Part shown: in pieces, positions 1 to 64,000 of the stretch | Layout of the letters: every line of letters starts with the position of its first letter | Position numbering within the stretch: position 1 is the first letter of the stretch | Origin: Psychrobacter okhotskensis | Lineage (GTDB): Bacteria; Pseudomonadota; Gammaproteobacteria; Pseudomonadales; Moraxellaceae | Length of the DNA: 64,000 nt | NCBI RefSeq assembly: GCF_013248965.1 | Contig: NZ_JABRVQ010000016.1 | Span: forward strand, 1 to 64,000 | Direction of reading: 5' to 3' | Position numbers and translations under genes: made by a program | The notes under the pieces: generated by a model | Told to the model about the DNA's origin: nothing | What the model saw: only the letters and a program-made list of their open reading frames with translations | The model's database searches: none

Positions 1-1
1 G

Positions 2-130
2 CCTAAAGGCTGTGACTTTAGACAAGTCTCTGATGATGAGATGCAGGACATTGAGAACAAACTAAATAACAGACCAAGAAAACGCTTAGGGTTTAAAACG
101 CCTATGCAGGCTTTCTATAATATTAATTAG
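2..130 (+). CDS. IS30-family transposase, C-terminal 42 residues (cut by window edge)
   Basis: An open frame enters from the left edge and stops with TAG at 128-130. The visible residues include the stretch NNRPRKRLGFKTP followed by a short aromatic tail, which is the characteristic end of the DDE transposases of the IS30 family. Only the extreme C-terminus is present, so the catalytic DDE residues cannot be checked and it is unknown whether the element is intact. The terminal inverted repeat of the element appears to follow immediately after the stop codon. Confidence 0.8.
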   Translation, partial: PKGCDFRQVSDDEMQDIENKLNNRPRKRLGFKTPMQAFYNIN

Positions 131-131
131 C

Positions 132-154
132 GTTGCACTTGGTGTGTTAATCTA
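132..154 (+). mobile_element. Probable right terminal inverted repeat of the IS30-family element
   Basis: Right after the transposase stop lies GTTGCACTT followed by a TG-rich stretch ending in AATCTA. From memory, the inverted repeats of IS30 elements of this group have the form GTTGCACTT...GAATCTAC on this side. The left repeat and the target duplication lie outside the window, so the exact end is an estimate. Confidence 0.5.
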
Positions 155-364
155 AGAATCTTATCTACTAAAAACTTCATATTCAATAAAGCGAGAATAA
201 GCTGATGGTATAAGAATGTGGCTCATATTTTTTCGTCGCTATCTTTAGGACTTATTTAGGCCATTCTATATTAGCAATCTATTTTCTGGCTTTAGAATAT
301 CTAAAAAATCGACAAGCTGCGTTAGATTGCTAAATTCACTGGCTATTAGGGTGTTAGGGTATTA

Positions 365-399
365 GGGCTTGTCCTCATTTTAAAAATAAGGACAAGCCC
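365..399. repeat. 35-bp near-perfect palindrome with TA flanks (MITE-like, copy A)
   Basis: Two 17-base arms beginning GGGCTTGTCC and ending GGACAAGCCC are separated by a single base, with one mismatch between arms. TA dinucleotides flank both sides (363-364 and 400-401). The termini match the other TA-flanked inverted-repeat elements in this window (23815, 27515, 44659, 57624). It has no T-run typical of a terminator and lies upstream of dppA. Confidence 0.7.
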
Positions 400-691
400 T
401 AATACATTCGGAAATAAAGATATTAAAACGGTACATTTTCTATCAAAATTATCTTAGAGATGGCTTGCGTTACCACTGTTTAAAAGAGTATATTTAAACG
501 ACTTATTTATATCAGTATTTTTTGCAAACTTGAATCAAGGTTAAGGTCTGTTGAATTTTTTATCTTGTATACAAAAAAACGATATAAGCAATTGCTTTAA
601 AGGGAATTAAAAGCACGTCAAGTACATTTATGGGTCAAAAATGACTCTATAAATATATTGGCGAATATTTATAATTACATAGGATGTAATA

Positions 692-2332
692 ATGCAAAAA
701 TCACTCTTCAAATTGACCTTATTGGCGACGGTTATCTTAGGTATCAGCGCCTGTAGCGGCGACAACAAAACTACAGATGACTCTGCTGCCAGCTCAGACG
801 CTAAAGCCGCGAAAACCCTACTTTATTGTTCAGAAGGCAGCCCTGCTGGCTTTGATCCCGCACAGTACACCGCAGGTACTGATTTTGATGCGAGCGCCTA
901 TCCTATCTATAATGGCTTGGTGGAATTCAAAAGAGATGGCACTGAGATTCAGCCAGCCTTAGCCGAAAGCTGGGATATTAGTGAAGATGGCAAGACTTAT
1001 ACCTTTAATCTGCGCAAAGGCGTCAAATTCGGTAAAACCGATTACTTTACCCCAACCCGCGATTTTAACGCGGACGACGTGGTCTTTACGCTAGAACGTA
1101 TCACCAATCCTGATTTTGAATTTAATAAAGCCTATCCTGCTGAGTTCCCGTATTCTGTCGGCATGGGGCTGCCTGATCTGATCTCTACTATCGAAAAGGT
1201 CGATGACAATACCGTGAAAATCACTCTCAGCGAGACCAACGCGCCGTTTTTACAAAACCTAGCGATGGCCTTTGCTTACATCGATTCTGCTGAATATGCA
1301 GACAAGTTAATGGCTGCTGGTAATGCGGCTGACATTAATACCAAACCTGTTGGTACAGGACCTTTCGTCTTTACTTCCTATCAAAAAGACGCACAAATTC
1401 GTTATACCAAAAATCCAGATTATTGGAACAAAGACGATATTCATATCGACAATCTAGTGTTTGTCATCACCAAAGACTCAGCGGTTCGCGCCCAAAAAGT
1501 GCAAGCTGGCGAATGTCATGTGTCCGCTTATCCAAAACCTGCCGAGATTGACTCTGTTAAAAAATCCGGTAAGGCCACCGTCCTTGATCAACCCGGCTTT
1601 AACGTCGGTTATGTCGGCTACAACGTTGAAAAACCAAAGCTTAGCGACCTTAAAGTTCGTCAAGCATTAGATATGGCCATCAACAAAGACGCTATTATTA
1701 ACGCTGTTTATCAAAGCGAAGGGCTTAAAGCCACCAACCCTATGCCACCAACACAATGGGGTTATGATAAATCGATCAAAGACGCGCCTTATGACGTCGA
1801 AAAAGCCAAGTCCCTTATGAAAGAAGCAGGTGCAGATAAGCTTGCCATCAATCTCTGGTATATGCCCGTTCAGCGCCCCTACAATCCAAATGCCAAACTC
1901 ATGGCGGAAATGCTACAAGCAGATTGGGCGAAGATTGGTGTTAATGCCAAGCTGGTCACTTACGAGTGGGGCGAGTATCTAAATCGCGCCGCTAAAGGCG
2001 AGCACGATGTTATTTTAGCAGGCTGGACAGGTGATAATGGTGACCCTGATAACTGGCTTGGTACATTATTATCTTGTGATGCGGTCGGTGGCAATAACTA
2101 CTCGCGCTGGTGTAATAAAGACTTTGACACTTTGGTGACTAATGCCCGTCAGATTACCAATCAAGATGATCGCGTCAATGACTATGTAAAAGCTCAGCAG
2201 ATATTTAAAGAGCAACTGCCATGGACGACGATGGCGCATTCGGTGGTAACGGTATTCACCGCACCAAACGTCGTCGATTATAAAATTAGTCCACTTGGCT
2301 CAATACGCTTCGATGGTGTAAAAGTTGAATAA
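692..2332 (+). CDS. dppA: Dipeptide ABC transporter substrate-binding lipoprotein DppA
   Basis: Periplasmic receptor that captures dipeptides (in some bacteria also heme) and delivers them to the DppBC channel. The 546-residue protein starts with a lipoprotein signal peptide ending in the lipobox ISAC at Cys21, so it should be membrane-tethered; the E. coli protein is soluble. The mature part follows SBP_bac_5 architecture and closely resembles DppA from memory: LLYCSEGSPAGFDPAQYT near residue 43, SEDGKTYTFNLRKGVKF near 100, PVQRPYNPNAKLMAEMLQAD near 390, and GWTGDNGDPDN near 450. The start is supported by AGGATG five bases upstream. It is the first gene of a five-gene transporter cluster in the order dppABCDF, with a 220-bp gap before dppB. 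Confidence 0.93.
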   Translation: MQKSLFKLTLLATVILGISACSGDNKTTDDSAASSDAKAAKTLLYCSEGSPAGFDPAQYTAGTDFDASAYPIYNGLVEFKRDGTEIQPALAESWDISEDGKTYTFNLRKGVKFGKTDYFTPTRDFNADDVVFTLERITNPDFEFNKAYPAEFPYSVGMGLPDLISTIEKVDDNTVKITLSETNAPFLQNLAMAFAYIDSAEYADKLMAAGNAADINTKPVGTGPFVFTSYQKDAQIRYTKNPDYWNKDDIHIDNLVFVITKDSAVRAQKVQAGECHVSAYPKPAEIDSVKKSGKATVLDQPGFNVGYVGYNVEKPKLSDLKVRQALDMAINKDAIINAVYQSEGLKATNPMPPTQWGYDKSIKDAPYDVEKAKSLMKEAGADKLAINLWYMPVQRPYNPNAKLMAEMLQADWAKIGVNAKLVTYEWGEYLNRAAKGEHDVILAGWTGDNGDPDNWLGTLLSCDAVGGNNYSRWCNKDFDTLVTNARQITNQDDRVNDYVKAQQIFKEQLPWTTMAHSVVTVFTAPNVVDYKISPLGSIRFDGVKVE

Positions 2333-2552
2333 TCTTAACTGATGAAGTCCGGTATGACATACACGATTGTTTAATTGGTATTCGGCTGGGTCAGATACTC
2401 TGCTCCAGCCTTATTTATATAAATTAAGCACTCTGTTAAGCAACCGCTTTGTTAAGCATGCTGTCACCAACACTCTCATCATTATCAACATTCTAGTCAT
2501 CAACTTAGAGTTATTAAACCATAACTATTGAACCACAACTATTGAGCAGCCC

Positions 2553-3569
2553 ATGCTACTTTATATTTTGCGTCGCATTGCCATTCTCATTCCTGTCTAT
2601 CTTGGCTTAACGCTATCGACATTTACCCTGATTCGGCTCGTCCCCGGAGACGCCGTCGAGATTATGATGGGTGAGCGTATGGTCGATCCAGAGCTCCATG
2701 CTCGTGCCTTAGAAAGACTAGGATTAGACAAACCCCTCATCGTTCAATATTGGGATTATTTAACCGGTATCTTGACCGGTGATTTTGGTCAGTCCTTTCG
2801 TACCCGTACTCCAGTATTACAAGACTTCTTTGCCCATTTTGTGCCAACCTTAGAGCTGGCGGTATGCGCCATTGTTATTGCCAGTGTCATTGGGGTCAGC
2901 TTAGGTATCTTTGCCGCGCTGCGCCGTGGCACGTGGATTGATTACACTCTGATGTCAGGTGCGCTGGCAGGATACTCAATGCCCATCTATTTATTAGGAC
3001 CTATCCTAACCGGTATATTCGCCCACTATCTAGGCCTATTACCCGTCGCCGGTGTCATATCTGTCGCGCAGTTTTTGGACGTCAAACCTTTATATGGTTC
3101 ATGGCTATTGGGTTCCTTGACTTCAGGTGAACCGGGCGCATTTTGGGACGTGGTAAAACATTTTATCTTACCGTCTATTGCCTTATCGACCATACCACTC
3201 GCGATGATTGCACGCATGACGCGCTCGGCGATGCTAGAGGTACTAGATGAAGATTATGTACGTACCGCACGCGCTAAAGGCTTATCGCCGCGCCGCGTGA
3301 TATTGGTACACGTGATGCGCAATGCCTTGATTACTGTGGTGACGGTAATTGGCTTACAGATGGCAACCTTGCTCGCTGGCGCTATTATCACTGAGACTAT
3401 TTTTAGTTGGCCGGGTGTTGGTAATTGGCTACTCGATGGCTTCTTTACCCGTGATTATCCTATTGTGCAAAACGGTATCTTATTGGTCGCCACCGCCTTG
3501 ATTTTGGTTAGCTTATTTATTGATATTTTGTATGGTCTGATCAATCCGCGCATCAGACATACTTCTTAA
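2553..3569 (+). CDS. dppB: Dipeptide ABC transporter permease DppB
   Basis: Inner-membrane permease of the BPD_transp_1 type that forms the translocation channel with DppC. At 338 residues it matches the usual length of DppB (about 339). The N-terminus (ILRRIAILIPVYLGLT) is the first membrane helix, followed by the periplasmic segment GDFGQSFRTRTPV typical of DppB/OppB. Near residue 225-270 is the EAA loop that docks the ATPase, read as YVRTARAKGLSPRRVILVHV. About six membrane segments are visible. The 220-bp gap from dppA holds no gene and no obvious terminator, so a shared transcript is possible. No strong Shine-Dalgarno sequence precedes the ATG. Confidence 0.92.
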   Translation: MLLYILRRIAILIPVYLGLTLSTFTLIRLVPGDAVEIMMGERMVDPELHARALERLGLDKPLIVQYWDYLTGILTGDFGQSFRTRTPVLQDFFAHFVPTLELAVCAIVIASVIGVSLGIFAALRRGTWIDYTLMSGALAGYSMPIYLLGPILTGIFAHYLGLLPVAGVISVAQFLDVKPLYGSWLLGSLTSGEPGAFWDVVKHFILPSIALSTIPLAMIARMTRSAMLEVLDEDYVRTARAKGLSPRRVILVHVMRNALITVVTVIGLQMATLLAGAIITETIFSWPGVGNWLLDGFFTRDYPIVQNGILLVATALILVSLFIDILYGLINPRIRHTS

Positions 3570-3720
3570 TTTAACATTGATAAATACTCATATTATAAAT
3601 AGTGGCTATTGGTGTTTGCATGGTTTTGAGTGATTTTTTAGCAAATGCTTAATACTTATTAAGGCTAAAACTCTAAAACTTTAAATATTAGCAAAGCACT
3701 AGCCACTGTAGGAAATGCTC

Positions 3721-4635
3721 ATGAAGCCTTCTGTTCTTCCCTCTGATCTTAAGCTGATGGCAGCGACACCGCCGTCGTCTTGGCAGTTATTTTTATCGAC
3801 ATTTTGCCGCAATAAAGGCGCGGTACTTGGTTTTATAGTACTGGCCTTGATGGTGATTATCGCCATACTTGCGCCCGCCCTTGCACCGCATGACCCTTAT
3901 GAATTATTTACCGGTCAAGAGCAATTGCCGCCAGCGTTTTTAAGTGGCGGCGATACGATGTTTTGGCTTGGGACTGATGATGCCGGTCGAGATACCTTAT
4001 CTCGGGTGATGTATGGCGCACGTTACTCGTTGTTTATCAGTCTAAGTGCGACGACCCTTGCTATGTTGGTCGGCGTCTCGCTAGGGCTTAGCGCCGCGTT
4101 TTGGCCAAAGGTTTGGGGCAAGGCGGTGATGCTAGTCAATGATATTTTGATGTCTTATCCAAGCTTGCTATTGGCGATTATTATTGCGGCTATCTTAGGG
4201 CCGTCTATGACCAACACCATTATTACCATTGCCTTGGTTTGTACCCCACCTTTTATTCGTCTGACACGCGCTACCGCCATGGTAGAGCTACAACGTGAGT
4301 ACTTTGTTGCTTCGCAAGTGATGGGGGCTGGCGTGCTGCGCTTATTGTTTATCACCATTTTACCTAATTGTATGGCACCGCTTATCGTCCAAGCGACAAT
4401 GATTTTTTCCTCTGCTATTTTAGAAGCAGGCGCAATTGGTTTCTTAGGCTTTGGCGTGCAACCACCAGATGCAGAATGGGGCGCAATGCTCGGTACAGCG
4501 CGGCAATATATTCAAAGTAATGTTTGGCTCGCTATTTGGCCGGGTGTCGCCATCTTCTTAGCTGCCTTGTCGATTAACCTGACGGGTGATGGCTTACGCG
4601 ATGCGCTAGATCCCAAATTAAAGCAGGTGACCTAA
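3721..4635 (+). CDS. dppC: Dipeptide ABC transporter permease DppC
   Basis: Second membrane subunit of the dipeptide transporter. The N-terminal OppC_N region contains [20 protein letters not shown] followed by APHDPYE, and the segment [21 protein letters not shown] is a DppC/OppC signature. The EAA loop reads [19 protein letters not shown] chose the ATG at 3721 because AGGA at 3710-3713 lies seven bases upstream. An ATG at 3715 in the same frame is only one base from that site and would add two residues. The gene ends one base before dppD, so translation is probably coupled. Confidence 0.92.
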
Positions 4636-4636
4636 G

Positions 4637-5725
4637 ATGACTGATACCTTAGATAAAACAGCGCTTACCAATACTTCTATGAATGGCTCGTTAATAAAAG
4701 AAGCGCCACTGTTGTTAGATATTGAAAATCTTTCGGTCACTTTTGGTCAAGGCGCACGTGCTTTTCGCGCCGTCGATGATGTATCATTAAAAATCACCCA
4801 AGGCGAAGTCATCGCCGTCGTCGGTGAATCAGGCTCGGGTAAGTCGGTCACTATGATGGCACTCATGGGACTATTGCCGCCTTCTGCGACAGTTCGTGCC
4901 AAGCGGGTGATGTTTGATAATAAAGACATGCTGAGTATGTCAGCCAAAGAAAAGCGCGGCATCATTGGTAAAGATATTTCCATGATTTTTCAAAATGCCA
5001 TGTCTTGTCTAAATCCGAGCTTTACCATTGAGATGCAACTGGGTGAAGTACTGCGTAAGCATCTTGGACTGCGCGGTGCAGCGGTACAGACGCGTATCTT
5101 AGAGCTGCTCGAACTGGTTGAGATGCCGGATGCCAAAAATCGACTTAAGGTTTATCCGCATCAATTATCGGGCGGTATGAGTCAGCGGGTCATGATTGCG
5201 ATGGCGATTGCTTGCGAGCCAAAACTGCTTATCGCCGATGAGCCAACCACAGCGCTTGACGTCACGGTGCAAGCACAAATTATGGATTTGCTCGGGCGCT
5301 TACAACGCGAAAAGCAAATGGCAATGGTATTAATTACCCATGACTTGGGTTTGGTCGCGCAAAACTCACGCGATGTCGCCGTCATGTATGCCGGACAAGT
5401 GGTCGAAACCAGTACAGTGCCGGAGATTTTTCAACATCCTGCTCATCCTTATACCGAAGCTTTACTGCAAGCCATCCCTGAGCTGGCTATCGGTCAAGAC
5501 AGGCTCAATAGTTTGCCGGGTGTGGTACCCAGCCAATATGATCGCCCAAGCGGTTGCTTATTGTCTCCCCGCTGTCCCTATAAAGAGCCCGCTTGTGAAG
5601 TACCGCCGCCCATTTTAGATACGCCCAATGGCAAAGTGCGCTGTATTCACTCTGAATTGCCTAATTTACCTACTCGCACCTCCACCCCTCACCCTGCTAC
5701 TTTGGAGTCACAGCATGAGTCATAA
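4637..5725 (+). CDS. dppD: Dipeptide ABC transporter ATP-binding protein DppD
   Basis: Cytoplasmic ATPase that with DppF powers dipeptide import. The protein has 362 residues, some 35 more than E. coli DppD, mostly from a polar N-terminal leader and a Pro/Thr/His-rich tail. Walker A reads GESGSGKS near residue 58, the ABC signature is [16 protein letters not shown], and Walker B is [12 protein letters not shown]. The C-terminal oligopeptide-transporter domain carries the Cys-containing [14 protein letters not shown] segment that in this family binds an iron-sulphur cluster or metal. It begins one base after dppC with AGGTGA upstream, and its 3' end overlaps dppF by 11 bases. Confidence 0.93.
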
Positions 5726-6686
5726 AGTGGTCTTAAAAGCAGACAACCTACACAAGCATTACCCGGTATCGCAAGGATTGGGCAAGCCTAAAGCGTATGT
5801 TAAAGCCCTAAATGGCATCTCGTTTGAGCTTGAAGCGGGCAAAACGCTGGCGGTCGTTGGTGAGTCAGGCTGTGGTAAATCAACGCTTGCCCGCCAGTTG
5901 ACCCTCATTGAAGAGCCCACTGACGGCGAGTTATTTATCAACGATGAAGCAACGACCGGTTATAGTAGAAAAGCATTAAAAGAGTTGCGTACCGAAATCC
6001 AGATGGTATTCCAAAACCCTTATGGCAGCCTAAACCCGCGTCATACGATTGGTTATCAATTGACTGAGCCTTTAGATATTCATACCAAGCTATCTAAAGA
6101 AGAAAAGCGCGACAAAATAAACGAGATGATGAGGCATGTCGGTCTACGTCCCGAACATGCGGGCCGTTATCCACATATGTTTTCAGGTGGACAACGCCAA
6201 CGTATCGCCCTCGCCCGCGCGATGATGCTTAATCCTAAAATTGTCGTCGCTGATGAGCCAACCTCAGCGCTCGATGTGTCGATTCAAGCACAAGTATTGA
6301 ATCTATTTATGGATTTGCAAGACGAATATCATACTGCGTACGTTTTTATCTCGCACAACTTATCAGTAGTACGCCATGTCGCCGATGATGTGATGGTGAT
6401 GTACTTAGGTCAGGCCGTCGAACACGGGCCTAAGGAAGCGATTTATAATGCCCCAAAGCACCCTTATACCATTGCTTTATTGGCCGCAGCACCAACTGTG
6501 AGTGGTCATAAAAATGATTTAACCCTACATGGTGAGCTGCCAAGTCCGCTTAATCCGCCAAGTGGCTGCGCCCTGCATAAACGTTGTCCTTATGCCAAAC
6601 CACAATGCAGTGAAATAGAGCCGCAACTGCGCGAATGGGACGGTCGATTGGTCGCTTGTTTACGTTTAGAAGAAATCTATGGGTAA
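5715..6686 (+). CDS. dppF: Dipeptide ABC transporter ATP-binding protein DppF
   Basis: Partner ATPase of DppD. The open frame begins further upstream at 5628, but the ATG at 5715 is preceded by GGAG at 5704-5707 and gives a 323-residue protein starting [12 protein letters not shown], the normal N-terminus for this family. Walker A is GESGCGKST near residue 50, the signature is [16 protein letters not shown], and Walker B is [11 protein letters not shown]. The C-terminus has [15 protein letters not shown], the paired-Cys oligo_HPY segment. The gene overlaps dppD by 11 bases and the following DUF4424 gene by 8 bases, an arrangement expected for translational coupling. Confidence 0.93.
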
Positions 6687-7641
6687 GCGACACTTTGTGT
6701 CTAGCAGTACATTAGCTTACGCTGTGCTGATAGCGATGACTACTGCCCAAGCGAACGACTCTACTGGCTATGTCGGTACAGGTGGTGTTGAGTATCTGAA
6801 AAATAAAAACATCAGCATGCATAGTGAAGATTTATATATCTCAAAAGATGAAATTCGTGTCAATTATAAGTTTAAAAATCTCAGTAATAAAGACATTACC
6901 GAGACGGTTCTCTTTCCTATGCCAGCTGTGCCTAGTTTTATAGACTCAGATTACGCCGATACCAGTGCCACTTATAATAACTTTAAAATTTGGGCCAATG
7001 GCAAACCTATCACGCCTACCCTACATGTCCGTACCTTTATGTATCCGATCATCATCAAAAATGGTGAGAAAAGCCATGCGGAAAAAGCTATTGATACCAC
7101 CAAAGTTTTTAAGGCATGCGGTATTAGTGATGCTCAAATGATGTCACCTTGGACCTATAAATTTGATACCAATGATATCAATCAACGGCTTTTGGACTGT
7201 AATAATAAGGCACTCGATAAGTTTATCGATGATAAAGAAGACCTTGATATTTTTTGGGACTCGCAAGTGATTTATAGTTGGGAGCAAACCTTTAAAGCCA
7301 ATACGATTACTAAGGTCAAACACACGTATAAACCGTTAGTGGGTGGCTCTGTGGATTTAGACAGTGGGCAATATGGGGATTTTTGCGTAGATGATTCAAC
7401 TCAGAGATCCTTTAATAAGAATGGTCGTCCCTATCATGCCTTAAGCTATATCCTAACTACGGGGGCAAACTGGGCCAAACCTATTGCCAATTTCAAACTG
7501 ACTGTCGAACGTGACCCTAACGAGCTAGTCTCGTTCTGCTGGAAGGGTAAAGTCAAAAAAATTGGACCAACGACATTTGAGATTAAAGAGACTAATTTTG
7601 TGCCAACCCATGATTTTGATGTCGCTTTTATCATGAAATAG
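6679..7641 (+). CDS. DUF4424 family periplasmic protein (copy 1)
   Basis: Function unknown. The 320-residue protein has a cleavable signal peptide ending near AQA|ND and the family hallmark SMHSEDLYIS followed by IRVNYKFKNLSNKDITETVLFPMP, which I recognise as DUF4424. Two short Cys-containing stretches (FKACGI, FCVDD) could form a disulphide in the periplasm. Its start overlaps the end of dppF by 8 bases, so it is probably co-translated with the peptide transporter. A paralogue lies at 9685-10683: the two proteins are nearly identical in the last 80 residues, while their codons differ at many third positions, which suggests an old duplication under purifying selection. The link with peptide uptake is inferred from position only. 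Confidence 0.8.
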   Translation: MGKRHFVSSSTLAYAVLIAMTTAQANDSTGYVGTGGVEYLKNKNISMHSEDLYISKDEIRVNYKFKNLSNKDITETVLFPMPAVPSFIDSDYADTSATYNNFKIWANGKPITPTLHVRTFMYPIIIKNGEKSHAEKAIDTTKVFKACGISDAQMMSPWTYKFDTNDINQRLLDCNNKALDKFIDDKEDLDIFWDSQVIYSWEQTFKANTITKVKHTYKPLVGGSVDLDSGQYGDFCVDDSTQRSFNKNGRPYHALSYILTTGANWAKPIANFKLTVERDPNELVSFCWKGKVKKIGPTTFEIKETNFVPTHDFDVAFIMK

Positions 7642-7923
7642 CTAATGGATATTGACCACACCTCGGCACTTAGGAAATTGGCTACAACCAAAAAAGTCCT
7701 GACCTTGATTCAGGCCTTTTTTTGCAACACGTTTGGTCATTTCTCCCTGACATCTTGGACAGTTAGGTACCTGCTCTGTAACAGCTGTATGATTGGTTCG
7801 CTCAACAGCTTTAAGATTGGTGCTATCAGACGTGATGATCTCACATTCAGCCGTTTTAAAATCATTGCCCGATAACTCAGGCTCCATAACTTCAAACGGT
7901 GTAAGAAACACTTTGTTAGCCAT
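7642..7923 (-). pseudogene. Topoisomerase-type C4 zinc-finger tail separated from the NERD gene by an amber codon
   Basis: The 93-residue frame ends with CPRCQGEMTKRVAKKG and FFGCSQFPKCRGVV, a four-Cys zinc finger of the kind found at the C-terminus of DNA topoisomerase I and at the end of many NERD nuclease-like proteins. Reading upstream on the minus strand from its first ATG, the frame continues for six codons (T N T S Y D) to the TAG at 7942-7944 that ends the NERD gene. The two are therefore one frame with a single in-frame stop. The ATG at 7923 has no convincing ribosome site. It is either a dead tail, a separately started zinc finger, or the product of read-through. Confidence 0.6.
7690..7722 (+). 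terminator. Intrinsic terminator of the dpp-DUF4424 operon, inside a convergent gene
   Basis: A6-GTCCTGA, a short loop, then TCAGGCC-T7 forms a stem with A and T runs on either side and could work in both directions. It begins about 50 bases after the DUF4424 stop codon. It falls inside the minus-strand zinc-finger frame, where it encodes the KKGLNQGQDFFG part. Confidence 0.7.
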
Positions 7924-7941
7924 ATCATATGATGTATTTGT

Positions 7942-8667
7942 CTACTGAGTACTAAAACTATCAATTGGTAATTCGCTAGATTCAATCTCAGTTTGCCCAG
8001 ACCATCGCTGCACTTCCCTACTTTTTAGAATAGGTCTTCTTACGGTTTCTTTTACTGTTGATTCAGGTGGAGGATTATCAGTATTTTTGCTCGGGTTACT
8101 ATGCTTATCTTTTAGATAGGCTTTATGCTGCCGATTGGTGCGCCACGATTTGCTAAATCTATTGCTTTCTATCTGCTCAACAATGGATGTGACCTCGTCT
8201 TCGGTGAGTAGCTTATCTTGTTTCTTCTTAACATAAGAAACCATACCGCTTGTCAATACGTGTTCGGGCAACTCATCACGGGTTTTTAGTTCACACTCAC
8301 CGATGAACGCAATCATCGAATGAAAGTAGCCCAGCTCCAAGTCTAATAAGTCTGCAAGCGTCTTAATGTGCAAGTAGTTTTGGCGCAGTGGGTTTTGGAA
8401 TTTGAATTTACTTCTATTTGGGAATGATTGCGTCCACTGCCTTTGCGTCTCCTTTCCGTATATCCAGCCTTTATAATTTTTGGTTTCGATGACAAATATG
8501 CCGTATACGGAGACAATGATATGATCGATTTGAGTACTGCCCCCATTAGCTCGTGGCAAAGTAATACCGTTTAATCGGTGATAAACATCTTTTTCAAGCT
8601 TGAGCCACATGGCGACGTTGATAACGGTCTCGCCTAGGAAGCCTTTGAAGGTCGATTTTAGGGACAT
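7942..8667 (-). CDS. NERD-domain nuclease-like protein (truncated by amber codon)
   Basis: Residues about 10-120 match the nuclease-related domain: GETVINVAM, then IDHIIVSVYGIFVIETKNYKG. The D48 ... E61-x-K63 pattern fits the PD-(D/E)xK nuclease core, so DNA cleavage is plausible but unproven. The C-terminal third is polar (KDKHSNPSKNTDNPPPEST) and looks like a linker. The protein stops at TAG (7942-7944), yet the same frame continues into a four-Cys zinc finger, the usual partner of this domain. GAGA about eight bases upstream supports the ATG. It lies in a minus-strand block with the membrane protein at 8709-9452, 41 bp apart. A role in DNA processing or defence is inference from the domain. 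Confidence 0.78.
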   Translation of the reverse strand: MSLKSTFKGFLGETVINVAMWLKLEKDVYHRLNGITLPRANGGSTQIDHIIVSVYGIFVIETKNYKGWIYGKETQRQWTQSFPNRSKFKFQNPLRQNYLHIKTLADLLDLELGYFHSMIAFIGECELKTRDELPEHVLTSGMVSYVKKKQDKLLTEDEVTSIVEQIESNRFSKSWRTNRQHKAYLKDKHSNPSKNTDNPPPESTVKETVRRPILKSREVQRWSGQTEIESSELPIDSFSTQ

Positions 8668-8708
8668 AGTGGATTTCTCAAAGAATTAATCATTGAAGCT
8701 GATATTTT

Positions 8709-9452
8709 CTATCTAAAAAATTCAAAAACTTTCAAAATAGTGATAAATATAATTACGCCAATTACTATTTTCTTGAAGCTTATGCTTCCATCTCTCTTTT
8801 CAAGATCATTTAGAACATTCATAGTATCACTCGATATTTCATTCCAACCACTCTGTTCTTTATCAACCTGATACAAACCTGCCTTGTAGGGCTGATCCAA
8901 CTCCAATAGTTGTCTTTCTAATTGCTGCCATTGTTCGCTTGGGTAACTCTGCATAGCCAAGTTAATCACCTCTGGGTTGTCGGTCGCATATGATAAAGGG
9001 ACAGGATTAAAATCTATCCAATGCGACAAAGACTCGTCGGTTGAGGCAGTATAAAGGGCTACTGTTGGCACTCTATCACCAATAGCTAAATTTTTGAGTG
9101 GTGGACATTCGATAATTTTTACAATTGGAAAATCACCATAACCCTTAGTTAGGTTTGTATTGACAGCAACGAGAGTAGGATGAACACCTACAACAATACC
9201 ACCATTTGAATCACCGCATAAAAAATGCTCTTTTACTCTCGTCCAGTAAAAGATAGTTGTGAATATAGCGATGCCGACAATCAATAAAAAACCAATATGG
9301 ATGAACATAGCAGCTAATATCGAACCTATTAAAAACAGTGTTAATGCACTTACAGTCGTTATATTATGTCGAAACCATACCCATTTATTCAGCGCTGCGT
9401 TACCAGGGTTTGAAGCAAAAGTATTATTATCAAGCGTGCGTTTATCTTTCAT
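8709..9452 (-). CDS. Membrane protein of unknown function, DUF3239-like
   Basis: The 247-residue protein has two adjacent membrane helices near residues 33-70 (VSALTLFLIGSILAAMF and FLLIVGIAIFTTIFYW), a soluble central domain and one C-terminal helix (KKIVIGVIIFITILKVF). The soluble part, with IIECPPLKNLAIGDRVPTVA and a Trp-Ile-Asp-Phe stretch, resembles DUF3239 from memory, but I cannot confirm the family. GAGAAG about ten bases upstream supports the start. It is upstream of the NERD gene on the same strand, so the pair may be co-transcribed. Confidence 0.6.
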   Translation of the reverse strand: MKDKRTLDNNTFASNPGNAALNKWVWFRHNITTVSALTLFLIGSILAAMFIHIGFLLIVGIAIFTTIFYWTRVKEHFLCGDSNGGIVVGVHPTLVAVNTNLTKGYGDFPIVKIIECPPLKNLAIGDRVPTVALYTASTDESLSHWIDFNPVPLSYATDNPEVINLAMQSYPSEQWQQLERQLLELDQPYKAGLYQVDKEQSGWNEISSDTMNVLNDLEKRDGSISFKKIVIGVIIFITILKVFEFFR

Positions 9453-9684
9453 TGAATTTACTTCTCATCTTCTCTATCTTCACTGTTCAGTAAAATTTTA
9501 AAAGTGATTCTATTTATCGAATACTATAATCCATTTTCTCCTCTATTGTCGCAAAATTATATTTTAACGATAGCAAACTGTCTTGTGCTTCAGTATTATT
9601 AAAATTACCTCACACATCAGGTGGCATTGAACTCAACAACTACTTAGGTGACATAACTAAAACCGAAAAGCGAGCGTATCTACA

Positions 9685-10683
9685 GTGAATAATAATAATG
9701 ACATCGTTAAGACTGCTTTTATATTTAGCCTTATGACAGCTTGCACCGCTTTGCTAGCCATAACTACTGCCCAAGCCAATGACTCTACTGGGTATGTCGG
9801 TACGGGCGGTGTTCAATATCTTAAAAATAACAATATCAGCATGCACAGCGAAGACCTTTATATCTCCAAAGATAAGATTCGCGTCAATTACGAGTTTAAA
9901 AATTTAAGCAATAAAGATATTACTGAGACTTTGTTATTCCCCCTGCCGCCTGTACCCTCACAGTTAGAGAGCGATTTTGCAGATACCACTAGGTTAGTGG
10001 ATAGCTTTAAGGTTTTGAGCAATGGCAAAGCTATTACTCCGAAAACTCATGTCCGTACCTTTATGTACCCTATTGTCATAAAAAATGGTGAGAAAACCTA
10101 CGCTGGTAAGGCTGTTGATACGACGGAACTATTTAAAGCCTGTGGTGTTAAAGACAGTGAGATGATGACCCCATGGACGAATCAAGGGGAAACGGATAAG
10201 GTGGATAAGAAGCTGCAAAACTGTACTGACAAAAGAATAAATCAGTTTATTGATGTTAATGAGGAAGATAGTTACATCTCTTGGGACTCGCAGATTGTTT
10301 ATAGTTGGCAGCAGACTTTTAAAGCCAAAGCTATTACCAAAATCAATCATGCTTATCAGCCTTTAGTCGGTGGCTCTGTGCATTTAGGCGAGGAGGAATT
10401 TGCTACTTTTTGCGTGGACGGCCCTACGGAGCTAGGATTAAGTAAAACAGGCGCTCGCCCCTATCATGCCTTAAGTTATATCTTAACGACAGGCGCTAAT
10501 TGGGCAAAACCTATTGCTAACTTTAAACTTACGGTAGAACGTGACCCTAATGAATTGGTCTCGTTTTGTTGGAGAGGTAAGGGTAAAGTTAAGAAGATAG
10601 GCCCGACGACGTTTGAGATTAAAGAGACTAACTTTGTGCCTAAGCATGACTTTGAGGTGGCTTTTATTATGAAGACTTGGTAA
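9685..10683 (+). CDS. DUF4424 family periplasmic protein (copy 2)
   Basis: Paralogue of the protein at 6679-7641, 332 residues, unknown function. The signal peptide is longer than in copy 1 (LMTACTALLAITTAQA before the mature NDST). The same SMHSEDLYIS core and the same conserved end (KLTVERDPNELVSFCW) are present. The first codon is a GTG at 9685 with no strong ribosome site; an ATG at 9733 in the same frame would leave a shorter but sufficient signal peptide. The two copies bracket the NERD and membrane-protein genes, so the block may have been inserted between tandem duplicates, or the duplication carried it. Confidence 0.78.
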   Translation: MNNNNDIVKTAFIFSLMTACTALLAITTAQANDSTGYVGTGGVQYLKNNNISMHSEDLYISKDKIRVNYEFKNLSNKDITETLLFPLPPVPSQLESDFADTTRLVDSFKVLSNGKAITPKTHVRTFMYPIVIKNGEKTYAGKAVDTTELFKACGVKDSEMMTPWTNQGETDKVDKKLQNCTDKRINQFIDVNEEDSYISWDSQIVYSWQQTFKAKAITKINHAYQPLVGGSVHLGEEEFATFCVDGPTELGLSKTGARPYHALSYILTTGANWAKPIANFKLTVERDPNELVSFCWRGKGKVKKIGPTTFEIKETNFVPKHDFEVAFIMKTW

Positions 10684-10690
10684 ATCCAGA

Positions 10691-11061
10691 GGTAGCATGG
10701 GTGGCAACCCATGGAATTTAGATTCATCTTTTTAATCCTAATAATTCTAGCGCAGGTTGTTATTTCGCTTGTTAAGATTACTCAAGAAACATAGTTCAGA
10801 CGTGGGTTATCACCCACGCTACGGCATCTACTCAATTAAGCTACTCGATACTAGAATGTGTGACATACACGTAGGTTGGGTGAAGTCTGCGACACCCAAC
10901 AAATCATAGAAATAAAATTAAAATTATAAAAAGTAGCGTGGGTGAAAACCCACGGAATTCATACCCCACACCTATTATCTTGAACAAAAAAAAGAGTCAC
11001 CAGATTTCTCTAGTAGCTTTTTTTTGTGTATTCAGACTCATAGCTGGGCTAAAGCCACAGC
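10691..11061. repeat. Cluster of five short GTGGGT/ACCCAC hairpins
   Basis: Stem-loops occur at 10696-10713 (CATGGGT/ACCCATG), 10801-10818 (CGTGGGT/ACCCACG), 10875-10900 (GTTGGGTG/CACCCAAC), 10937-10954 (CGTGGGT/ACCCACG) and 11043-11061 (imperfect GCTGGGCT/AGCCACAGC). Several are preceded by GTAG, as in dispersed GTAGG-TTGGGTG repeats seen in many bacterial genomes. They fill the 387-bp gap between the DUF4424 gene and tktA, which holds no gene. Confidence 0.65.
10985..11025 (-). terminator. Possible terminator for tktA
   Basis: An A8 run, an imperfect stem (AGTCACCAG against CTAGTAGCT) and a T8 run lie about 45 bases beyond the tktA stop. The stem has two mismatches, so the call is tentative. 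Confidence 0.4.
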
Positions 11062-11070
11062 CTACGACAG

Positions 11071-13071
11071 TTATTTAACCAAGCTAGTAACAGCCTCAAT
11101 AACCGCCTCAGTCGTAATCCCAAACTCTTTATACAGTTGCTCGGCAGGAGCTGACTCACCATAAGTGGTCATACCGATGACTTTGCCATCTAGACCAACG
11201 AACTTAAACCAATAGTCAACATGGGCCGCTTCTACGGCTACGCGAGCGCGGATATTGGCAGGCAATACTGACTCGCGGTAGTCAGCATCTTGCTCCACAA
11301 AGATTTCTGCACAAGGCATAGAAACCACACGTACGCCAACACCATTTTCGCTCAATGTTGCATAAGCTTGCATCGCAAGACCGACCTCTGAACCCGTAGC
11401 GATGATGATCGCTTGTAGCTCGCCTTGCTCTTTCGCAAGTACATAACCACCTTTAGTGATATCAGCAACTTGCGCGCTGTCACGTGCTTGATGTGGCAAG
11501 CTTTGACGACTAAAGATCAGTGCGGATGGATTGTTTTCAGACTTAATTGCTTCAACCCAAGCGCTAGCCGATTCAGTCGCGTCACACGGACGCCATGTAC
11601 GTAGATTAGGCGTGGTGCGTAGGCTAGTCAATTGCTCAACTGGCTGATGCGTCGGGCCGTCTTCACCCAGACCGATCGAATCATGCGTGTAGACATGGAT
11701 GATACGTTGCTTCATCAATGCACCCATACGTACTGCGTTACGCGCGTATTCCATAAACATCAGGAACGTCGCTACGTAAGGGATAAAGCCGCCATGCAGC
11801 GCGATACCATTGGCAATCGCGGTCATACCGAATTCACGCACACCATAATAGATATAGTTGCCATCAGCGTCAGTCTCGATACCTTTAGCACCTTTGAATA
11901 GCGTAAGGTTTGAGCCTGCCAGATCCGCTGAACCGCCCAACAATTCTGGTAATAATGGCTGCAAAGTATTGATAGCATTTTGACTAGCTTTACGACTGGC
12001 GACATCTCCACCCGCTTCTTGAGTTTGCTGAATATAGGCTTGGGCTTGGCTGTCAAAGTCAGCAGGCAACTCACCATTGAGACGGCGTGAGAGTTCTGCA
12101 GCAAGCTCTGGATAGGCTTTTTTGTATGCTTCAAAGTCAGTGTCCCAGTTCTTTTGCTGCACATCGCCTTTTGCTTTAGCATCCCACGCTTCATAGATTT
12201 CGTCATCTAATTCAAATGGAGCATGCTTCCAAGATAGCGCATCACGAGTCAAGGCGATTTCGTCGTCACCAAGTGGTGCTCCATGACTGGCTGCTAGACC
12301 TTGTTTGTTCGGGCTGCCCGCACCGATAGTGGTTTTACAGATAATTAAGCTTGGCTTAGTGGTCTCAGCAATCGCTTGCTCCGTCGCTTGCGTAATCGCA
12401 TCGGTATCATGACCATCGACTTTGATAACCTGCCAGCCATATGCTTCAAAGCGTGCTTGGGTATCATCAGTGAACCAGCCTTCGACATTACCGTCGATTG
12501 AGATACCATTATCATCGTAGAAGAATACCAATTTGCCAAGCGCCAACGTGCCAGCCAGCGAGCACACTTCATGACTGATACCTTCCATTAAGCAACCATC
12601 ACCTAAAAATGCATAGGTATGATGATCGACGACGTTATGACCGTCACGGTTGAACTGTGCGGCTAGTGTTTTTTCTGCGATTGCAAAACCAACGGCATTA
12701 GCAATACCTTGTCCTAGTGGACCAGTCGTCGTTTCTACACCAGGCGTATAACCAAGTTCAGGATGCCCTGGGGTTTTTGAATGCAGCTGACGGAAACCTT
12801 TAAGGTCATCAACGCTCACATCGTAACCTGATAAATGTAGCAATGAATAAATAAGCATCGAGCCATGACCATTTGACAGTACAAAGCGATCACGGTTGTG
12901 CCAATTAGGATCAGCTGGATTGTGCTTCAAAAATTTGCGCCACAAAACTTCGGCAATATCAGCCATGCCCATTGGCGCACCCGGATGTCCAGAGTTGGCT
13001 TTTTGAACCGCGTCAAACGACAGTACACGGATGGCATTGGCTAGTTTACGTTCGCTAATTGGAGCTGGCAT
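11071..13071 (-). CDS. tktA: Transketolase
   Basis: Thiamine-diphosphate enzyme that moves two-carbon units between sugar phosphates in the non-oxidative pentose phosphate pathway. I start it at 13071 ([18 protein letters not shown]) where AGGACA lies about seven bases upstream; the open frame runs 29 codons further to 13158 but those residues have no transketolase character. The resulting 666 residues match the family (about 663). Visible hallmarks are [12 protein letters not shown] near the N-terminus, LSNGHGSML, the thiamine-binding [27 protein letters not shown] in the middle domain, and the C-terminal [10 protein letters not shown]. It lies downstream of an orphan gene and serS on the same strand. 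Confidence 0.95.
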
Positions 13072-13164
13072 AGAGTGTCCTAAGATTAAAGGAGAGTTTA
13101 TTTGATTGAAAAAAGTTATTGAACTAAATTTGCTTAGATACTGGAATAGATGGCTCATTATAAA

Positions 13165-13545
13165 CTAAGTGGCAACAATTTTCCCTGTTACCCCTAGTCC
13201 AGAACTTGATCGGGTCACATAATAAAAAACCAACTGATCGTTAACGACTTCAATATAATGTTTCTCAAATTCTTGATAGCAAACATACTGAAGCCATTTC
13301 TCCTCTAGATAATCTGCCATTTGCTGATGGCTTACATTGTGCGCAAAGTTGCAATACAACGTGAGCATACAATTTGCATTATCATGGCGCTCTTGATAAA
13401 GAAAGTCGCAACCAAGATTGTTTTCCATACAACAGAAATACACATTGGCATCTATTTCAAAGCCTAACAAATTGTCGCCACTACTTTGACCGTGGGTGAG
13501 ATATTGTGAGTAATTGAGCTGATCAATTGTAGACAATGTCTTCAT
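13165..13545 (-). CDS. Uncharacterised Cys-rich protein
   Basis: I do not recognise this 126-residue protein. It has seven cysteines (FCCME, GCDF, NCML, YCNF, YVCY) and many aromatic residues, with no signal peptide or membrane helix. The frame is compact and fits neatly between serS (13 bp away) and tktA (93 bp away), all on the minus strand, which supports a real gene and likely co-transcription with serS. There is no strong ribosome site upstream of the ATG, so coupling to serS translation is possible. Confidence 0.55.
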   Translation of the reverse strand: MKTLSTIDQLNYSQYLTHGQSSGDNLLGFEIDANVYFCCMENNLGCDFLYQERHDNANCMLTLYCNFAHNVSHQQMADYLEEKWLQYVCYQEFEKHYIEVVNDQLVFYYVTRSSSGLGVTGKIVAT

Positions 13546-13558
13546 GACGTTACTATTA

Positions 13559-14845
13559 TCAAACTTCTATTCTTTCCGCACCGCCCATAAACGGACGCAA
13601 TACTTCTGGAACGGTGATACTACCGTCAGCATTTTGATGGTTTTCCATGACGGCCAATAGCGTACGACCAACTGCCAAGCCTGACCCATTCAAAGTATGA
13701 GCCAAGCTGGTTTGTTTGCCGTCTTTGACACGTGTGCCCATGCGGCGCGCTTGGAAATCACCACAGTTAGAGCAGCTAGAGATTTCGCGATAGGTATCTT
13801 GGCTCGGTAACCAGACTTCGATGTCATAAGTCTTTTGGGCAGCGAAGCCCATATCACCTGTACACAGCTTCATGACCCGATACGGCAAGTTGAGCTGCTG
13901 CAAGATATATTCGGCTTGTTCGGTCATTGCTTCAAGCAATTCATCAGATTGCTCAGCGCTAGCGATATTAACCATCTCGACTTTTTCAAACTGATGCTGA
14001 CGGATCAGACCACGAGTATCACGACCGTGTGAGCCGGCTTCACTACGGAAACAAGGCGTATGCGCGGTGAACTTTAACGGCAGCTCTTTGATATCTAAAC
14101 GCTCACCGCGTACCAAATTGGTCATAGGTACTTCAGCCGTCGGAATCAGATAAAAATCCATATCATCATTATTCGTATGATTGGTCAGTTTAAACAAATC
14201 ATCTTCAAATTTTGGCAACTGACCCGTACCTTTTAGGCTTTCAGAATTGACAATATAAGGCACATACGTTTCAGTATAGCCGTACTTGATGGTGTGGGTA
14301 TTGAGCATAAACTGAATCAAAGCGCGATGCAATTGCGCCAATTGTCCTTTAAGCACGTTAAAACGGCTACCAGTTAACTTAGTCGCTGCCTCAAAGTCGA
14401 GCATACCAAGCGTCTCACCGATATGCGTATGATCTTGAATCTCAAAGTCAAACTCACGCGGCGTGCCCCACTTACGCACTTCTACGTTATCCTCTTCTGA
14501 CGTACCGACTGGTACATCCGCCGCCGGAATATTCGGAATTTGCAAAGCCGCTTGAGTGATGCGCTCTTGTAGCGTACGTAGCTCGTCTTCCGCAGCTTTA
14601 ATCTCACCACTAACGCTTTGCATCTCAGCCAATAGCTCACTGGCGTCTTCGCCTGATTTTTTTAGGGCACCTACTTGCTTTGCACCAGCATTACGGCGCG
14701 ATTGCAACTCTTCGGTTTTGACTTGTAGAGACTTGCGCTCGTTTTCAATCGTCTGCCAGAACTCCATATCAAGCTCATAACCACGGGTGGCTAGCTGCTG
14801 TTGTAGGTCGCTTAAATCGCCGCGTAAGAGTTTCGGATCAATCAT
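13559..14845 (-). CDS. serS: Serine--tRNA ligase
   Basis: Class II aminoacyl-tRNA synthetase that charges tRNA-Ser with serine. The N-terminal coiled-coil arm that grips the long variable loop spans about residues 25-105 and is rich in Glu, Lys and Gln. Motif 2 is seen in [20 protein letters not shown] and motif 3 in [19 protein letters not shown] start at the ATG at 14845 ([11 protein letters not shown]), the conserved N-terminus of the family, giving 428 residues; an ATG six codons upstream (14863) is less likely. The gene leads the probable serS, orphan, tktA cluster. Confidence 0.96.
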
Positions 14846-15343
14846 AATAGTTGCCTGTAACACTAAAGGTGAGTAAAAGGTTTAAAAGTATTATTAATAG
14901 AGTAATTGCCTAGCACATCGCTATCACAGTCTTTGTGATAACTGGCTATGACGTTATGTTTTATATCAACATATCTTGTAGTCGCTATAATACCAAGACA
15001 CGGCAGATTTGACCATGTTTTGGATATCTTTGGCTACTTTTCCCTGTTTCTGGCTGACTTTCACTAGCTTTCGTTCATTATGCTAATCGCTTATCATAAG
15101 TTATTATGTTTTTAATTGCTCACTTTTGCTTTCGTCTAGTCTTAGTAAGCTGAGTATAGAGCGTGAACTACGTCATTAATATGACATCTATCCGTGAACA
15201 GTCTTGCTTATATGTTTCATTTAGGAGTACTTTTCGGTAAGATAAGCGCATACCTTTATTCACTTCTAGCCAAGTACAGCATCGCTGCTTCGCTTTGGCA
15301 GTTTTAATCCAACGCTTTTAATATAAGTATTTGAGAAACCTTT
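14846..15343. other. Divergent promoter region between serS and the YcxB-like gene
   Basis: Nearly 500 bp without a plausible gene or strong repeat. It must hold the divergent promoters of serS (minus) and the gene at 15344 (plus). I see no riboswitch or T-box-like fold and no clear operator. Confidence 0.5.
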
Positions 15344-16003
15344 ATGGCCCTGTACCCCTACACGCTCCAACCTGTCGCCTTAAACCTAACTGAGGCTGAA
15401 TTCCACCAAGCACAGTATGAACTGTTTGCCAGTGCCAGCCCTTCTTTTGGTTTATCAAGCTTTAAGACCAAAGAGTGGATCATCATGGCCGTGGTTGTGG
15501 TACTCGCTATTGCAGGACTTATCTTTGTGACAGGCTATTCAACCATTATATTTTGGTTAATGCTGGTTGGTGTGGTGATTTATCTATTGGCACGTACTTT
15601 AGGTTTTAAATGGTACGTAAAAAGAGAGTTTGACAAACAAGTCGCTGACCAAGAGATGCCAGATGAAATGCGCCAGATGAAGTTAGGTGTGCAAAAGCAT
15701 GGTCTAGTCATGGCGATGCCAAGCAACCAGCCTGATATGATGAAAAACTCGCAAATGCGCGGTATGCAAATGCGTGCAGGCGCAACTCAGCAAGCGGTTA
15801 TTCCTTGGACCTCTATCAAGAGCTGGGATGAGACTGACGACTATATCTTTATGATGTTTGAGCTAAAAGGTCAGCAAGGTAGCCAAATCGTACCGAAACG
15901 CTTGCAAGCACAGAAGTTTCCTATCGATACGATACGTCAACATTTACAAGAAGTGGTTCCCGTTAAAGGCTTAAATCCTGAAAACTTGCAGCCACCAGCG
16001 TAA
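15344..16003 (+). CDS. YcxB-like membrane protein
   Basis: The 219-residue protein has two membrane helices around residues 47-85 (WIIMAVVVVLAIAGLIFV and TIIFWLMLVGVVIYLLA) and a C-terminal soluble domain. The segment VIPWTSIKSWDETDDYIFMM followed by IVPKRL matches the YcxB-like C-terminal domain, a family of unknown function. A Met-rich stretch (MMKNSQMRGMQMRAG) lies before it. GAGAA about nine bases upstream supports the ATG. No operon partner is seen: serS is divergent and dps is 260 bp downstream. Confidence 0.68.
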   Translation: MALYPYTLQPVALNLTEAEFHQAQYELFASASPSFGLSSFKTKEWIIMAVVVVLAIAGLIFVTGYSTIIFWLMLVGVVIYLLARTLGFKWYVKREFDKQVADQEMPDEMRQMKLGVQKHGLVMAMPSNQPDMMKNSQMRGMQMRAGATQQAVIPWTSIKSWDETDDYIFMMFELKGQQGSQIVPKRLQAQKFPIDTIRQHLQEVVPVKGLNPENLQPPA

Positions 16004-16263
16004 ATGTAATGAGGTCTCTCTATCGTTTAGAAAAACAATAGAGAGACTTAGTTTTATAAAACCAATCGTAAAATTGTATTTATTAAATTTAACTTATTAA
16101 TAATAGTTTGCTATTATTATAAGCATCAAAGGAAGCAATAGAGTCTATATTGATAGATACAGATGAAAAATAAAGTATTTTTCGCTGTATCTTAATTCAT
16201 GAGAGCCTTTATTTTTCTTTATTTATTATCATATAACTACACTCACACTATAAGGACAATACT

Positions 16264-16749
16264 ATGAGCAATTCTAACAATGCTACTAACCAGATCGGTC
16301 TAGAAAAAGCAGACATGAGCGAAGTCATCGCCAAGTTGAACAATCTATTATCGACGTATCACGTGTTTTATCTAAACGTACGTGGCTATCACTGGAATGT
16401 AAAAGGTGAGCATTTCTTTACTTTGCATCCACAATTTGAAGAGCTATATACGTCACTACAACTCCAAATTGATGAAATTGCTGAGCGTATTTTGACGTTG
16501 GGTGGTACACCACTTCACGCTTATAGTGATTTTACGCAGCATACTAGCATCAGTGAAGATAAAAATGTTAAAGATGGCACAAGCTGTGTCAAAGGCGTAG
16601 TCACTGGCTTACAAGCGTTAATTGCAGAGCAACGCCAAGTATCAGCGTTAGCAGAAGAGAGCGAAGACCAAGGTTCAGCTGACCTAATCGATGCTTACGT
16701 ACAAGAGCAAGAAAAACTGGTATGGATGTATAACGCGTTTTTGGGTTAA
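16264..16749 (+). CDS. dps: Dps family DNA-protection / ferritin-like protein
   Basis: Forms hollow dodecamers that oxidise and store iron with hydrogen peroxide and, in many species, bind DNA in stationary phase. At 161 residues it has the typical size. The inter-subunit ferroxidase residues are all there with the usual spacing: H43 in GYHWNVKG, H55 in FTLHPQFEELY, D70 and E74 in QIDEIAERI. The N-terminal tail has few Lys/Arg residues, so DNA binding is uncertain. AAGGAC lies about ten bases upstream of the ATG, and a strong terminator follows at 16813. OxyR or RpoS control is common in the family but no site was identified. Confidence 0.92.
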   Translation: MSNSNNATNQIGLEKADMSEVIAKLNNLLSTYHVFYLNVRGYHWNVKGEHFFTLHPQFEELYTSLQLQIDEIAERILTLGGTPLHAYSDFTQHTSISEDKNVKDGTSCVKGVVTGLQALIAEQRQVSALAEESEDQGSADLIDAYVQEQEKLVWMYNAFLG

Positions 16750-16812
16750 GAATCGTTAGATTTTACTAGGCTAAATTTTAATAAGCCTAATGATCATCAA
16801 ATACTAAATAAT

Positions 16813-16841
16813 AAAAAAGCACCTAATTAGGTGCTTTTTTA
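16813..16841. terminator. Bidirectional intrinsic terminator between dps and the DUF2057 gene
   Basis: A6-GCACCTAATTAGGTGC-T6 is a perfect stem flanked by A and T runs. It lies between two convergent genes and should serve both. Confidence 0.9.
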
Positions 16842-16867
16842 TTGTCTATCTTTTAGAAAAGACTGTT

Positions 16868-17572
16868 TTATTTTTCGATCCATTGACGCATTTTTTCACG
16901 TTCAGCAGGCGTGGCTTGTAGCCATACTTGCATAAACGTATCTAACGTACTAGTAGAAGTATTTACGCTAGATGCTTGCTTAACAGTGGTCGTGCCAGTA
17001 TTGACGTTGCTAGTAGAATTTACTGCTGGTTGATCTAAAGAGGCGATAGCACGTTGGTTCTGTAACTCTGCATCACCTGCACCGCCGAACACGCCGCCTA
17101 GCGCTTTACCCAATCCAGCAAACAAGCCATCATTACCATTTGCAACGCCCTGTTGACTGGCAATAATGGCATCGTCTTGCTGTATCGCAAGGGTTGGCTG
17201 TTTGACATAATCTTTGGCTGCCTCATACTTTTCTGGTTGATTAGGCATGGTCAAGCGGTATGTCTGGTTGTCTGCCAGTTCGGCTGTCACACTCACATTG
17301 CCTGAACGCAAATAATCATGCTCGTCACGCGGCAGATTATACAAGCGGTCATACTTAGCAGTAATCGCATGCTGACCCGGCTGCAAGGTGAATTGTTTAG
17401 TCAACGCCTGAAAAGGACTCTGTTGAACTTCTTGACCATTGATAGCAGTCACTTTGATATAGTCATCAACGAGTAAAGTAACCGCGGCATTTGAGAGCAT
17501 AGATACCGATCCGGCACTGATAAGTAAGGTGCTGATGGTCAGTTTTTTTAGCGAAGAAGTATTGGTTTTCAT
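16868..17572 (-). CDS. DUF2057 (YccT-like) exported protein
   Basis: The protein starts at 17572 (MKTNTSSLKKLTISTLLIS) with a signal peptide cleaved after about SNA|A; the frame is open for 19 more codons upstream but they add no signal features. The mature N-terminal domain reads VTLLVDDYIKVTAINGQEV and LQPGQHAITAKYDRLY, which fits the DUF2057/YccT family of periplasmic proteins of unknown role. The middle has a Gly-rich patch (GLFAGLGKALGGVFGGAGD) and a Ser/Thr-rich linker, and the end carries LQATPAEREKMRQWIEK. It lies 86 bp downstream of hda on the same strand. Confidence 0.72.
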   Translation of the reverse strand: MKTNTSSLKKLTISTLLISAGSVSMLSNAAVTLLVDDYIKVTAINGQEVQQSPFQALTKQFTLQPGQHAITAKYDRLYNLPRDEHDYLRSGNVSVTAELADNQTYRLTMPNQPEKYEAAKDYVKQPTLAIQQDDAIIASQQGVANGNDGLFAGLGKALGGVFGGAGDAELQNQRAIASLDQPAVNSTSNVNTGTTTVKQASSVNTSTSTLDTFMQVWLQATPAEREKMRQWIEK

Positions 17573-17658
17573 AAATGGTCCCATTGATAGTAAATGCATT
17601 GATAACAGCGACATTTTGGATAGAAACAAATGGTGTTTCTAATATTTAAAATTCAGTA

Positions 17659-18462
17659 TTAAAAATCGAGTGGCATCGTATGTTGATCCTGACTGGCTGC
17701 CTCATTATCCACTTGTGTCTCTTGTGCAATATCCGCAAGCTCAGCTGCCAGTGTTTGCTCATCAATCGTACGCAAAGCATCACTGATGACCGCTTTAGAG
17801 ATATTGCTACGCCCAAGGTTTGAGAACATTGGCTGAATATAATTGAGCACCTCCATCATAGCACCGATACGATGTGGCCCTTCGGTCAGAAGATAATCAA
17901 TAATACGCTCATCAAACTGCCAACCACGGCGACGTAAGATAGACTGCAGCAAGGCTTGACGGTCAGCAAGATCGTGACCATTCGGTACTTTAAAGGTAGG
18001 CGCTTGTGCCAGACGAGTGAGCAAATCCCTCAATTGAAATGGTAACTCGCCCGCAGGCTTATTGGCAGCAAATAATAACTGGCGCTGCCCTTCACGGCTA
18101 CGATTAATGAGATGGAATAAGGCTTCTTGCCATTGACTACTTTGCTCAAGCACTTCTAAGTCATCGATGGCGATAAGCGAGAAGTTCTCAAGAGAAGACA
18201 GCACATTGACATCGGTATGGATCAATTCATTGAGTGACAAACAAATCGCTGACTTGTCCATCTCAATGAATGACTCACAGATAGCGGATAGTAGATGGGA
18301 CTTACCAGTTGCAGGGCTGCCAAACAGGTACAGCTGACCAATCAGGCCGACATGTAGCTGCCGCACTGCATCAATAATCGACATCCAACCGGGACCGGCA
18401 AAGTCACTGAGACTCGCATCATGCTTAATGTCCAGATTGAGACTTAGCTGTGCTTCTGCCAT
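17659..18462 (-). CDS. hda: DnaA regulatory inactivator Hda
   Basis: AAA+ protein that with the DNA-loaded sliding clamp stimulates ATP hydrolysis by DnaA and so prevents re-initiation of replication. The N-terminal clamp-binding motif AQLSLNL (residues 4-10) is clear. Walker A is GSPATGKSHL near residue 48, Walker B is SLIAIDDLEVLE, and a Box VII-type arginine region (LRDLLTRLAQAP) follows. The 267 residues are somewhat longer than E. coli Hda (about 233) because of an acidic C-terminal tail with EAASQDQ. Position next to the perM-like and purMN genes is the usual gammaproteobacterial arrangement. Confidence 0.92.
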   Translation of the reverse strand: MAEAQLSLNLDIKHDASLSDFAGPGWMSIIDAVRQLHVGLIGQLYLFGSPATGKSHLLSAICESFIEMDKSAICLSLNELIHTDVNVLSSLENFSLIAIDDLEVLEQSSQWQEALFHLINRSREGQRQLLFAANKPAGELPFQLRDLLTRLAQAPTFKVPNGHDLADRQALLQSILRRRGWQFDERIIDYLLTEGPHRIGAMMEVLNYIQPMFSNLGRSNISKAVISDALRTIDEQTLAAELADIAQETQVDNEAASQDQHTMPLDF

Positions 18463-18685
18463 GAATCATCAACTCGGTTTGCGTAGCGCAATAGATAGAA
18501 AAGGAAAAGGCGTGGTAACTTTTAAAACAGGCTCAGTTTAAGTAGGCTTAATAAAATAAACGAGCTTGAGGTTTTGATTACACTCAGTCAAACATGATAT
18601 TTATCAAAATTAACGACGTGTATCAAAACGCTCACAGTAACAGCTGTTAGCGTTACTACTGCGCCTATATATAACATATTTGCAA

Positions 18686-18728
18686 AATGACTGACAAGTC
18701 TTTTACTTACTAAGCTTTGTCAGTCATT
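18686..18728. terminator. Long inverted repeat downstream of the perM-like gene
   Basis: Two perfect 12-base arms, AATGACTGACAA and TTGTCAGTCATT, are separated by 19 bases. On the minus strand the second arm is followed by a short T-run, so it may terminate the perM-like transcript (stop at 18797). It is also the only structure in the 334-bp gap between hda and that gene. Confidence 0.45.
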
Positions 18729-18796
18729 AATTATTAAGCCTAAATGACACCCTTATTATCTAGCTATTTTATAAATTTTCAATGACATTACGCCTA

Positions 18797-19900
18797 TTAT
18801 TTTTTAAATAACACCAACTGTTTACGACCTTTGTAAAAGTCCGTGGAGAGATAATAAGCATACAAGTGGCGGAACAATACATTTAGGACGGCAGACACCG
18901 GTAGCGCGATAAGCATACCAACAAAACCCAATAGACTTGCGCCTGCTAGTACCGAAAATATAACCCATAAAGGTGACAATCCGATCTTATCGCCCAACAA
19001 TAAAGGCTGTAGGATGTAGCCTTCTGCCGCTTGACCGATTAAAAATGCGCCAACGATTAAGGATAAATACGTCCAATCTAAGCCAAACTGGAACAAACAC
19101 GCAATAATAGCAGCGATGAAGCCAATACCGAAGCCCAGATAAGGCACGAAGCTAGCAATACCCGCAACCATGCCGATAATAAGACCCAGCTCAAGGCCAA
19201 TGAGCTGAAGTTGTACGGCATAAATGGCACCCAACAACACCATCACCAACAGCTGACCTTTGATAAACGCCATCAATGCCTGATCACACTCTTGGGCAAT
19301 ACCAATAACTTTTTCGCAGTACGGCCCTGGAATCGCTGTCTTCCACATCTGTATGCGTTTGTCCCAATTGAACAAAAAGTAAAAAGTCAAAATCGGTACT
19401 AAGACAATCAATCCTGCATTATTGATAAAGCTCATGCTTGAAGCAAGCACCTGACTCATCATCGAGCTGGCATCAGAGAACTTATAATGTGTTTGCAGAT
19501 ATTCAACCAAGGTTTCAGAGAATCCTTTGGTTTCTAGTATGGGCAAGCGGATATTGGCATTCGCAACAAACCATCCGCGAACTACCTGATTATACCAATT
19601 CAAAACCTTGGGCAGATATTCCCAAGCCGCTTGTAGCTGATGCAGCAATGTCGGTATCAGCCACCAGAGCAGCAATACCATCCCCAAGGTAATGGTAGCA
19701 TAAACAATAATAATAGCTATCCAGCGCTTGATATACTTTGAGAGACGTTTGACCAATGGATTGAACAAATAAGCGAGTACAAAAGCAAAGATGAACGGCA
19801 AAATGACCGGCATCATTAAATAAAGCAAAACAACAGCAATGATGAGCACGGCGACGATAAATAAGCGCCGGAAAAAAGGGTCTATCGATTGTTTGGTCAT
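18797..19900 (-). CDS. perM: AI-2E family transporter (PerM-like)
   Basis: Integral membrane protein of 367 residues with about eight helices, of the AI-2E/UPF0118 family, some members of which act as exporters or Na+/H+ antiporters. The N-terminus RRLFIVAVLIIAVVLLYLMM is followed by VILPFIFAFVLAYLFNPLVKRL, a family hallmark. The C-terminal half has LGFGIGFIAAIIAC and the segment LLLGDKIGLSPLWVIFSVLA, also typical. AGGATG lies upstream of the ATG. It is divergent from purM, with which it shares an upstream region of about 360 bp, and precedes hda on the minus strand. Confidence 0.88.
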   Translation of the reverse strand: MTKQSIDPFFRRLFIVAVLIIAVVLLYLMMPVILPFIFAFVLAYLFNPLVKRLSKYIKRWIAIIIVYATITLGMVLLLWWLIPTLLHQLQAAWEYLPKVLNWYNQVVRGWFVANANIRLPILETKGFSETLVEYLQTHYKFSDASSMMSQVLASSMSFINNAGLIVLVPILTFYFLFNWDKRIQMWKTAIPGPYCEKVIGIAQECDQALMAFIKGQLLVMVLLGAIYAVQLQLIGLELGLIIGMVAGIASFVPYLGFGIGFIAAIIACLFQFGLDWTYLSLIVGAFLIGQAAEGYILQPLLLGDKIGLSPLWVIFSVLAGASLLGFVGMLIALPVSAVLNVLFRHLYAYYLSTDFYKGRKQLVLFKK

Positions 19901-20125
19901 TAAGGGCCATCCTAAAAGTAAGCTAATCGCGATAACTTATCGTTGAGATTGCAGTTTTATTGCTACAAACTCACTGTATCGTTATCGGTACGTCTACAAA
20001 TTCTAAGTGCTTTGATTCTAAGTGTTTTATTATCGCAGAGTCGACAAAAAAAGCAGTCATTTTTTGTTTCTTAACTTTTTATTTATCGCTTATTTCTAAT
20101 CTTGGCCGAATATTGGCAAGTTGCT

Positions 20126-20155
20126 TTGCGAGTGAGGTCTATTATTAGGTATAAT
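20126..20155 (+). promoter_or_regulatory. Putative sigma-70 promoter of purMN
   Basis: TATAAT at 20150-20155 is a perfect -10 box; TTGCGA at 20126-20131 is a partial -35 at 18-bp spacing. It lies about 100 bases before the purM ATG. The rest of the 359-bp gap (19901-20259) shows no gene; no PurR-type operator was recognised. Confidence 0.5.
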
Positions 20156-20259
20156 GCGCCCACTAACTTCAAACTTTGTAACATTGACTGCTATTATTAA
20201 TGTCAATAAATAATTTATCGGTTAATTCCAATTATATAGCCCCCAACTGTGAGATGACT

Positions 20260-21321
20260 ATGAGTGACAAGCCTTCGTTAAGCTACAAAGATGCCGGCGT
20301 TGATATCGATGCAGGCGATGCATTGGTGCAACGAATCAAGTCCGTAGCAAAAGCCACGACGCGTCCTGAAGTCGTGGGTGGACTGGGTGGTTTTGGCGCG
20401 TTATGCCGTATTCCGACAGGTTACACCTCGCCGCTATTGGTTTCTGGTACAGATGGTGTCGGTACTAAGCTCAAACTCGCGCTACAGCTCAATCGTCATG
20501 AGACGATCGGCATCGACTTGGTAGCGATGTGTGTCAACGACCTATTGGTATGCGGTGCTGAGCCTTTGTTCTTTTTAGATTACTATGCAACGGGTAAGCT
20601 CGATGTGGATGTGGCTGCTACTGTTGTCAGCGGGATTGGTGATGGTTGTAAGTTGGCCAATTGCGCGCTTATAGGTGGCGAAACTGCTGAGATGCCAGGC
20701 ATGTATCAAGACGATGATTACGACTTGGCAGGGTTTTGTGTCGGCGTGGTTGAAGAAGCGGAAGTCATCACTGGCGAAAATGTCGCAGAGGGCGATGTTT
20801 TAATCGCCCTTGCCTCAAGTGGCGCGCATTCTAACGGCTACTCATTAGTGCGTAAAGTCATCGAAGTCAGCGGGATTGATGTCACTAGCAGTGATGAGCA
20901 ATTAGATGGTCAATCTATCCAAGACGCGCTAATGGCACCGACGCGTATCTACGTAAAAGCCATTAAAGCCTTGCAAGATACTCTTGGTAGCTCAGCTTTA
21001 CATGCCATGTCACATATCACCGGTGGCGGCTTAACGGACAACTTACCACGCGTACTGCCTGAAACTCTAGCCGCTAGCATCGATACCAATAGCTGGCAGT
21101 TCTCAGAGCTGTTCACTTGGTTGCAAACCCAGGGTAATATCGAGCAAAGTGAGATGTACCGTACCTTTAACTGCGGCGTCGGCTTTGTCATTGTCGTACC
21201 AAAAGATAAAGCAGATGCTGCTATTCAAACCTTGAACGATGCTGGCGAAAAAGCGTGGCAACTAGGCGAAATGATCAAGCGCAGCACTGATGATCAGGCG
21301 GATGCCGTGGTGTACCGTTAA
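20260..21321 (+). CDS. purM: Phosphoribosylformylglycinamidine cyclo-ligase
   Basis: AIR synthetase, fifth step of de novo purine synthesis. The frame is open from 20200, but [20 protein letters not shown] at 20260 fits the family N-terminus and has GAG six bases before it; another ATG at 20254 is too close to that site. The 353 residues compare with about 345 in E. coli. Hallmarks are [55 protein letters not shown], and [16 protein letters not shown]. It overlaps purN by one base (TAATG), so the two are translationally coupled. Confidence 0.96.
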
Positions 21322-22010
21322 TGTCAGACAGTCCTATCAAAACTAGCAACAATAAACCATTACGCATTGCCGTTTTAGTATCAGGTAGTGGTAGCAATCT
21401 ACAAGTATTAATAGATGCCATGCAAGCAGGTGCACTACCAATTGAGATCGTCGGCGTCATTAGTAATCGTGAAGACGCCTACGCTATCAAGCGTGCCGAG
21501 CAAGCTAACATACCTGTCGCCGTGCTATCACATACTGATAGTGGCAAACGCATGTCTATCAAAACTTTTGAGACTCATGCCAGCGCCCAACTAACGGCAT
21601 GGCAACCTGACCTAATCGTGTTGGCTGGCTTTATGCGGGTACTTAGCGCAGGTTTCATCGACAATATACCTCCACCGATGATTAATCTGCACCCTTCCCT
21701 GCTACCTGTTTATAAAGGCCTTGATACCCATCAACGTGCCATACAAGCAGGCGAACGTCATCATGGTTGCAGCATCCATGTCGTCACCGCTGAGCTCGAT
21801 GCGGGCGCTGTTTTGACCCAAGCTTTTTTAGAGATTAACCAAAAAGATACTGCCGATAGCCTACAAGCGCGCGTCCAAAAGCTTGAACATCAACTGCTAC
21901 CTTGGACAATTTTATTATTAGCTAAAGGTGTCATCAACCTGAACAGTCAGGACAAAGGGACTTTTTCTATATTGCCCACATTACCTTTAAAGCTGTATTT
22001 AGACAGTTAA
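21321..22010 (+). CDS. purN: Phosphoribosylglycinamide formyltransferase
   Basis: GAR transformylase, third step of purine synthesis, using 10-formyltetrahydrofolate. The N-terminal substrate loop VLVSGSGSNLQVLIDAM is present. The catalytic triad of the family is visible: Asn and His in INLHPSLLPVYKGL and Asp in AELDAGAVLTQA. The 229 residues are slightly longer than E. coli PurN (212), with an extended C-terminus. It begins on the last base of purM and is followed by a strong terminator at 22068. Confidence 0.95.
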   Translation: MSDSPIKTSNNKPLRIAVLVSGSGSNLQVLIDAMQAGALPIEIVGVISNREDAYAIKRAEQANIPVAVLSHTDSGKRMSIKTFETHASAQLTAWQPDLIVLAGFMRVLSAGFIDNIPPPMINLHPSLLPVYKGLDTHQRAIQAGERHHGCSIHVVTAELDAGAVLTQAFLEINQKDTADSLQARVQKLEHQLLPWTILLLAKGVINLNSQDKGTFSILPTLPLKLYLDS

Positions 22011-22067
22011 AGCAGTAACAAGTAGTAAAGAAAATTAGTAATCATTTAAAACTATCAATCATAAAAA

Positions 22068-22103
22068 AGCCCAGTCACTCAATTAATGAATGACTGGGCT
22101 TTT
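22068..22103. terminator. Bidirectional terminator between purN and the aldehyde dehydrogenase gene
   Basis: AAAGCCCAGTCA and TGACTGGGCTTTT form a long stem over a short AT-rich loop, with A and T runs on the two sides. The flanking genes are convergent. Confidence 0.9.
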
Positions 22104-22151
22104 CAGTATCTAATATTTAAAGCGTTTTAGCTTCAAAATCTGTACATGCTC

Positions 22152-23531
22152 TTAGCTGCTATGCACGTGGATACCTTTGATGTTTACAAACTCTTTGATA
22201 CCAAAACCACCATGCTCACGACCATGACCTGAGTTTTTCACGCCACCAAAAGGTAGTGCTGGATTTGCAAGGCCATAACCATTGATATAAACCATACCGG
22301 TATCAAACTCTTCATTAGCTAAGCGAATCGCTTTGTCTTCATCTTTAGAGAAGATAGCGCCACCTAAACCATAGCGGCTGTCATTAGCGATACGTAAGGC
22401 ATCATCTTGATCTTTGGCGCGGATTAGCGATGCTACTGGACCAAATAGCTCATCGTCATAAGCTGGCTGACCTTTTTCAACATTTTCCAAAATAGTCGCT
22501 GGGTAGAAGCTGCCCTTACCTTCTGGTAATTTACCACCGACAGATATAGTAGCGCCCTTACTTACACTCTCTTCTACTTGTTCATGCAACTTTTCTTGCA
22601 AGTCTTTACGCGCTAGTGGTCCAAGATCTGAGCTGTCATCCATTGGATCGCCGGCTTTTTTACTTGCAAACTCTTCAACGATACGCTCACGGAACTCGTC
22701 ATACAGGCTATCAACAACGATAAAGCGCTTTGCAGCCACACAAGTTTCGCCATTATTTATCAGACGCGCTAGCGTACAAGTTTGTACTGCAAGCTCAAGA
22801 TCAGCATCTTCTAAAACGATAAATGCGTCATTTGAACCCAGCTCTAGAACTGCTTTTTTGATTGCTTTGGCTGCTTGCTGACCGACGATACTACCTGCAC
22901 CATCACTACCAGTGAGCGTCACACCGCGTACTTTATCATTACCAATTAATTTCTCTGACTGATCATGATCAATTAAAATGGTACGGAACAAGTCGTTTGG
23001 TAAGTCAGACTCATGGAATATTTTTTCAATTAATAAGCCAGAACCAGTCACGTTTGCTGCGTGCTTGAGCAGAATGCTGTTACCTGCCATCAAATTGGCT
23101 ATGGTATAGCGGAACACTTGATACGCTGGAAAATTCCAAGGCTGCATACCATAAATGACACCAATGGGCTGATAAGTAACAATACCTTTTTTGAGACCTT
23201 CGATGTCACGTTCATCGTCAGCAAGCGCGGCCACACCTTTTTCTGCAGTGTAATCACAAATGGCTTTACACAGATCAACTTCTTGTAGACTCTGACTATA
23301 AAGTTTACCACGCTCCTCAGTCATAAGACGAGACAGCTCTTCTTTATACTTCATCAGGGTTTCGCCAATAGAGTTAATAACCTTCGCGCGCTCTTCATGA
23401 CTGGTTTTACGCCATTCTAGAAACGCTTGATGTGAGGCTTCAACGATGTTGTTGACCTCATCATTACTCATATAGTCGTAATCTTTAATATCTTCGCCTG
23501 TTGCTGGGTTTACAGTAGTAATATCTGCCAT
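22152..23531 (-). CDS. gabD: NAD(P)-dependent succinate-semialdehyde dehydrogenase
   Basis: Aldehyde dehydrogenase of 459 residues that probably oxidises succinate semialdehyde to succinate, feeding the TCA cycle from GABA or related compounds. The catalytic Glu is in AVLELGSNDAF and the nucleophilic Cys in NNGETCVAAKRF; the cofactor region has YGMQPWNFPAYQVFRYT and LTGSDGAGS. The short N-terminus and TVNPATGEDI start are like the SAD/YneI type rather than E. coli GabD (482 residues), so sad/yneI would be an equally apt name. AAGGGC precedes the ATG. A LysR regulator is encoded upstream on the same strand; regulation by it is possible but not shown. Confidence 0.85.
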   Translation of the reverse strand: MADITTVNPATGEDIKDYDYMSNDEVNNIVEASHQAFLEWRKTSHEERAKVINSIGETLMKYKEELSRLMTEERGKLYSQSLQEVDLCKAICDYTAEKGVAALADDERDIEGLKKGIVTYQPIGVIYGMQPWNFPAYQVFRYTIANLMAGNSILLKHAANVTGSGLLIEKIFHESDLPNDLFRTILIDHDQSEKLIGNDKVRGVTLTGSDGAGSIVGQQAAKAIKKAVLELGSNDAFIVLEDADLELAVQTCTLARLINNGETCVAAKRFIVVDSLYDEFRERIVEEFASKKAGDPMDDSSDLGPLARKDLQEKLHEQVEESVSKGATISVGGKLPEGKGSFYPATILENVEKGQPAYDDELFGPVASLIRAKDQDDALRIANDSRYGLGGAIFSKDEDKAIRLANEEFDTGMVYINGYGLANPALPFGGVKNSGHGREHGGFGIKEFVNIKGIHVHSS

Positions 23532-23814
23532 GATTGTTGCCCTTATTTATTTGTTGTTCTTAATTAATGCTAGTTAGCTAATGCTAATTTAGAGTTGCAC
23601 TTAATCAAAACTTTAAGAAGCTTCGATCGTGTCGCCTGTCTTAACAATGGATGCTCTAGTTGTCTTTTTTCTTAATGTAGAGCTATCATAACAAATCATT
23701 TGCTTTGAAGTTTTACAAGATATAAAGAAGTGTGCGTAAGATGTTAAGAGTGTGACTCATTCGTTGTTAAATACATATTTGGCAGATTATTAGCATATTT
23801 ATTAAAACTATTTA

Positions 23815-23876
23815 GGGCGTGTTGAACATTCGACCATGGCACTGACAGAGACTATTTGTGAATGTTCAACACGCCC
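23815..23876. repeat. 62-bp TA-flanked inverted-repeat element (MITE-like, copy B)
   Basis: Perfect 17-base terminal inverted repeats (GGGCGTGTTGAACATTC and complement) flank a 28-bp centre, with TA on both sides. The first 40 bases share the terminal repeat and the following TGGCACTG and CAG motifs with the 265-bp element at 57624, so this looks like an internally deleted derivative. Confidence 0.8.
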
Positions 23877-23991
23877 TAATATATAACTGCTTATAGTCAA
23901 AATATCCCAAAAACGTGACGGTATTGCTGATATCGATATAACTTTTCACTGACTATATATTTATGAAATCTTTGATAATAAATCAAGCAAA

Positions 23992-24027
23992 TAAAAAACC
24001 AGCACATGATATATGGGCTGGTTTTAT
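23992..24027 (-). terminator. Terminator of the LysR gene
   Basis: AAAACCAGC and GCTGGTTTT pair over a 13-base loop, with an A-run on the plus-strand left side that becomes the T-tail on the minus strand. It lies 40 bases beyond the LysR stop. Confidence 0.75.
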
Positions 24028-24064
24028 CGATTGTTTAAGCGATACTTATGTTATTCACATATCG

Positions 24065-25054
24065 TTAGAACAAATGATTGATAATAGGGATATCTTGTGG
24101 AGGATTCTCTTCCTCGTCAACGATTTGACGCGCTACATGCATAATGAGCTGGCGCAACCAACGATGGGCTGGGTGATGCTGCAATAAAGGCGACCACGCC
24201 ATCGTTAGCTCAAATTCAGGAATAAAAAATGGTGGCTCTTCCATTTTTATACTGTCGTTATTGGCCTGCATTTTTGCCACCCGCGTCGGCAATGTCGCAA
24301 TCAAATCTTTATTGGCGGCGAGCATCGCCGGCATCTGATAGTGACGCGTAAAGACGCTGATTTGGCGTTTTTGACCCAAACGTTGCAGTGCTTGATCAAT
24401 TGAGCCTAGGCCGCCAGATTTTTCTGGATTGACCCCAAATCCCACGCCCATGCCTGTCTTGGACACCCAAACATGCTGGGCTTTTAGATAGTTTTTTAGA
24501 TTGAAACGGTTGGCATAGGGGCTTTCTGACGACAGCAAGCAACTAAACGTATCGCGCCATACGAGTACTTGATGGAAGCTTTGCGGTATTTCATTAAAGC
24601 GGTTGATCGCCAAGTCCACCCGTCCCTGCTCCATATCGCGATAGGAGACATCAGATGGCGTCAAGAAATCCAAAATGACGTTGGGCGCTTCGGAACGTAG
24701 CGCTTTTACTAGCTTGGGTACTAAGGTCGCCTCGGCATAATCTGAAGTCATAATGCGAAAGACGCGTGAGGTACTATAAGGGCGAAACTCGGTACGTGGC
24801 TCTAACACTTGCGTGAGGTCAGCCAATATCTCGCGAATACGTGGCTGCAACTCAAGGGCGCGCTCAGTTGGGGTCATGCCCTCTGATGAGCGTACTAATA
24901 ATGGGTCATTAAACAGCTTACGTAAGCGCCTTAGAATATTACTCATCGCCGGTTGGGTAATGCCAAGCTGTTCAGCTGCACGTGTCACATTTTTTTCTCG
25001 CAACAACACATCTAAATGTACCAATAAATTCAAATCAACCCGCTGCAAATTCAT
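24065..25054 (-). CDS. LysR-family transcriptional regulator
   Basis: The ATG at 25054 gives MNLQRVDLNLLVHLDVLL, the usual start of this family, with AGAG upstream; the frame extends 21 codons further to 25117 without family features. The winged helix-turn-helix occupies residues 1-62 (NVTRAAEQLGITQPAMSNILRRLRKLFNDPLLVR), and the rest is the periplasmic-binding-like effector domain of about 260 residues. It is transcribed away from aceA, 781 bp distant, and points towards the succinate-semialdehyde dehydrogenase gene. The DNA-binding region resembles regulators of the NodD/SyrM/LeuO-like group, but the effector cannot be deduced. Either neighbour is a possible target. Confidence 0.88.
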   Translation of the reverse strand: MNLQRVDLNLLVHLDVLLREKNVTRAAEQLGITQPAMSNILRRLRKLFNDPLLVRSSEGMTPTERALELQPRIREILADLTQVLEPRTEFRPYSTSRVFRIMTSDYAEATLVPKLVKALRSEAPNVILDFLTPSDVSYRDMEQGRVDLAINRFNEIPQSFHQVLVWRDTFSCLLSSESPYANRFNLKNYLKAQHVWVSKTGMGVGFGVNPEKSGGLGSIDQALQRLGQKRQISVFTRHYQMPAMLAANKDLIATLPTRVAKMQANNDSIKMEEPPFFIPEFELTMAWSPLLQHHPAHRWLRQLIMHVARQIVDEEENPPQDIPIINHLF

Positions 25055-25835
25055 ATGTATTTCTCTTTGCCTTAGAATAAATACCACTATAAATATTGGT
25101 ATTTTTAGTGCTGTCATAAATATTTATCGTCTATAACCGCATAATATTACTATTTTTTTGTCTAGGGGTTCCTATAATCAGCTAATTATAACGCAAACTA
25201 GCCATCATAAGACATTGTTTTTTATACATTATAACCAAATAAAATACCCAAGATAACTATCATAAATTAGATAAATCTTGGTAAGGCAGTTATAGTGAGT
25301 GACACAGACAAGCCGTCACGCAAACAATAAACCGTAGGCTGAGACGCTGATTATAAGCTTACCGACCAACATAATATTTTAATGGTCCGTATCGATAGCA
25401 AAACCTAATCAACTGCCTAGCAATCGATTTAGATAAATTTTTTGCCAGTGATATTTTTTAGCTGATTGCCTCAATGATTATTGTAACACCTCTCATCGCC
25501 AATTATAAAACCACAGCGCTATAATTGTTTAGGTAGCACACAAAACATACTGAATGAGCGTCACGCTATCACTATGTATTAGACAATTTGTTAACTGCTG
25601 AGTTCAGCAAATCTCTTGTGTTTATAGATAGGTTTGTTTAGGGTAAGTAGGGCTGCGTTCAATATACATTTATTTTTAGCTGATATAACCATTCATTCCT
25701 TTTCGTTATGTCTATACTTATTAGATGTCGAGAACCTTAATAAAAATCTTATTTTGTATCTCTCAATAACAGACAGTCGTAATCAATTTATCACTTAATT
25801 TTTCTCGTTTTTACACCCCACCAAGGAGACTATAG
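25055..25835. other. Long regulatory gap between the LysR gene and aceA
   Basis: No gene is supported in this 781-bp AT-rich stretch. It should carry the divergent promoters of the LysR gene and aceA and any binding sites for acetate-responsive control. I found no strong palindrome or terminator. The last bases hold AAGGAG seven bases before the aceA ATG. Confidence 0.5.
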
Positions 25836-27422
25836 ATGTCAACTGTTTATAAATCAGCGATCGATTTAGTACGTGAATTAAAGCAAAAGCACGGTAACTG
25901 GCAAAATATCAGCGAAACCGATGCAGCACGTATGATGGCACAAAACCGCTTCAAAACAGGTTTGGATATTGCAAAGTATACTGCAAAAATCATGCGTCAA
26001 GATATGGAAGAGTATGACAATGATACTTCTCAGTACACGCAGTCTTTAGGTGCTTGGCATGGTTTTGTTGCCCAGCAAACCATGTATGCTAAGAAAAAAT
26101 ACTTTGGTACCACGTCAAAAACTTACATCTACCTATCAGGTTGGATGGTTGCAGCCCTTCGCTCTGAGTTTGGTCCTCTTCCTGACCAATCTATGCACGA
26201 AAAAACCTCTGTACCTAAGCTAATTGCAGAGATCTACACCTTCTTGCGCCAAGCCGATGCTAAAGTACTAAACGATTACTTCCGTGAGCTAAACGCTGCA
26301 GAAGAAGCCGGTCAAGACACCTCAGCTATCCTAGAAAAAATCGAAAACTTTGATTCGCATGTTGTGCCAATCATTGCTGACATCGATGCAGGTTTCGGTA
26401 ACGAAGAAGCGACTTACTTGCTAACCAAGCAAATGATCGAAGCGGGTGCTTGTGCTATTCAGGTTGAAAACCAAGTATCTGATGCTAAGCAATGTGGTCA
26501 CCAAGCTGGTAAAGTAACTGTACCGCATGAAGACTTCATCTCTAAACTAAATGCGATTCGTTATGCATTCTTAGAGCTTGGTGTTGAAGACGGCATCATC
26601 GTTGCTCGTACTGACTCTGAAGGCGCATCACTAACGCAAAAAATCCCAGTATCAAATGAGCCAGGCGATTTAGCTTCTAAATACATCGACTTCATCGAAA
26701 TGGAAGAAGTGACGCTAGAGAACGCCAACGAAAACGACAGCTTGCTTAAGCACAACGGCAAATTAGTTCGTCCAGTACGTCTAGCCAATGGTCTATATCA
26801 GTTCCGTGAAGATACGAACATCGATCGCGTTGTCCTTGACTGTGTTACTGCTCTAGAAAACGGTGCGGACCTACTATGGATCGAAACACCGACTCCAGAC
26901 GTAGAACACATCAAAATGATGGTTGACCGTATCAAAGAAGAGCAGCCTAAAGCGAAGCTTGTATACAACAACAGCCCATCATTCAACTGGACGCTTAACT
27001 TCCGTAAACAAGTAATCGCTCAGTGGGAAGAAGAAGGCAAAGACATCTCTAAGTACAATAAAGATGACTTGATGAGTGCTGATTATGACGGTACTGAGCT
27101 TGATGAAGCAGCTGATATCGCTGCTAAAAACTTCCAACGTGATGCATCACGTGAAGCGGGTGTATTCCATCACTTAATCACGCTACCGACTTACCACACC
27201 ACGGCACTTAGCGTGCATGAGCTTGCTAAAGGCTATTTCGGTGAAGACGGTATGCTTGCTTATGCAGCTGGCGTACAACGTAAAGAAATCCGTGAAGGCA
27301 TCGCTTGTGTTAAGCACCAAGCAATGGCCGGTTCTGACCTTGGCGATGACCACAAAGAGATCTTCTCTGGTGACAATGCCCTTAAAGCTGGCGGCGGCAA
27401 GAACACGATGAACCAGTTCTAA
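25836..27422 (+). CDS. aceA: Isocitrate lyase (long form)
   Basis: Splits isocitrate to glyoxylate and succinate, first enzyme of the glyoxylate shunt needed for growth on acetate or fatty acids. At 528 residues it belongs to the long bacterial type found in Acinetobacter and Pseudomonas, about 95 residues more than the E. coli enzyme. The active-site loop reads SDAKQCGHQAGK with Cys220; other signatures are IIADIDAGFGNEEATY, VENQVSDAK, VARTDSEGASL and YNNSPSFNWTLNFR. AAGGAG seven bases upstream gives a strong start. Its partner malate synthase (glcB) is unlinked at 49887. A terminator follows at 27466. Confidence 0.96.
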   Translation: MSTVYKSAIDLVRELKQKHGNWQNISETDAARMMAQNRFKTGLDIAKYTAKIMRQDMEEYDNDTSQYTQSLGAWHGFVAQQTMYAKKKYFGTTSKTYIYLSGWMVAALRSEFGPLPDQSMHEKTSVPKLIAEIYTFLRQADAKVLNDYFRELNAAEEAGQDTSAILEKIENFDSHVVPIIADIDAGFGNEEATYLLTKQMIEAGACAIQVENQVSDAKQCGHQAGKVTVPHEDFISKLNAIRYAFLELGVEDGIIVARTDSEGASLTQKIPVSNEPGDLASKYIDFIEMEEVTLENANENDSLLKHNGKLVRPVRLANGLYQFREDTNIDRVVLDCVTALENGADLLWIETPTPDVEHIKMMVDRIKEEQPKAKLVYNNSPSFNWTLNFRKQVIAQWEEEGKDISKYNKDDLMSADYDGTELDEAADIAAKNFQRDASREAGVFHHLITLPTYHTTALSVHELAKGYFGEDGMLAYAAGVQRKEIREGIACVKHQAMAGSDLGDDHKEIFSGDNALKAGGGKNTMNQF

Positions 27423-27465
27423 TCACCGACACTTTATAAATACTTTTTATAAGTAAAGGTTACAA

Positions 27466-27500
27466 GAAAAGCCCCCCTACACTATGTAGGGCGGCTTTTT
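27466..27500 (+). terminator. Terminator of aceA
   Basis: AAAAGCC-CCCCTACA pairs with TGTAGGG-GGCTTTT around a four-base loop, with a T6 tail. It starts about 45 bases after the aceA stop. Confidence 0.85.
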
Positions 27501-27514
27501 TATGAGCAGATTTA

Positions 27515-27562
27515 GGACGTGTCCTCAATCTGAACAAAGTACCTAAAAGTGAGGACACGCCC
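27515..27562. repeat. 48-bp TA-flanked inverted-repeat element (MITE-like, copy C)
   Basis: Arms GGACGTGTCCTCA and TGAGGACACGCCC (one mismatch) enclose a 22-bp centre and are flanked by TA. The ends match copies A and D (CCTCA/CTTCA subtype). It sits just after the aceA terminator. Confidence 0.75.
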
Positions 27563-27641
27563 TACTCAATTATAAAAATGCCATCACAAACTGATTGCAT
27601 TGAAAAATATTTAAAAATTAGCGTCCAATAGACAAAATGCT

Positions 27642-28862
27642 TCAGTCATTAGAATGGCGGTCATCAATATGACTATTGCCCTTGGTTTTTATCTCAGACC
27701 TACGTTTTGCGTTGAGCTTGGCGTGGTTCATACGCCTAGTACTTCTACGAAATTTGCGATACAGCATTTTTATGAGTCTATAGACCCCATAAAATACTGC
27801 TAGCAGTACGACAAGCCACCACAGTCTAATCAAAGTAATAGCGACTTCTCTTAACATCTCCCAACCTTGTTTGAATGCCTGACTCACTTGTGCGCTAAAG
27901 CTTGGGCGTTCAGCCTCTATCAGCAGATCTATATTCTGCGTCGTTTCTTTATAACTGATATCTGGTTGTGTAAAGGTTAGGTTGATCGTACTGTATTTCA
28001 CTCTATCCGTAATATTCATTTGCTCTAACTGCGCATATTCCTGCTGTTGCCGCGCAGCATAGGTGGCGGTGATCGTATCGACATTACTGGTTTGATCTTT
28101 GTCATTTTTGCTATTAAGCCGCTCTTGACTGAGATCCTTTGCCATATCACTATTGAGCTTACTTGCCAGTTGCTCGCGATATATATCCAAAGTGACATCT
28201 TGAGCCGAGAATTCCTGTTCATTCAAAAAAGCCACTTGCTGCTGCACTTGTTTTAGGAACTTGTTCACGTTTTGTCTAGGGATACGTACGGTCATCTCAG
28301 CTTGTCGATAATAAGTCGTCAAAACAACATTTTTATCCCCTTGCACAAAACCACGACTATCACGCTCCCGATTGCTAATATGACTTGATGCCACATAACC
28401 GCTTTGCTGATAGGTCAGATTCTCAATAGCGCTACTGCTCTCAACCACATCCTCTACTTTGAAGTCAGCTGCCGCCGTAATCAGTAACGTCTTACCTGCT
28501 ATTTTGATATCAGCCGCTTGGCTATTAAGGGTCTGCTCACTATCATTGGATAGGTTTTCTACTTGTAACTTAAGCGAGTCTTTATTATTGGTATCTGATA
28601 TATCAGCACCCTGATCTGTTATCTCTTCAACCGCTTGTTCCGTCGTCACATATTCAGTCTCAGCGCTACTCTGTTCTGATTCATACTCCTCATTTTGTGG
28701 ACTGCAGCCACTAGCGACAATAGTAGTCAAGGCTATAACGCTACATACTTTAAGCCAGTTAGCAGTTTTGTAGATAGAATCGCTGTAATCCGATGCTGAC
28801 GTGTTTGGTTTAAAGGTTTGCCTGACAGAAAAAGCCCTTGTCTTCTTTAATCTCGTTTTCAT
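27642..28862 (-). CDS. DUF4349 lipoprotein with C-terminal membrane helix
   Basis: Function unknown. The 406-residue protein has a long basic N-terminus, then a hydrophobic segment ending in the lipobox VASGC near residue 53. After an acidic linker comes the DUF4349 domain (about residues 125-345): NLTYQQSGYVASSHIS, a Tyr-Arg-Gln stretch, VRIPRQNVNKFLKQVQQQ and a coiled-coil portion with IYREQLASKLNSDMAK. A membrane helix (LIRLWWLVVLLAVFYGVYRL) is followed by a very basic tail. The unusual length before the lipobox means the true start may be downstream, but no ATG closer to it has a good ribosome site. Confidence 0.75.
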   Translation of the reverse strand: MKTRLKKTRAFSVRQTFKPNTSASDYSDSIYKTANWLKVCSVIALTTIVASGCSPQNEEYESEQSSAETEYVTTEQAVEEITDQGADISDTNNKDSLKLQVENLSNDSEQTLNSQAADIKIAGKTLLITAAADFKVEDVVESSSAIENLTYQQSGYVASSHISNRERDSRGFVQGDKNVVLTTYYRQAEMTVRIPRQNVNKFLKQVQQQVAFLNEQEFSAQDVTLDIYREQLASKLNSDMAKDLSQERLNSKNDKDQTSNVDTITATYAARQQQEYAQLEQMNITDRVKYSTINLTFTQPDISYKETTQNIDLLIEAERPSFSAQVSQAFKQGWEMLREVAITLIRLWWLVVLLAVFYGVYRLIKMLYRKFRRSTRRMNHAKLNAKRRSEIKTKGNSHIDDRHSND

Positions 28863-29049
28863 CGCTGCAACTCCATTTTTATCTTACTTTTGTTTAATTC
28901 CTTGCCCTGATTATAATGATTATTTGCCAAAAGTATATTGTTAGCGATAAAAAGCACGCAAACAGTCAAAATTTCACTTGTGATTATGAGATAGCTTTCA
29001 TACGATGTTATTAAGTTGATTATAATTATCAAACAACTAGGAATATACG

Positions 29050-30669
29050 ATGCAAGAAATAGAGCTGAAATTTTTGGTACCGGAGGCACGGTTAAAAAGT
29101 CTAATGCGTCAAGCTCAAGTCAAATCGTCACAAGTACTGCAACTGGCCGCACATTATTTTGATACCCCTGATCAGCAACTGGCGCAAGCGGGTATTGGTC
29201 TGCGTATTCGTAAAGAAGGCAATGCTTGGGTACAGACCATCAAAGCAGGTGGTGATGGTATTGCGGCGCGCTTAGAGCACAATGCCGTATTGAATAATGA
29301 GCAGGTACAAGCAATGCTCGACAAGCATGAGCTCATGCCAGATTTAACGATTTATCAGGGCATGCCAATTGCACCAGCATTGGCGGTATTTAACCTCAAA
29401 AAACTGGCTCAGCAGCTCAATCGTCAGTATGTCACTGATGTACGGCGTACCACGCGCTTGCTGGTAGAAGAGGATAGCGAGCAAGGCGACAATATGATCG
29501 AGATGGCGTACGATTATGGCGAAATCATTCATGGTAATGATGATAATCATCGAGAGGCCATTCAAGAGATCGAATTTGAGCTAATCTCAGGAGATTTAGA
29601 TTTTTTATTTATCACCGCAAAAAGCTGGTGTCAGCGTTATAAACTCTGCTTGTCTACCGTGACGAAAGCGGAGCGCGGTGGTCTACTTATCCAAGGACAG
29701 CCCCATAGCCCAGCAGTTAGCGCTAATCTTAGTCAGCTAACGGTTAAAAAAGACGGCAGCATGCCCGCCTTTGTCCGTGCGGTAGTCCATAACTGTCTGC
29801 TACAAATACTGCCAAACAGCAGTGCTATCGTCGCTGACAGCACAGATAATGCGCATGTTCTCCAATTGCGTATCGGTATTCATCGCCTGCTTACTACGCT
29901 GAAAGCCTTTGCAAGCTTCTCTGATGAGATCAACCCGGATTGGCCGCTGATACTGAAACAAACCGCCAACTTATTGGCTGATTATCAAGAGGTTGCTTAT
30001 CTTGCCAGCCATATCGAGCCGAAATTACAAGAGCATGGCGCGCCTGTGGTTGATTGGTCTACAGATATGAATACGGTCAAGATTAACCCTATCGATGCAG
30101 TACGAGCCAATGACTTTCAACTGACTTTGCTCGAGCTAATAGCTTTTACCATGAGTGACCCAAACCTTGAGCCCAAAGCTGATAAGCTTGCCCGTGATAA
30201 AATAGTAAAAGTACTTAGCAAACAGCATAAAAAAATGCTCAAAGCTATACAAAATCTTGATGATATCAATAATGCTGAACCAGATAGCTCTGACTTAGAA
30301 GGCCATGATTTGGAAAGTCATAATTTATATAGGATGGATTCATATAGCAACGATAAACAGCAAGCCCAGCATAAATTACGCCATCAGCTAAAAAACTCAC
30401 GTTATATCAGTGAATTTGCCACGCCGTTATTGCGTAAAAAGGGGGCTAAAAAGAAAAATAAACGCGGGTTAAAACGTCTGATCAAAGCGCAAAAAGCACT
30501 GGGGCGATACCTAGATCATAATCAATACCAACAGCGTTATCAGCAAAAATCCACAGTGGATACCAATGCTTTGTATGGCGCCGGTTGGTTTGCTGCGAGG
30601 CTAAGTGATGACTATAAGCGCCATCATAAACGCTTGGCTAACGTTAAAGATAACGATATATTTTGGTAG
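29050..30669 (+). CDS. CYTH and CHAD domain protein (probable inorganic triphosphatase)
   Basis: The N-terminal CYTH domain (residues 1-210) begins with EIELKF, the ExExK signature, where acidic residues coordinate metal and triphosphate; YFDTPDQQLAQAGIGLRIR, an EIEFELISG segment and LSTVTKAERGG complete it. The C-terminal CHAD domain (about 230-539) is helical and rich in His and Lys (HRLLTTLKAF, KRLIKAQKALGRYLDH), suited to bind polyphosphate. E. coli YgiF has the same layout and hydrolyses tripolyphosphate. An insertion rich in Asp and Ser (residues 410-440) is not usual. It has no obvious operon partner; ppk1 is 26 kb away in the same window. Confidence 0.85.
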   Translation: MQEIELKFLVPEARLKSLMRQAQVKSSQVLQLAAHYFDTPDQQLAQAGIGLRIRKEGNAWVQTIKAGGDGIAARLEHNAVLNNEQVQAMLDKHELMPDLTIYQGMPIAPALAVFNLKKLAQQLNRQYVTDVRRTTRLLVEEDSEQGDNMIEMAYDYGEIIHGNDDNHREAIQEIEFELISGDLDFLFITAKSWCQRYKLCLSTVTKAERGGLLIQGQPHSPAVSANLSQLTVKKDGSMPAFVRAVVHNCLLQILPNSSAIVADSTDNAHVLQLRIGIHRLLTTLKAFASFSDEINPDWPLILKQTANLLADYQEVAYLASHIEPKLQEHGAPVVDWSTDMNTVKINPIDAVRANDFQLTLLELIAFTMSDPNLEPKADKLARDKIVKVLSKQHKKMLKAIQNLDDINNAEPDSSDLEGHDLESHNLYRMDSYSNDKQQAQHKLRHQLKNSRYISEFATPLLRKKGAKKKNKRGLKRLIKAQKALGRYLDHNQYQQRYQQKSTVDTNALYGAGWFAARLSDDYKRHHKRLANVKDNDIFW

Positions 30670-30783
30670 TCACCATTAGGTAGACATATTTATATCGACA
30701 TGAACGCTTAGAAAAGACAGCTCAATGCATTATGGCTATCTTTTTAGGTTTCATTGTTTATTAATACAATACCATTGAAGGGT

Positions 30784-31332
30784 TTATAAGATGTCTTTCT
30801 CACTCGCTACAATCGTGACGGGTGTGCCCTCTTCGACTTGTTCAAACAACTCGATAATATCTTGGTTGCGCATACGCACGCAGCCATGTGAGTAAGGCGC
30901 GCCCATCGGTTCGCTGTCTGGTGTGCCATGAATATAAATATAACGCTGATAAGTATCGCAGCCACCTTGGCTATTGCGACCTTTATTAACCCCTTCCTCA
31001 ACGCCGCTTAACCATAAAATACGGCTCAATATCCAATCACGCTCAGGATGTAGAGCCCCAAAGTCGGCACTATATACTTCCCCTGTAGGCACACGACCGA
31101 CAAACACAGCATTACGAGGTGCGCTACTGCCTATTTTTTCTGCGATAACATGCTTGCCGAGCGGCGTACAGCCACTGTCTTGCTGGCTGCCAATGCCATT
31201 TTTGGCGGTAGAAACTAAGTATTGAGCGAGCTCTTTATTCTGCTGATATACCGTCAAGGTCTGCTGAGCGATATTAATCAGTAACGTCGTAGCGATATCT
31301 GTATTTGGAGCAAGGTCTGCGTTATTGGTCAT
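30784..31332 (-). CDS. YkuD-domain protein without signal peptide (ElsL-like L,D-carboxypeptidase or L,D-transpeptidase)
   Basis: The 182 residues consist almost entirely of a YkuD domain with the catalytic motif YSHGCVRM (His149, Cys151) and the upstream IHGTPDSEPMGAP. GGAAGA about eight bases upstream marks the start at 31332 and no signal peptide precedes the domain, so the protein should be cytosolic. Acinetobacter has a cytosolic YkuD protein, ElsL (earlier called LdtK), that acts as an L,D-carboxypeptidase in peptidoglycan recycling; this is the best-fitting known role. A periplasmic L,D-transpeptidase is less likely without an export signal. It is divergent from the unknown gene at 31458. 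Confidence 0.82.
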   Translation of the reverse strand: MTNNADLAPNTDIATTLLINIAQQTLTVYQQNKELAQYLVSTAKNGIGSQQDSGCTPLGKHVIAEKIGSSAPRNAVFVGRVPTGEVYSADFGALHPERDWILSRILWLSGVEEGVNKGRNSQGGCDTYQRYIYIHGTPDSEPMGAPYSHGCVRMRNQDIIELFEQVEEGTPVTIVASEKDIL

Positions 31333-31457
31333 AGCGGTCTTCCGGCTGTCATTTGGAGTATTATTAGCAAAATGATTGAGATTTTCTATTATTAAGGGAT
31401 TGTATCAAGGCTTTTGGCACCGTAATATAGGGGCACACTTTTTGATGCTAGCAGATT

Positions 31458-32723
31458 ATGACGACTATTTCACCGACACGTGTGTCGATGTATGATTTTC
31501 TATATCAAGATACCCAGCCGATGGTGTCATTATTGGCTGATGCCGCCAAGCTTTCTTTGCCGCAAGCGCGCTTGGCAATTGATTGCAGTTTGCAGGCCAT
31601 TATTAGTGCCCTTCTCGCTTATCAGCAGCGCTATCAAGGTCAAGTCGTTAGCAAAAAGCTGTTTGGACGCAGTGCTGTCAAAGAGCTTAGGCAATACAAC
31701 TCGATGAATTTTGCGACCATCAGTGCGACGTTATACCATCGCCACGATGCTGCAGACGCCATATTTAACGATAGTGCTCGCGTGATAAAGGCCAGTGAGT
31801 ACATTGCAAACCGCATTGATGCTACGACGCCACAAGTGCAGATTTTACTGACATCGCTATGCGTGATTGTGCTGCGCGAGCTGGCTATTTTAGCGGAATA
31901 CAGTCAGCTCGATAATGATGAAATTAATAAATGGTTTGCATTGCAGCCACAGTTTTTGTCGATAGATCGATTCGCCGCCGACCAGACCCAGATAATGCCT
32001 ACGACCTTAGCCGACACTGATAATAACAAAAGCAGCGCTTTGTCTTCAGACGCTACAGAAATAGTATCGGAAGATGGTGCAGAATGTGAGTTGTTAGATG
32101 CAGAGCAACTCTTAAGTACGCCACCACCTTTCGATCCTTATTGGTACAAACTGAATAATTTTAAAGCTGATAATTATGAGCCGGCACAAGATATGCAGCT
32201 GGCTACTGGCAATTACTTAAAGGCGATTGGCCGCTCTACTGAAAACATTCAGCAAGGTGGACACAATGATTTATTGATGTTTGCAGAAATGACTGCCGTT
32301 ACCTTACCGCATCAGCGCTGGCTATTGCAGTTGGCCAAGATTTCAGAAATATATTTACAACGTAATCGGCTACGTATTACCTCGGAACCTGCTACCCCGC
32401 CAAAACCACCGCTGGTTAGCTTAGGGTTGATCGGCGGGAACAATGACAATACGCCAGCCACTACCAGTGAAAAACCGATTGAATATGATGCGGCCACACC
32501 ACTTTGGAAAAACCCAGTGATTCTTATCATTATTGTGGTCATTGGTGTGCTTGGGGCGCTGGCTACTTTAAAATACCAAACGCAAAAATCTAACGGTGCC
32601 GTTCCAGCAACAGAAGAGGTCTTAGCGCAAGAACGCAGCGAGGAACGTCAGCAGCAAGATGTGGCCATTGTCATGGTAGATGATGAAGCAGCTGGTGGCA
32701 CAGAAAAAGCGAAAACTGAATAG
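31458..32723 (+). CDS. Uncharacterised protein with a C-terminal membrane anchor
   Basis: I do not recognise this 421-residue protein. The first 170 residues are helical and soluble (LADAAKLSLPQARLAIDCSL, LRQYNSMNFATISATLYHR) and recall DUF937-type helical repeats only vaguely. A Ser/Asp/Glu-rich linker, then a second helical part, precede a Pro-rich hinge. A single membrane helix (NPVILIIIVVIGVLGALATL, near residue 355) is followed by an acidic tail of about 45 residues. The ATG at 31458 lacks a clear ribosome site; another at 31488 is possible. It is divergent from the YkuD gene and ends at a strong terminator. Confidence 0.65.
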   Translation: MTTISPTRVSMYDFLYQDTQPMVSLLADAAKLSLPQARLAIDCSLQAIISALLAYQQRYQGQVVSKKLFGRSAVKELRQYNSMNFATISATLYHRHDAADAIFNDSARVIKASEYIANRIDATTPQVQILLTSLCVIVLRELAILAEYSQLDNDEINKWFALQPQFLSIDRFAADQTQIMPTTLADTDNNKSSALSSDATEIVSEDGAECELLDAEQLLSTPPPFDPYWYKLNNFKADNYEPAQDMQLATGNYLKAIGRSTENIQQGGHNDLLMFAEMTAVTLPHQRWLLQLAKISEIYLQRNRLRITSEPATPPKPPLVSLGLIGGNNDNTPATTSEKPIEYDAATPLWKNPVILIIIVVIGVLGALATLKYQTQKSNGAVPATEEVLAQERSEERQQQDVAIVMVDDEAAGGTEKAKTE

Positions 32724-32791
32724 ATATCAGCAATACCATCGCGTTTTCAGAGTATTTTGGCGATACAGTTTCACCAATCACTATCATCCAT

Positions 32792-32834
32792 AAAAAAGCA
32801 GAGACACTATCAATATAGGTCTCTGCTTTTTTTG
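32792..32834. terminator. Bidirectional terminator between the anchored protein gene and argG
   Basis: A6-GCAGAGAC pairs with GTCTCTGC-T7 around a 13-base loop. The flanking genes converge, so it may serve both. Confidence 0.9.
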
Positions 32835-32990
32835 TGATTTATCAGCTCAATTAACTATTATCTAACGATAAATAGCTAGAAAGCTTATACCATGCACAAA
32901 AATTAGAGTAGTAAGGAAAAAGAGTGCAAATACTACGCATTGTAGGTTAAGCGATTTTGACACAGCTAATCGTCTTTTTGGCGTTTGGTA

Positions 32991-34229
32991 TTATTTTGAT
33001 AAATCACGACCACGGCTGGCTTCAATCGCTAGACGTAAGCCATTCAAACGAATGAAACCTTCTGCGTCTTTTTGATCATAAGCACCAGCATCATCTTCAA
33101 AAGTGGCAATTTTTTCATCGAACAATGAATCATCAGACTTACGACCGACGACGCTCACAGCGCCTTTATACAGCTTCACACGTACGGTACCGTTGACATG
33201 TTCTTGTGACTTGTCAATTAATGCCTGTAGCATCATACGCTCAGGGCTAAACCAGTAACCATTATAGATAGTCTTGGCATAACGAGGCATTAGCTCATCT
33301 TTTAGGTGTGCCGCTTCACGGTCTAGCGTTAGCGACTCAATACCGCGATGCGCTTTTAGCATAATCGTACCCGCTGGCGTCTCGTAGCAGCCGCGTGACT
33401 TCATACCGACATAACGATTTTCGACGATATCTAAACGACCGATACCATGCTTACCACCAATCTCGTTGAGCTTAATCATTACTTCATAAGGCTTGAGCGC
33501 TTCGCCATCAATCGCAACGATGTCGCCTTTCTCATATTCTAGCTCTAAATACTGTGCTTCGTCAGGGGCTTGTTCTGGGCTAACTGACCAGCGCCACATG
33601 TCGTCTTCTGCTTCGGCATACGGATCTTCTAGGATACCGCCCTCATAAGAGATATGCAGCAAGTTGGCATCCATTGAGTACGGAGATTTTTTCTTATTGC
33701 CCGCATAATCAATCGCAATATCATGCTCTTTGGCATATTCCATCAAGCTCTCACGACTCGATAAATCCCATTCACGCCAAGGTGCGATTGTCACCACATC
33801 TGGTGACAAGGCAACAGCACCTAGCTCAAAACGTACTTGGTCGTTACCTTTACCAGTCGCGCCATGACTGATGGCATCAGCGTTATGTTCTTTAGCGATT
33901 TCAACCAAGCGCTTGGCAATGAGTGGACGCGCAATAGAAGTACCTAGCAGATACTCGCCTTCATAAATGGCATTGGCACGGAACATTGGGAATACGTAAT
34001 CACGAGCGAACTCTTCACGCAAGTCTTCGATATGGATATGTTTGATACCCATGGCTTTAGCTTTGGCACGCGCCGGCTCCACCTCTTCGCCCTGACCGAT
34101 ATCAGCGGTAAAGGTAATCACTTCGGCATCATAGGTTACTTGTAGCCACTTCGCGATGATTGAGGTGTCAAGACCACCTGAATAGGCCAGTACGATTTTA
34201 TTAATATTTTTTGGATCAAGCTGAGCCAT
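32991..34229 (-). CDS. argG: Argininosuccinate synthase
   Basis: Joins citrulline and aspartate in an ATP-dependent reaction, the penultimate step of arginine synthesis. The 412 residues match the standard bacterial type. The N-terminal pyrophosphatase loop is [17 protein letters not shown], followed by [13 protein letters not shown], the [15 protein letters not shown] signature and the PGWR-like segment IAPWREWDL. The start has AGGAG six bases upstream. It stands alone, divergent from pyrC across a 361-bp gap. Confidence 0.96.
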
Positions 34230-34590
34230 GAATAACTCCTATTATGAGAATTTATTGTCGAATACATTTAATAAGACGTAAAAATGCGAATGATGGGATA
34301 AAATCAATAAAAGATATATTGCTTGCTCAGTGTACAGCATATTTACTATTGGCAAAAGTGTAACTGCCACAGGGTACTAGCTTTTGCTGTCAATGCCTCT
34401 GTCATCCCTCTGCATTATTTGTCCAAAAATACACACTCATGATGATAAGAACAATAACTCATAAATGCTGTACAGACATTTTGCCGCTTATCTCGTCACG
34501 TATTTAGTCGCACTGACAAATCTGTTATTATAGCCACACAGTATCATTCCCTATTATTCCCAATACGACGATATAGAGCGCGACGACACT
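34230..34590. other. Divergent regulatory gap between argG and pyrC
   Basis: No gene. It carries both promoters. I could not identify an ARG box or an attenuator with confidence. Confidence 0.5.
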
Positions 34591-35661
34591 ATGACTGATT
34601 CGATTACAGAATTGACCATCCTTCAGCCAGATGATTGGCATATTCACCTTCGTGATGACAGCGCCTTAGCTACTACTGTACCGCATGCAGCCAGTAGCTT
34701 TAACCGTGTTATTTGTATGCCAAATCTAGTGCCGCCTGTCAAAAATGTTGACGATGCGCGTGCCTATCGCGCACGGATTATGCAGCAGCTACAAGCCAGT
34801 GACTTATCTGCTGAGCGCCAAGCCGCATTTGACCCGCGTATGACGTTATACTTAACGGACAGAACGACAGCACAAGATATCGAAATGGCAGCACAGTCGG
34901 GTATCGTCCAAGCAGTCAAGCTCTACCCTGCTGGTGCTACCACCAACTCTGCGGATGGTGTCACTGATATCAACGCCTGCGTAGATGTCTTTGAAGCGTT
35001 AGAAAAACACAACCTACCACTGCTATTACATGGTGAAGTGACGCAAGACCATGTGGATATTTTTGATCGCGAAAAACGTTTTTTAGATGAGGTACTGGCA
35101 CAAATTATCGTTAAATTCCCAACACTAAAGATTGTGGTAGAGCATATTACCACCAGTGATGCCGCTGACTTTGTCTTGGCGCAAGGCAACCATATCGCTG
35201 CTACCATTACGCCGCAGCATTTGATGTTTAACCGCAACCATCTATTGGTCGGTGGCATCAAACCGCACTTTTATTGCTTGCCTATCTTAAAGCGTGAAAG
35301 CCATCAAAGAGTATTGTTGGATGTTGCTACCAGTGGCAATCCGAAATTTTTCTTAGGCACTGATTCTGCTCCGCATGCCACAGATAAAAAAGAGGCTGCG
35401 TGTGGCTGTGCTGGTTGTTATAGTGCGGCGACTGCGCTACCGTTATATGCGACCGCTTTTGATATTGTGGGCAAAATAGACAAACTTGAAGGCTTTGCCA
35501 GTCGTTTCGGTGCCCAGTTCTATGGGCTGCCTGTTAATGACAGCACAATTACCCTCATCAAAACACCTATGCAAGTACCCGCAGACTACTCATACTTTGA
35601 CGGTAGCTCACTGACACCGCTTATGGCTGGTGAGACGTTGCCTTGGTCTCTTAAAGTGTAA
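34591..35661 (+). CDS. pyrC: Dihydroorotase
   Basis: Zinc amidohydrolase that closes carbamoyl-aspartate to dihydroorotate in pyrimidine synthesis. The 356-residue length and start ([16 protein letters not shown]) are of the E. coli class II type. The metal-binding HIHLR is at about residue 17, the lysine to be carboxylated is in [15 protein letters not shown], further metal ligands are in LLHGEVT and VVEHITT, and the catalytic Asp is in [11 protein letters not shown] Cys-rich AACGCAGCY follows, normal for this type. It precedes rnt by 149 bp on the same strand. Confidence 0.95.
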
Positions 35662-35810
35662 CGCTTGCTCAATGCTAACAGACCCTAGTTTATTCTAAAG
35701 TATCAGTGATACCCTTGTGGCAAGCGGTGTGGCTGATATTTTAGTTTGTTCTTGATTTCATTTTTTAATTCAATACCACTGCACGACTGATAAAAGCGAT
35801 TTAACTTAAT

Positions 35811-36653
35811 ATGACCACTCAAACCGATGCGACCTTGCCTGCAGACGACCCATCAAATAACGTCGCTAATAGTCATCCAAATAGTGACTTAGCGACTGAT
35901 AACACTGATAACGTTAATAACATTGATACTAGTAGCGTCGACGCTAACAACACCGACAGTAAAGTGGTGCCAGATAATGACACCCAAACACCGATGAGTC
36001 TAAGAGACCGTTTTCGTAAGTTTATGCCTGTCGTGGTCGATGTCGAAACCGCGGGTTTTAACTCGCAGACCGATGCTTTATTAGAGATAGCTTGTATTCC
36101 GATTTTGCTGAATGAGCACGGTGTATTTTATCCCGGTGACGCTTTTAATGCCCATATTGAGCCTTTTGAAGGTGCCAATTTAGAACCAAGTGCCCTCGCC
36201 TTTACGGGTATTGACCCCAATAACCCAATGCGGAAAGCCATTGCAGAAGATGAGAAAACGGCACTACGCCGCATTTTTAAGGGTTTAAAAGAAGTGCGCC
36301 GCGCTGAAGACTGCCGTCAATGCGTGTTGGTCGGTCATAACGCCCACTTTGACTTGGGGTTTTTAAATGCAGCGGTGCTACGTACTAACAGTAAAAGCCA
36401 CAACCCTTTCCATAACTTTTCCGTCTTTGATACCGTAACCCTCGCCGCGCTTGCTTTCGGTCAGACAGTATTGGCACGCGCCTGTAAAGCTGCAGGTCTT
36501 GACTTCGATGGTAAAGACGCCCATTCAGCCTTATATGATACCCAAAAAACAGCCGAGCTGTTTTGTCATATCCTTAACCACTATCCTATGTTGTCTAATG
36601 CTTTACATACCGAACAAAGCAAAGTAGAGTTAACAGATAACGACGCGCAATAA
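35811..36653 (+). CDS. rnt: Ribonuclease T with an acidic N-terminal extension
   Basis: DEDDh 3'-5' exonuclease that trims the ends of tRNA and other stable RNAs. Exo motif I is VVVDVETAGFNSQTDALLE, motif II VLVGHNAHFDLGFLNAA and motif III HSALYDTQKTAELF. The core begins at residue 62 (MSLRDRFRKFMPV). The 61 residues before it are almost only Asn, Asp, Thr and Ser and are not part of the family. Neither the ATG at 35811 nor the one at 35994 has a good ribosome site, so the extension may be untranslated. The core alone (219 residues) equals the normal RNase T size. Confidence 0.9.
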   Translation: MTTQTDATLPADDPSNNVANSHPNSDLATDNTDNVNNIDTSSVDANNTDSKVVPDNDTQTPMSLRDRFRKFMPVVVDVETAGFNSQTDALLEIACIPILLNEHGVFYPGDAFNAHIEPFEGANLEPSALAFTGIDPNNPMRKAIAEDEKTALRRIFKGLKEVRRAEDCRQCVLVGHNAHFDLGFLNAAVLRTNSKSHNPFHNFSVFDTVTLAALAFGQTVLARACKAAGLDFDGKDAHSALYDTQKTAELFCHILNHYPMLSNALHTEQSKVELTDNDAQ

Positions 36654-36973
36654 AAGGTTATTTTTACAGTAATAACTGATCGTTTGCTAAAGTTGACGAT
36701 AGTAATTTTGCAACACCTTGATGACTTCGACATCTTGATTTCACAATCAATAAGGATATGATTGATACCATGATAAGTAAGGTGGCTACTTGGGCCAATG
36801 TCATGTAGCGCTGTTAAAAGGAATTAATAGCTCACTTACTTGCCACTATTTTGCTCTCAAACAACACCTTTATATCCTATAGATGGTTTAAGTCGCTCAC
36901 ACTGCCCTGATAGCTGAGGTTATTGATATCGATAATGCCCCTGCTGTTAAGGCTTAATAAGAGGGACTTTATT
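36654..36973. other. Intergenic region between rnt and the small membrane protein gene
   Basis: No gene, strong hairpin or known repeat found. The last bases contain AGAGGGA, the ribosome site of the next small gene. Confidence 0.4.
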
Positions 36974-37171
36974 ATGGATCCACAGCTTAAATTATGGGGC
37001 ACCATCATCGGTTATATGCTGCTCGCCTTAACCATTAGTGGCTGCACATCTTTATGGATTCGCCACCATTTAAAGAGTAATGACCTACATCCAAGTCGTG
37101 CACTCAAAAAAAGATACTTAATATTAAAAAGACGAAGAAAAAGGCTTGACAGCAAACGCAGACGCCATTAA
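36974..37171 (+). CDS. Small membrane protein with a very basic tail
   Basis: A 65-residue frame that starts at 36974 with a good ribosome site (AGAGGGA, about eight bases upstream); an earlier in-frame ATG at 36923 has none. Residues 8-28 (LWGTIIGYMLLALTISGCTS) form one membrane helix that also contains a lipobox-like ISGC. The second half is extremely rich in Arg and Lys (KRRRKR, KRRRH). Function unknown. Charge distribution suggests an inner-membrane protein with its basic tail in the cytoplasm, perhaps touching RNA, DNA or lipid heads. It lies 52 bp before tRNA-Glu. Confidence 0.55.
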   Translation: MDPQLKLWGTIIGYMLLALTISGCTSLWIRHHLKSNDLHPSRALKKRYLILKRRRKRLDSKRRRH

Positions 37172-37223
37172 AATACGCACCACTTCAGCATAAATGGTGA
37201 AAGCAGCTGAAGCGTTGTTACTA

Positions 37224-37299
37224 GTCCCCATCGTCTAGAGGCCTAGGACACCGCCCTTTCACGGCGGTAACGGGGGTTCGAATCCCCCTGGGGACGCCA
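37224..37299 (+). tRNA. tRNA-Glu (anticodon UUC)
   Basis: The 76-base gene folds as a complete cloverleaf: acceptor GTCCCCA/TGGGGAC, anticodon arm CCGCC-CTTTCAC-GGCGG with TTC as anticodon, T arm GGGGGTTCGAATCCCCC, and an encoded CCA end. It is a single tRNA, not in a cluster. A terminator follows at 37366. Confidence 0.97.
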
Positions 37300-37365
37300 C
37301 TATTTGGCGTCACTGATTAGCACTTTTGCTGTAAAGCATAAGATAAGACTAATAAGCGTACCATC

Positions 37366-37405
37366 AAAAAGTCCGGTCACATTCTATTGTGACTGGACTT
37401 TTTTT
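37366..37405 (+). terminator. Terminator after tRNA-Glu
   Basis: A5-GTCCGGTCAC pairs with GTGACTGGAC-T7 around an eight-base loop, with one mismatch. It lies 67 bases after the tRNA. Confidence 0.85.
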
Positions 37406-37592
37406 ATCTCTGTATATTCTCTTAATATTTCAGATGACTACACTACTAAAGCTGCCAGCTTACAACCCTCTCCACTCTCAAATATAGACGGGCATGGATA
37501 CGGTATCACTGACTAGCCACTTATTAATTGTTTGATTATCTATTTCGAGCGCTGATCTTCTGATAAAAAAGTGCCTTATCAAATTTTTATCG

Positions 37593-37626
37593 CAAAAAAG
37601 CCAGCAATCTTAGCTGGCTTTTTTTA
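37593..37626 (-). terminator. Terminator of the BLUF gene
   Basis: A6-GCCAGC and GCTGGC-T7 form a stem with a short loop. It lies 40 bases beyond the BLUF stop on the minus strand and could also stop plus-strand read-through. Confidence 0.8.
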
Positions 37627-37665
37627 TAAGCTGTCTATCCATAATATCTTAAAAATTATGGCAAG

Positions 37666-38289
37666 CTAAAAAATCTTGTCTGATAACACAAACCAAAGAA
37701 GTGCCAATATAATGAGTGCACCCAATACCGTCTGAATTAAGAAAAAGGCTTGGTGCTGACCAACGACTTTACCTAGCGTTAAACCTAAGGTACTGTATTG
37801 GATCGGCTGACTGTCGATCTCGCCTGTTCTGACCTGCTGTTCATAGTAACCTTGCAAGATATCTAAAAACTCCGTCCATTCGTCAGTGTTCCACTCATAG
37901 GGCTTGAATGGCATAAACCTTTTAAGCTTAGGCTCTTTAATCATCCAACGTTCAAGAGTGATAGAGCGCAATGACCAACCAGCGAAACGACGTTCTGCTA
38001 GCGCAGAAAAATCTAAAATGTTTAGATCTTTATGTCTATCGTCCATTACTAAGCGATTTTTGAGATTGGTTAATGCTTGTTCGGAGCCTTCTACGCACTG
38101 TAAAAAATAACCATTGCCGTAGCAAAGAATACCCGTAATATTATCAGTTTTGTTACGCTTGCTGGCGACTTCTGCGATATCGTTCAGTGTACTGGCATTT
38201 GATAGACCAGTCGACGTAATGCGGCTCAAATACACAAGTTGGCAGAGGTCTGTCGTGACTGGATTTGTTGAACTATTGACTGTTGACAA
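37666..38289 (-). CDS. BLUF blue-light sensor with C-terminal membrane helix
   Basis: BLUF domains bind FAD and sense blue light. Residues 17-110 hold the fold and all signature residues: Tyr20 in LVYLSR, Asn46 in SKRNKTDNITG, Gln64 in YFLQCVEG and Trp105 in RRFAGWSL, with the same spacing as Tyr21, Asn45, Gln63 and Trp104 of AppA. After about 70 residues without recognised domain comes a hydrophobic helix at the end (FFLIQTVLGALIILALLWFVL). No output enzyme (EAL, GGDEF, cyclase) is attached. It probably signals by contacting another protein at the membrane. It stands alone with its own terminator. Related single-domain BLUF proteins such as BlsA of Acinetobacter control motility and biofilm. 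Confidence 0.85.
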   Translation of the reverse strand: MSTVNSSTNPVTTDLCQLVYLSRITSTGLSNASTLNDIAEVASKRNKTDNITGILCYGNGYFLQCVEGSEQALTNLKNRLVMDDRHKDLNILDFSALAERRFAGWSLRSITLERWMIKEPKLKRFMPFKPYEWNTDEWTEFLDILQGYYEQQVRTGEIDSQPIQYSTLGLTLGKVVGQHQAFFLIQTVLGALIILALLWFVLSDKIF

Positions 38290-38730
38290 TCAGCTTCTCC
38301 CTATTATCAGGTAAATTTAGCTAAGACAACCATACTAACTTTTGAAAAACACATAGAGACAAGACAATTAGGATGTCAAATTGGCTTGATACATTATTGA
38401 TTTTATAAGTATTTATATTAATTGTATTAAGTTGGTTACATCATAGTTTAGTTTGGTCATCAAAGCAACCTATGATTATCTTATAACACTACTTATGTAT
38501 ACTAAACGATCATTTAGCATTATATATATTGAGTATGTGACATATAACGATATATTTTTGCTGTCTAGTACGCTACTTTTTAAGAACAAAAATGGATATC
38601 AGCGGTGCCTAATGTATTGATATTACTTTTCACTGACCATAGCTAACGGCTTACGCGTTAAAATGAATAGGTACAGTAAAGCAATCACTCAAAAATTTTA
38701 AGTGATTGTTTAAATATCTTTAAGAAATGA
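38290..38730. other. Intergenic region between the ispD and BLUF genes
   Basis: AT-rich, no gene seen. It holds the BLUF promoter and, at 38682-38708, a hairpin that may terminate ispD. Confidence 0.45.
38682..38708 (-). terminator. Possible terminator of the eno-ftsB-ispD cluster
   Basis: CAATCACT and AGTGATTG pair over an 11-base AT loop, 23 bases beyond the ispD stop. The T-tail on the minus strand is weak. Confidence 0.4.
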
Positions 38731-39507
38731 TTAGGACTGAGCGTTGAGAATCGCTGCTAGCAATGTAGCGTCGTCTGGATAAGTGAGTTTTATGTTTTGA
38801 CGACTGCCAGTCACTAAACGTATAGGGAGATTTAGATGTTCAAACGCGCTTGCTTCATCGGTAATATCTAGCTGATGCTTAGCGACATGTGCGAGTACTT
38901 GCTGCAACTCACCTAGGCGAAATACTTGTGGGGTTTGTGCTTGCCACATATTACTGCGGTCGATAGTGCGTTTAGCATAAGAGTGTGAGCTGCTGCTATT
39001 TATCGATGTATTAACAAGCTCAGATTGAGCAGTAGAATAGACATATGACTCTTTTAGCGTATCAGCCACTGGCGTCGCTAAGATAGCACCATAAGGCTCT
39101 GACATCGCTGCCTCGATAACTTGATTAATATCATTACTGGGAACGGCAGGGCGCGCGGCATCATGAATCAGCACTAAATCTGAATCGTCAGCACCTGAAT
39201 GACTGATTGCCTCTACCCCTGCCTGTACTGATTGCCAACGTTCAGTGCCGCCAATGGCATAATATATAGGAAGTGCAAAATCAAGCGTCTGCGCTGTGCT
39301 GTCATCTGCTGCGATGACCAATAAGCACTTGTCAATATAAGCACTTGACGCAAGCCGTGCCACGCTATGCTGTAGCAAAGTCTGCCCTTGCAAGATTGTA
39401 TATTGCTTAGCAATAGACGCACCGAAGCGACTACCGCGACCAGCGGCGACAATCATGGCGTGTATATTAGGTGTGGTATTCATAAGGTGGTTTTGATTGA
39501 TACTCAT
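38731..39507 (-). CDS. ispD: 2-C-methyl-D-erythritol 4-phosphate cytidylyltransferase
   Basis: Transfers CMP to methylerythritol phosphate in the non-mevalonate isoprenoid pathway. I use the ATG at 39507 (MSINQNHLMNTTPN) with GGAA seven bases upstream; an ATG at 39483 would also give the whole catalytic domain, and the frame is open to 39585. Signatures: IVAAGRGSRFGASIAKQYTI (nucleotide-binding loop), LVLIHDAARPAVPSND, ATPVADTLKES and WQAQTPQVFRL. An insertion with Ser repeats (TSINSSSSHSYAK) enlarges the beta-arm region. ftsB and eno are upstream on the same strand, the common order in gammaproteobacteria. Confidence 0.93.
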   Translation of the reverse strand: MSINQNHLMNTTPNIHAMIVAAGRGSRFGASIAKQYTILQGQTLLQHSVARLASSAYIDKCLLVIAADDSTAQTLDFALPIYYAIGGTERWQSVQAGVEAISHSGADDSDLVLIHDAARPAVPSNDINQVIEAAMSEPYGAILATPVADTLKESYVYSTAQSELVNTSINSSSSHSYAKRTIDRSNMWQAQTPQVFRLGELQQVLAHVAKHQLDITDEASAFEHLNLPIRLVTGSRQNIKLTYPDDATLLAAILNAQS

Positions 39508-39639
39508 GGTTGGATTCCATGATGATAGGACGGGGAGGAAGTGAAAAAGAGGTTTAGATTTTAACCATAAATATTTTAAGACCAATAATGTCTCTACTGT
39601 AGATAGTAGAAAACACTCATTTTGTAAAATTAAGAGCGA

Positions 39640-39948
39640 TTAATAACGGCTGTGCGTTGTCGGCGCTGTTGATACTTGTACAAAAGTCTCATTTGGCTTG
39701 ATTAAGCCCAAATCTAAACGCGCGTGCTCTTCTACTGCCTCAAGACCATTCTTTAGATCATAAACATCAGTACGCAATAAATTATTTGCAGCCACTTGGT
39801 TGTCGTTCAGACGCTGCTGATCTTCAATCTGAGTCTGTAGTGTATTACGCTCAAAGCGACCATTTTCACCCAGCCAATACTGATATTGCAGCCCTAACAG
39901 CACAGCGACCGCTAAAGCAAGTAAGATAAATTGGCTAAAGTATTTCAT
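39640..39948 (-). CDS. ftsB: Cell division protein FtsB
   Basis: Bitopic membrane protein that with FtsL and FtsQ links early and late divisome proteins and activates septal synthesis. The 102 residues have a short cytoplasmic start, one membrane helix (FILLALAVAVLLGLQYQYW), the GENGRFERNTLQTQIEDQ coiled coil, and EEHARLDLGLIKPNETFVQV, a conserved FtsB ending. Its location between eno and ispD is typical. No strong ribosome site precedes the ATG. Confidence 0.93.
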   Translation of the reverse strand: MKYFSQFILLALAVAVLLGLQYQYWLGENGRFERNTLQTQIEDQQRLNDNQVAANNLLRTDVYDLKNGLEAVEEHARLDLGLIKPNETFVQVSTAPTTHSRY

Positions 39949-40084
39949 AAAGTATTAACGCCAAGTGATAAAGAGATAATAATTAAAATCGAAAAAATGA
40001 GATTAACTGATTAGGCGCTATATCATCCTGTGAATGACAATATAGCGCTTAAGTCTACACTAAAATTCTTAGCTACTCAGCTTA

Positions 40085-41723
<1,639 letters not shown>

Positions 41724-44084
41724 CTATGCTTTTGTTAAATGTTCGCTATCAGTGTGTGAGCCAGATACCGTATTACTGAGCTCAACCTTTGTTTTGAATC
41801 GCGTTAAACGCAGCGCATTCATTAATACTGAAATAGAGCTGAGCGCCATAGCCGCAGCGGCAATCATAGGGTTTAAAAAACCAAAAGCGGCAAGCGGAAT
41901 GCCAAGGCAATTATAGATGAAGGCAAAAAACAGATTTTGCTTAATATTACGTAGTGTGGCTTGGGCAATTTTTTGCGCGGCATCAATATGCATGAGCGAT
42001 TCGCCCATCAAACGCGCAGAGGCACTATGTTGGGCGACATCTGTACCTTCAAACATAGCAAAGCTGGCATCCGCTGTTGCCATCGCTGGCGCATCATTGA
42101 CGCCGTCGCCTGCCATCGCTACTTTATGACCCGCTGTTTGCAACAGGGCAATTTGGCTTGCTTTGTCACGTGGGCTCATCTTGCCATAAGCCTGCTCGAT
42201 ACCCAGCTGCCCTGCCACATGGTCGACGACCGACTGCTTATCACCACTCATCAAAATGACATCGATGCCAGCATCTTGCAGCGCCTTAATTGCTTGCGGT
42301 GTATCCGCTTTTAAATCGTCCGCTAGGGCAAAAGCACCAAGCGGCTCATCATTAATACTAATCGCTACGGTACTGGCAATTTGCCATACCTTTGGCATCA
42401 GCTTCGGCAACGTCAAATTAGCAAACTCTGCGCTACCAACTTTTACCAGTCCCAACCCTTCGATGTTTGCCTGTATGCCTGCACCTTTGATGACGCTAAT
42501 ATCAGTGACAGTCATTAACGGTAAGTTGCGTTCACTAGCCGCGTTAATCAATGCCGTCGCTAAAGGATGGCTAGCGTGCGCCTCAACGCTTGCAGCAATT
42601 TGTAGCACATCATCGACGGCAAGCGACTTATCCACCATCACCTGATCGACGATACTAGGCTTACCCATGGTTAATGTGCCCGTCTTATCGAGCACCACGG
42701 TATCGATATTGCCTGCCGCTTCTAGGCTTTGCGCGTCTTTGAACCAAACTCCATGACGCGCGGCGACCCCCATACCAGCCATAATAGCCGCTGGCGTGGC
42801 TAAACCTAAGGCACAAGGACAAGCAATGACCAGCACCGACACTGCATGCATCAATGCGGTATCAATCATACCCGTTAGCCACCACGTCAGCCCAAAAGTG
42901 ATCAAAGCAATGGCAACAACGACTGGGACAAAAATAGCCGTTACTCTATCAGCAAGGCGCGCTAGATTGGCTTTTGAGCCTTGTGCATCGCTGAGCGCTT
43001 GTACCATATCACCCAGCTTGGTATCGCTACCTTTAGCACTGACGCGATAAAGCAAACTGCCGTTTTCGACCAGTGCTCCTGCTAATAAACCATCGCCTAC
43101 TTCTTTTTTGAGCGGTACCGACTCACCCGTTAAATGACTCTCCACACACCAACCGCTACCATCGGTAACGACCCCATCCGTTGCAACACGGCTGCCTTGT
43201 TTGGCACGCAAAATATCATCAATTTGCACATCTTTAAGAGCCACATTATGAAAATCACCATTTGGCTGTTGCTGTTCAACTTCATCAGGCGTTAAGGACA
43301 ACAATAAATCGATACTGTTAAGGCTGTGCTTTTTAGTGCGCTCTTCTAGATATTTACCCGTTCGCACAAAAGCAATGACCATGACGCCTGCTTCAAAATA
43401 CACAGCAGGGCTATTGCCAGTCCCATGACCACCAGCGTGACCACTTTGCAATAGACTGTTTAACGTGCCATCGCCATGGGTCAGCCATAGATAAGTCGAG
43501 TACGCCCATATGGTTACCGTAGCGATGACGACTAGCACATCCATATTAGCAAGACCACCTTTGATGGATGCCCAAGCGCTTTTATAAAACGGTAAAGCAA
43601 ATCCGAACTGTACAATCGTCGCTAGGATAAATTGAATCCAAACTGCTGGCATCCACGCCATACCAAAACCTGTCAGCATACCTGCCATACCCACTAAAAA
43701 CGGCAGCAAACATAACCACAAGCCAATCAAGCGCCACGGGTACTGAGTCGCGGTATCTTTATCCGTTTGGGCAAACAAGCTATCAGCTGCCTGCAAATTG
43801 GCGACGAAACCAGTTTTATTTACCCATTCTTTGACTTGCTCAGGCGTCGTCTGGGTCGGATCATAATCGACATTCGCGGTCTCGCCAGCGAAGTTCACAC
43901 TCACCTCGTATACCGACGGCTTTTTGTTTAGTACCTTCTCGATTCTTGAGGCACAGGCCTGACATGTCATGCCATCAATGGCCAGCTGCAGGTGTGCACG
44001 CTCCGGTGCAAGCGTTGTATTGGACTGAATATCAGTCTCAACTTCATAGGATTGCTCAGTGGCGGTACGGGTAGCGTCATTCAT
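41724..44084 (-). CDS. copA: Copper-exporting P-type ATPase
   Basis: P1B-type ATPase that exports Cu(I) from the cytoplasm. One N-terminal metal-binding domain carries MTCQACASRIEKVL (residues about 34-47). The membrane CPC motif is IACPCALGLATPAA, the phosphorylated Asp is in DKTGTLTMGKP, and the hinge is VAMAGDGVNDAPAMATADA. The actuator motif is CVESHLTGESVPLKK. The 786 residues fit the bacterial family. It has a His/Gly-rich loop after helix 4 (HAGGHGTG). The HMA chaperone gene lies 309 bp upstream on the same strand. I see no CueR-type palindrome in that gap. Confidence 0.95.
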   Translation of the reverse strand: MNDATRTATEQSYEVETDIQSNTTLAPERAHLQLAIDGMTCQACASRIEKVLNKKPSVYEVSVNFAGETANVDYDPTQTTPEQVKEWVNKTGFVANLQAADSLFAQTDKDTATQYPWRLIGLWLCLLPFLVGMAGMLTGFGMAWMPAVWIQFILATIVQFGFALPFYKSAWASIKGGLANMDVLVVIATVTIWAYSTYLWLTHGDGTLNSLLQSGHAGGHGTGNSPAVYFEAGVMVIAFVRTGKYLEERTKKHSLNSIDLLLSLTPDEVEQQQPNGDFHNVALKDVQIDDILRAKQGSRVATDGVVTDGSGWCVESHLTGESVPLKKEVGDGLLAGALVENGSLLYRVSAKGSDTKLGDMVQALSDAQGSKANLARLADRVTAIFVPVVVAIALITFGLTWWLTGMIDTALMHAVSVLVIACPCALGLATPAAIMAGMGVAARHGVWFKDAQSLEAAGNIDTVVLDKTGTLTMGKPSIVDQVMVDKSLAVDDVLQIAASVEAHASHPLATALINAASERNLPLMTVTDISVIKGAGIQANIEGLGLVKVGSAEFANLTLPKLMPKVWQIASTVAISINDEPLGAFALADDLKADTPQAIKALQDAGIDVILMSGDKQSVVDHVAGQLGIEQAYGKMSPRDKASQIALLQTAGHKVAMAGDGVNDAPAMATADASFAMFEGTDVAQHSASARLMGESLMHIDAAQKIAQATLRNIKQNLFFAFIYNCLGIPLAAFGFLNPMIAAAAMALSSISVLMNALRLTRFKTKVELSNTVSGSHTDSEHLTKA

Positions 44085-44346
44085 AGAGAGAACTCGTTAT
44101 TGCGTTAAAGCGCATGATAGCGTTTATACATTTGGGCATTCGTTTGCGCGAAAAAAACTCAGCGACTTGATAAAATTTTTAGGCAAAAGCGTATTTGAAG
44201 ACCAGTTTTCTAAAACTACTGGGATAAATATTAAATGGTTATGATTGGCGATAATTCAAATTTTTCTATTGTTTCAACGCATCAAGACCTATTGGTACAT
44301 ACATAAAAAGCAGTTAGTTATTGCTGCCTCATTATTTTTTAGCCAT

Positions 44347-44374
44347 TAAAAAAACCAGCCATCAGAGCCGGTTC
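44347..44374 (-). terminator. Terminator of the copZ-like gene
   Basis: On the minus strand AACCGGC pairs with GCTGGTT (one G-T pair) around a seven-base loop, followed by T7. It lies 20 bases beyond the gene and separates it from copA, so the two may be transcribed separately. The rest of the 309-bp gap (44085-44393) shows no gene. Confidence 0.75.
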
Positions 44375-44393
44375 TTTTATAAATAAAAAAATC

Positions 44394-44618
44394 TTAAGAG
44401 TTAGCGACGGTGGCATCAAAGCCTGCTTCCTCGATAGCCGATGCAATAGCTTCTGCACTGGTCTTACTATCATCGAAGCTAACTGTTGCTAGATTGTCAG
44501 TGAGATCAACAGTAATAAGATCTAAACCATCAATCTCACCAGTAGCAGCATGGACACTTGCCACACAGCCACCGCAAGTCATGCCATCAATTTTAATAAT
44601 ACGTGTTTGATTTGCCAT
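44394..44618 (-). CDS. copZ: CopZ-like heavy-metal-binding protein (HMA domain)
   Basis: A 74-residue stand-alone HMA domain, a cytosolic copper chaperone that hands Cu(I) to CopA. The metal-binding loop is DGMTCGGCVASV (CxxC) and the fold signature ends with AIEEAGFDATV. AAGGAG seven bases before the ATG is a strong ribosome site. It is upstream of copA but separated by a terminator, so joint function is inferred from family and proximity. Confidence 0.9.
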   Translation of the reverse strand: MANQTRIIKIDGMTCGGCVASVHAATGEIDGLDLITVDLTDNLATVSFDDSKTSAEAIASAIEEAGFDATVANS

Positions 44619-44658
44619 GGTAGGCTCCTTATTTTTGTAAATGAATTTTTATTAATTA

Positions 44659-44828
44659 GGGCGTGTCTTCAATTCACTCGATAGTTATCTAAATGAGCTA
44701 AAAATGGCTAAATCTTGCCAAACATCGTCAAATAGCTGATTAATATCCCGATATTATCTGCGCTATTTTTCTTATTTAACGGCAATTTATCTCATTTTTA
44801 TCACCATTTTTGAAATGAAGACACGCCC
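44659..44828. repeat. 170-bp TA-flanked inverted-repeat element (MITE-like, copy D)
   Basis: Terminal repeats of about 18 bases begin GGGCGTGTCTTCA and end with TGAAGACACGCCC; TA dinucleotides flank both. The interior encodes no protein and has short AT-rich stretches with TCATTTTT repeats. It lies between two small HMA-type genes and belongs to the same family as the elements at 365 and 27515. Confidence 0.8.
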
Positions 44829-44997
44829 TAGTATTTTTATAAGTCAAATAAACTGCTTTTATAGTTTTTTATAACATTCACTTTAAATGCAGGATGTCAC
44901 TAGCATAAGCCGAATTGAAGCGAACAACAAGTTTGACTGCTAATATCTTTAAGAAAGCACTTTATTAAACGACTTTTTCTTTATAAGTGCCTCACCG

Positions 44998-45252
44998 CTA
45001 ATCATGATGATGTGGATTTTGCGGTGAATCAATCGGAAACGGCTGGGTAACATAATCGACCATGCTAATCGCGGCAGTTAACGCATGGATACTGGTATCG
45101 GTATCATCATAGCGTACGGTAGCAACGTCCTTAGCAGGATCAAGCTCAATCTCAGTGACTCCTGTAATATTCTTAAGCGCGGTCATCAAGCTATCAAGAC
45201 CTTCCGCGTCATCGATATTGTCGATACTGACGTGTGCAATTTGTATGGCCAT
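44998..45252 (-). CDS. HMA-like protein lacking the CxxC metal site
   Basis: An 84-residue protein that follows the beta-alpha-beta pattern of heavy-metal-associated domains: IQIAHVSIDNID, ALKNITGVTEIELDPAKDVATVRYDD, then ALTAAISMVDYV. The usual GMTCxxC loop is replaced by DNIDDAEGLDS, so no cysteine is available. The C-terminus ends with PQNPHHHD, three consecutive His that could bind Ni, Zn or Cu. GAGGGTAAG just before the ATG supports translation. It sits 27 bp downstream of... in fact after kdsA in the direction of transcription, so it may be read from the kdsA transcript. Function unknown. Confidence 0.7.
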   Translation of the reverse strand: MAIQIAHVSIDNIDDAEGLDSLMTALKNITGVTEIELDPAKDVATVRYDDTDTSIHALTAAISMVDYVTQPFPIDSPQNPHHHD

Positions 45253-45279
45253 TGTCTTACCCTCTTATCGTTTATAGCA

Positions 45280-46200
<921 letters not shown>

Positions 46201-46349
46201 TTATTATTAATATTACTCTCCCATATTGTAACCGATAGCCCAATGAATAAAAGTATCCAAGCGTAATTACATCTCGCTGATACTGTAGATTACTTAATCA
46301 AACCACTATTGCTAGAAAAAACTATTAAAAAATGGCTAAATAAACAGTC

Positions 46350-46382
46350 AAAAAAAAGACCAATCCGCAGATCAGTCTTTTC
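46350..46382 (-). terminator. Terminator of pyrG
   Basis: On the minus strand AAAAGACTGATC pairs with GATTGGTCTTTT around a four-base TGCG loop, with a T-tail. It lies 45 bases beyond the pyrG stop. Confidence 0.85.
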
Positions 46383-46425
46383 ACTTATATTAAAAATTCA
46401 TTGTAAAACAGTAAAGCTTTTAATA

Positions 46426-48153
<1,728 letters not shown>

Positions 48154-48198
48154 TCACGCTGATAATAAACATTTTTCTGTTATTCGTACTCTATACAA

Positions 48199-48228
48199 CA
48201 AAAAACTCACCCCGAAGGATGAGTTTTT
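48199..48228 (-). terminator. Terminator of the porin gene
   Basis: A5-CTCA pairs with TGAG-T5 around a CCCCGAAGGA loop whose ends can also pair. It lies 28 bases beyond the porin stop. Confidence 0.8.
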
Positions 48229-48255
48229 CTAATTTAAACTTAATAAAGAGTAAGA

Positions 48256-49299
48256 TTAGAATTTATATTCTAGACCACCGCCGATAGCGAGTAGATCGTA
48301 GTCATCACCACGAAGGTCAGCTGAGTTTTGACCAACATAAGCATGAGCAATCATATTAGGCTTATAAGCATATTCACCACCAACTACGATTTGATCAGAA
48401 TCAGCGTCATCAAAGCCAAGCAAGTTGTCAGTGTTATTGTATTGAATATAAACAGCAGCTGGCTTAGCGAAGTTATTTAGGCCCATCTTAGCACTAAGAA
48501 CTAGACCTTTTTCTTTATCATCGCCTCTGTTAGCTGCATCACTATCAAAATCAGCTACTTGATATAGAGCGCCAAGTACTACAGGAGCTGCCATATACTT
48601 GCCTAGATCAACAGTAGCCGTACCACGAATTAAATCGCCAGAAAGGTTAACATCTTTATCATAAGCAACACCAAATGTAACACCAGTACCGGCATCATAC
48701 ATGGCTGCAGCAGCAAAGCCATTATTACGATCACCACTATCAGAGACAAAAGACTCATCAGCGCTATACATAAGTGCAACATCTAACGGTAGGTTGTTGT
48801 ATTTAGGCGCTTTCCAGATAACTGAATTATTAACACGACCGCTATCAACCATGTTATAGCCGTTTTCGTTTTCTTCAAGCTGATTTGAGCCTAGGTTATC
48901 CCAAAAGCCACTACCAGAAGTCACAACGTTATTTACGTAATCAACAACTGATGTATTACGACCAACGCGGAGTTCACCATAGTTATCATTATTCAAGCCT
49001 AAGAAAGTATCACGGCTTTTGAATGCAATATTGTCACCATCATTACCATCAATATTGATACCCACTTCGTACTGATAGATTACATCAGTATTAGCAGTAA
49101 TTGCTTCAGAACCTTTGAAACCAAGACGTGAAGAATATGAGTTGATTTGGACGGCGTCCATATCGTCATCAGTACGAGTCTCATCATCTAAATTAACGTA
49201 GTCCATACCGACAAATGCTTTACCATAAACGGTTGGTGCTGCATTGGCTGCAGATACAGATAGGGCTGCGATTGCTGTAGCTAAAAGTAGTTTTTTCAT
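48256..49299 (-). CDS. Outer-membrane porin (Gram-negative porin type)
   Basis: Trimeric beta-barrel channel for small solutes. The ATG at 49299 has GGAG seven bases upstream and opens a signal peptide (MKKLLLATAIAALSVSAANA) cleaved before APTVYGKAF; the frame is open further to 49371 but without signal features. The mature protein of about 327 residues alternates polar and hydrophobic residues in barrel strands, has the RLGFKGSEAI and YQYEVG segments seen in the porin_4 family, acidic loops with DDETRTDDDMD, and ends in Phe (GGLEYKF) as required for assembly by BAM. Solute preference cannot be read from sequence. Confidence 0.9.
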   Translation of the reverse strand: MKKLLLATAIAALSVSAANAAPTVYGKAFVGMDYVNLDDETRTDDDMDAVQINSYSSRLGFKGSEAITANTDVIYQYEVGINIDGNDGDNIAFKSRDTFLGLNNDNYGELRVGRNTSVVDYVNNVVTSGSGFWDNLGSNQLEENENGYNMVDSGRVNNSVIWKAPKYNNLPLDVALMYSADESFVSDSGDRNNGFAAAAMYDAGTGVTFGVAYDKDVNLSGDLIRGTATVDLGKYMAAPVVLGALYQVADFDSDAANRGDDKEKGLVLSAKMGLNNFAKPAAVYIQYNNTDNLLGFDDADSDQIVVGGEYAYKPNMIAHAYVGQNSADLRGDDYDLLAIGGGLEYKF

Positions 49300-49886
49300 G
49301 GGGTATCTCCACTTTGCAATTGTAGTAATGAGCAAGCTATTATTAGCTGGCGCCCATAATGGTATCGTCACAAATCCTCAAAGATATAATGTGTAACTGG
49401 CTACCGAGATTAGTCAGAAACAAGTGTGGCGAAGTTTTATTACCGTAAGATGAAAAAAACGTTTACTTACATAATTGGGAATAACTACGTAACCACTATG
49501 TAAACCTAAGTCTTTAACGCCTTATTGCGTAACATCCGTTACCAAACTCATACTTCGAATACAAGCATAACAACTTTGACATAATTTGCAACATATTTTT
49601 ATATTTTAGTGAAGATAATTTTTGGAGATTACAGCTAATATAAGACTTAACCTGAGTTAATAGGTAACCAAAAAAAACGCTGTATTTCTTTAAAAAAATA
49701 AAGCGTTCGTTAGTAAATATCAATAATAAAACTATGCAATTATCATTAATAAAACTCTAAAACTAGCATTCATAAGCAGCGGCTATCTGACAAAAATAAA
49801 GCGCTACTTATCATTAAATAAATAGCGCTAAAGCTAACGTACTAGCCTTGCTAGATTTGTCTAACAATCAGCATACAAATATAGAC
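49300..49886. other. Intergenic region between glcB and the porin gene
   Basis: 587 bp of AT-rich DNA with the porin promoter region and the glcB terminator hairpin at 49800-49829. A 69-residue frame at 49514-49723 has no coding character and no ribosome site. The long 5' side would allow a long leader or a regulatory RNA for the porin, but I see no specific structure. Confidence 0.5.
49800..49829 (-). terminator. Probable terminator of glcB
   Basis: AGCGCTA and TAGCGCT pair across 16 bases. On the minus strand the second arm is followed by TTATTTTT. It lies about 57 bases beyond the glcB stop. Confidence 0.55.
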
Positions 49887-52085
49887 TTAGAAGTTTGCTT
49901 TTAGATCAAGGCGTGCTTGATGTAATAATGGCTCGGTATAACCACTTGGTTGCTCGCGTCCTTTAAATACGAGGTCACAGGCGGCTTTAAATGCGTAAGA
50001 CTGATCAAAGTTGTTGGCCATTGGCTGATAACCGTTATCGCCAGCGTTTTGCTCGTCAACGACTTTTGCCATACGCTTCATAGCATCCATCACTTCTTGC
50101 TCGCTGACCACATTGTGATGTAGCCAGTTGGTCATATGCTGACTTGAGATACGCAAAGTTGCGCGGTCTTCCATCAGGCCGACATCATTGATATCTGGCA
50201 CTTTAGAGCAACCAACGCCTTGGTTTACCCAGCGTACGACATATCCTAAGATGCCTTGAGCGTTGTTTTCTAGCTCTTGCTGCTTCTCTTCTTCTGTCCA
50301 GTTGGTGTCTTTGGCAAGTGGAATTGTCAAGATATCATCGAGACTGGCACGCTCACGTGACTTTAGGCTGTCTTGGACATCAGCAACGCTCACTTGATGA
50401 TAGTGCATGCTGTGCAAGGTTGCGCCTGTCGGTGAGGGTACCCATGCGGTATTGGCACCCGCTTTTGGATGTGCCGCCTTGGTATCCATCATCTCTTTCA
50501 TCTCATCAGGCTTCGCCCACATGCCTTTACCAATCTGCGCGTGACCTTGCAGACCAGTCTCTAGACCGATGTCTACGTTCCACTGCTCGTAGGCTGGCTG
50601 CCATGCTTGCGACTTCATCTCGCCTTTTGGTACGAATGCACCTGCATTCATACTGGTATGCATCTCATCACCAGTACGGTCTAAGAAACCAGTATTAATG
50701 AAGATAACGCGCTCTTGTGCTTGGCGAATGGCTTCTTTTAGGTTGACCGTCATGCGGCGCTCTTCGTCCATGATGCCGATCTTTAGCGTATTACGCTCTA
50801 GACCCAATAGATCTTCTGAGGCGTTAAATAAGTCATTGGCCATTTTGACTTCGTCAGGGCCGTGCATTTTTGGCTTAACGATATACATAGAGCCTTTGCG
50901 TGAGTTTGACAGCTCGGTTTTGCCTTTTAGATCATTGAGCGACAATAGCGGCGTAATCAAACCATCCATCAACCCTTCAAAGATTTCTTCCTGACCATTA
51001 CCCAAATCAACTAGGATGGCAGGGTTTTGCATCAAGTGACCGACGTTACGAATCAACAAAAGTGAACGGCCTGGTAATACCAGCTTACCGCCATCAGGAG
51101 TAGTGTATTCACGGTCTGGGTTTTGTTTACGGGTACGGGTTTTGCCGCCTTTTTCGAAGGTTTCTTGCAAGTCACCATTCATTAGACCAAGCCAGTTACG
51201 ATACACTTCTACTTTTTCTTCTGCATCGACAGCAGCGATTGAATCTTCGCAATCTTGAATTGCCGTAATCGCTGATTCTAATAGTACATCTTTAATACTT
51301 GCTGGATCATCTTTGCCCACTGGATGATTGCCATCGATTTGAATCTCAGCATGCAGGCCGTTATTCTTGAGCAAAATACCAGTAGGCTGCTCTGCTTCAC
51401 CAACGAAACCAACAAATTTCGCGGCGTCTTTTAGCTCAGTGCTATTATCACCTTGAACAATTTCAAGTTTGCCATCGACCACTTTAAAGCCGGTCACATC
51501 GTTATATGACCCTGATGCTAAGGCAAAATGTTCGTCTAGAAATGCTTTGGCATAAGCAACAACAGCAGCACCGCGCGTTGGGTTATAACCACCTGTTGCT
51601 TGTTGGCCATTTTCGTCACTGATGACGTCAGTACCATATAATGCATCATATAAACTGCCCCAACGCGCGTTGGTGGCGTTCAATGCGTAGCGAGCATTAC
51701 GGACTGGTACGACCAGCTGTGGACCTGCAATATGGGCAATCTCGTCATCGACGTTTTGAGTACTGACTTTGAAATCATCACCTTCTGGTAACAGATAGCC
51801 AATTTCTTGCAAGAATGTTTTATACGCGGGGTAATCAATTTCGCCATCTTTGGCAGGGTTGTCCAGATGCCATTGGTCAATCTGCGCTTGAATCTTGTCA
51901 CGAGTTTCTAGCAGCGCTTTGTTACGCGGGGTAAACTCTTTGATGACCTTTTCAAAACCTGACCAATAGCTGTCTGAATCAACACCGACTTTCGGCAGCA
52001 CTTCGTTTTCAATAAAGTCATACAATTGCTGGTCGATGGCAAGAATGCCTTTTTGAATACGATTGGCGTTAGAAGACTGGCTCAT
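49887..52085 (-). CDS. glcB: Malate synthase G
   Basis: Condenses glyoxylate with acetyl-CoA to malate, second enzyme of the glyoxylate shunt. The 732 residues and single-polypeptide layout identify the G form. Hallmarks: [89 protein letters not shown] (catalytic metal and Arg region) and [22 protein letters not shown] upstream is a good ribosome site. It should work with AceA, encoded 22 kb away. Confidence 0.96.
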
Positions 52086-52663
52086 ATTGTTATCCTTATC
52101 TGTTCGTGAGGTGTGTTAATGCTAAGTTGCTACAATAACGGTGTGAAAATATGTGCTCTTGGAGCATTTATCCCTAGTTTGCTTTGCGGTGAATAAATAG
52201 CAAACATGACAATGCGAACTGTTGGTGGTGATTGAGCATCTATTAATGTAATAACTGTTTAAGACTGAATTTGTCTGATGCAGCGTCTGTGATTTTGGGA
52301 TTGTCTGTAAGCAGAGCTGTCTATAATTCTTAGGTTTTAATACAGGATTGGCACTTGATATAATGCCTATCGCCCGCTACTAAGTAATGATCAATAGTAA
52401 GACAAAATGCCTGAAAAGCAAAATCTCATCCTACTATCAAATAATAAAATAAACAAGGAAACGTCATTCACCAAGTAAATACTTAGGCTGTATAATAATG
52501 ATACTCTATAAGCCACCTACTCTAGAGGCTTTAATCAATACTTTAGAGTTAGACCATTATACGTGCAGTATAAACTGTAAGTAATCATTACAGCATTCAT
52601 TTATGCTTAACGGTTATCTATTTAACTTTTAATATTTGATTAAGAGATGTTGAACCTTCGACT
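52086..52663. other. Divergent region between glcB and miaE
   Basis: 578 bp with no gene. It carries the promoters for both sides. At 52649-52669, crossing into the first miaE ATG, is a degenerate copy of the terminal repeat of the element found at 23815 and 57624. Confidence 0.5.
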
Positions 52664-52780
52664 ATGGCAAAGACTATGAATAATGAAAATATGAAAATCA
52701 ATAACAGTAATGACAAGGCTGTGAGCGACAGCCATACAGAAGAATACAAGATAGAAAAAGACGGTCTAACAGAGGAAAGT

Positions 52781-53443
52781 ATGGAACCAGACAGTATCGA
52801 TATCGCACAACTGCGCACCCCTATTAAGGTCGACTTATCTGTTGTCTATGATTTTTTGGGAGCGCGAACCACACAGGCTTGGGTGGAGGCTGCCAGCGCT
52901 GATGTGCCTTTAATCATCCAAGATCATGCCAATTGCGAAAAGAAAGCGGCCGGTACAGCGATGAATCTACTATTCCGCTATGAGTTTTCTTACGACTTAC
53001 AGCGAAAATTGGCGCAGTTAATACGTGAGGAGATGCTGCACTATGAGCAAGTCCTAGGCATTATGAATGAGCGCGAGCAAGAGTGGGGATATCTGAGTGC
53101 GGGGCGTTATGCCAAAGGGTTGCTCAAGCATAAACGTACGCATGAGCCAGCAGCAATGGTTGATGTATTAATCATCGGGGCGTTTATCGAAGCGCGCTCT
53201 TGTGAGCGCTTTGCCGCGCTTGCTGAAGTCATCGATGATGAACGCTTAGCCAAGTACTACCGTTATCTATTAAAATCAGAGAGTCGCCATTTTGAGGATT
53301 ATTTGGCACTGGCACAATCGCTATCTGACGACAATATCGATGAGCGTGTCGCATTCTTTAAAGAAGTAGAAGCAGAGTTGATATCCAGTCCTGACACTGA
53401 ATTACGCTTTCACAGTGGTACACCTGCTGAGCGCTTCAGCTGA
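52781..53443 (+). CDS. miaE: tRNA-(ms2io6A) hydroxylase MiaE
   Basis: Non-haem di-iron monooxygenase that hydroxylates the isopentenyl group of ms2i6A37 in tRNAs reading UNN codons. The iron-binding residues are in QDHANCEKKAAG, REEMLHYEQV, FIEARSCERF and SESRHFEDYLA, the standard MiaE set. I start at 52781 (MEPDSIDIAQLRTP) because AGAGGA lies four bases upstream and the protein then has the usual length of 220. The frame is open upstream to the ATG at 52664, which would add 39 polar residues; that ATG lies in a repeat relic and has no clear ribosome site, so the longer form is possible but less likely. A terminator follows at 53493. Confidence 0.88.
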   Translation: MEPDSIDIAQLRTPIKVDLSVVYDFLGARTTQAWVEAASADVPLIIQDHANCEKKAAGTAMNLLFRYEFSYDLQRKLAQLIREEMLHYEQVLGIMNEREQEWGYLSAGRYAKGLLKHKRTHEPAAMVDVLIIGAFIEARSCERFAALAEVIDDERLAKYYRYLLKSESRHFEDYLALAQSLSDDNIDERVAFFKEVEAELISSPDTELRFHSGTPAERFS

Positions 53444-53492
53444 TAGCTTCTGTCAAATAAGCGCTATGCAAAGATACTCATATCGTATCCAT

Positions 53493-53542
53493 AAAAAAGC
53501 CAACACTAGCGTCTTAAACCATGCCTAGCGTTAGCTTTTTTA
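53493..53542. terminator. Bidirectional terminator between miaE and the small-protein cluster
   Basis: A6-GCCAACACTAGC pairs with GCTAGGCATGG-side CTAGCGTTAGC-T6, with mismatches, around a central loop. The flanking genes converge. Confidence 0.8.
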
Positions 53543-53569
53543 TTTGTCTGTACAGAATATGATGCTCAG

Positions 53570-53776
53570 TTATGACTGTTTCTTATCTTCCATAAGTGGA
53601 CTGTCATACTGCTTGGTATTTTTTGCGACATTATGCGGATCATGATCATCAGTCTCTTGCTCTGCAGCGGCTGGATTTGCCTTTTGTAATGCATCATCAG
53701 GGACGATACCATTATTATCATCTGCATCTTTGAGCTGATGGTTATCATGGTTAACTGTATCATTAGACTTATTCAT
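53570..53776 (-). CDS. Small acidic hydrophilic protein 1 (68 residues)
   Basis: Unrecognised. It consists mainly of Asp, Asn, Lys, Gln and His (NHDNHQLKDADDNNG, EQETDDHDPHN) with almost no hydrophobic core, so it should be intrinsically disordered, of the hydrophilin kind. AAGGAT lies about seven bases before the ATG, which argues for a real gene. It is the last of four similar small genes on the minus strand, each with its own ribosome site, ending at the terminator shared with miaE. A role in desiccation, salt or cold tolerance is inference from composition. Confidence 0.6.
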   Translation of the reverse strand: MNKSNDTVNHDNHQLKDADDNNGIVPDDALQKANPAAAEQETDDHDPHNVAKNTKQYDSPLMEDKKQS

Positions 53777-53887
53777 AACCGATCCTTATTATAATAACTG
53801 TCTTCCACATCGAGCATTCGATAACTTGACGATACTCATATTAATAATGCTCAGATTAGCAATATTCAGAAATATCTTGCTAAGGAA

Positions 53888-54244
53888 TCAGTCTTTTTCA
53901 TCCGGATTTAAGACACGAGTTTGAGCGTTATCAACGTTGGCATATCGATTCATGTCCGTAATACCTTCACTTTTTGGCGCTTCACTGCCCACGGTATCTT
54001 CGTTAATATTGTCATCAAACGGACTGCTGCCCTGTTGATCACGGCGATCAGGCTGACGTGCAGGATTGTCATTGTCATTCACGTGCTCTGAATCTACCAC
54101 GCCTTCTTCGAAAGTGTCAGTACCTTTATTATGATTGGTATGGTTTTCAATATCAGTTTGCTGATTGAATGACTTTTTACTCACTTCTTGAGGATTAATA
54201 TCGTCAATAGGAGTTCTGCTTAACGCAGGGTCTTGAGGTTCCAT
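53888..54244 (-). CDS. Small acidic hydrophilic protein 2 (118 residues)
   Basis: Unrecognised. The sequence begins MEPQDPALSRTPIDDINPQE and is rich in Asp, Asn, Glu, Gln and Pro (NDNDNPARQPDRRDQQ, FDDNINEDTVG). There is no signal peptide or membrane helix and no predicted hydrophobic core. AAGGAC about eight bases upstream of the ATG supports expression. It resembles its three neighbours in composition but not in alignable sequence, apart from recurrent DPA and DxN stretches. Confidence 0.6.
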   Translation of the reverse strand: MEPQDPALSRTPIDDINPQEVSKKSFNQQTDIENHTNHNKGTDTFEEGVVDSEHVNDNDNPARQPDRRDQQGSSPFDDNINEDTVGSEAPKSEGITDMNRYANVDNAQTRVLNPDEKD

Positions 54245-54345
54245 GGTTATGTCCTTATTTGTCGTTTTAATCGGCTAACCAGTGTCTATTGGCAGCACTT
54301 CATTTTTGATGATATACCCAGACTACATAAGTAGGTACACAATTA

Positions 54346-54597
54346 TTAAATATTATTATTTTTACTCAAATCATGAGCATTGAGATCCGCCACGTTTTTG
54401 CCACCTGCTGGTAAGTTTTCTTCCTTACGTGGGTCGGAATAGATCTCGTCTGTTTCCTGTGAATCCTGCTGTGGTCCATCGATATTAGGTTCGTTTTTAC
54501 GACCTTCGTAGCTGTCTGGCGCATTGTCTGGGTGTAAGGCTGCTGGATCACGAACAGCTACCGCTTCTTCATGATTTGGCTTGGTATTATCTGGCAT
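54346..54597 (-). CDS. Small acidic hydrophilic protein 3 (83 residues)
   Basis: Unrecognised. Begins MPDNTKPNHEEAVAVRDPAA and continues with Asp, Glu, Asn, Pro and Gln in excess (NEPNIDGPQQDSQETDE). GAGGGA eight bases before the ATG is a clear ribosome site. No secretion signal. Third from the end of the cluster; spacing to the next gene is about 100 bp. Confidence 0.6.
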   Translation of the reverse strand: MPDNTKPNHEEAVAVRDPAALHPDNAPDSYEGRKNEPNIDGPQQDSQETDEIYSDPRKEENLPAGGKNVADLNAHDLSKNNNI

Positions 54598-54700
54598 AGC
54601 GTGTCCCTCGCGTTTATGATGTTAATTGTTCATTTGACCTGATCGTTGATATTGTTGTTGCTATTGATATCTTTGCTATCAATATCGCTCAAACGGCTCC

Positions 54701-54871
54701 TTACTTATCTGTCCGTAACTCTTCATCAATAAAAGAGGTTTGCTCTTCTTCACTCAGTTTTTCGGGAGTATCAACATTTTTGCCATCGTTTAGATTTTTC
54801 TCGATTTGTTGATTATCGGCCTGCTCTGCTGCTTTTTTGATGTCTGAAGTATCGTTGTTAGTATTACTCAT
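54701..54871 (-). CDS. Small acidic hydrophilic protein 4 (56 residues)
   Basis: A short frame that I read directly: it starts MSNTNNDTSDIKKAAEQADN and ends FIDEELRTDK before TAA at 54701-54703. It is Asn, Asp, Glu, Lys and Gln rich with AGGA eight bases upstream of the ATG. It is the first gene of the four-gene cluster. A helical amphipathic stretch (KLSEEEQTSFIDEEL) may fold on a partner. Function unknown. Confidence 0.55.
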   Translation of the reverse strand: MSNTNNDTSDIKKAAEQADNQQIEKNLNDGKNVDTPEKLSEEEQTSFIDEELRTDK

Positions 54872-55271
54872 GGTGCAATTCCTATTATTATTGTTTAGTG
54901 AACCAATAGTCCTCTATGACACAGATTTATAAACTTGGATACTATCCTAGAAGAGTAAATCGACTGGTTTAATTTTCAATTGAACTTATTTTTGCCATAG
55001 CATAGGACTGACATCAATTATAATTAAGTCAAGCAATAGCACACCAGTGTACTGCCGTATCAATATGTGAATAAATGTGAGGTTACCAGACAGTTTGTAA
55101 CTTATTTTCGCCACAAAAAAACCAAGCATCGGTGATTACCAACGCTTGGTTCAGTGGATAGTTAAGATTGTCGTAAAGCAAACCCCATCGCTGAAAGGCC
55201 ATCAATATGGTTACATTGAATAACCAACCACGAACTACAGCATCCAAGCCGTTTATGATTAAAGGTCTTGC
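54872..55271. other. Intergenic region between ppk1 and the small-protein cluster
   Basis: 400 bp without a gene. It carries the promoter of the four small genes (right part of the cluster side) and the ppk1 terminator at 55115-55151. Confidence 0.5.
55115..55151 (-). terminator. Terminator of ppk1
   Basis: AACCAAGC and GCTTGGTT pair over a 16-base loop. On the minus strand the stem is followed by T7. It lies about 120 bases beyond the ppk1 stop. Confidence 0.75.
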
Positions 55272-57539
55272 CTATACTGGCTCGCCAACGTGATTGATTA
55301 CCCGTAATAAATGGTCTTGAGCAATATGCGGCGCTTCGTCAGCAGCTGGTTGGATTTGCTGCCAAATACCATCGCCATTAAGCGCCCAAGCTTGGACATT
55401 GTCTTGCAGATAGTTAAGTAGCCCATCTTGATATATCTGTTTAAACAGTTTTTTATCTTCGATCGGAAAGGCGACTTCGACGCGATGGAAGAGGTTACGA
55501 TCCATCCAGTCAGCACTGCCGCAATACAAGCGCTCATCACCATCATTATAAAAGTAATAAATGCGTGTGTGCTCTAAAAAGCGCCCAATAACCGAGCGTA
55601 CAGTGATGTTTTCAGACAAGCCTTTGACTTGGGGGCGCAGACAACACATGGAGCGCAAAATTAATTCTATTTTGACACCTGCCTGCGAGGCATCGTATAG
55701 CTTATCGATCAGGCGACGTTCCGTCAACGCATTAACTTTGATAATAATATGCGCGCGCTTGCCAGCCTTGGCATGGGCAATTTCATCATCGATAAAGCTC
55801 ATTAACTTTTCGTGCAAGGTAAATGGCGCGTGCAACAGTTTTTTTAGATTGGCAGGCTTGCCCATACCCGTCAGTTCTTGGAAAATTTTGTGCACGTCTT
55901 CTGAGATGTCAGGGTCAGCGCTGAACAAGCCGTAGTCGGTATAGACTTTGGCATTGGCCGCATGATAGTTCCCTGTGCCTAAATGCACATAACGGCGAAT
56001 GCGATCGTCTTCGCGGCGCACGATAAGCATAAGCTTGGCATGGGTCTTGTAGCCGACAATCCCATAGACCACTACTGCCCCAGCCTCTTGTAAAAAATTG
56101 GCGACGGCGATATTGGACGCTTCATCAAAACGGGCGCGTAGTTCGATGACAGCCGTGACTTCTTTGCCATTACGAGCCGCAGCAGCCAGTGCCTTGACGA
56201 TCTCTGAATTGGTGCCTGAGCGGTACAATGTCTGCTTAATCGCCAATACTTTGGGATCGCTCGCCGCTTCCCAAAGCAGATTGATAATCGGTGAAAACGC
56301 ATGAAAAGGATGATGTACCAAGACATCACCTTTGCGCATGGCAGAAAATATACTGGTACTCTTATCAAGCTTGTCCAGCTCACGGCGAAAGGGCTTGGGC
56401 ACGATATGGGTAAAAGGCTGATAACGCAGCTTAGGTATGTTAAAGTCGAACAGCAAGCGCGTCAGGTTCACAGGGCCATTGACGCGGTACAGCTGATTGT
56501 CATGTAGCTCAAACTCATTAAGCAGGTAATCACTAATCGGTGTTGGGCAATCAGTCGTCACCTCGAGCCGCACTTTGTCACCAAAGCGGCGATTTTCAAG
56601 CTCGCCTTCTAGCGCCTTGGCAATATCATCGACATCATCGGCCAAGTCCAAGTCTGCGTTGCGCGTGAGTCGGAACTGATGGCAACCGGTGACATTCATG
56701 CCGGGGAACAGCTCGCCGATATGCTCATGAATGACAGCCGATAGCATGACATGATGCTCTTTGCCACCGGTCAGCTCGTCTGGCAGACGAATCACGCGCG
56801 GCAGACTGCGCGGCGCTGGGACAATCGCCAGATTAATATCGCGACCAAAGGCATCTTTGCCTTCTAAAGTGGCGATAAAATTGAGGCTCTTATTAACCAA
56901 TCTTGGAAACGGATGCGCCGGATCGATACTTATAGGGGTCAGCACTGGTGAGACTTGCTCAGTAAAATAGCGTTTCATCCATGCCGATTGCTCAGCATTC
57001 AGCTCGTCACGTTTTAGATAACGAATGTCTTCCTTGGCAAGCGCTGGCAAGATGTCTTCGTTCAAAATACGATATTGCTTATCAATCGCCTCATGGGTGA
57101 CGGCGGATAACTCTGCCAACACTTCGCTTGGGCGCATGCCATGCGGACTACTGACCACATCACCGAGGTTTAACTTTTGCATAATGCCAGCGACACGAAT
57201 CTCAAAGAACTCGTCTATATTTGATGAAAAAATAATCAAGAAAAATAGGCGCTCAAGTAACGGATGACGAGAACTGGCGGCTTGTGCTAAGACCCGCAAA
57301 TGAAACTGTAATAAGGACAGGTCACGATTGATATAACTGCTGGGTGAATAGCTACCATCTTCAGAGCGCTGCCATGCAATATCGGTCAGCTGCTGGCTCA
57401 GTTGCTGTATATTCAGCTCGTTAACAGTGGCATTATCGTTAGTCATGACACTTTTATTCTGATTATTAATATCCACCATACTGCCATCCCCTGTCATTAT
57501 CGATATATCATCACTGATGTAATTTATTTTTACTGCCAT
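55272..57539 (-). CDS. ppk: Polyphosphate kinase 1
   Basis: Membrane-associated enzyme that builds inorganic polyphosphate from ATP. The protein has 755 residues, about 65 more than E. coli Ppk, because of an acidic N-terminal leader before the conserved [16 protein letters not shown]. The N-domain has [13 protein letters not shown]; the catalytic domains show [46 protein letters not shown] with the autophosphorylated His, and [17 protein letters not shown]. Several ATGs lie in the leader (57539, 57497, 57479, 57446); the first has AGG just upstream but none is decisive. It is followed by its own terminator. Confidence 0.94.
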
Positions 57540-57623
57540 TACCTATCTTTTTTTATGGCTAACTTCACTGTATCCGTAACTTTATTTAATCACTTATTTT
57601 AAACAAATTTATTTTGATACCTA

Positions 57624-57888
57624 GGGTCTGTTGAACATTCAAATGTGGCACTGGCAGTGGCTATTTTTTAGACAATACGCAGTGAAATGTTTGACGCCTA
57701 GTCGTTCTAGGTTAGACAATTTCGCCATGTATTGGCAAAAAACAGTCCTGCCCTGAAAGGCTGATACTAAAATCACCTCAAACGTTGTTGTAAACCTAGC
57801 TAAGGTCTCGACATTATCGTCGGTTTACGCCTAGTTTGGGACGATTTTAGCAATCAGCAGTCCTAATATTTGAATGTTCAACAGACCC
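57624..57888. repeat. 265-bp TA-flanked inverted-repeat element (MITE-like, copy E, longest)
   Basis: Perfect 21-base terminal inverted repeats (start GGGTCTGTTGAACATTC) with TA on each flank. The interior is about 220 bp with no open frame of note; it has short direct and inverted motifs such as CCTAG and GTTTACGCCTAG. This is the fullest copy and may be the parent of the 62-bp element at 23815. It lies between ppk1 and mtgA. Confidence 0.85.
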
Positions 57889-58020
57889 TATATATAGTGG
57901 CGTTCATAATATAGTGACGTTCTATTATTGCAACCATATGACTATCAATCATGTCATGAGTTTATCGTACTACTTACCCTGCTATTTATCATTCAAAAAA
58001 CTACTGTTAGTAAATACTCA

Positions 58021-58707
58021 TTAAGCCGATTGTGGCAAGACCGCATTCTTCATACGTTTTTTAATAATACGCTGTTTATTACGTAGGCGTCTATCACTGC
58101 GATTGTCTTCATAGTATTTAGGATTGGTCAGCATACTAATGAGTAGCGCGGATTCATCACGATTGAGATTGGCAGCAGATTTATCAAAATAATGGTGCGC
58201 CGCCGCATCGATACCATAGATGCCATTGCCAAACTCGGCGACATTTAGATAGGCGGTCAAGATACGCTGCTTGTCCCAAAAGGTTTCGATCATCACGGTG
58301 ATTACCGCTTCCTCGCCTTTACGAATATACGAGCGATGCGACGTCAAAAATAGATTTTTGGCCAGCTGCTGAGTAATGGTCGAGCCGCCAGCCGAGGTGG
58401 TGCCAGACTCCTCATTTTTTTTCATCGCCAGCTCGATGCCCTTCATGTCAAAGCCATTGTGTTGGCTAAACGTCGAGTCTTCGCTCACTATTGCCGCTTG
58501 CTTGGCTGATTTGGCGATGGCATCGTACTCAGCCCATGTCTGAGTGACCGTACCGCCGCTCAAGCGATGGGTAAGCATAAACATGCTGTTGTTAATTGGC
58601 TGCGTTTTCCAAATTAATAGCAGTCCTGCCACCAGCACATGAAATGCCACGACCAATAACATGAATGCCAATAACACTCGTTTCATAAATTTGCCAAAAC
58701 TTGCCAT
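58021..58707 (-). CDS. mtgA: Monofunctional biosynthetic peptidoglycan transglycosylase
   Basis: GT51 enzyme that polymerises lipid II into glycan strands. A cytoplasmic basic start is followed by one membrane helix (VLLAFMLLVVAFHVLVAGLL) and the catalytic domain: VSEDSTFSQHNGFD with the catalytic Glu76, GGSTITQQLAKNLFL and a KGEEAVITVMIETFWDK stretch containing the second-site Glu. The length of 228 fits MtgA (about 240). No transpeptidase domain is attached. It stands alone, with its upstream side facing the glutaredoxin-like gene. Confidence 0.93.
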   Translation of the reverse strand: MASFGKFMKRVLLAFMLLVVAFHVLVAGLLLIWKTQPINNSMFMLTHRLSGGTVTQTWAEYDAIAKSAKQAAIVSEDSTFSQHNGFDMKGIELAMKKNEESGTTSAGGSTITQQLAKNLFLTSHRSYIRKGEEAVITVMIETFWDKQRILTAYLNVAEFGNGIYGIDAAAHHYFDKSAANLNRDESALLISMLTNPKYYEDNRSDRRLRNKQRIIKKRMKNAVLPQSA

Positions 58708-58909
58708 GCGTGCGCTACCTGAGTGGATAAAAAGATAATAAGATAAAATTGAGAATCATAAACTGCAGCTCATCTTACCTAATCTCACAATCGCTGTCAT
58801 TATTTACCCCATTTCTTTATCATGTCATAACGGCTAAGCCACATTGGTATGTCGGCTTAAAAACAGCACACAAGTATTTTGCGACAAGGCTTAACATAAG
58901 AGTAGAAAC

Positions 58910-59224
58910 ATGCATAATGATAATAATATAACCCTATTACGGAACCGCGTTATGGCAGCGTGCCCTGAGCTTAATGACTCTAAAAACCTCGATGAATGGT
59001 GGTTGCTTGGTACTTCTGGCTGTCATCTATGTGATGTCGCTGAGCAACTATTAGCACAGTTTCGGGCGGTACAGCCACTTACCTACCAATATGTCGATAT
59101 CGCTGACTTCGATGAGTCATTGATGATGGAATTTGCTACCAGCATTCCGGTGCTCCTGACAAAGACGCAGCGTCTAAATTATCCATTTTCAGTCATGGAT
59201 TTACAGCAGTTATGGAATAGATAA
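58910..59224 (+). CDS. Glutaredoxin-like protein
   Basis: A 104-residue thioredoxin-fold protein with the dithiol motif GCHLCD (Cys38, Cys41), followed by VDIADFDESLMMEFATSIPVLL that includes the cis-Pro region (SIPVL) of the glutaredoxin/DUF836 family. It probably reduces disulphides or binds a cluster. It ends 12 bp before the lactate dehydrogenase gene, so the two are probably co-transcribed. Confidence 0.82.
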   Translation: MHNDNNITLLRNRVMAACPELNDSKNLDEWWLLGTSGCHLCDVAEQLLAQFRAVQPLTYQYVDIADFDESLMMEFATSIPVLLTKTQRLNYPFSVMDLQQLWNR

Positions 59225-59236
59225 GCGAGAGAGATA

Positions 59237-60466
59237 ATGAAAAACTTGAGCTCAACTTTAAAAAAAGTTACCGAAATTGAAGATCTGCGCCGAGTCGCCG
59301 CGCGCAAAGTACCGCGCATGTTTTATGATTATGTCGATTCAGGCTCATGGACTGAGACCACTTATCGCAGCAACGAGACTGACTTCGATCGTATCAAATT
59401 GCGCCAGCGCGTCTTGGTCGATATGGACAACCGCAGTCTAGCGACAACGATGATTGGCGAATCAGCCAAGATGCCTGTCGCCATTGCGCCAACGGGATTC
59501 ACTGGCATGATGTGGGCAGATGGTGAAATTCATGCCGCGCGGGCAGCTGAAAAGTTCGGTGTGCCCTTCTCGCTTTCGACCATGAGTATCTGCTCTATCG
59601 AAGACGTCGCTAAAAACACCAGTGCGCCATTTTGGTTTCAGCTTTATGTCATGCGTGATCAGGACTTTATGGCCAATTTGATTCGCCGTGCCAAAGCAGC
59701 AAACTGTTCTGCGTTGATTTTGACCGCCGACTTACAGGTGCTGGGACAACGTCATAAAGACATCAAAAACGGTCTATCCGCACCGCCAAAACCCACATTG
59801 GCTAACATTTTAAACTTAATGACTAAGCCAGAATGGTGTCTTAACATGCTCGGCACCAAGCGCCGTACCTTTGGCAATATCGTCGGTCATGCCAAAAATG
59901 TTGAAGATATCTCATCGCTGTCAGCGTGGACTGCAGAACAGTTTGACCCTCGCCTAAGTTGGGATGATGTGGCACGTATCAAAGACGCATGGGGCGGCAA
60001 GCTCATTATCAAAGGCATTATGGAGCCGGAAGATGCTATTTTAGCCGCGCGTAGCGGTGCGGACGCGCTAGTGGTCTCCAACCATGGCGGCCGTCAATTG
60101 GATGGAGCGCTGTCTTCTATCTCTGCGCTTTCTGACATTGTGCAGGCGGTCCATGCCGAAAACAGTGATATCGAGGTGTGGCTCGACAGCGGTATTCGCT
60201 CCGGTCAAGACGTGCTCAAAGCAATCGCGCTTGGCGCGAAAGGCACCATGATTGGACGAGCATTCTTGTATGGGCTTGGTGCTTATGGTGAGGATGGGGT
60301 ACGCCGCGCGCTTGAGCTTATCTATAACGAGTGCGATATTAGCATGGCGTTTTGTGGTCATACCGATATCAATCAAGTCACAGATAATATATTGGTCAAA
60401 GGAACGTATGAGCAGCTAAAATCGGCACCGCCTTATATCACTTATAATGCCACCCCTAGACGCTGA
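59237..60466 (+). CDS. lldD: FMN-dependent L-lactate dehydrogenase family protein
   Basis: Alpha-hydroxy acid dehydrogenase that oxidises L-lactate or a related hydroxy acid to the keto acid, with electrons usually going to the quinone pool. The 409 residues hold YDYVDSGSWTETTYR, PVAIAPTGFTGMMWADGE (FMN), LILTADLQVLGQRHKDIKNG, IIKGIMEPEDA, and the catalytic SNHGGRQLDGA. The C-terminal third has DSGIRSGQDVLKAIALGA. Length and the trailing TYEQL are those of LldD-like enzymes (about 380-400); substrate choice is not certain. It follows the glutaredoxin-like gene by 12 bp. Confidence 0.87.
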   Translation: MKNLSSTLKKVTEIEDLRRVAARKVPRMFYDYVDSGSWTETTYRSNETDFDRIKLRQRVLVDMDNRSLATTMIGESAKMPVAIAPTGFTGMMWADGEIHAARAAEKFGVPFSLSTMSICSIEDVAKNTSAPFWFQLYVMRDQDFMANLIRRAKAANCSALILTADLQVLGQRHKDIKNGLSAPPKPTLANILNLMTKPEWCLNMLGTKRRTFGNIVGHAKNVEDISSLSAWTAEQFDPRLSWDDVARIKDAWGGKLIIKGIMEPEDAILAARSGADALVVSNHGGRQLDGALSSISALSDIVQAVHAENSDIEVWLDSGIRSGQDVLKAIALGAKGTMIGRAFLYGLGAYGEDGVRRALELIYNECDISMAFCGHTDINQVTDNILVKGTYEQLKSAPPYITYNATPRR

Positions 60467-60482
60467 TTGCTTTTTTGCCGAT

Positions 60483-60524
60483 GGCTTTTTAGGAGTGGCT
60501 TTTTAGGAGTGGCTTTTTAGGAGT
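60483..60524 (+). repeat. Three tandem copies of a 14-bp unit
   Basis: The unit GGCTTTTTAGGAGT occurs three times in perfect tandem, followed by a partial copy. It lies just after the lldD-like stop and before the rhomboid gene. The T-runs may have assisted slippage. Confidence 0.9.
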
Positions 60525-60590
60525 GGCTTTCTTTATAGTGGCCTTACCCTTTATAATCGCCTTAATCTTTTTAATTGATACTCGGCTTTT

Positions 60591-61553
60591 ATGACCATCC
60601 AACAGCTTTTAAAAACGGCACCCGTGACCACCCTGCTATTAGTCAGCTTTATCGGACTTTTTATTATGCAGGTGCTGACAGGCGTCGATGCCAATAACCC
60701 CTCGACTGAAGCGCTGCTAAAATGGGGTGCCAATGCGCTGCCTTTTACCATGGGCGATGATCCATGGCGCTTGGTCAGCAGCGCGTTTTTGCATATTGGC
60801 TTGATGCATTTATTGTTTAATGGTTTTGCCATGTATTTCTTTGGGCAAATCGCCGAGCCGATGTTTGGCTCCGCTAAATTTTTGGCATTGTTTTTACTCG
60901 CGGCCATCGGTGGTAACTTACTGAATAGTTATGTGACGTGGCAGAGTATCTTGGATGGCACTGGGCAACCGGGGCTGTCGGCCGGTGCCTCTGGTGGTAT
61001 CATGGGTATCGGTGCCGCCCTTTTGATAGCTGCCCTGTTTAAAATATCGGTCAATGGCTTAGTGCTCAATTTAAAAAGCCTAATATTGATCATGGGCATC
61101 AATTTAGTGTACGGCTTTGCGGTGCCGGGCATCGACAACGCAGGACATATCGGTGGCGCGGTAACAGGATTGGTCATTGCACTCGCCATCGGTATCGTTC
61201 ATCGCCAACGTACGGCAGCCGTCATACAGACGGGCGCTTTCGAACAGAGCCGTTATCAAGATAATATCCAAAGCACAATCCAAAACAATGAGCAAACCAG
61301 CTATATCGAGCAGCCAACGATGAGCAATATTAATTTGGATAATAATGCTCATTTTGATGACACTCGTGTAAACTTACCTATAAATATGAACGATAATCGT
61401 GCCGACATCATCGAGCAAAAGACAGCGGCCAAACCTGCCCTTATGTGGCAGCTGCTACCATGGCTGGTAATGTTGCTCATCAGCATTGGCTTTGTTTGGT
61501 GGTGGCAGGATATTCATCATCAAATACTACAAGTGCTAAACGCTGTTGAATAA
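60591..61553 (+). CDS. Rhomboid-family intramembrane serine protease
   Basis: Cuts membrane proteins within the bilayer. The 320-residue protein has about six helices in the first 205 residues and a seventh near the C-terminus. The catalytic pair is Ser134 in GASGG and His186 in GHIGG; the oxyanion side has LMHLLFNGFAMYFFGQIAEP. After helix six is a soluble, Asn/Asp-rich insertion of about 85 residues before a terminal helix (LLPWLVMLLISIGFVWWW). That tail is not typical. The ATG has no clear ribosome site. It may be separately promoted; it follows the tandem repeat region. Confidence 0.9.
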   Translation: MTIQQLLKTAPVTTLLLVSFIGLFIMQVLTGVDANNPSTEALLKWGANALPFTMGDDPWRLVSSAFLHIGLMHLLFNGFAMYFFGQIAEPMFGSAKFLALFLLAAIGGNLLNSYVTWQSILDGTGQPGLSAGASGGIMGIGAALLIAALFKISVNGLVLNLKSLILIMGINLVYGFAVPGIDNAGHIGGAVTGLVIALAIGIVHRQRTAAVIQTGAFEQSRYQDNIQSTIQNNEQTSYIEQPTMSNINLDNNAHFDDTRVNLPINMNDNRADIIEQKTAAKPALMWQLLPWLVMLLISIGFVWWWQDIHHQILQVLNAVE

Positions 61554-61668
61554 ACGCTGACCCTTATCCTTTATCATTAATTGGCACACAGAAACAAACA
61601 GCTGATTTTAGCTTTCCTTATTCTTCTATGGTTACCCAGCTATTTTTACCTACTGACGAGACTTAATT

Positions 61669-62481
61669 ATGTTTACACTTTCAGCGCTATCCGCTACCTC
61701 TACGCGCGTCTTGCTTAGCACTTTGACCGCCACTGCACTATTCAGTGTCGCTAGCATATCCAATGCCGCTTTTTTTAATAAAAACTTGCCGGCTGATCCA
61801 GATGCTGAGCTCAGCGTTGGCGTTAACGTCATGGCAGTCAACTCAGCCTATGACTTGGAAGACAGCACCGATATACGCGTATTGCCGGGTGTGTTTTATG
61901 ACAACAATAAATTCTATGCACGCGGGGCGCAAGCGGGCGCTTATATCATTAATGATGGTACCAATCAGCTGTCTGCTTATGCGCAATTCGATGGTAATGA
62001 GTTCGATCCTGATGATGCCAGAGGCGCGCTTGCTGGTCTGGACGAGCGTAAATCCTCAGCTGCTGCTGGTCTGACTTATCAGCGCAATACTCCTGTCGGC
62101 GGCTTTCGTGCGCAAGTAGCGACCGATATTTTGGATCGTAGTGGCGGCAATACGGGGCGCTTGACTTATCTGGCCCGAATCACCAAAGACAAGCTGACGG
62201 TCTATCCAAGCATTGGCTTTGAATTTCATAATGCAGATTATAACGAATACTACTATGGCGTGAGCGAAAAAGAATCTGCTGAAACGGGCGTTGCAGCTTA
62301 TAAATCTAATTCGAGCTTGAACCCGTACATCAATGTCAGTGCCAACTATGATTTCAATGAGCGCTGGGCAGGATTTGCCAACCAAAGCTTGAGCTATCTA
62401 CCAAATGAGCAACATGATAGCCCTATGGTTGACTCGCGTACTGAAGCCACGACAACGCTTGGTCTACTTTATAAGTTTTAA
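61669..62481 (+). CDS. MipA/OmpV family outer-membrane protein
   Basis: A 270-residue outer-membrane barrel. The signal peptide ends around SISNA|AF; the mature part has 10-12 amphipathic strands with aromatic girdles (VLPGVFYDNNKFYARG, LTVYPSIGFEFHN, YINVSANYDFN) and ends in Phe (LGLLYKF). The segment EYYYGVSEKESAETGVAAY is characteristic of the MipA/OmpV family, members of which scaffold peptidoglycan enzymes or respond to stress. There is a weak GAG upstream of the ATG. It lies 115 bp after the rhomboid gene on the same strand. Confidence 0.83.
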   Translation: MFTLSALSATSTRVLLSTLTATALFSVASISNAAFFNKNLPADPDAELSVGVNVMAVNSAYDLEDSTDIRVLPGVFYDNNKFYARGAQAGAYIINDGTNQLSAYAQFDGNEFDPDDARGALAGLDERKSSAAAGLTYQRNTPVGGFRAQVATDILDRSGGNTGRLTYLARITKDKLTVYPSIGFEFHNADYNEYYYGVSEKESAETGVAAYKSNSSLNPYINVSANYDFNERWAGFANQSLSYLPNEQHDSPMVDSRTEATTTLGLLYKF

Positions 62482-62521
62482 GATTTGAAATTTAAGGTTT
62501 AATAAGTTTAAGAAGTTTGAT

Positions 62522-62552
62522 AAAAAAGCTGAGCATTTTGCTTGGCTTTTTT
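62522..62552 (+). terminator. Terminator of the MipA/OmpV gene
   Basis: A6-GCTGAGC pairs with GCTTGGC-T6 around an ATTTT loop, with two weak pairs. It starts 41 bases after the stop codon. Confidence 0.8.
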
Positions 62553-62630
62553 ATTGCGTTAATTCGTTGATATGAGACACTAGCCTATATAGTTCGTACA
62601 AAATAAAAGTGTCATTTACTTTATCTGGAT

Positions 62631-62704
62631 GCGAGGTTGATAGAAATTTTCTTGCTTGCTGTGCCTACGCAGACAGAGGCTGCGAAAGTTTCTATCAACC
62701 TCGC
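62631..62704. repeat. 74-bp inverted-repeat element with 16-base perfect arms
   Basis: GCGAGGTTGATAGAAA at 62631-62646 and its complement at 62689-62704 bracket a core that contains CGCAGACAGAGGCTGCG, itself a short palindrome. The whole could fold as a cruciform or a stem-loop RNA. It lies between the MipA/OmpV terminator and the DMT transporter gene, and looks like a dispersed repeat of a family different from the GGGCGTGT elements. Confidence 0.7.
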
Positions 62705-62776
62705 CATAACATTCTTAGAGTAAATTAACTATAAGATAAATTCCAGATTTGATTTTATATACAGGATTGCACCATT

Positions 62777-63661
62777 ATGTTCCACGCTACCCTTTGGATG
62801 ATTGGAGCACTCACTTCATTTTGTTTAATGGCCATTGGTGCTCGTGAGCTAAACGGTGAGATTGGTGTTTTTCAGATCTTATTCTTTCGAAGTATCGTCG
62901 GACTATTGGTATTATTGCCCATACTATCGTTATCAAGCTTTGCATCAAACGCTTCATCGAAAAAAGGTCGTTTTTCATTCCCCAAGCGTATTAAATTACA
63001 CGTAGTCAGAAATCTATTTCATTTCGCGGGGCAATATGGCTGGTTCTTGGGCATAGGACTCCTGCCCTTGGCGACCGTTTTCGCTATCGAATTTACTGTC
63101 CCTTTTTGGACAATAATCATCTCGTATCTCTTCCTAAAAGAATCTATAACTGTAAAAAAGGTTATTGCCGTATTTTTAGGAATTCTTGGGGTAATCGTCA
63201 TCGTACAACCCAGCTTAGATGTCGCTCATTATGCGTCACTTATCGTGTTGGGCGCTGCTATTTGTTATGCCTTTTCCCATGTGGCCACAAAATCACTCTC
63301 TAATACTGAAAGCCCAATCACCATTATTTTTATGATGTGTTTGATACAAGCACCTCTGGGGTTACTCTTATTTATAGAAGGGTGGACAACGCCACTAGGT
63401 ATTCAGTGGCTATGGCTCGTCATCATAGGCATAACGGCACTATCGGCGCATTATTGTATGACCAAAGCCATGCAACATGCAGAGGTCACATTCGTGGTCA
63501 CTATGGATATGTTCAGATTACCGCTCATCTCAATCATCGGTGTGCTTTTGTATTCTGAAAGCTTTAGTGCAGCTTTAATCATTGGTATGCTGCTGATAGT
63601 AACGGGTAACTCGTTAAATATATATTCTAGGAAAAAAGATAAAGGTAGTATTGCTCGATAG
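62777..63661 (+). CDS. DMT-superfamily (EamA) transporter
   Basis: A 294-residue inner-membrane protein with ten helices in two EamA repeats. Repeat 1 runs to about residue 135 (PFWTIIISYLFLKESITVKKV is the hallmark end of helix 4-5), repeat 2 from about 150 to 285 (PLISIIGVLLYSESFSAALIIGMLLIV). Such proteins export metabolites such as amino acids or nucleosides; the substrate cannot be inferred. AGGA lies about ten bases before the ATG. It converges with the HigA-type gene at a five-base gap. Confidence 0.87.
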   Translation: MFHATLWMIGALTSFCLMAIGARELNGEIGVFQILFFRSIVGLLVLLPILSLSSFASNASSKKGRFSFPKRIKLHVVRNLFHFAGQYGWFLGIGLLPLATVFAIEFTVPFWTIIISYLFLKESITVKKVIAVFLGILGVIVIVQPSLDVAHYASLIVLGAAICYAFSHVATKSLSNTESPITIIFMMCLIQAPLGLLLFIEGWTTPLGIQWLWLVIIGITALSAHYCMTKAMQHAEVTFVVTMDMFRLPLISIIGVLLYSESFSAALIIGMLLIVTGNSLNIYSRKKDKGSIAR

Positions 63662-63666
63662 CGCAG

Positions 63667-63966
63667 TTAAGCATATTCAATAGGTTCAATATCATCTAAA
63701 AAATGTAAATCATCAGTCTCAACCAAACGCAGCTCATAAGTAGACTGCAGATTTAACCAAAACTGAGCGCTACCACCAAAATACTTGGCTAAACGCAGGG
63801 CAGTGTCTGCTGTAATGCCACGCCTCTCACGTATGATTTCATTAATACGTGCAGGTGTGACACCAAGCTTCAGCGCCAATGCATTGGCACTCATACCCAG
63901 TGGCTCAAGAAAATCCTCTCGTAATACTTCGCCCGGGTGAATGGGACGCATACCGTTTTTAGTCAT
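63667..63966 (-). CDS. higA: HigA-family antitoxin
   Basis: A 99-residue protein with the signature PIHPGEVLREDFLEPLGMSA, a helix-turn-helix (ANALALKLGVTPARINEIIRERRG) and the end FWLNLQSTYELR, which identify the HigA antitoxin family (XRE type). It represses its own operon and neutralises HigB, an mRNA interferase. The toxin gene normally precedes it; here that side runs off the window after 34 bp, so the toxin is not seen. GAGAG upstream is a plausible ribosome site. Confidence 0.88.
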   Translation of the reverse strand: MTKNGMRPIHPGEVLREDFLEPLGMSANALALKLGVTPARINEIIRERRGITADTALRLAKYFGGSAQFWLNLQSTYELRLVETDDLHFLDDIEPIEYA

Positions 63967-63979
63967 AGTGTTTCTCTCT

Positions 63980-64000
63980 TCTATATTCTATATTCTATAT
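63980..64000. repeat. Tandem heptamer TCTATAT, three copies at the window edge
   Basis: Three perfect copies of the unit run into the right edge and may continue. They lie immediately upstream of the higA ATG, in the zone where its promoter or the end of a toxin gene would be. Confidence 0.75.

Follow-up and report, generated by a model that had tools for sequence, protein, structure and literature searches.

Four tandem genes for acidic, predicted disordered proteins kept together as an apparent transcription unit in Psychrobacter

Between ppk and miaE, almost all Psychrobacter genomes carry at least some of four small tandem genes, g4, g3, g2 and g1, which apparently constitute, as judged from the sequence, one transcription unit with terminator-like hairpins at both ends. 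All four products are predicted to be disordered, g2 and g3 by AlphaFold and composition, g1 and g4 by composition only, and they nevertheless carry near-invariant cores, a conservation that exceeds the needs of generic shielding. Tentatively, the unit is regarded here as a dedicated stress-protectant operon (g4-g3-g2-g1) whose cores would bind client proteins. The bounding hairpins and the near-invariant block and TATAAT found upstream of g4 are new in this analysis.

Psychrobacter is known from cold and saline places, and most work on disordered stress proteins of bacteria has dealt with only one or two of them at once. In this locus, four families devoid of any named Pfam or NCBIfam relative are kept together, genus-wide, behind what looks like a dedicated promoter. 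As their disordered segments are strongly conserved, it becomes testable whether protection is generic or exerted via specific binding segments. The parts worth following are the single promoter and the disordered cores, both of them conserved.

Organization of the locus

The window, i.e. the whole stretch of DNA that was analysed, comprises 64,000 nucleotides of Psychrobacter okhotskensis. An earlier interpretation made from its letters (the sequence-only reading) had described four minus-strand genes of 68, 118, 83 and 56 codons, separated by about 100 bp and each provided with its own ribosome site. This description holds. The four genes are present, the gaps from g1 to g4 measure 111, 101 and 103 bp, and a Shine-Dalgarno-like stretch kept among orthologues lies 5' of each gene; among the 60 nt that precede each start, conservation does not extend beyond it. 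In the reading order of the minus strand, the genes are g4, g3, g2 and g1. The genes and their flanks are the following:

52664..53443, plus strand: miaE, tRNA hydroxylase (PF06175), convergent flank and synteny marker
53570-53776, minus strand: g1, 68 codons, last gene of the unit
53888-54244, minus strand: g2, 118 codons
54346-54597, minus strand: g3, 83 codons
54701-54871, minus strand: g4, 56 codons, first gene of the unit
55272..57539, minus strand: presumably, to judge from its sequence, the polyphosphate kinase gene (ppk), flank and synteny marker

The two flanking genes also begin with hydrophilic N-terminal stretches (52664-52830 for miaE and 57400-57539 for ppk), their putative starts being the first ATG.

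Coding status

Sequence comparison among orthologues confirms the four ORFs as real, conserved coding genes. The pooled dN/dS is 0.175 for g1, 0.088 for g2, 0.127 for g3 and 0.125 for g4, from 242-252 pairs that are non-independent owing to shared ancestry (pS 0.03-0.5). A ratio near 1, which the sequence-only reading had named as evidence against its own proposal, was thus not found. The ORFs are small and compositionally biased, as would be expected of chance ORFs or of an RNA mistaken for genes. This explanation is rejected because of dN/dS values of 0.09-0.18; furthermore, frames and start context are conserved, and none of the three Rfam matches reaches the gathering score, so that its probability is practically nil. 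Codon usage does not clearly mark the four genes as highly expressed (z -0.3 to 1.3; ranks 34 to 44 among 47 in the window).

Distribution and synteny

Profile searches covered 348 genomes of the family, 105 from Psychrobacter and 243 from 15 other genera. Within Psychrobacter, g2 was found in 101 of the 105 genomes and g3 in 99 (E up to 0.01 for both), g4 in 96 and g1 in 84 (E up to 0.1 for both), g1 being not found in the other 21. A few of these g4 and g1 matches are fragments, for example g4 of G005 and G039 and g1 of G072. All 99 genomes with g3 among the 348 belong to the genus. At E up to 0.1, the g2 profile matched 106 of the 348 genomes: 101 of the genus, four of the sister genus (G294, G296, G298 and G299, E 9e-25 to 2e-17) and one weak match (G342, E 0.03) that is read as chance. 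The g4 profile matched 111 (96 of the genus, four of the sister genus, three of them strongly and one at E 1.7e-4, and 11 weakly), and the g1 profile 87, namely 84 of the genus and three weak matches elsewhere that are treated as chance.

The sequence-only reading had proposed to look for conserved synteny in both Psychrobacter and Acinetobacter. In the genus taken as Acinetobacter, the family profile searches found no relative of g2 or g3, and the two g1 and eleven g4 matches (E 0.001-0.06) are read as chance. At least 61 named records of related loci were retrieved, all from Psychrobacter among the matches listed. In Psychrobacter itself, the genes that are present keep their order and strand in 99/99 loci. 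These loci, one per genome, come from 99 of the 101 genomes with g2, G028 and G098 being left out. All four genes occur in 73 of them, g4+g3+g2 in 15 and g3+g2+g1 in seven; the others carry g3+g2 (one locus), g4+g2+g1 (one) or g2 alone (two). For these counts, g1 of L045 was left out, and g1 of L086 and g4 of L074, for which no start was found, were counted as absent. The counts take account of two corrected calls: the 'g1' of L077 is really g4, and the 'g4' of L059 (genome G005) has only its beginning in common with g4, running from there in frame into g3, so that this locus has a single ORF and no separate g4. In L050 (genome G051), about 0.9 kb of extra DNA lies between g4 and g3.

The unit is dispensable: in G032, a complete-looking genome, 128 bp separate ppk from miaE, and all four genes are missing from this interval. 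According to the profile searches, G055 carries only g4 of the four. In four genomes of the sister genus, the ppk-miaE interval contains relatives of g4 and g2, with a disordered-looking ORF in the middle. This middle ORF has no detectable similarity to g3; standing in the place of g3, it encodes 116-120 aa in L131-L133 and 207 aa in L130, with the motifs EDSVTHQ.G and ETPDIFDN. Since relatives of g4 and g2 occupy the same site in the sister genus, these two genes date back at least to the divergence of the two genera.

Transcription unit and promoter region

The putative signals that surround the four genes are the following:

53491..53543, both strands: bidirectional terminator-like hairpin in the g1-miaE gap, with A- and T-runs (z -6.7 on the minus and -6.6 on the plus strand)
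55017..55022, minus strand: conserved -10-like TATAAT, 20 nt after the block
55043..55101, minus strand: near-invariant block of about 59 bp 5' of g4, probable operator or activator site
55119..55152, minus strand: intrinsic terminator of ppk (z -6.4), separating ppk from g4

The two hairpins, the constant gene order in 99/99 loci and the conserved block 5' of the first gene argue together for a single unit. A pattern scan for terminators found the one of ppk (one found versus 1.3 expected in shuffles), and the hairpin at 53491-53543 is absent from the sites that it listed.

The conservation of the block was assessed in a promoter alignment (A7) of 62 out of 72 distinct candidates, which retains only loci where the block was found (L087, L070, L074, L096, L097, L091 and loci with more than 12 mismatches are excluded). 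The mean majority identity is 0.911 in the block versus 0.506 in the spacer after it, values that refer to these 62 chosen sequences. In the unchosen set, a 33-bp core of the block is present with at most four mismatches, on the right strand and 5' of the first gene, in 80 of the 99 loci. Four of these 80 lack g4 and have the core 114-166 bp upstream of g3, and such a position where g4 is missing fits a promoter of the whole unit. No -35 consensus accompanies the TATAAT at 55017-55022, and a sigma-70 scan gave no minus-strand site there (10 found versus 6.8 expected in the region). The lack of a -35 and the presence of a conserved block in its place suggest that the promoter of g4-g1 depends on an activator.

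The element appears to be specific to this locus. Under stricter filters, with 40 candidates scored per genome, its profile matched strongly (E 1.1e-8 or better) once per genome in 93 of the 105 Psychrobacter genomes, the next listed match having an E of 0.002. Among the matches listed, 57 places are weak, with E between 0.002 and 0.26; those in G077 and G078 sit at the same four-gene cluster. Twenty others, with E from 0.0046 to 0.19, were inspected together with their surroundings: 14 fall inside an ORF of more than 90 aa or run antisense to one, another four are intergenic, nearly identical to one another and lack a clear target, no convincing ORF was seen near L268, and L264 (E 0.19) immediately precedes a lipoprotein-like gene. 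These 20 places look like chance, and no regulon is claimed for the block.

Composition, predicted disorder and conserved cores

The acidic and hydrophilic character attributed to the proteins by the sequence-only reading is borne out by measurement. In the four proteins of the window, D/E/N/Q/K/R/P make up 58.5-60.7% of the residues and I/L/V/F/M/W/Y/C 14.7-16.9%; the pI is 4.2-4.6, the net charge -8 to -16, and there is neither Cys nor Trp. By charge and hydropathy, all four sit on the disordered side of the dividing line, and so do 366/366 called orthologue sequences, which include the two calls misassigned between genes (L077 and L059). In the AlphaFold models of g2 (mean pLDDT 57.3, pTM 0.15, 36-sequence alignment) and g3 (mean pLDDT 60.6, pTM 0.14, 34-sequence alignment), secondary structure is almost absent. 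The disorder prediction that had been proposed as a check therefore agrees with disorder, through AlphaFold for g2 and g3 and through composition for all four.

The orthologues share near-invariant segments, as found in their alignments:

g4, 56 aa: near-invariant C-terminal FI....RTDK
g3, 83 aa: core SY.GRK..P.IDGP.Q.SQETDE.Y.DPRK.E.LP.GGKNV
g2, 118 aa: core EHVN..DNPARQPDRRDQ..FD...NE and C-terminal NRYA..DNAQ.R.LNPD.K
g1, 68 aa: core GIV.DDALQK.NPAAAE....DHDPH

Conserved columns are those invariant or at least 90% conserved in 29-30 chosen diverse sequences. Alignments A1 to A4 used 30 of 47, 30 of 50, 30 of 47 and 29 of 40 distinct sequences, respectively, and A5 and A6, which include the window row, 36 of 42 and 34 of 41. 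In g2, the segments ARQPDRRDQ, FD and NRYA..DNAQ.R.L hardly change. Whereas the invariant segments are clustered, the N-termini vary in length and sequence among orthologues. In some lineages (L038, L064, L083, L089, L094 and L045), the N-terminus of g2 displays, by eye, repeated segments of the KGTxTFxExVVGS type; second matches of the g2 profile accompany these repeat-type segments. The longest g2, in L094, reaches 231 aa.

No kinship was detected by hhalign among g1-g4 (probability 0.1-1.7%). None of the four has a Pfam match at E up to 1. NCBIfam offers no fitting family, as only g4 has a match there, below cut-off; this match of g4 to SctF (E 0.038, 14.4 bits versus a cut-off of 41.7) is at chance level. 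A PHROG match of g4 (E 0.022) is likewise read as chance, and g1-g3 have no match in PHROGs. A phage search with g2, a plasmid search with g3 and a search for PDB relatives with g2 and g3 gave none.

Comparison with known disordered stress proteins

The sequence-only reading had likened the four proteins to hydrophilins or LEA-like disordered proteins. Their disordered nature stands as a prediction; membership in either class does not. Hydrophilins are defined by Gly >6%, GRAVY < -1 and mean hydrophilicity >1, according to PMC4190154. The proteins of the window share with the hydrophilins of Garay-Arroyo and Battaglia a high hydrophilicity and disorder. Indeed, -GRAVY, the sign-reversed Kyte-Doolittle mean that was the only hydrophilicity measure computed, is 1.45-1.61 for g1-g4 and exceeds 1 in 81/81 orthologues of g1, 99/99 of g2, 93/96 of g3 and 89/90 of g4. 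However, their Gly contents are only 1.5, 4.2, 4.8 and 1.8% for g1 to g4, and the proteins of the window are not hydrophilins by this definition, although they may still act in the manner of hydrophilins. Among orthologues, Gly exceeds 6% in 0/81 for g1, 11/99 for g2, 60/96 for g3 and 0/90 for g4. The bacterial LEA proteins (LEA_2, LEA_4 and LEA_5) are likewise small, hydrophilic and disordered, but g1-g4 lack any corresponding Pfam match. Plant dehydrins, whose conserved segments are described in PMC8961592, resemble g1-g4 only in the way they may work, by conserved segments placed between variable disordered stretches; Pfam links none of the four proteins to them.

The nearest known system is the DtpA/DtpB locus of Acinetobacter baumannii (ABUW_2433-2443), a BfmR- and ppGpp-dependent locus whose disordered hydrophilins support desiccation tolerance (PMC13232832, PMC12742793). 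Like the Psychrobacter unit, it comes from a member of Moraxellaceae and brings disordered hydrophilic proteins together within a single stress locus; it differs by the presence of katE, cinA1 and other genes and by encoding two hydrophilins instead of four. DtpA and DtpB are likened to g1-g4 by description. No convincing homologue of g1-g4 was found in the genus taken as Acinetobacter. The claim that no operon of such composition had been described is partly offset by dtpA/dtpB (PMC13232832, PMC12742793). For the Psychrobacter cluster itself, no description was seen among the matches listed in open PMC full text. As to the suggestion that a protective role suits Psychrobacter, the cluster is indeed found in this genus, but a link to cold in particular is not supported, as the cluster also occurs in P. 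faecalis, in species of varied habitats and, through the relatives described above, in the sister genus.

Possible roles of the unit

In the interpretation that is tentatively preferred, with a probability somewhat short of even, the unit is a stress-protectant operon. An activator would bind the block and recruit RNA polymerase to a TATAAT devoid of -35. The four proteins would accumulate together during water loss, whether caused by salt, drying or freezing; their hydrated chains would keep cytosolic client proteins apart, thus affording protection, and the near-invariant cores would bind particular clients and give specificity. Segments of dehydrins are thought to bind clients in a similar manner. 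The disordered hydrophilins DtpA and DtpB provide a precedent in A. baumannii, whereas the low Gly content, the lack of an LEA match, the codon usage, the dispensability of the unit and the weak link to a regulator count against this interpretation. A more precise version, in which the unit would be a bacterial counterpart of dehydrins, with four unrelated modular disordered proteins that have their own client or partner segments and are expressed from one locus-specific, activator-dependent promoter, is rather unlikely.

Generic shielding needs no near-invariant cores, and for this reason another explanation is nearly as likely as the preferred one, while itself falling short of being probable: the proteins may be adaptors or inhibitors that bind partners rather than bulk protectants, each core folding on one target (for example RNA polymerase, the ribosome, a protease or a membrane protein) and the operon setting the dose. 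The clustering of invariant columns in defined segments next to N-termini of variable length and sequence, the coexistence in one unit of four cores without detectable kinship (hhalign 0.1-1.7%) and dN/dS values down to 0.09 all speak for such adaptors. Against them stands the absence of any known domain, of PDB relatives (for g2 and g3) and of clear relatives beyond Psychrobacter and the sister genus; as other genera lack clear relatives, the binding of any target would have to be peculiar to the genus or of a new type. An acidic, strongly hydrophilic composition kept among orthologues would also suit a reservoir of charge, water or nitrogen, in which Asn/Gln-rich chains with little sequence-specific function would keep amino acids in store or act as a buffer for counter-ions when the medium is cold or salty. 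This is improbable, as the cores are conserved position by position, the proteins are short and their codon usage is not extreme. Still less probable is an antagonistic or phage-derived unit encoding antitoxins or secreted effectors: small tandem genes and the chance-level matches of g4 (SctF, E 0.038; PHROG, E 0.022) point that way, against which stand the lack of phage (g2), plasmid (g3) and PHROG (g1-g3) matches and the fact that the unit is conserved in a single place, the ppk-miaE interval.

A candidate regulator

The activator assumed by the stress-protectant interpretation could be a response regulator of the OmpR/PhoB family, such as the BfmR orthologue. In the genome, 11 places match the OmpR-type effector domain PF00486, one of them being the BfmR orthologue (E 3e-67 with BfmR of the PDB), which is found in 102 of the 105 Psychrobacter genomes. 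In A. baumannii, the cluster of dtpA/dtpB and katE drops strongly in a bfmR mutant (PMC13232832), and the dtpA/dtpB locus requires ppGpp (PMC12742793). By analogy with this precedent, and given the presence of the orthologue, BfmR is a good candidate for the putative regulator of the unit, and no more.

The sequence of the block gives this candidate little further help. In the alignment A7, AC occurs at columns 8, 28, 38, 48 and 58, i.e. in 10-bp steps by eye, and AC steps 10 bp apart correspond to the spacing favoured by OmpR-family regulators. This 10-bp period is not significant: it was reached by 348/5000 column shuffles and by 968/5000 and 810/5000 shuffles of three- and five-column blocks, and the spectral power of block conservation is stronger near 17.5 bp. 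RstA boxes are no commoner in the window than chance predicts (64 found versus 78 expected), two of the 64 being in the block. Upstream of bfmR, no copy of the block was seen by eye among the 30 best BfmR matches, mostly from close relatives; the only echo, spotted post hoc, is GTTTGTAAC, the reverse complement of GTTACAAAC. Over some 200 bp, this upstream region (L225; L223-L252) shows strong conservation of its own among these 30 Psychrobacter sequences.
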